Below, piece after piece: positions 1 to 11,442 of a DNA stretch of 11,442 nt. A program made the translations under genes and the position numbers. The notes below the pieces were generated by a model. That model was not told the DNA's origin and ran no database searches. It saw only the letters and a list, made by a program, of their open reading frames with translations. The stretch covers positions 1 to 11,442 of the forward strand of contig JAPLIF010000106.1 in the NCBI GenBank assembly GCA_026389255.1. The letters run 5' to 3'. The stretch is from Cyanobacteriota bacterium. Its GTDB lineage: Bacteria > Cyanobacteriota > Cyanobacteriia > PCC-6307 > Cyanobiaceae. The first letter of the stretch is position 1. The number at the start of each line of letters is the position of its first letter.

Positions 1-1
1 G

Positions 2-175
2 GGGGAGGCCAAGGTGACCCTGCGCCTGCTGAGCCGCCGCTGCGGGCCCCTGAGCGCTGAGCAGGAAAGCATGATTCGTAGCCTGCCGCTGGAGCGGCTG
101 GAGGCCCTAGCGGAGGCCCTGCTCGATTTCGAGGGCATGGCTGATCTCACCACCTGGCTGGCTGCGAACGCCTGA
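2..175 (+). CDS. DUF4351-containing protein, C-terminal end (partial)
   Basis: The 5' end lies outside the window; 57 codons and a TGA are visible. The peptide carries the typical DUF4351 pattern: a Leu-rich start, RRCGPLS, a helix with LERLEALAEALLDF, then LTTWL close to the C-terminus. In cyanobacteria this domain usually ends Rpn/PD-(D/E)XK-type proteins annotated as recombination-promoting nuclease or putative transposase; the nuclease part would lie to the left and cannot be seen. It converges with the lasso cyclase gene, with only 19 nt between the two stop codons and no evident hairpin terminator, only a loopless palindrome AGCCCGGGCT at 186-195. The family call is firm. The identity of the missing N-terminal domain is inference. 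Confidence 0.75.
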   Translation, partial: GEAKVTLRLLSRRCGPLSAEQESMIRSLPLERLEALAEALLDFEGMADLTTWLAANA

Positions 176-194
176 GCACACCGGCAGCCCGGGC

Positions 195-1781
195 TCACCT
201 CCCTTGCTGATCCAGCCACGCCATCCAGCCGTTCACTTGCTCCAGGGTGCCCAAGGCCTGCAGGGTGCCGATCAGGTGATGCGTCGCGGCCGGTTGGCCC
301 AGCAGCATTTCCACCTCGCGGCGAATCTCCGGCCACTGCCACAGGGCTGCCGCCCTGGGATGCAGGTTGCCCTCCAGTGCCTCCAGCGCTGCGCCTAGCT
401 GCCCGGGCAGCGCCTGTTCCCTGGCGGCATGCTCCGCTTCAAAGCCCTCCCGGTCCTTGCTGGGATTGCCGGCCAAAAATGGCGGCAGAAAGGGGTCAAA
501 CGCCCGTCGGGCCACCAGGCGGCCCCGGCCCGCCACCTCGCCGAACTGCATCGGGTCCTGCTGCAGCAGGGTGGCGATCAGGGGTTCATCCAGCAGGGGG
601 AACGCCTTGCGCAGGCCCAAGGCCGCCGCCAAGCGCGATTCCTCCTCGGCCCGCACCGCCACCCAGGGCGCCAGCACCCGCTGGCGTAGGGAGGTGCGCA
701 GGGGCACGTAGCCATTGATTTCCCAGGGATGATCCTGCTGCAGGTGGGGCCCCAGCCACTGGCGGCCCCGCTCGCTCAGGTGCCGCTCCAGCAGATCGCT
801 GCGGCAGAACAGGCGGGTGCGTTGGTCAATCTTGTGCTGGATGAAGCGCCGGCTGCATAGGGCCAGGCTGCGGCCCAGGCCGGTTTTGATCGCCCGCTTG
901 GGGCTGCCCTCCAGCCAGGCCAGCAGCTCCCGCCAGCGGCCCTGGGCCACCAGATCGGTGGCCACATTGGCGGCGTTGTGGCTGAGGGCCTGGTCGCCGC
1001 CGAAGCCGCTGAAGATCACCGCCGCCCCTGCCGCCTGGAAGCCCGCCAGGGCCGGCAGCATGCCGCCGATCTGGGCCGGCGCCCCCAGCATCTGGAGCGG
1101 ATCCAGCGTCGGTTCGGGGCCTTCAGGGGCCGCGGCCACTCCGGTGCCGCGGCGGTTCACCTGCTCGTTCCTGAGGCCATAAAACGGCCGGAATTGGGTC
1201 AGCAGCGGCCCCTCGCCGCCGCCCTCGTTGCTCCAGGTGTGGATCCGCTCCGGCGCCACCCCCAGGCCCCGCACCAGGCCCCCCAACACCGCATTGGAAT
1301 CAATACCGCTGCTGTGCTCGCAGCCGATCGGCCCCTCCCAGCCATCCAGGGCGCCCCGCAGGTGGCTGAGCAGCCCCGCCCGGATCAGCCCATGCAGGGC
1401 CTCCGGCGCCATCGGGCCGGCTCCCCCCGCCAGCGGGTCGTAGGCGGCCAGCTGGCGGGTGCCATCGGCCTGGATCGCCACATGGTGGGCCCGCGGCAGC
1501 CGCACGATCCGCCGGTAGGGGGCCTGATCGGCCGTTTTGCGGTCGCTGATCAGGGCGGCCAGCCAGGCCGGGTTGATCGCATCGGCGCCCAGGGGGCCAT
1601 GCAGGGCCAGGGCCTCCTCCCAGCTGGCCACCACCGGGGCCGCATCGTCACCAGCGCCGGCGCCGTCCCCAGCCCCCGGCGGCCGCACGGCAAACAGGGG
1701 GCGGCGATGGAAGGCATCGGTGCTGTAGAGCCCGGGGGCCAGGGGTTGGGGGTCACGCAGAAAGCCAGCAGCGGCGGCCAT
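195..1781 (-). CDS. Asparagine-synthetase-like lasso peptide cyclase (C protein)
   Basis: Expected role: adenylate the Asp/Glu side chain of a leader-free core peptide and close the macrolactam with the N-terminal amine, as the C proteins of lasso clusters do. With the start used here it is 528 aa. The PPi loop is SSGIDS at residues 157-162, replacing the usual SGGxDS. The C-terminal half has the asparagine-synthetase pattern EEESR...GLRKAFPLLDEPLI followed by K-D-R-E-G-F. The N-terminus (AGFLRDP) has no catalytic Cys2, so glutaminase activity is unlikely. The start is uncertain: ATG 1781 lies 10 nt past the B2 stop and fits the family's N-terminus; ATG 1817 or 1889 would extend it into B2, and none has a clear Shine-Dalgarno. 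It is the last gene of the operon. Asparagine synthetase itself is the alternative, disfavoured by the B1/B2 neighbours. Confidence 0.85.
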   Translation of the reverse strand: MAAAAGFLRDPQPLAPGLYSTDAFHRRPLFAVRPPGAGDGAGAGDDAAPVVASWEEALALHGPLGADAINPAWLAALISDRKTADQAPYRRIVRLPRAHHVAIQADGTRQLAAYDPLAGGAGPMAPEALHGLIRAGLLSHLRGALDGWEGPIGCEHSSGIDSNAVLGGLVRGLGVAPERIHTWSNEGGGEGPLLTQFRPFYGLRNEQVNRRGTGVAAAPEGPEPTLDPLQMLGAPAQIGGMLPALAGFQAAGAAVIFSGFGGDQALSHNAANVATDLVAQGRWRELLAWLEGSPKRAIKTGLGRSLALCSRRFIQHKIDQRTRLFCRSDLLERHLSERGRQWLGPHLQQDHPWEINGYVPLRTSLRQRVLAPWVAVRAEEESRLAAALGLRKAFPLLDEPLIATLLQQDPMQFGEVAGRGRLVARRAFDPFLPPFLAGNPSKDREGFEAEHAAREQALPGQLGAALEALEGNLHPRAAALWQWPEIRREVEMLLGQPAATHHLIGTLQALGTLEQVNGWMAWLDQQGR

Positions 1782-1791
1782 GGGCTGGGGC

Positions 1792-2196
1792 TCAGAGGGT
1801 GTACAGGTGGGTGCCATAACCAGGGGTGAGCCCCGGGGTGAGCCGTCGCGGCCCATCGGTGAGCCAGCCGTGGGGCACCTTGCGGCCATCCTCGAACAGG
1901 CTCATGCCGAGGTGCAGCTCGTTGGGCACGCCGATCAGATCCAGCAGCAGCCGGCCCGCGAGCGAACGGCTCAGGCAGGTGCTGGCGACTGGATCCTGGC
2001 GGCAGCGGCGACTCAGCAGGCTGCGGATGCGGGCATAGCACCACTGCTGCCGCTGGGGGGAAAGCCGCAGCGCCAGCCGGCGCCAGGGCCGCTGGCGGCT
2101 GAGCCGGATCAACCGGGGCCCCGGCAGGGTACGCACCACCACCCAGATCAGATGGTCGAGCAGGGCGAAGGCCGCCATCGCCAGGGCCCACTTCAT
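1792..2196 (-). CDS. Lasso peptide B2-type leader peptidase (transglutaminase-like)
   Basis: A 134-aa protein with the layout of stand-alone B2 proteins, the cysteine peptidases that remove the leader from a lasso precursor after B1 delivers it. A hydrophobic, basic N-terminal half is followed by the STCLSRSLA motif with candidate catalytic Cys74, then GVPNELHLGM and PHGWL with candidate His109. The family usually shows a His-Ala-Trp motif and a downstream Asp in a Val-Asn-Asp context; here the Ala is Gly and I see no Asp where the third residue should lie, only D114 right after the His motif. The start ATG 2196 overlaps the PqqD stop as ATGA. The reading frame stays open upstream to 2316, but that stretch is only a hexamer repeat read out of frame. 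Family call good, full activity less certain. Confidence 0.82.
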   Translation of the reverse strand: MKWALAMAAFALLDHLIWVVVRTLPGPRLIRLSRQRPWRRLALRLSPQRQQWCYARIRSLLSRRCRQDPVASTCLSRSLAGRLLLDLIGVPNELHLGMSLFEDGRKVPHGWLTDGPRRLTPGLTPGYGTHLYTL

Positions 2197-2516
2197 GGAG
2201 ATACCAATGGCGATACCGATGGCGATGGGGATGGCGATACCGATGGCGATGGCCTTTCCAGCAGCATCGAGCTGGCCAGGGCTTCGGCCAGGAAGGTGTC
2301 CGTCTCCTGGCGGCAAAGGGCTGCCTCCACGTTGTGGCGTGCCACCAGGGCGGTCACCAGGGCATCGCGGCTAAGGGGCTGCTCCAGCAAGCGCCAGATC
2401 GCCGAGGCGGTGGCGTTGAGGTTGAGGTACTGGGCCGTTTCCATGTGGAACATGCACACCTCCCCATCCAATTCGGAGGCACAGACCTCGGGATGGCGGT
2501 ACAGCAAAGAAGACAT
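2193..2516 (-). CDS. PqqD-family RiPP recognition protein (lasso B1/E)
   Basis: A 107-aa protein. Residues 1-89 are a PqqD-type RiPP recognition element: the LDGEVCMFHMETAQYLNLN strand region, then a helical part with SAIWRLLEQPLS and FLAEALASSMLL. Such proteins bind the leader peptide and present it to the B2 peptidase. Residues 90-107 form an odd Ser-Pro/Ser-Val tail (SPSVSPSPSPSVSPLVSP) encoded by a hexanucleotide tandem repeat; PqqD domains normally stop near residue 90. The ATG shares one base with the sulfotransferase stop (TGATG), and the TGA overlaps the B2 start (ATGA), so translation is probably coupled through all three genes. In clusters of this kind a separate B1 and B2 replace a fused B protein. 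Confidence 0.88.
   Translation of the reverse strand: MSSLLYRHPEVCASELDGEVCMFHMETAQYLNLNATASAIWRLLEQPLSRDALVTALVARHNVEAALCRQETDTFLAEALASSMLLERPSPSVSPSPSPSVSPLVSP
2200..2253. repeat. Imperfect hexanucleotide tandem repeat (nine units, GATRSS-like)
   Basis: Nine consecutive 6-bp units on the + strand, variants of GATGGC and GATACC (also AATGGC and GATGGG), with no interruption. On the minus strand they encode the Ser-Pro/Ser-Val tail of the PqqD protein and end right at its stop and the B2 start. The period keeps the reading frame, so changes in unit number would lengthen or shorten the tail by dipeptides without breaking either gene. Confidence 0.9.
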
Positions 2517-3418
2517 CAGCTTGCGAGGGGGGTGGAGAGTGATCGGTCGGTCGCGTAGCCGTAGGCGGCCAGGGTGGGGGCAAAGGCCGCCTGCAGCTGG
2601 CCCAGCTGCTCGGCGCTCAGCCGCTCCCGGCCTTCGCCGCTGCGGCCACTGCGGAAGAAGCGCTCCTGGTGGGGGGAGTTCTCCACGAAGCCGCCGGCGG
2701 CCTCCTCCTTGGCCCGCAGGGCCTCGAAGCGCGTCTCTTCCAGGGCCAGGGCCAGGGCTTCGGGCCCGGCGGCCAGGTTGAGAAAGGTGGCCAGGCGGCG
2801 GAACTGGTGCTCCGGATCGGCCAGCAGATCCTCGTAGCGCAGCGGCAACACGGGCAGCAACCTCTGATCACACCAGCTGGTTAGGTGCTGGTCCCAGCGG
2901 CCTAGGGACTGGCGCACCTGGCTGCCGGCCCGTTTGAGCGAACGCACCATGCAGGCCTGGGGATCCAGCAGGAAGGCCACCGTGCGCTCCAGGTCCCAGC
3001 CCCAGAAATGGCTCAGCGACACCGCCACGTCGGCCGGGTCGCGCAGCACATAAACCACCCCTTGGCAGCCCTCGGTGGGCACCACCGGCCGCCCGCCGGA
3101 ATCCGGGCTCACGAAGGCATCATGCACCTTGTGATACCGCATGCCCTCGCTATAGAGGGCCAGCTGGTGGCCCACCTGGCCCCGCAGCTTGTCGATCTCC
3201 TCGGGCCGCAGATCGGCGCTGTCGATGCCGAGCTGATCATCCAGCCAGTGGCGACTGCTCACAATCGCGCCGGTGGCCAGGTCTTGGTTGAGCCGTAGCT
3301 CCGGGCTCGGGTCGTTGTTTTCAGCTGATTCCAGCTGGCGGTGCAGGGCGGCGATATAGGCCCGGCACCAGGTGTTGCCGGATTTGGGATAGCTGGCCAG
3401 GTAGTAATAGGGCTCCAT
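2516..3418 (-). CDS. Sulfotransferase (PAPS-dependent), putative lasso tailoring enzyme
   Basis: A 300-aa sulfotransferase-domain protein. The 5'-phosphosulfate loop is YPKSGNTW at residues 10-17. The 3'-phosphate-binding motif is VLRDPADVAVSLSHFW around 124-139. A VHDAF segment near 98-102 carries the candidate catalytic His99, LRYEDLLADPE lies near 193-203, and the C-terminal FFRSGRSGEGRE segment is the usual nucleotide-binding loop. Such enzymes move a sulfuryl group from PAPS to a hydroxyl or amine. The ATG directly follows the kinase stop with no spacer, and the stop overlaps the PqqD start, so it is an integral operon member and the RiPP is the likeliest substrate (inference from context). 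A role on a glycan or lipid is possible but not suggested by the neighbours. Confidence 0.88.
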   Translation of the reverse strand: MEPYYYLASYPKSGNTWCRAYIAALHRQLESAENNDPSPELRLNQDLATGAIVSSRHWLDDQLGIDSADLRPEEIDKLRGQVGHQLALYSEGMRYHKVHDAFVSPDSGGRPVVPTEGCQGVVYVLRDPADVAVSLSHFWGWDLERTVAFLLDPQACMVRSLKRAGSQVRQSLGRWDQHLTSWCDQRLLPVLPLRYEDLLADPEHQFRRLATFLNLAAGPEALALALEETRFEALRAKEEAAGGFVENSPHQERFFRSGRSGEGRERLSAEQLGQLQAAFAPTLAAYGYATDRSLSTPLAS

Positions 3419-4435
3419 TCAGCCCACCTCCACTGGCACCTGCACCGGCACTGGCGCTGCCCCTACCGGCGCTACCGCCGCCGCCGTGGCCAGCTCCTGG
3501 CGATCGAGCCACTCGCCCATGGCGGCGATGCCGAAAGGCAGGGTGAGGAAGGCCGCCGGCACGGTGCGCTGCAGCCGTGACAGGGCCATGAAATTCGGCC
3601 CCTCCTGCCCCAGGCCGCGCACGAAGCGCGGCCGGAAGGCCTGGTTGCGCAGCATCAGGGTGTTGGCTTTCTGGGAGAGGATCGGCTGGATCGGGTTGTC
3701 GTCCCCTGGGGACGCGGGCCGATCGTTGGGGCGCCGTTGCTGGATCCGGTAGAGGGCCGCCAGGGGGGTGGGCTGCTCGGCGCGGCGGATCTCCTGCCCC
3801 ATCAGCAGATATTTGTGCATCCCCTGGCGAATCGGCGGCAGGGCCCCGGGATCCAGCCCAAAGGCCTTGGCCGCGTCATGCCACAGCTTGATGCGCGGAA
3901 TGCCCGGCAACACAAGCCCATCGGGGGTGATGGCCACCAGATCGTCGGCCAGCAGCCGCCAGCCCCGTTGCATCAGGGCATAGGCCAGGGTGGATTTGCC
4001 ATCGCCGGAGTGGCCCAGGCACACGATCGCCCGGCCGTCCTTCTCCAGGGCATTGCCATGCAGCACCAGCATGCCCCGCTGGATCAATAGCGCCCCCACC
4101 GCCGATCCCAACAGGAAGGTGCGCAGGTCCTGGTCGCTCACCGCCCCGTGCTCCCGGCTCCAGGCGATCGTGGCGCCGCCGCTCACCCGGAAGCGGCCGA
4201 TCTCCTTCACCGTGAGCCGCAGCTCCCCCCGGGCCATCTGCACAAACGGGGTGTCGTGGGGGCCGGGGGCGAGGGGCGGCCAGCCGGCGGGATCCTCCGC
4301 AACAACCTGGACCATGGGGCAGTGATCATCGACACGGCCCTGGCTTGGCGGTAATTCGGGCAGCGGCAGCTCTGCGCTGTGCCAACGCAAACCGAAGGCA
4401 TCGGTCGCAGCTGTGGCGGCGCCATCCGCTGTCAA
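3419..4435 (-). CDS. HprK-like serine kinase, lasso peptide kinase type
   Basis: A 338-aa protein related to HPr kinase/phosphorylase. The P-loop is GHSGDGKST at residues 141-149, preceded by VLHGNAL and followed by RLLADDLVAI (Asp164/165) and IPRIKLW, as in HprK-related kinases. In paeninodin-type lasso clusters a homologous kinase phosphorylates the C-terminal Ser of the peptide or its precursor; a similar role is inferred here from the adjacent B1, B2 and C genes. The start is TTG at 4435, the first usable start after an in-frame TAG. The final residues form a Val/Pro/Ala tail encoded by short repeats. It sits downstream of the longest gap in the operon and directly abuts the sulfotransferase. 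No HPr or phosphotransferase genes are nearby, which argues against a classical HprK role. Confidence 0.85.
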   Translation of the reverse strand: MTADGAATAATDAFGLRWHSAELPLPELPPSQGRVDDHCPMVQVVAEDPAGWPPLAPGPHDTPFVQMARGELRLTVKEIGRFRVSGGATIAWSREHGAVSDQDLRTFLLGSAVGALLIQRGMLVLHGNALEKDGRAIVCLGHSGDGKSTLAYALMQRGWRLLADDLVAITPDGLVLPGIPRIKLWHDAAKAFGLDPGALPPIRQGMHKYLLMGQEIRRAEQPTPLAALYRIQQRRPNDRPASPGDDNPIQPILSQKANTLMLRNQAFRPRFVRGLGQEGPNFMALSRLQRTVPAAFLTLPFGIAAMGEWLDRQELATAAAVAPVGAAPVPVQVPVEVG

Positions 4436-4577
4436 GGCAAAATCCCCGCCAAGGTATAGAGATTCCGAAATGCGTCCCTATCTTTGCATTATTTCACTTT
4501 TCGACTGAAGCCGATGCGGGCCCTTGGTGCGGAAGTCACGACCGGTGGCAACGGCAGCCCCGTTTCTCCGGCCCGGG
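4436..4577. other. Largest gap in the RiPP operon; AT-rich part, no recognisable precursor gene
   Basis: 142 nt between the nucleotidyltransferase stop and the kinase start. The kinase-proximal half (about 4441-4505) is visibly richer in A/T than the rest of the operon and contains AATAAT on the minus strand, a possible -10 element, with no good -35. This is where paeninodin-type clusters carry the precursor gene. All frames on both strands were read: the minus strand gives only a 3-codon ATG frame, a frame ending in FSRKVK whose only starts are TTG or GTG, and a frame with no start codon; the + strand gives a 12-codon ATG frame. None resembles a lasso precursor. Confidence 0.5.
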
Positions 4578-5858
4578 TTATGCCTGGCCGCGGCTGAGGG
4601 CCTGCAGCTCGCGGGTGGCCGCCACCAGGGCCGGGGAGAGCTGCCGCTCCGCCCGGGCCACCGGTGGCTGCCGCCAACGGCGCCGCAGCTGCTCCACCAC
4701 CCCGGCCTTGCTCGCCAGCCGCGGCAGCAGCGCCACACCCCGCACCAAATTGGCCAGCTGGCGGGGCCGGGTGGGGGCCGGACCGCTCCAGCGGCCGCCG
4801 CGGGCCTGGATCGCCAGCCACTGGCGCGCGTGGCCGCGCACCGAGCGATCATCGAGGTAGATCAGCAGGTTCTGCTCCCGGCTCATCAGTAGGGGCAGCA
4901 CCCAGTTGGGCACGGTGGGCGCCGACAGCCAGCGGGTCTGGCGCCAGCCCGCCAGCACCGTGCGGGCTGTGGTCAACAGCGCCGTGCAGCCCAGCCGCCC
5001 GGCGGCCTCGGCCAGGACGGGGTGATCCAGGTGGCCGGCGGCCTGGAGCCACTGCAGATCCACCAGGCCCAGGGGGCCCATGTCCATGTTTTGGCGGAGC
5101 AGGTGGTGCACCAGGCAGTGGAGGGTGAGATAGGGCGGCTGCAGATAGGTGATCCCATCGGGGTCGGGCGGCATGCGGTAGCCACCTTCTTGGCCCCAGA
5201 AGCCAGGGTCGAGGCTGAAATCGCCGCAGAGGTCTTCGCCGGGCCGAAACCAGAGGCTGCGATGCAGTTCAATGAACGCCCCACTGGGATGGAAAAGGCT
5301 GAAGTCATTGACCCGCCACAGCAGCGGATCATCGGGGCGGCGCACCTCCTCGCCCCGCACCCGGAAGCCCTTGCTTTCCAGCAGGGCAAAGGCGGGGCCG
5401 ATCTGCTCCTCCGGCAGCAGCAGATCAAGGTCCCGCATCGGCCGCAGCCACGGCTGCGGGTAGTGCTGCCAGGCCAGATGGGACCCCTTCAGCGCCACCG
5501 CCGCAATGCCGTGGCCCCCCAGGCAGCGCAGCGTATGGAGCAGGGCCAACCGCTGCCGCGCCGTGCGTTGCCGGGCCTGGGCCGTGACCCGTTCCAGCAC
5601 CTTGCGCAGCCCCTCGGGCAGCGGCGCCATCAGGCCGGCCTGCTGCAGCTGATACGCCACCCAGGGGGCCAGGCGCTGCTGGTGCAGCAGGGTGATCAGC
5701 CGTTGGGTGTCCTCCGGCCCAAGCTCCGCCAGGGCCGCCGCCGCCGGAACCAGCTCCTCGCCCGCCTGGGTGAGGGCCAGGAGCAACCGGGTGGGCCGGT
5801 CGATCACCGTGCTGCCTGGCCACTCGCCCGGGGGGAGATCTAGGGGCACGGCCTTCAC
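4578..5858 (-). CDS. Nucleotidyltransferase-family protein (NTP_transf_5 type)
   Basis: A 426-aa protein with the hallmarks of the uncharacterised nucleotidyltransferase family PF14907. These are ALKGSHLAW at 122-130, then HYP and LRPMRDLDLLL around residues 132-148 with the metal-binding Asp143/Asp145, and a later acidic residue in FIELHRSLW (Glu197). The C-terminal half is helical with His-rich segments (LTLHCLVHHLL). Homologues occur beside HprK-like kinases in paeninodin-type lasso clusters (the PadeN position), where their reaction is not settled; transfer of a nucleotide or sugar-nucleotide moiety to the peptide is the obvious guess. The start is GTG at 5858, 37 nt after the exporter stop, with no clear Shine-Dalgarno. 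Followed by the 142-nt gap. Confidence 0.82.
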   Translation of the reverse strand: MKAVPLDLPPGEWPGSTVIDRPTRLLLALTQAGEELVPAAAALAELGPEDTQRLITLLHQQRLAPWVAYQLQQAGLMAPLPEGLRKVLERVTAQARQRTARQRLALLHTLRCLGGHGIAAVALKGSHLAWQHYPQPWLRPMRDLDLLLPEEQIGPAFALLESKGFRVRGEEVRRPDDPLLWRVNDFSLFHPSGAFIELHRSLWFRPGEDLCGDFSLDPGFWGQEGGYRMPPDPDGITYLQPPYLTLHCLVHHLLRQNMDMGPLGLVDLQWLQAAGHLDHPVLAEAAGRLGCTALLTTARTVLAGWRQTRWLSAPTVPNWVLPLLMSREQNLLIYLDDRSVRGHARQWLAIQARGGRWSGPAPTRPRQLANLVRGVALLPRLASKAGVVEQLRRRWRQPPVARAERQLSPALVAATRELQALSRGQA

Positions 5859-5895
5859 AGGGGAACCGGCTCAGGAGGCAGGGGATGATTGGAAT

Positions 5896-7623
5896 CTAGG
5901 CCCCGGTTTCTACGGAGTGCTGGGCCACCGCGGCGGCCCGGTCGGCCGATTGGCGGCGCACCACGGTGCTCGCCAGGGCGATCAGCTCCGCATCGTGGCT
6001 GCAGACCACCACCAGCTTGCTGAGGCTGCGCTCGGCGATGATCTGACGCACCCGCCGGGCCGTGGCCCCATCGAGGAAGGCGGTGGGTTCATCGAGCACC
6101 TCGATCGGTCGGTCCTGCAGCCAGGCCCGCAGCAGCCCCAGCCGGTGGATCTCGCCGCCGGAGAAGCAGTCCATCGAGAGGTTCAGGGGGCCGTCCAGGC
6201 CGCCGGGGCGCCCCAGCAGGTGGCTGAGCTCCAGCTGCTCCAGCCAGTCCTCCAGTGGCTGGGGGGGCAGCGTTGGCTCGGCACCGCGCTGCATTAATAG
6301 GTTGTCGCGCAGGCTGCCTTCGAACAGCACCGCGCTCTGGGGGGCGTAGGCCACCAGCGACCGCCAGCGGCGCACCCCGGCGGGCCCCTCCAACAGCAGC
6401 GGCTCGCCGCTGGTCAGCTCCAGCCGCCAGGAGCTGGCCTCCTCGCCCAACTGGCCGCAGAAGCCATCCAGCAGGGTGGTCTTGCCGGTGCCGGAAGGGC
6501 CGGCCACCACCACCAGCTGGCCAGGGCGCAGCTCCAACGTTTCGGCGTCTCCCTGCCACCGCACCGCCCGCAGCGGCGCCCCGGGGGACCAGCCGTGCAG
6601 GGCCAGGGGGGCGCCGGGATCTCCGAGGCGATGGCGCAGCTGGCGCAGGGCCCCGTAGCCCGGCAGGGCCCCCAGGCAGAGCCTACGGCTGGTGATCACC
6701 ATCCCCAGGCTGCCGGCCGCCCGCTGGGCCAGCAGCAGGGTGGTGGTGATCGCCGCCACCGTGAGGCCGGAGCGGCCCAGCAGCAGCCATATCCCCACCA
6801 CCGCCACCACGAGGGTGTCGCGCAGGGCGGTGAACAGGGCCTGGCGCCGCACCGTGAGCCGCAGCACCTGGCGAAAGCGGCGGCTGTCGCTGGCGAAACG
6901 CTGCATCAGCCAGGCTTCCGCCCCCGCCGCCCGGATCGCCTTGAGGCCATGGAGGCCGTCCCCCACGGTGCGGTGCAGGGAGCCGTTCAACTGGCTCTGG
7001 CGTTGTCCCAGCCCCCAGGCGTCGGAGCGGTGGGCCAGGGCCGCCCCGGCGGCGGCGGCCAACCCCAGCAGCAGGGTGAGGGCCTGGCCCCGGCCCACCA
7101 GCAACACGCCAGCGGCGTAGGTCGCCAGGGCAATGGCGGCCTGGAGGCAGCGGATGCCCTGGTCAAGGGCCAGCACGCTGCGGCTGATGTCGCTCAGCAA
7201 CAGGCCCAGCAGATCGCCGCGCCCCACCTGATCGAGCCGCTGGCTGGAGGCCAGCAGCACCCGCGCCAGCAGGTCGCTGCGCAGGCGATCGGTGAAGCCG
7301 CTGCTCAGCCGCTCCTGGGCGGTGGCGGAGAGGGCCTGCAGCAGGCTGCGCAGGGTCATCACCAGGATCAGCAGGCCGATGGCCGGGCCAGGGGCCAGCC
7401 CTGGGAGGGCCATGCCGGCCCCCCCGCCACCACCGTCAACAGCGCCGCCCAGACCCTTGGCGCCCAGCAGGACCGCCACCGCCAGGCCGAGCCCACTGGC
7501 TTCCAGAAGGGTGCCCAGCAGGGCCAGGCCGGCCAAGCTGAGGGCATGGCGCTTGCCCGCCTCCCGCAGCAGCTGCCACCACAGCCGGATCCCCTCAGCA
7601 TGTTGTGCCTGGAGGGGGATCAC
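5896..7623 (-). CDS. ABC transporter with fused membrane and ATPase domains (RiPP exporter, D protein)
   Basis: A 575-aa half-transporter. Residues 1-320 are hydrophobic with about five or six likely membrane segments (for example 28-54, 80-100, 164-185 and 271-292). Residues 350-575 are the nucleotide-binding domain: Walker A GPSGTGKTT 375-383, Q-loop Gln429, signature FSGGE 487-491, Walker B IEVLDEP near 507-513 and H-loop His543. Export-type half-transporters of this build act as dimers in the inner membrane and serve as the D (export/immunity) protein of lasso clusters. There is no N-terminal C39 peptidase domain, which fits leader removal by the separate B2 protein. The start is GTG 7623; no in-frame ATG occurs before residue 71. 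It follows the ATP-grasp gene after 39 nt. The peptide substrate is inferred from context. Confidence 0.88.
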   Translation of the reverse strand: MIPLQAQHAEGIRLWWQLLREAGKRHALSLAGLALLGTLLEASGLGLAVAVLLGAKGLGGAVDGGGGGAGMALPGLAPGPAIGLLILVMTLRSLLQALSATAQERLSSGFTDRLRSDLLARVLLASSQRLDQVGRGDLLGLLLSDISRSVLALDQGIRCLQAAIALATYAAGVLLVGRGQALTLLLGLAAAAGAALAHRSDAWGLGQRQSQLNGSLHRTVGDGLHGLKAIRAAGAEAWLMQRFASDSRRFRQVLRLTVRRQALFTALRDTLVVAVVGIWLLLGRSGLTVAAITTTLLLAQRAAGSLGMVITSRRLCLGALPGYGALRQLRHRLGDPGAPLALHGWSPGAPLRAVRWQGDAETLELRPGQLVVVAGPSGTGKTTLLDGFCGQLGEEASSWRLELTSGEPLLLEGPAGVRRWRSLVAYAPQSAVLFEGSLRDNLLMQRGAEPTLPPQPLEDWLEQLELSHLLGRPGGLDGPLNLSMDCFSGGEIHRLGLLRAWLQDRPIEVLDEPTAFLDGATARRVRQIIAERSLSKLVVVCSHDAELIALASTVVRRQSADRAAAVAQHSVETGA

Positions 7624-7662
7624 AGGGATTCTTGGCTCGAAAGGGGGTAATCCTGCCCCAGC

Positions 7663-8964
7663 TCAGGGGTGCGGCCCTGCCGCGTTGCGGTCATCGAGGT
7701 GCTCCCACTGCTGGGGCACCAGCATCCCAAAGCCGCTGTTGCCTTCCAGCAGCAGGGGGTGCGGGGCGGCGGGAATCCAGTCCCAGGCCACCGCATCGAT
7801 CGGCGGCAGAGTTTGGTGCATGGCGATGGAGGCCTCCAGGCAGGCCACCAGCTCCGGCGGATGCCGGGCCGCCAGGGCCTGCCATGGCTCAAGGGCCTGC
7901 CGCTGGATCTCTGTGAGCCGGCCAGCGGCCAGCGGCAGCAGGCGCCCCTGGAGATCGATGAAGGCCACCGGGCCTTGTTGGCCTGGCTCGGAGGCGCCGG
8001 CGGGCAGGGGCACCTCCAACCAGGTGTGCCCCACGGTCGGCGCGGCGGTGGGGGTGGCCCGCTGGGTGATCACCCGCACCACCACGGCCGGATCCGTGGG
8101 CGGCAGGCTGGCGGCCTGGCGGAGGTAGGGCATGGCGATCGCCGCCTCGACCCGACCCAGCAGCTCTTGCCAGTGGGAATGAAGCCCTCTCGGCGTGATG
8201 CTCCCTGCGGCCCCAGCAAGGGGGAGGTCGCTTGCCGCGCCGGGGGGCAGGGGGCGGAACAGGCCTTCGGCCTGGAGCTGGCCCTGGCGGCACTGGAAAC
8301 GCACCACCCCGCGGCAGGCGTTGCCGGAGAGCGGTTTGAGCACCAGGCCGGGACCATGCAGCGCTGCGTTCCACCAGGCCGGTATGGCGGTGGAACGATC
8401 GCCGGGGGGCAGGGCCAAACAGGGGCTGCGCCAGGCCGGCGGGGTGTGCTCCAGCAGGGCGGCTTTGTCGGCCAGAAGCCCCAGGGCCGGCCGGCAGCGC
8501 TGGGGCCAGCCCAGCCGCCGCTGGCTGTGGAAGGCGCCGCTGTGGCTGTCGGGCAGCCTGGTGCCCAGTGCCGCCCAGCGATCCACGCCCACGGCCTGCC
8601 ACTGGCGCACTTCATGGGGCTGGAAGCTGTTGAGCCAGCAGGCGGCCAGGGCCAGGCGCCTGGGCAGGGGAGCAGGAGGTGGCGTGGAGGTGGGTCGGGT
8701 CCTGCGCAGGCGGCGGCGCCAGAGCGCCTGCCGCAGGGGGCGCACGCTCCACCAGTGCAGCTGTTGCAGCAGCAGGGGCGGCAGGGCCAGCCAGCTGCGC
8801 AGGGTGCGGGGCCACTGGCCCGCCTCCACGCCGCGCCACAGCAACACCGGCCGCCAGCCCTCCAGGCGCCAGAGCAGTGGGGGTGGACCCAGCAGGCGCA
8901 GAACAAGGGCTCGACGGAACGCTCGCAGCCGCTTGCTCCAGGGCATGGACATGGATGAAATCAT
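7663..8964 (-). CDS. ATP-grasp enzyme, sugar-transfer-associated ATP-grasp type
   Basis: A 433-aa protein. The first 110 residues are basic and rich in Trp, Leu and Arg and match nothing I can name. From about residue 160 it has an ATP-grasp pattern like the sugar-transfer-associated family (PF14397): ADK at 165-167, LVLKPLSGNACRGV near 207-220 with a candidate ATP-binding Lys210, a VVRVIT strand near 294-299, Asp395 in AWDW, and the terminal metal-binding LLLEGNSGFG (Glu407, Asn409). ATP-grasp enzymes join a carboxylate to an amine or thiol through an acyl phosphate; in a RiPP operon it could add an amino acid or modify a carboxylate. It is the first gene of the operon, 19 nt after the zeta-like toxin. 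Start ATG 8964; in-frame ATGs at 8952 and 8946 are alternatives. Confidence 0.75.
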   Translation of the reverse strand: MISSMSMPWSKRLRAFRRALVLRLLGPPPLLWRLEGWRPVLLWRGVEAGQWPRTLRSWLALPPLLLQQLHWWSVRPLRQALWRRRLRRTRPTSTPPPAPLPRRLALAACWLNSFQPHEVRQWQAVGVDRWAALGTRLPDSHSGAFHSQRRLGWPQRCRPALGLLADKAALLEHTPPAWRSPCLALPPGDRSTAIPAWWNAALHGPGLVLKPLSGNACRGVVRFQCRQGQLQAEGLFRPLPPGAASDLPLAGAAGSITPRGLHSHWQELLGRVEAAIAMPYLRQAASLPPTDPAVVVRVITQRATPTAAPTVGHTWLEVPLPAGASEPGQQGPVAFIDLQGRLLPLAAGRLTEIQRQALEPWQALAARHPPELVACLEASIAMHQTLPPIDAVAWDWIPAAPHPLLLEGNSGFGMLVPQQWEHLDDRNAAGPHP

Positions 8965-8983
8965 CGCTCAAGATCGCGGCGTT

Positions 8984-9565
8984 TCAGCCGATCTGCAACA
9001 GCGCAGCCGCCCATGCCGGCAGGGGATCCCGATGCAGTTTCAAGGAGCCGTTCGTGATCGTGAACACGGGAATAAATGGGTCAACGGCTGAGGAGTTGTC
9101 GTAGACCCGCAGCACATCCACCAAGGGGATCGAGGACCGCACCTGATCCAGCAAACGGGGAATGCGGCTGATCACCTTGTCCGCCGGGACGCTATGGCCA
9201 CCTTCGCTGACCCGTCCGGCGATTCGCGCTTGGTTGAGTCCCGTGCTCTCTAAGTGGATTAACACCATGATGACCTGATAGCCCAGGGACTTGGCTCGAG
9301 CGATGAAATCGATCTTGGAGGGATGGGAATAGACCGTTTCAAAACAGAAGCTCACACCCCGCTCCAGCAGCTGATGCCTTTGCCGTTCCGCCAATTGGGC
9401 GGCCTCATAGCTGTGAGCTTCCGGGGCCTCCGCGAAGACGATCCTGGCCAGCACATCGGCATTCACGAAGGGCAGCCCAAGCGGCTCGAGCGCAAGCCGG
9501 TAATAGGTGCTCTTGCCGGCCCCATTGCCCCCCACGAGGATCCACAGCTGGGGACGTTCACTCAA
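8984..9565 (-). CDS. Zeta-toxin-like P-loop kinase
   Basis: A 193-aa P-loop protein of the zeta toxin/AAA ATPase group. Walker A is GGNGAGKST at residues 12-20. VNADVLA near 34-40 holds the Asn-Ala-Asp of zeta kinases, FCFETVYS lies near 73-80, and the ARIAGRVSEGGHSVP segment near 103-117 gives the arginines that bind phosphates. VYDNSS near 154-159 is also usual. Zeta toxins phosphorylate UDP-N-acetylglucosamine and poison cell-wall synthesis; for small chromosomal relatives the target is mostly unproven. The start is TTG 9565, whose TTGA overlaps the TGA of the ParD-like gene by 4 nt, the signature of a co-translated toxin-antitoxin pair. Its base composition is visibly less GC-rich than that of the RiPP operon, which suggests separate acquisition. 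Confidence 0.82.
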   Translation of the reverse strand: MSERPQLWILVGGNGAGKSTYYRLALEPLGLPFVNADVLARIVFAEAPEAHSYEAAQLAERQRHQLLERGVSFCFETVYSHPSKIDFIARAKSLGYQVIMVLIHLESTGLNQARIAGRVSEGGHSVPADKVISRIPRLLDQVRSSIPLVDVLRVYDNSSAVDPFIPVFTITNGSLKLHRDPLPAWAAALLQIG

Positions 9566-9978
9566 GCTGCCGCGGGATCGCAGGTCCGAAACACACCACC
9601 TTCAAAGGTGCCGACACGGATGTCGCCATCGCTGTCGATTCGCTCCAGCCAGCCAGGCCGGCTGGGGCAGGCCTGATAGCGCACAGAGGCCGTGCCCACG
9701 GATGCGGCCAGGCTGCCGCTCTGGCGTTGGGCATCGAGGGCAGCGAACACGCTCTCCGGCGCTACCGCCGCCGCCCGCACCGGTTCCACCCGCAACCGCG
9801 CCAGACCGGCCTTCACATCGAGCAGCAGGTCGGGATCGAGAAGGGCCGCCACGTCCTGGCCCAGCGCGGCCCAGTACTCAATCTGCTGGGCAGCACTGCG
9901 GTGGTGCCGGGCACCGGCCAGGGCAGCCCTGCGCATCAAGTCGTCCTGCAGGCGAACGGGGGAGGCGGATTTCGCCAT
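9562..9978 (-). CDS. ParD-like antitoxin
   Basis: A 138-aa protein from ATG 9978. Its N-terminal 45 residues match the ParD-like antitoxin family (PF11903): SPVRLQDDLMRRAALAG followed by HHRSAAQQIEYWAALG, a DNA-binding unit thought to repress its own operon. The remainder, ending in a strand-rich WLERIDSDGDIRVGTFEGG segment, would contact the toxin. ATG 9978 gives the family-typical start MAKSASPVRL; the upstream ATG 9996 would add six residues and would sit almost at the expected transcription start. The gene overlaps the zeta-like toxin by 4 nt and has a perfect inverted repeat upstream, so it is probably autoregulated. A ParD-like protein paired with a zeta-like kinase rather than ParE is less usual but fits this arrangement. 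Confidence 0.82.
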   Translation of the reverse strand: MAKSASPVRLQDDLMRRAALAGARHHRSAAQQIEYWAALGQDVAALLDPDLLLDVKAGLARLRVEPVRAAAVAPESVFAALDAQRQSGSLAASVGTASVRYQACPSRPGWLERIDSDGDIRVGTFEGGVFRTCDPAAA

Positions 9979-10002
9979 GGACGAGAGATTAGGCATGACT
10001 TA

Positions 10003-10031
10003 TGCAAAATCGTAGCAATCTGCTACGTCAA
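10003..10031 (-). promoter_or_regulatory. Possible promoter of the ParD-like/zeta operon
   Basis: Reading leftward on the minus strand, TTGACG (10031-10026) matches a -35 element in five of six bases. After a 17-nt spacer comes TTTGCA (10008-10003), a weak -10; a better-looking CATAAG lies 4 bases further on but at too great a spacing. The inverted repeat at 10011-10027 fills the spacer. The -35 overlaps the stop codon of the broken hicB gene. This is a tentative call. Confidence 0.35.
10011..10027. promoter_or_regulatory. Perfect 7-bp inverted repeat, candidate antitoxin operator
   Basis: CGTAGCA - ATC - TGCTACG is a perfect dyad with a 3-nt loop, centred 41 bp upstream of the ParD-like ATG 9978 and between the proposed -35 and -10 elements. 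Its position and size suit a dimeric antitoxin repressing its own promoter. It is too short and lacks the T-tract expected of a terminator. Confidence 0.6.
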
Positions 10032-10228
10032 ATGGTCGCCAGCGGGTGGCCTTTGATCACAGCGGGGAACTCCTCCAGGTAGAGCGTGGTGGCTTCGCGG
10101 AGGTTGGCGAGGGCTTCCTCGATGGTGTCGCCTTGGCTCGCGGTGCCGACCTCCGGGCACTCCGCCACGTAGACCTCGTCTTCCCGTTACAGGATCGCCG
10201 TGAGGCGCTGGGGGGTGGCGGTCGTCAT
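10028..10228 (-). pseudogene. hicB: hicB-type antitoxin broken by an in-frame stop
   Basis: Conceptual translation over 67 codons gives a clear HicB-family protein: MTTATPQRLTAIL, a stop, then REDEVYVAECPEVGTASQGDT, IEEALANLREATTLYLEEFP and a short tail to TGA. The break is TAA at 10189-10187 (codon 14), where relatives have an aromatic residue, so a single base change would explain it. The only in-frame restart, GTG (VAECPEV, codon 21), would lose the first strand of the RNase-H-like fold. No hicA toxin is found on either side: downstream is the ParD-like gene, upstream a decayed helicase end. An orphan antitoxin without its toxin would be free to decay. A sequencing error cannot be excluded from the window alone. 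Confidence 0.8.
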
Positions 10229-10238
10229 GGTCGCCGGA

Positions 10239-10251
10239 GTGGTTTGACCAC
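10239..10251. promoter_or_regulatory. Short inverted repeat upstream of the hicB remnant
   Basis: GTGGT - TTG - ACCAC is a perfect 5-bp dyad whose edge is 10 nt upstream of the hicB ATG at 10228. It could be the old operator of the HicB system. It also overlaps a wider pair GGTTTGA (10242-10248 region) / TCAAACC (10266-10272 region) that could form a hairpin between the helicase remnant and hicB. It is short, so chance is possible. Confidence 0.3.
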
Positions 10252-10267
10252 CAGTCTGGCGGGTCTC

Positions 10268-10554
10268 AAACCGCCAACGCCGCCGCTATGCCAAGCAACA
10301 GCCTGGCAGCCACGCCGCCGGGATCTCCCGCTCCAGCCGCCACAGAGATTCCCCCACGCCATCGGCCGCTCGCCCTCGTGGCTTTCGTAGCGCGCAAACC
10401 CCAGGCACACGAAGGGTTCGGTGGGGGCGCCGGCGCGGCCGTCCTGTTTGCGTTGCTCGCGCACAAACAACAGCACCCTTGAGCCGCGGGAGGCGTGGTG
10501 GATGTAGCGCTGGCCGGTGGGGGAGGACGCGGTAGCGGGTGGAGGGGGAGAAGA
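10268..10554 (-). pseudogene. Decayed duplicate of the DUF3427-type helicase 3' end
   Basis: The minus strand reads SSPTGQRYIHHASRGSRVLLFVREQRK...CLGFARYESHEGERPMA, the same C-terminal DUF3427 sequence as the gene at the right edge, then leaves frame. Where the intact copy has 6 nt after the GERPMA codons this copy has about 14 (+8), so the ending WRLEREIPAAWLP is in another frame. A further 17-nt difference lies nearer the end. The part at 10361-10554 aligns without gaps to 11249-11442 with about 10 mismatches. No start codon or N-terminal helicase domains precede it: just upstream is the DUF5615 stop at 10589. The frame stays open upstream to 10665, but only as an out-of-frame reading of DUF5615. 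It is a non-functional fragment. Confidence 0.85.
10268..10554. repeat. Direct repeat, copy 1 (helicase 3' end)
   Basis: Same orientation as copy 2 at 11181-11442. Both begin at AAACCGCCAACGCC and both reach GGAGGGGGAGAAGA, where the window ends for copy 2, so the true length may be greater. Copy 1 is 25 nt longer through two insertions. The copies flank the DUF433/DUF5615 pair. Confidence 0.9.
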
Positions 10555-10588
10555 GAACCGAGCCAGCGGAAGGGCACGCTCCGAAAGT

Positions 10589-10942
10589 TCAGGTCTTCGC
10601 TCCAGGACTGAGCAGCAGGAAGCCGGCTTCCGGATGGCTTGAAAACGCCTCGATATCAGCAGCATGATTCAACAGCAGGCATGCCGTTGCAGCGTTGCTG
10701 GCGTTGCCGATGGCCAGGCAGATCACCTTGGGCGGGAAGCCCCGGCTCATGCTGAGTCTGAGAAAATCATCATCCTTCGTGACCAGAAGATCGCCATCCA
10801 GTAGGGCCCGATCCCAGATCGCAAGATCATCCTCACCTCCGAGCCCGATCAGGCGAACATGTCTTGAATAAGGGAAACGATCGAAGAGCAAAGGGAGCAA
10901 CTTCTCTGAAAGGTTCTCATCCAAGAGCAGGCTGAGGCTCAT
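10589..10942 (-). CDS. DUF5615 PIN-like toxin
   Basis: A 117-aa PIN-like protein of the DUF5615/Mut7-C-like group. It shows LLLDENLSEKLLP at residues 5-17 with Asp8, Glu9 and Asn10, GLGGEDDLAIW near 33-43, and LLVTKDDDF near 52-60, which supplies the acidic residues of a presumed metal-dependent RNase site. Proteins of this family are encoded directly after DUF433 antitoxins and are regarded as toxins of a type II system. The ATG overlaps the DUF433 stop as ATGA (4 nt). Like the zeta-like gene it is less GC-rich than the RiPP operon. It is followed within about 35 nt by the decayed helicase duplicate. Confidence 0.85.
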   Translation of the reverse strand: MSLSLLLDENLSEKLLPLLFDRFPYSRHVRLIGLGGEDDLAIWDRALLDGDLLVTKDDDFLRLSMSRGFPPKVICLAIGNASNAATACLLLNHAADIEAFSSHPEAGFLLLSPGAKT

Positions 10943-11169
10943 GCAGCAGGGGTGAGGCTGATCAGCAGGCGTTCACGATCGGCCGCATAGGCCAGGCAGG
11001 CCAGAACGTCGTCATGGGTGATCTGCGGAAAATCCTCAAGAAGTTCCGCTTCATTCATGCCACTGGCCAGATAGCCAAGAACATCTCCCACGGTGAGCCT
11101 GGTGCCGCGAACGCAGGGCTTGCCGAAACGCACAGCCGGATTGGTGGTGATCCGCTCGTGGAGATCCAT
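10939..11169 (-). CDS. DUF433 antitoxin
   Basis: A 76-aa protein with the full DUF433 signature: RITTNPAVRFGKPCVRGTRL at residues 6-25, VGDVLGYLASGMNEAELLEDFP, then ITHDDVLACLAYAADRE. The domain is a winged-helix-like DNA-binding fold and serves as the antitoxin and autorepressor for DUF5615 PIN-like toxins. The start ATG 11169 lies 9 nt after the helicase stop, so it may be read through from the helicase promoter as well as from its own. It overlaps the toxin start by 4 nt. Length and motifs are complete, and the pair looks functional. Confidence 0.88.
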   Translation of the reverse strand: MDLHERITTNPAVRFGKPCVRGTRLTVGDVLGYLASGMNEAELLEDFPQITHDDVLACLAYAADRERLLISLTPAA

Positions 11170-11178
11170 GGCTCAACG

Positions 11179-11442
11179 CTAAACCGCCAACGCCATCACC
11201 GGCAGCCACGCCGTCGGGATCTCCCGCTCCAGCCGCCAGCGAATCGCCATCGGCCGCTCGCCTTCGTGGCTTTCGTAGCGCGCAAACCCCAGGCACACAA
11301 ACGGTTCGGTGGGGGCGCCGGGGCGGCCGTCCTGCTTGCGTTGCTCGCGCACAAACAGCAGCACCCGCGAGCCGCGGGCGGCATGGTGGATGTAGCGCTG
11401 GCCGGTGGGGGAGGACGCGGTAGCGGGTGGAGGGGGAGAAGA
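11179..11442 (-). CDS. DUF3427-type DEAD/DEAH helicase, C-terminal end (partial)
   Basis: Only the last 87 codons and the TAG are in the window; the gene continues to the right. The visible peptide reads SPTGQRYIHHAARGSRVLLFVREQRK, CLGFARYESHEGERPM and WRLEREIPTAWLP, the pattern I associate with the DUF3427 domain that ends a family of superfamily II DEAD/DEAH helicases, often with an N-terminal nuclease domain. The helicase motifs are outside the window, so the enzyme itself is inferred. The frame is intact to the stop, unlike the duplicate at 10268-10554, so this is the authentic end. It is followed after 9 nt by the DUF433 antitoxin. Confidence 0.72.
   Translation of the reverse strand, partial: SSPPPPATASSPTGQRYIHHAARGSRVLLFVREQRKQDGRPGAPTEPFVCLGFARYESHEGERPMAIRWRLEREIPTAWLPVMALAV
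11181..11442. repeat. Direct repeat, copy 2 (intact helicase 3' end, runs off the window)
   Basis: Partner of 10268-10554. The repeat starts at the helicase stop codon region (AAACCGCCAACGCC) and continues to the window end. This copy keeps the reading frame. Confidence 0.9.

Follow-up and report, generated by a model that had tools for sequence, protein, structure and literature searches.

The window, that is, the whole stretch of 11,442 nt that was analyzed, contains eight co-directional genes on the minus strand (8964–195), all of which were confirmed to be present. The first gene (7663–8964) encodes an ATP-grasp ligase of 433 amino acid residues, a frequent companion of this picocyanobacterial lasso family. 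It is followed by the genes for an ABC exporter comprising permease and ATPase (5896–7623, 575 residues), with homologues in relatives, and for an NTP_transf_5 protein, probably a PsmN-like phospho-glycosyl transferase (4578–5858, 426 residues). Beyond a gap of 142 bp (4436–4577), the sole longer intergenic space in the run, come the genes for an HprK-like kinase, a putative C-terminal Ser kinase (3419–4435, 338 residues, TTG start), a PAPS-dependent sulfotransferase (2516–3418, 300 residues), the PqqD-type leader-recognition protein B1 (2193–2516, 107 residues), the leader peptidase B2 (1792–2196, 134 residues) and C, an Asn-synthetase-like, lasso-type macrolactam synthetase (195–1781, 528 residues); the start codons of B2 and C were refined to 2196 and 1781. 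Start and stop codons overlap at the sulfotransferase/B1 and B1/B2 junctions (ATGA at the latter), and the single compact run described by the sequence-only reading was thus confirmed, with 142 bp as its largest gap. A promoter scan of this gap (4436–4577) gave zero matches.

Directly downstream of C, on the plus strand, lies the 3′ end of a DUF2887/DUF4351 gene (1–175; profiles taken from the C351 copy); the contig with the precursor ORFs, C351, holds a copy that is 87% identical. Transposase and toxin-antitoxin genes surround the parts of the system. A plasmid location was considered and rejected, as a tblastn search of the cyclase against 72,556 plasmid records gave zero matches. An anti-phage system was also considered and rejected: PADLOC, run on six of the proteins (B1 and B2 left out), returned two ABC-type matches, both to the exporter.

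Most of the protein families that had been named from motifs were recovered by profile search above the Pfam cut-off, namely NTP_transf_5 (PF14907, 4e-35), Sulfotransfer_1 (PF00685, 2e-21), ABC_tran (1.1e-16), PqqD (PF05402, 7.1e-14), Transglut_core3 (PF13471, 1.1e-8) and Asn_synthase (PF00733, 4e-5). The kinase did not reach it: Hpr_kinase_C (PF07475) scored 30.7 bits (2.7e-7), under the cut-off of 33.3, and TIGR04352 (8.1e-15) was under its cut-off as well; a Walker A motif of the type GxSGxGKST and a DD pair are invariant in the six kinase sequences. In the sulfotransferases, YPKSGNTW was found in 6 of 7 sequences (YPRSGNTW in L017) and KxHD in all seven, and the relatives of solved structure include SULT1, Teg12/Teg14 and StaL. 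The sole Pfam match of the ATP-grasp protein was the sub-threshold PF14397, a sugar-transfer ATP-grasp family (E 0.016).

The models specific to lasso biosynthesis were then compared. B2, queried as the longer ORF 1792–2316, passed the NCBIfam lasso peptidase model NF033537 (35.8 bits, cut-off 33), as did one of four relatives, with three below; Cys73 and His108 are invariant in seven of seven sequences. The best NCBIfam match of B1 was the lasso PqqD model NF033536 (53.4 bits, under the cut-off of 80), and B1 resembles two structurally characterized lasso PqqD proteins, one of them TbiB1 (5v1u, 5.7e-9). For the cyclase (longer ORF 195–1889 as query), the lasso model NF033535 scored 41.2 bits versus 12.2 for the asparagine synthetase model TIGR01536, both far under their cut-offs of 525 and 267. 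The lasso model also scored higher than asparagine synthetase in three of the four relatives scored, whereas in L016 asparagine synthetase was marginally ahead (46.6 vs 45.2 bits).

No precursor gene was found in the window by regular-expression and leader-profile scans, the 142-bp gap included; the best leader-profile score was 8.3 bits, versus 45–52 for real precursors, and lay within the range of shuffled sequence (maximum 11.4, 20 shuffles). In the window's own genome, a profile that excluded both C351 ORFs gave two precursor-like matches on that contig (E 1.7e-9 and 2.6e-5), which we infer to be substrates of this operon. Both are atypical: in L035:3983-4255, 29 residues continue beyond the GPS motif, and L035:1303-1491 is without the T-x-G junction. 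The off-consensus ORFs, together with the transposase and toxin-antitoxin genes nearby, would fit a decaying, non-functional copy of the operon with degenerated precursors. This reading deserves attention but is unlikely, given that the reading frames of all eight enzymes are intact, that their motifs are conserved and that 14 database cyclases are 83–93% identical (189 homologues at E ≤ 0.001); moreover, additional precursors may be absent from the assembly, which is 79% complete and split into 376 contigs. Contig C182 of the same genome holds a weak precursor candidate (E 0.14). Big precursor arrays, first suspected from C351, were discarded, as one to three precursors per genome were found.

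Related cyclases were found in named records of Synechococcus, Cyanobium, Prochlorococcus and an unplaced cyanobacterium (seven loci, one scan with two peptide patterns), and the earlier guess of a cyanobacterial host was right. The gene set, whole or partial, accompanies a related cyclase in eight more genomes (G075, G137, G200, G217, G226, G232, G233 and G285), at two loci in G137, and is partly rearranged or split. The NTP_transf_5 family is also present in L014, L015, L016, L017, L026 and L069; B1 and B2 were not found at L016, where the contig stops inside the kinase gene.

Near the enzyme genes of the Synechococcus, Cyanobium and Prochlorococcus relatives, short ORFs were observed with the leader motif WxxPxI, usually Thr at −2, Gly or Ser at core position 1 and a last Ser. 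A lasso-type precursor ORF occurs in 8 of 9 cyclase-bearing genomes (the window's genome and seven of the eight others), including ORFs at L012, L014, L015, L016, L017, L026 (two), L051 (three) and L069; the exception, G226, has a cyclase and no precursor match, and G209 and G156 have a precursor-like ORF and no cyclase match. Among 400 genomes of the family, the cyclase was detected in 7, the precursor in 8 and both in 5 (Fisher 1.4e-8, a partly circular value since several of those genomes supplied the seed). Weak matches were G063 (E 0.0013, one of 6/201), whose ORFs look unrelated, and G044 (E 0.006, one of 8/400). Lasso biosynthesis, as proposed by the sequence-only reading, is well supported through these precursors from relatives, which that reading did not have.

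When 14 ORFs were read individually, the last residue was Ser in 10 and another residue in 4, and in one of them (L026:7410-7556) Leu replaces the leader Trp. The divergent precursors of L015, L016, L017 and L026 show 20–29% identity to the first row of the seed alignment, and the L069 precursor (G285) ends in Ser and has Ile at leader position −2. A database search returned 1199 relatives (E ≤ 10); the residue counts that follow cover the best 120 of these, which are not a random sample. Trp and Pro of WxxP were present in 120 of 120 (rows aligned on WxxP, none being without it), Thr at −2 in 119, Gly or Ser at core position 1 in 117 (118 with Ala) and Ser as last residue in 113. The leaders were 89% identical pairwise, a value inflated by a leader-dominated profile that favors similar leaders, whereas the cores were 12–16% identical (ungapped), with 119 distinct cores. 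Since an HprK-type lasso kinase is expected to act on this near-invariant last Ser, the residue supports the predicted phosphorylation of the product that had been proposed earlier.

Asp or Glu was found at core positions 7–9 in 88 of these 120 precursors, compared with 27 on average and 41 at most when the cores were shuffled 1000 times. Among the 32 others, Lys occupies core 4 in 27 (GSGK and variants), and 22 carry Asp or Glu at position 10, outside the lasso ring given as 7–9. Threading is unreadable from sequence, and the first Glu ranges from core 7 to 13; a linear phospho- and glycopeptide like the linear polyphosphorylated peptides (LPP) of Bacillota, or an unthreaded macrolactam, might thus be made instead of a threaded lasso. 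The HprK-like kinase, the NTP transferase and the leader-binding RRE are indeed common to LPP clusters in the accessible part of PMC13381572. This alternative is nevertheless quite improbable, because a macrolactam synthetase, absent from LPP clusters, is present here and the enrichment of Asp/Glu at core 7–9 is strong.

Lys at core 2–4 was found in 116 of the best 120 of 1199, and the core positions of Lys and Glu covary (r 0.66, 0 of 10000 permutations), with a spacing of 6 or 7 in 102 of 115. This pattern points to a possible lasso/graspetide hybrid, in which the ATP-grasp enzyme would connect the core Lys with Glu, either forming a second ring or replacing the N-terminal macrolactam, and a ligase-type ATP-grasp fold was predicted for the enzyme by structure modeling. 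Structurally, however, it comes closest to D-Ala-D-Ala and D-Ala-D-Lac ligases, whose low identity to it gives little guidance on the substrate, and a shifted cleavage site holding the ring size at 8–9 explains the covariation equally. Among the nine cyclase-bearing genomes, the ATP-grasp gene is missing only in G075 (single contig, 99% complete), and both G075 precursors are without Lys at core 2–4; on the other hand, G137 has the ATP-grasp gene, yet its L015 precursor lacks this Lys, and in the orphan G209, Lys occupies core 1 and 4 although the ATP-grasp gene is missing. The hybrid is improbable on balance, although the G075 case raised our estimate of it, and of the combined proposal given below, somewhat.

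The neighborhoods of the relatives were inspected for polysaccharide genes. Poly_export, Wzc-like and dual-specificity phosphatase genes are neighbors of the set at L016 and L017 (both Prochlorococcus) and at L069 (G285); a family-2 glycosyltransferase gene adjoins the ABC gene in L012 and L014, a WecG/TagA-type gene lies ∼8 kb from the set in L030, and an epimerase gene ∼12 kb from it in L070. These genes, with the weak sugar-transfer ATP-grasp match, could indicate a polysaccharide or glycan-modification locus, where the Asn-synthetase-like protein, sulfotransferase, NTP transferase and ATP-grasp enzyme act on sugars and PqqD and B2 are incidental. Such a locus is very improbable in view of the precursor ORFs in 8 of 9 cyclase-bearing genomes, and no polysaccharide export gene was found among the ten neighboring ORFs scanned of L012, L014, L015, L030 and L070; a purely glycan-linked Asn synthetase was disfavored once the precursors had been found. 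The sequence-only reading had taken a polysaccharide neighborhood as evidence against a lasso pathway. Such a neighborhood does exist at the two Prochlorococcus loci and in G285, but it is no refutation, because paeninodin-like clusters of Bacilli also often lie within capsular polysaccharide loci according to the available text of PMC13381572.

Taken together, the operon is likely to encode the enzymes, but not the peptide, of a picocyanobacterial, paeninodin-like lasso pathway. A short precursor, whose gene lies at another place in the genome, would be bound by B1 through its WxxPxI leader and phosphorylated by the HprK-like kinase at its C-terminal Ser, and B2 would cleave it after the conserved Thr-x pair. 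C would close the ring between the new N-terminus (Gly/Ser) and the side chain of a Glu at core 8–10. The NTP_transf_5 protein would then add a sugar onto the phosphoserine, and the sulfotransferase would place sulfate on this sugar or on a side chain. The ATP-grasp enzyme may add or link something else, perhaps at the core Lys, and the ABC protein would export the product. Gene content, conserved motifs, precursor architecture and co-occurrence are directly established; from them we infer phosphorylation, glycosylation, sulfation, a role for the ATP-grasp enzyme and the order of the steps. As predicted from genes and precursors, the product is very probably a lasso peptide with phosphate, and perhaps bears sugar and sulfate groups. 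Against this pathway stand the B1, kinase and cyclase scores under curated family cut-offs, the window without a precursor and the atypical C351 ORFs.

The tailoring set had been regarded as unusual, which needs correction. For Bacillota, the accessible part of PMC8498205 already describes lasso cores with genes for a kinase, a nucleotidyltransferase and a sulfotransferase nearby, and that of PMC9266682 the first two, so the ATP-grasp gene is the odd one out. In the same two sources, kinases of the HprK-like lasso type act on a C-terminal Ser, and hexose addition is associated with PsmN. The paeninodin-type clusters of Bacillota (PadeK/ThcoK kinase) share with the present system the WxxP leader, discrete B1, B2 and C, a transporter, the HprK-like kinase, the last Ser of the precursor and, in part, the capsule-locus context (PMC8498205, PMC9266682, PMC13381572, as far as accessible). 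We use the term paeninodin-like only, because the host is a picocyanobacterium and paeninodins are described, in the available text of PMC13381572, as confined to Bacillota and of unknown role.

Kinase clusters of Proteobacteria (SyanK, Sphingobium) likewise have a C-terminal Ser kinase outside Bacillota; compared by description, they come with no mention of a sulfotransferase or ATP-grasp in the accessible parts of PMC8498205 and PMC9266682. Pseudomycoidin (PsmK and PsmN) also pairs a kinase with a nucleotidyltransferase-like protein, and hexose on phosphoserine is reported there (same parts of these sources); in the present system, glycosylation is predicted, the likeness to PsmN is by description, and a sulfotransferase and ATP-grasp are added. 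In Bradymonas, the BsfA leader has Ile at −2, as in the G285 precursor, whereas the target of BsfK is Ser3 and not the C-terminal Ser predicted here (PMC10368454, accessible part). LPP clusters share the RRE, HprK-like kinase, NTP transferase and capsule locus, but are without a cyclase and use a signal-peptidase-type protease (PMC13381572, accessible part).

Unlike paeninodin-type clusters, the present system has a cyanobacterial host, an additional ATP-grasp, precursors that lie on a separate contig (in G000 and G217), and, among the best database matches, a near-invariant leader with hypervariable cores. Prochlorosins, the lanthipeptides of marine picocyanobacteria, have a conserved leader and highly diverse cores. 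Their hosts are related and the leader–core pattern is alike, but the enzymes and chemistry differ, and one to three precursors per genome examined were found here. A literature search, with subscription papers and preprints mostly outside its reach, found no entry for the present cyanobacterial precursors. The system is thus best described as a paeninodin-like lasso system of cyanobacteria that has gained an ATP-grasp ligase and a hypervariable core family. A combined proposal, which we regard as a long shot, is a large strain-specific lasso library (near-invariant leader, conserved GPS end, hypervariable cores, one conserved enzyme set). In it, the ATP-grasp ligase would make a second crosslink, a lasso/graspetide hybrid, at the core Lys kept 6–7 residues before Glu, and the phospho-glycosylated, sulfated peptide would sit on or be joined to the surface polysaccharide whose export genes lie next to the set in Prochlorococcus.

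The Lys–Glu spacing gives a specific ring prediction that can be checked by mass spectrometry, and the natural cores, very different behind near-constant leaders, offer a ready-made set of substrates for promiscuous lasso enzymes. With its leader motif, C-terminal Ser, kinase, NTP transferase and partly capsular context, the cyanobacterial branch provides a second lineage in which the role of paeninodins can be asked.

The window, which is the complete contig C237 (11,442 bp) of a fragmented genome (2.1 Mb, 376 contigs, 79% complete), carries a run of eight genes on the minus strand from 8964 to 195, in the order ATP-grasp, ABC exporter, NTP_transf_5, HprK-like kinase, sulfotransferase, PqqD-type leader-recognition protein (B1), leader peptidase (B2) and asparagine-synthetase-like cyclase (C). 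Neighbouring genes abut or overlap from the kinase through B2; the start of B2 was placed at 2196, within an ATGA overlap, and that of C at 1781. B2 scored over the NCBIfam lasso cut-off, and lasso models were the best NCBIfam matches of B1 and the cyclase, with scores under the cut-offs. The Walker A motif and DD pair of the kinase (6/6), the PAPS-type motifs of the sulfotransferase (6/7 or 7/7) and the Cys and His of B2 (7/7) were conserved; judging by family, these residues are presumably catalytic. A tandem repeat with units of 6, 12 and 24 nt at the 3' end of B1 (2195-2253) encodes a Ser-Pro-rich tail, absent from B1 of six aligned relatives.

A probable toxin-antitoxin pair adjoins the operon on the same strand (8984-9996): a Zeta-toxin-like gene, preceded by a ParD-like antitoxin gene. 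At 10589-11169 (minus strand), a DUF5615 and a DUF433 gene share a 4-bp overlap and form another toxin-antitoxin-like pair. A 198-nt direct repeat (10357-10554 and 11245-11442, copies 95% identical) ends the contig with its second copy and perhaps caused the assembly break there.

In one scan, seven named loci with a related cyclase were found, in Synechococcus sp. UW140 MAGs, a Cyanobium MAG and a Lake Pavin cyanobacterium (54-58% identity) and in two Prochlorococcus (28-31%). Within one UW140 MAG, G137, there are two distinct clusters of the window type, L012 and L015, and each has a precursor of its own.

No precursor gene was found within the window. When short ORFs near the clusters of relatives were compared all-against-all, one precursor-like family emerged, with a W-x-x-P-x-I leader, mostly Thr at -2, Gly/Ser at core 1 and Ser as the last residue. 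In L015, whose kinase-to-cyclase gene order is that of the window, the precursor lies ~210 bp after C; it follows the sulfotransferase in L012, L014, L016, L017 and L069. In G217, three precursors follow the kinase and sulfotransferase, and B1-B2-C lie on a separate contig. Using a profile built without sequences of the window's own genome, two precursor ORFs (E 1.7e-9 and 2.6e-5) were detected on another contig of that genome, C351, with the family leader and an atypical core. An orphan, shortened precursor-like ORF in G156 (L054, 1501-1623) is likely a relic, since this genome gave neither a cyclase nor an ATP-grasp match.

An IS200-like (Y1) transposase gene or remnant adjoins precursors in three genomes: a gene on C351 (L035, 1770-2561) and remnants 72-74% identical to it (L051, 3887-4267; L052, 588-935). 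A terminator-like hairpin was present 3' of six precursors at three loci. As a guess, precursors may spread cassette-like, with this element as a possible vehicle.

Among 201 genomes of the host family, the cyclase was found in 4 and the precursor in 6, including all 4 cyclase genomes. A 400-genome draw gave 7, 8 and 5 with both (Fisher 1.4e-8), a test that is partly circular because the seed was drawn from such genomes; the precursor finds in the window's genome and G217 are free of this circularity. G285 counted there as cyclase-only, yet it does have a precursor, a divergent one in which position -2 is Ile. Altogether, 8/9 cyclase-bearing genomes identified here have a precursor (G000, the window's own, G075, G137, G200, G217, G232, G233 and G285); none was found in G226.

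Of 1367 candidate database proteins, 1199 matched the precursor profile at E<=10; pattern statistics were taken from the best 120 of these 1199, aligned on W. In this set, leaders were near-fixed (89% identical in pairwise comparison on average, a value raised by taking the best-scoring sequences), and cores showed 16% ungapped identity, or 12% excluding residue 1 and the last three; 119/120 cores were distinct, 113/120 ended in Ser and 95/120 in GPS. D/E occurred at core 7-9 in 88/120 (27 would be expected, and 1000 shuffles gave at most 41); among the other 32, Lys was at core 4 in 27 and D/E at 10 in 22. Lys was found at core 2, 3 or 4 in 116/120, and its position covaried with that of the first Glu (r 0.66, reached by 0/10000 permutations; 115 rows, 5 without Lys or Glu left out). 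If cleavage always followed the Thr-x pair, a ten-residue ring would be required in the GSGK type; if it left exactly one residue ahead of Lys, ring size would remain 8-9 in most. The review PMC8498205 puts lasso rings at 7-9 residues and notes an analogue with ten.

Paeninodin-like clusters of Bacilli often lie in capsule loci and are described as being of unknown role (PMC13381572); likewise, Poly_export, Wzc-like (Wzz profile under its cut-off in L017 and L069) and dual-specificity phosphatase genes adjoin the set in L016, L017 (both Prochlorococcus) and L069 (G285). In L069, the Wzc-like, phosphatase and kinase genes are co-directional, with an overlap of 11 bases and a gap of 10 bases. 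No export gene was found among ten scanned neighbours in L012, L014, L015, L030 and L070; L012 does have a GT2 gene, L030 one of WecG/TagA type and L070 one for an epimerase.

Judged from sequence, the operon very probably represents paeninodin-like lasso biosynthesis in cyanobacteria; an ATP-grasp ligase is added to the enzyme set, and the precursors form a hypervariable family. Its predicted product is likely phosphorylated, plausibly glycosylated and possibly sulfated.
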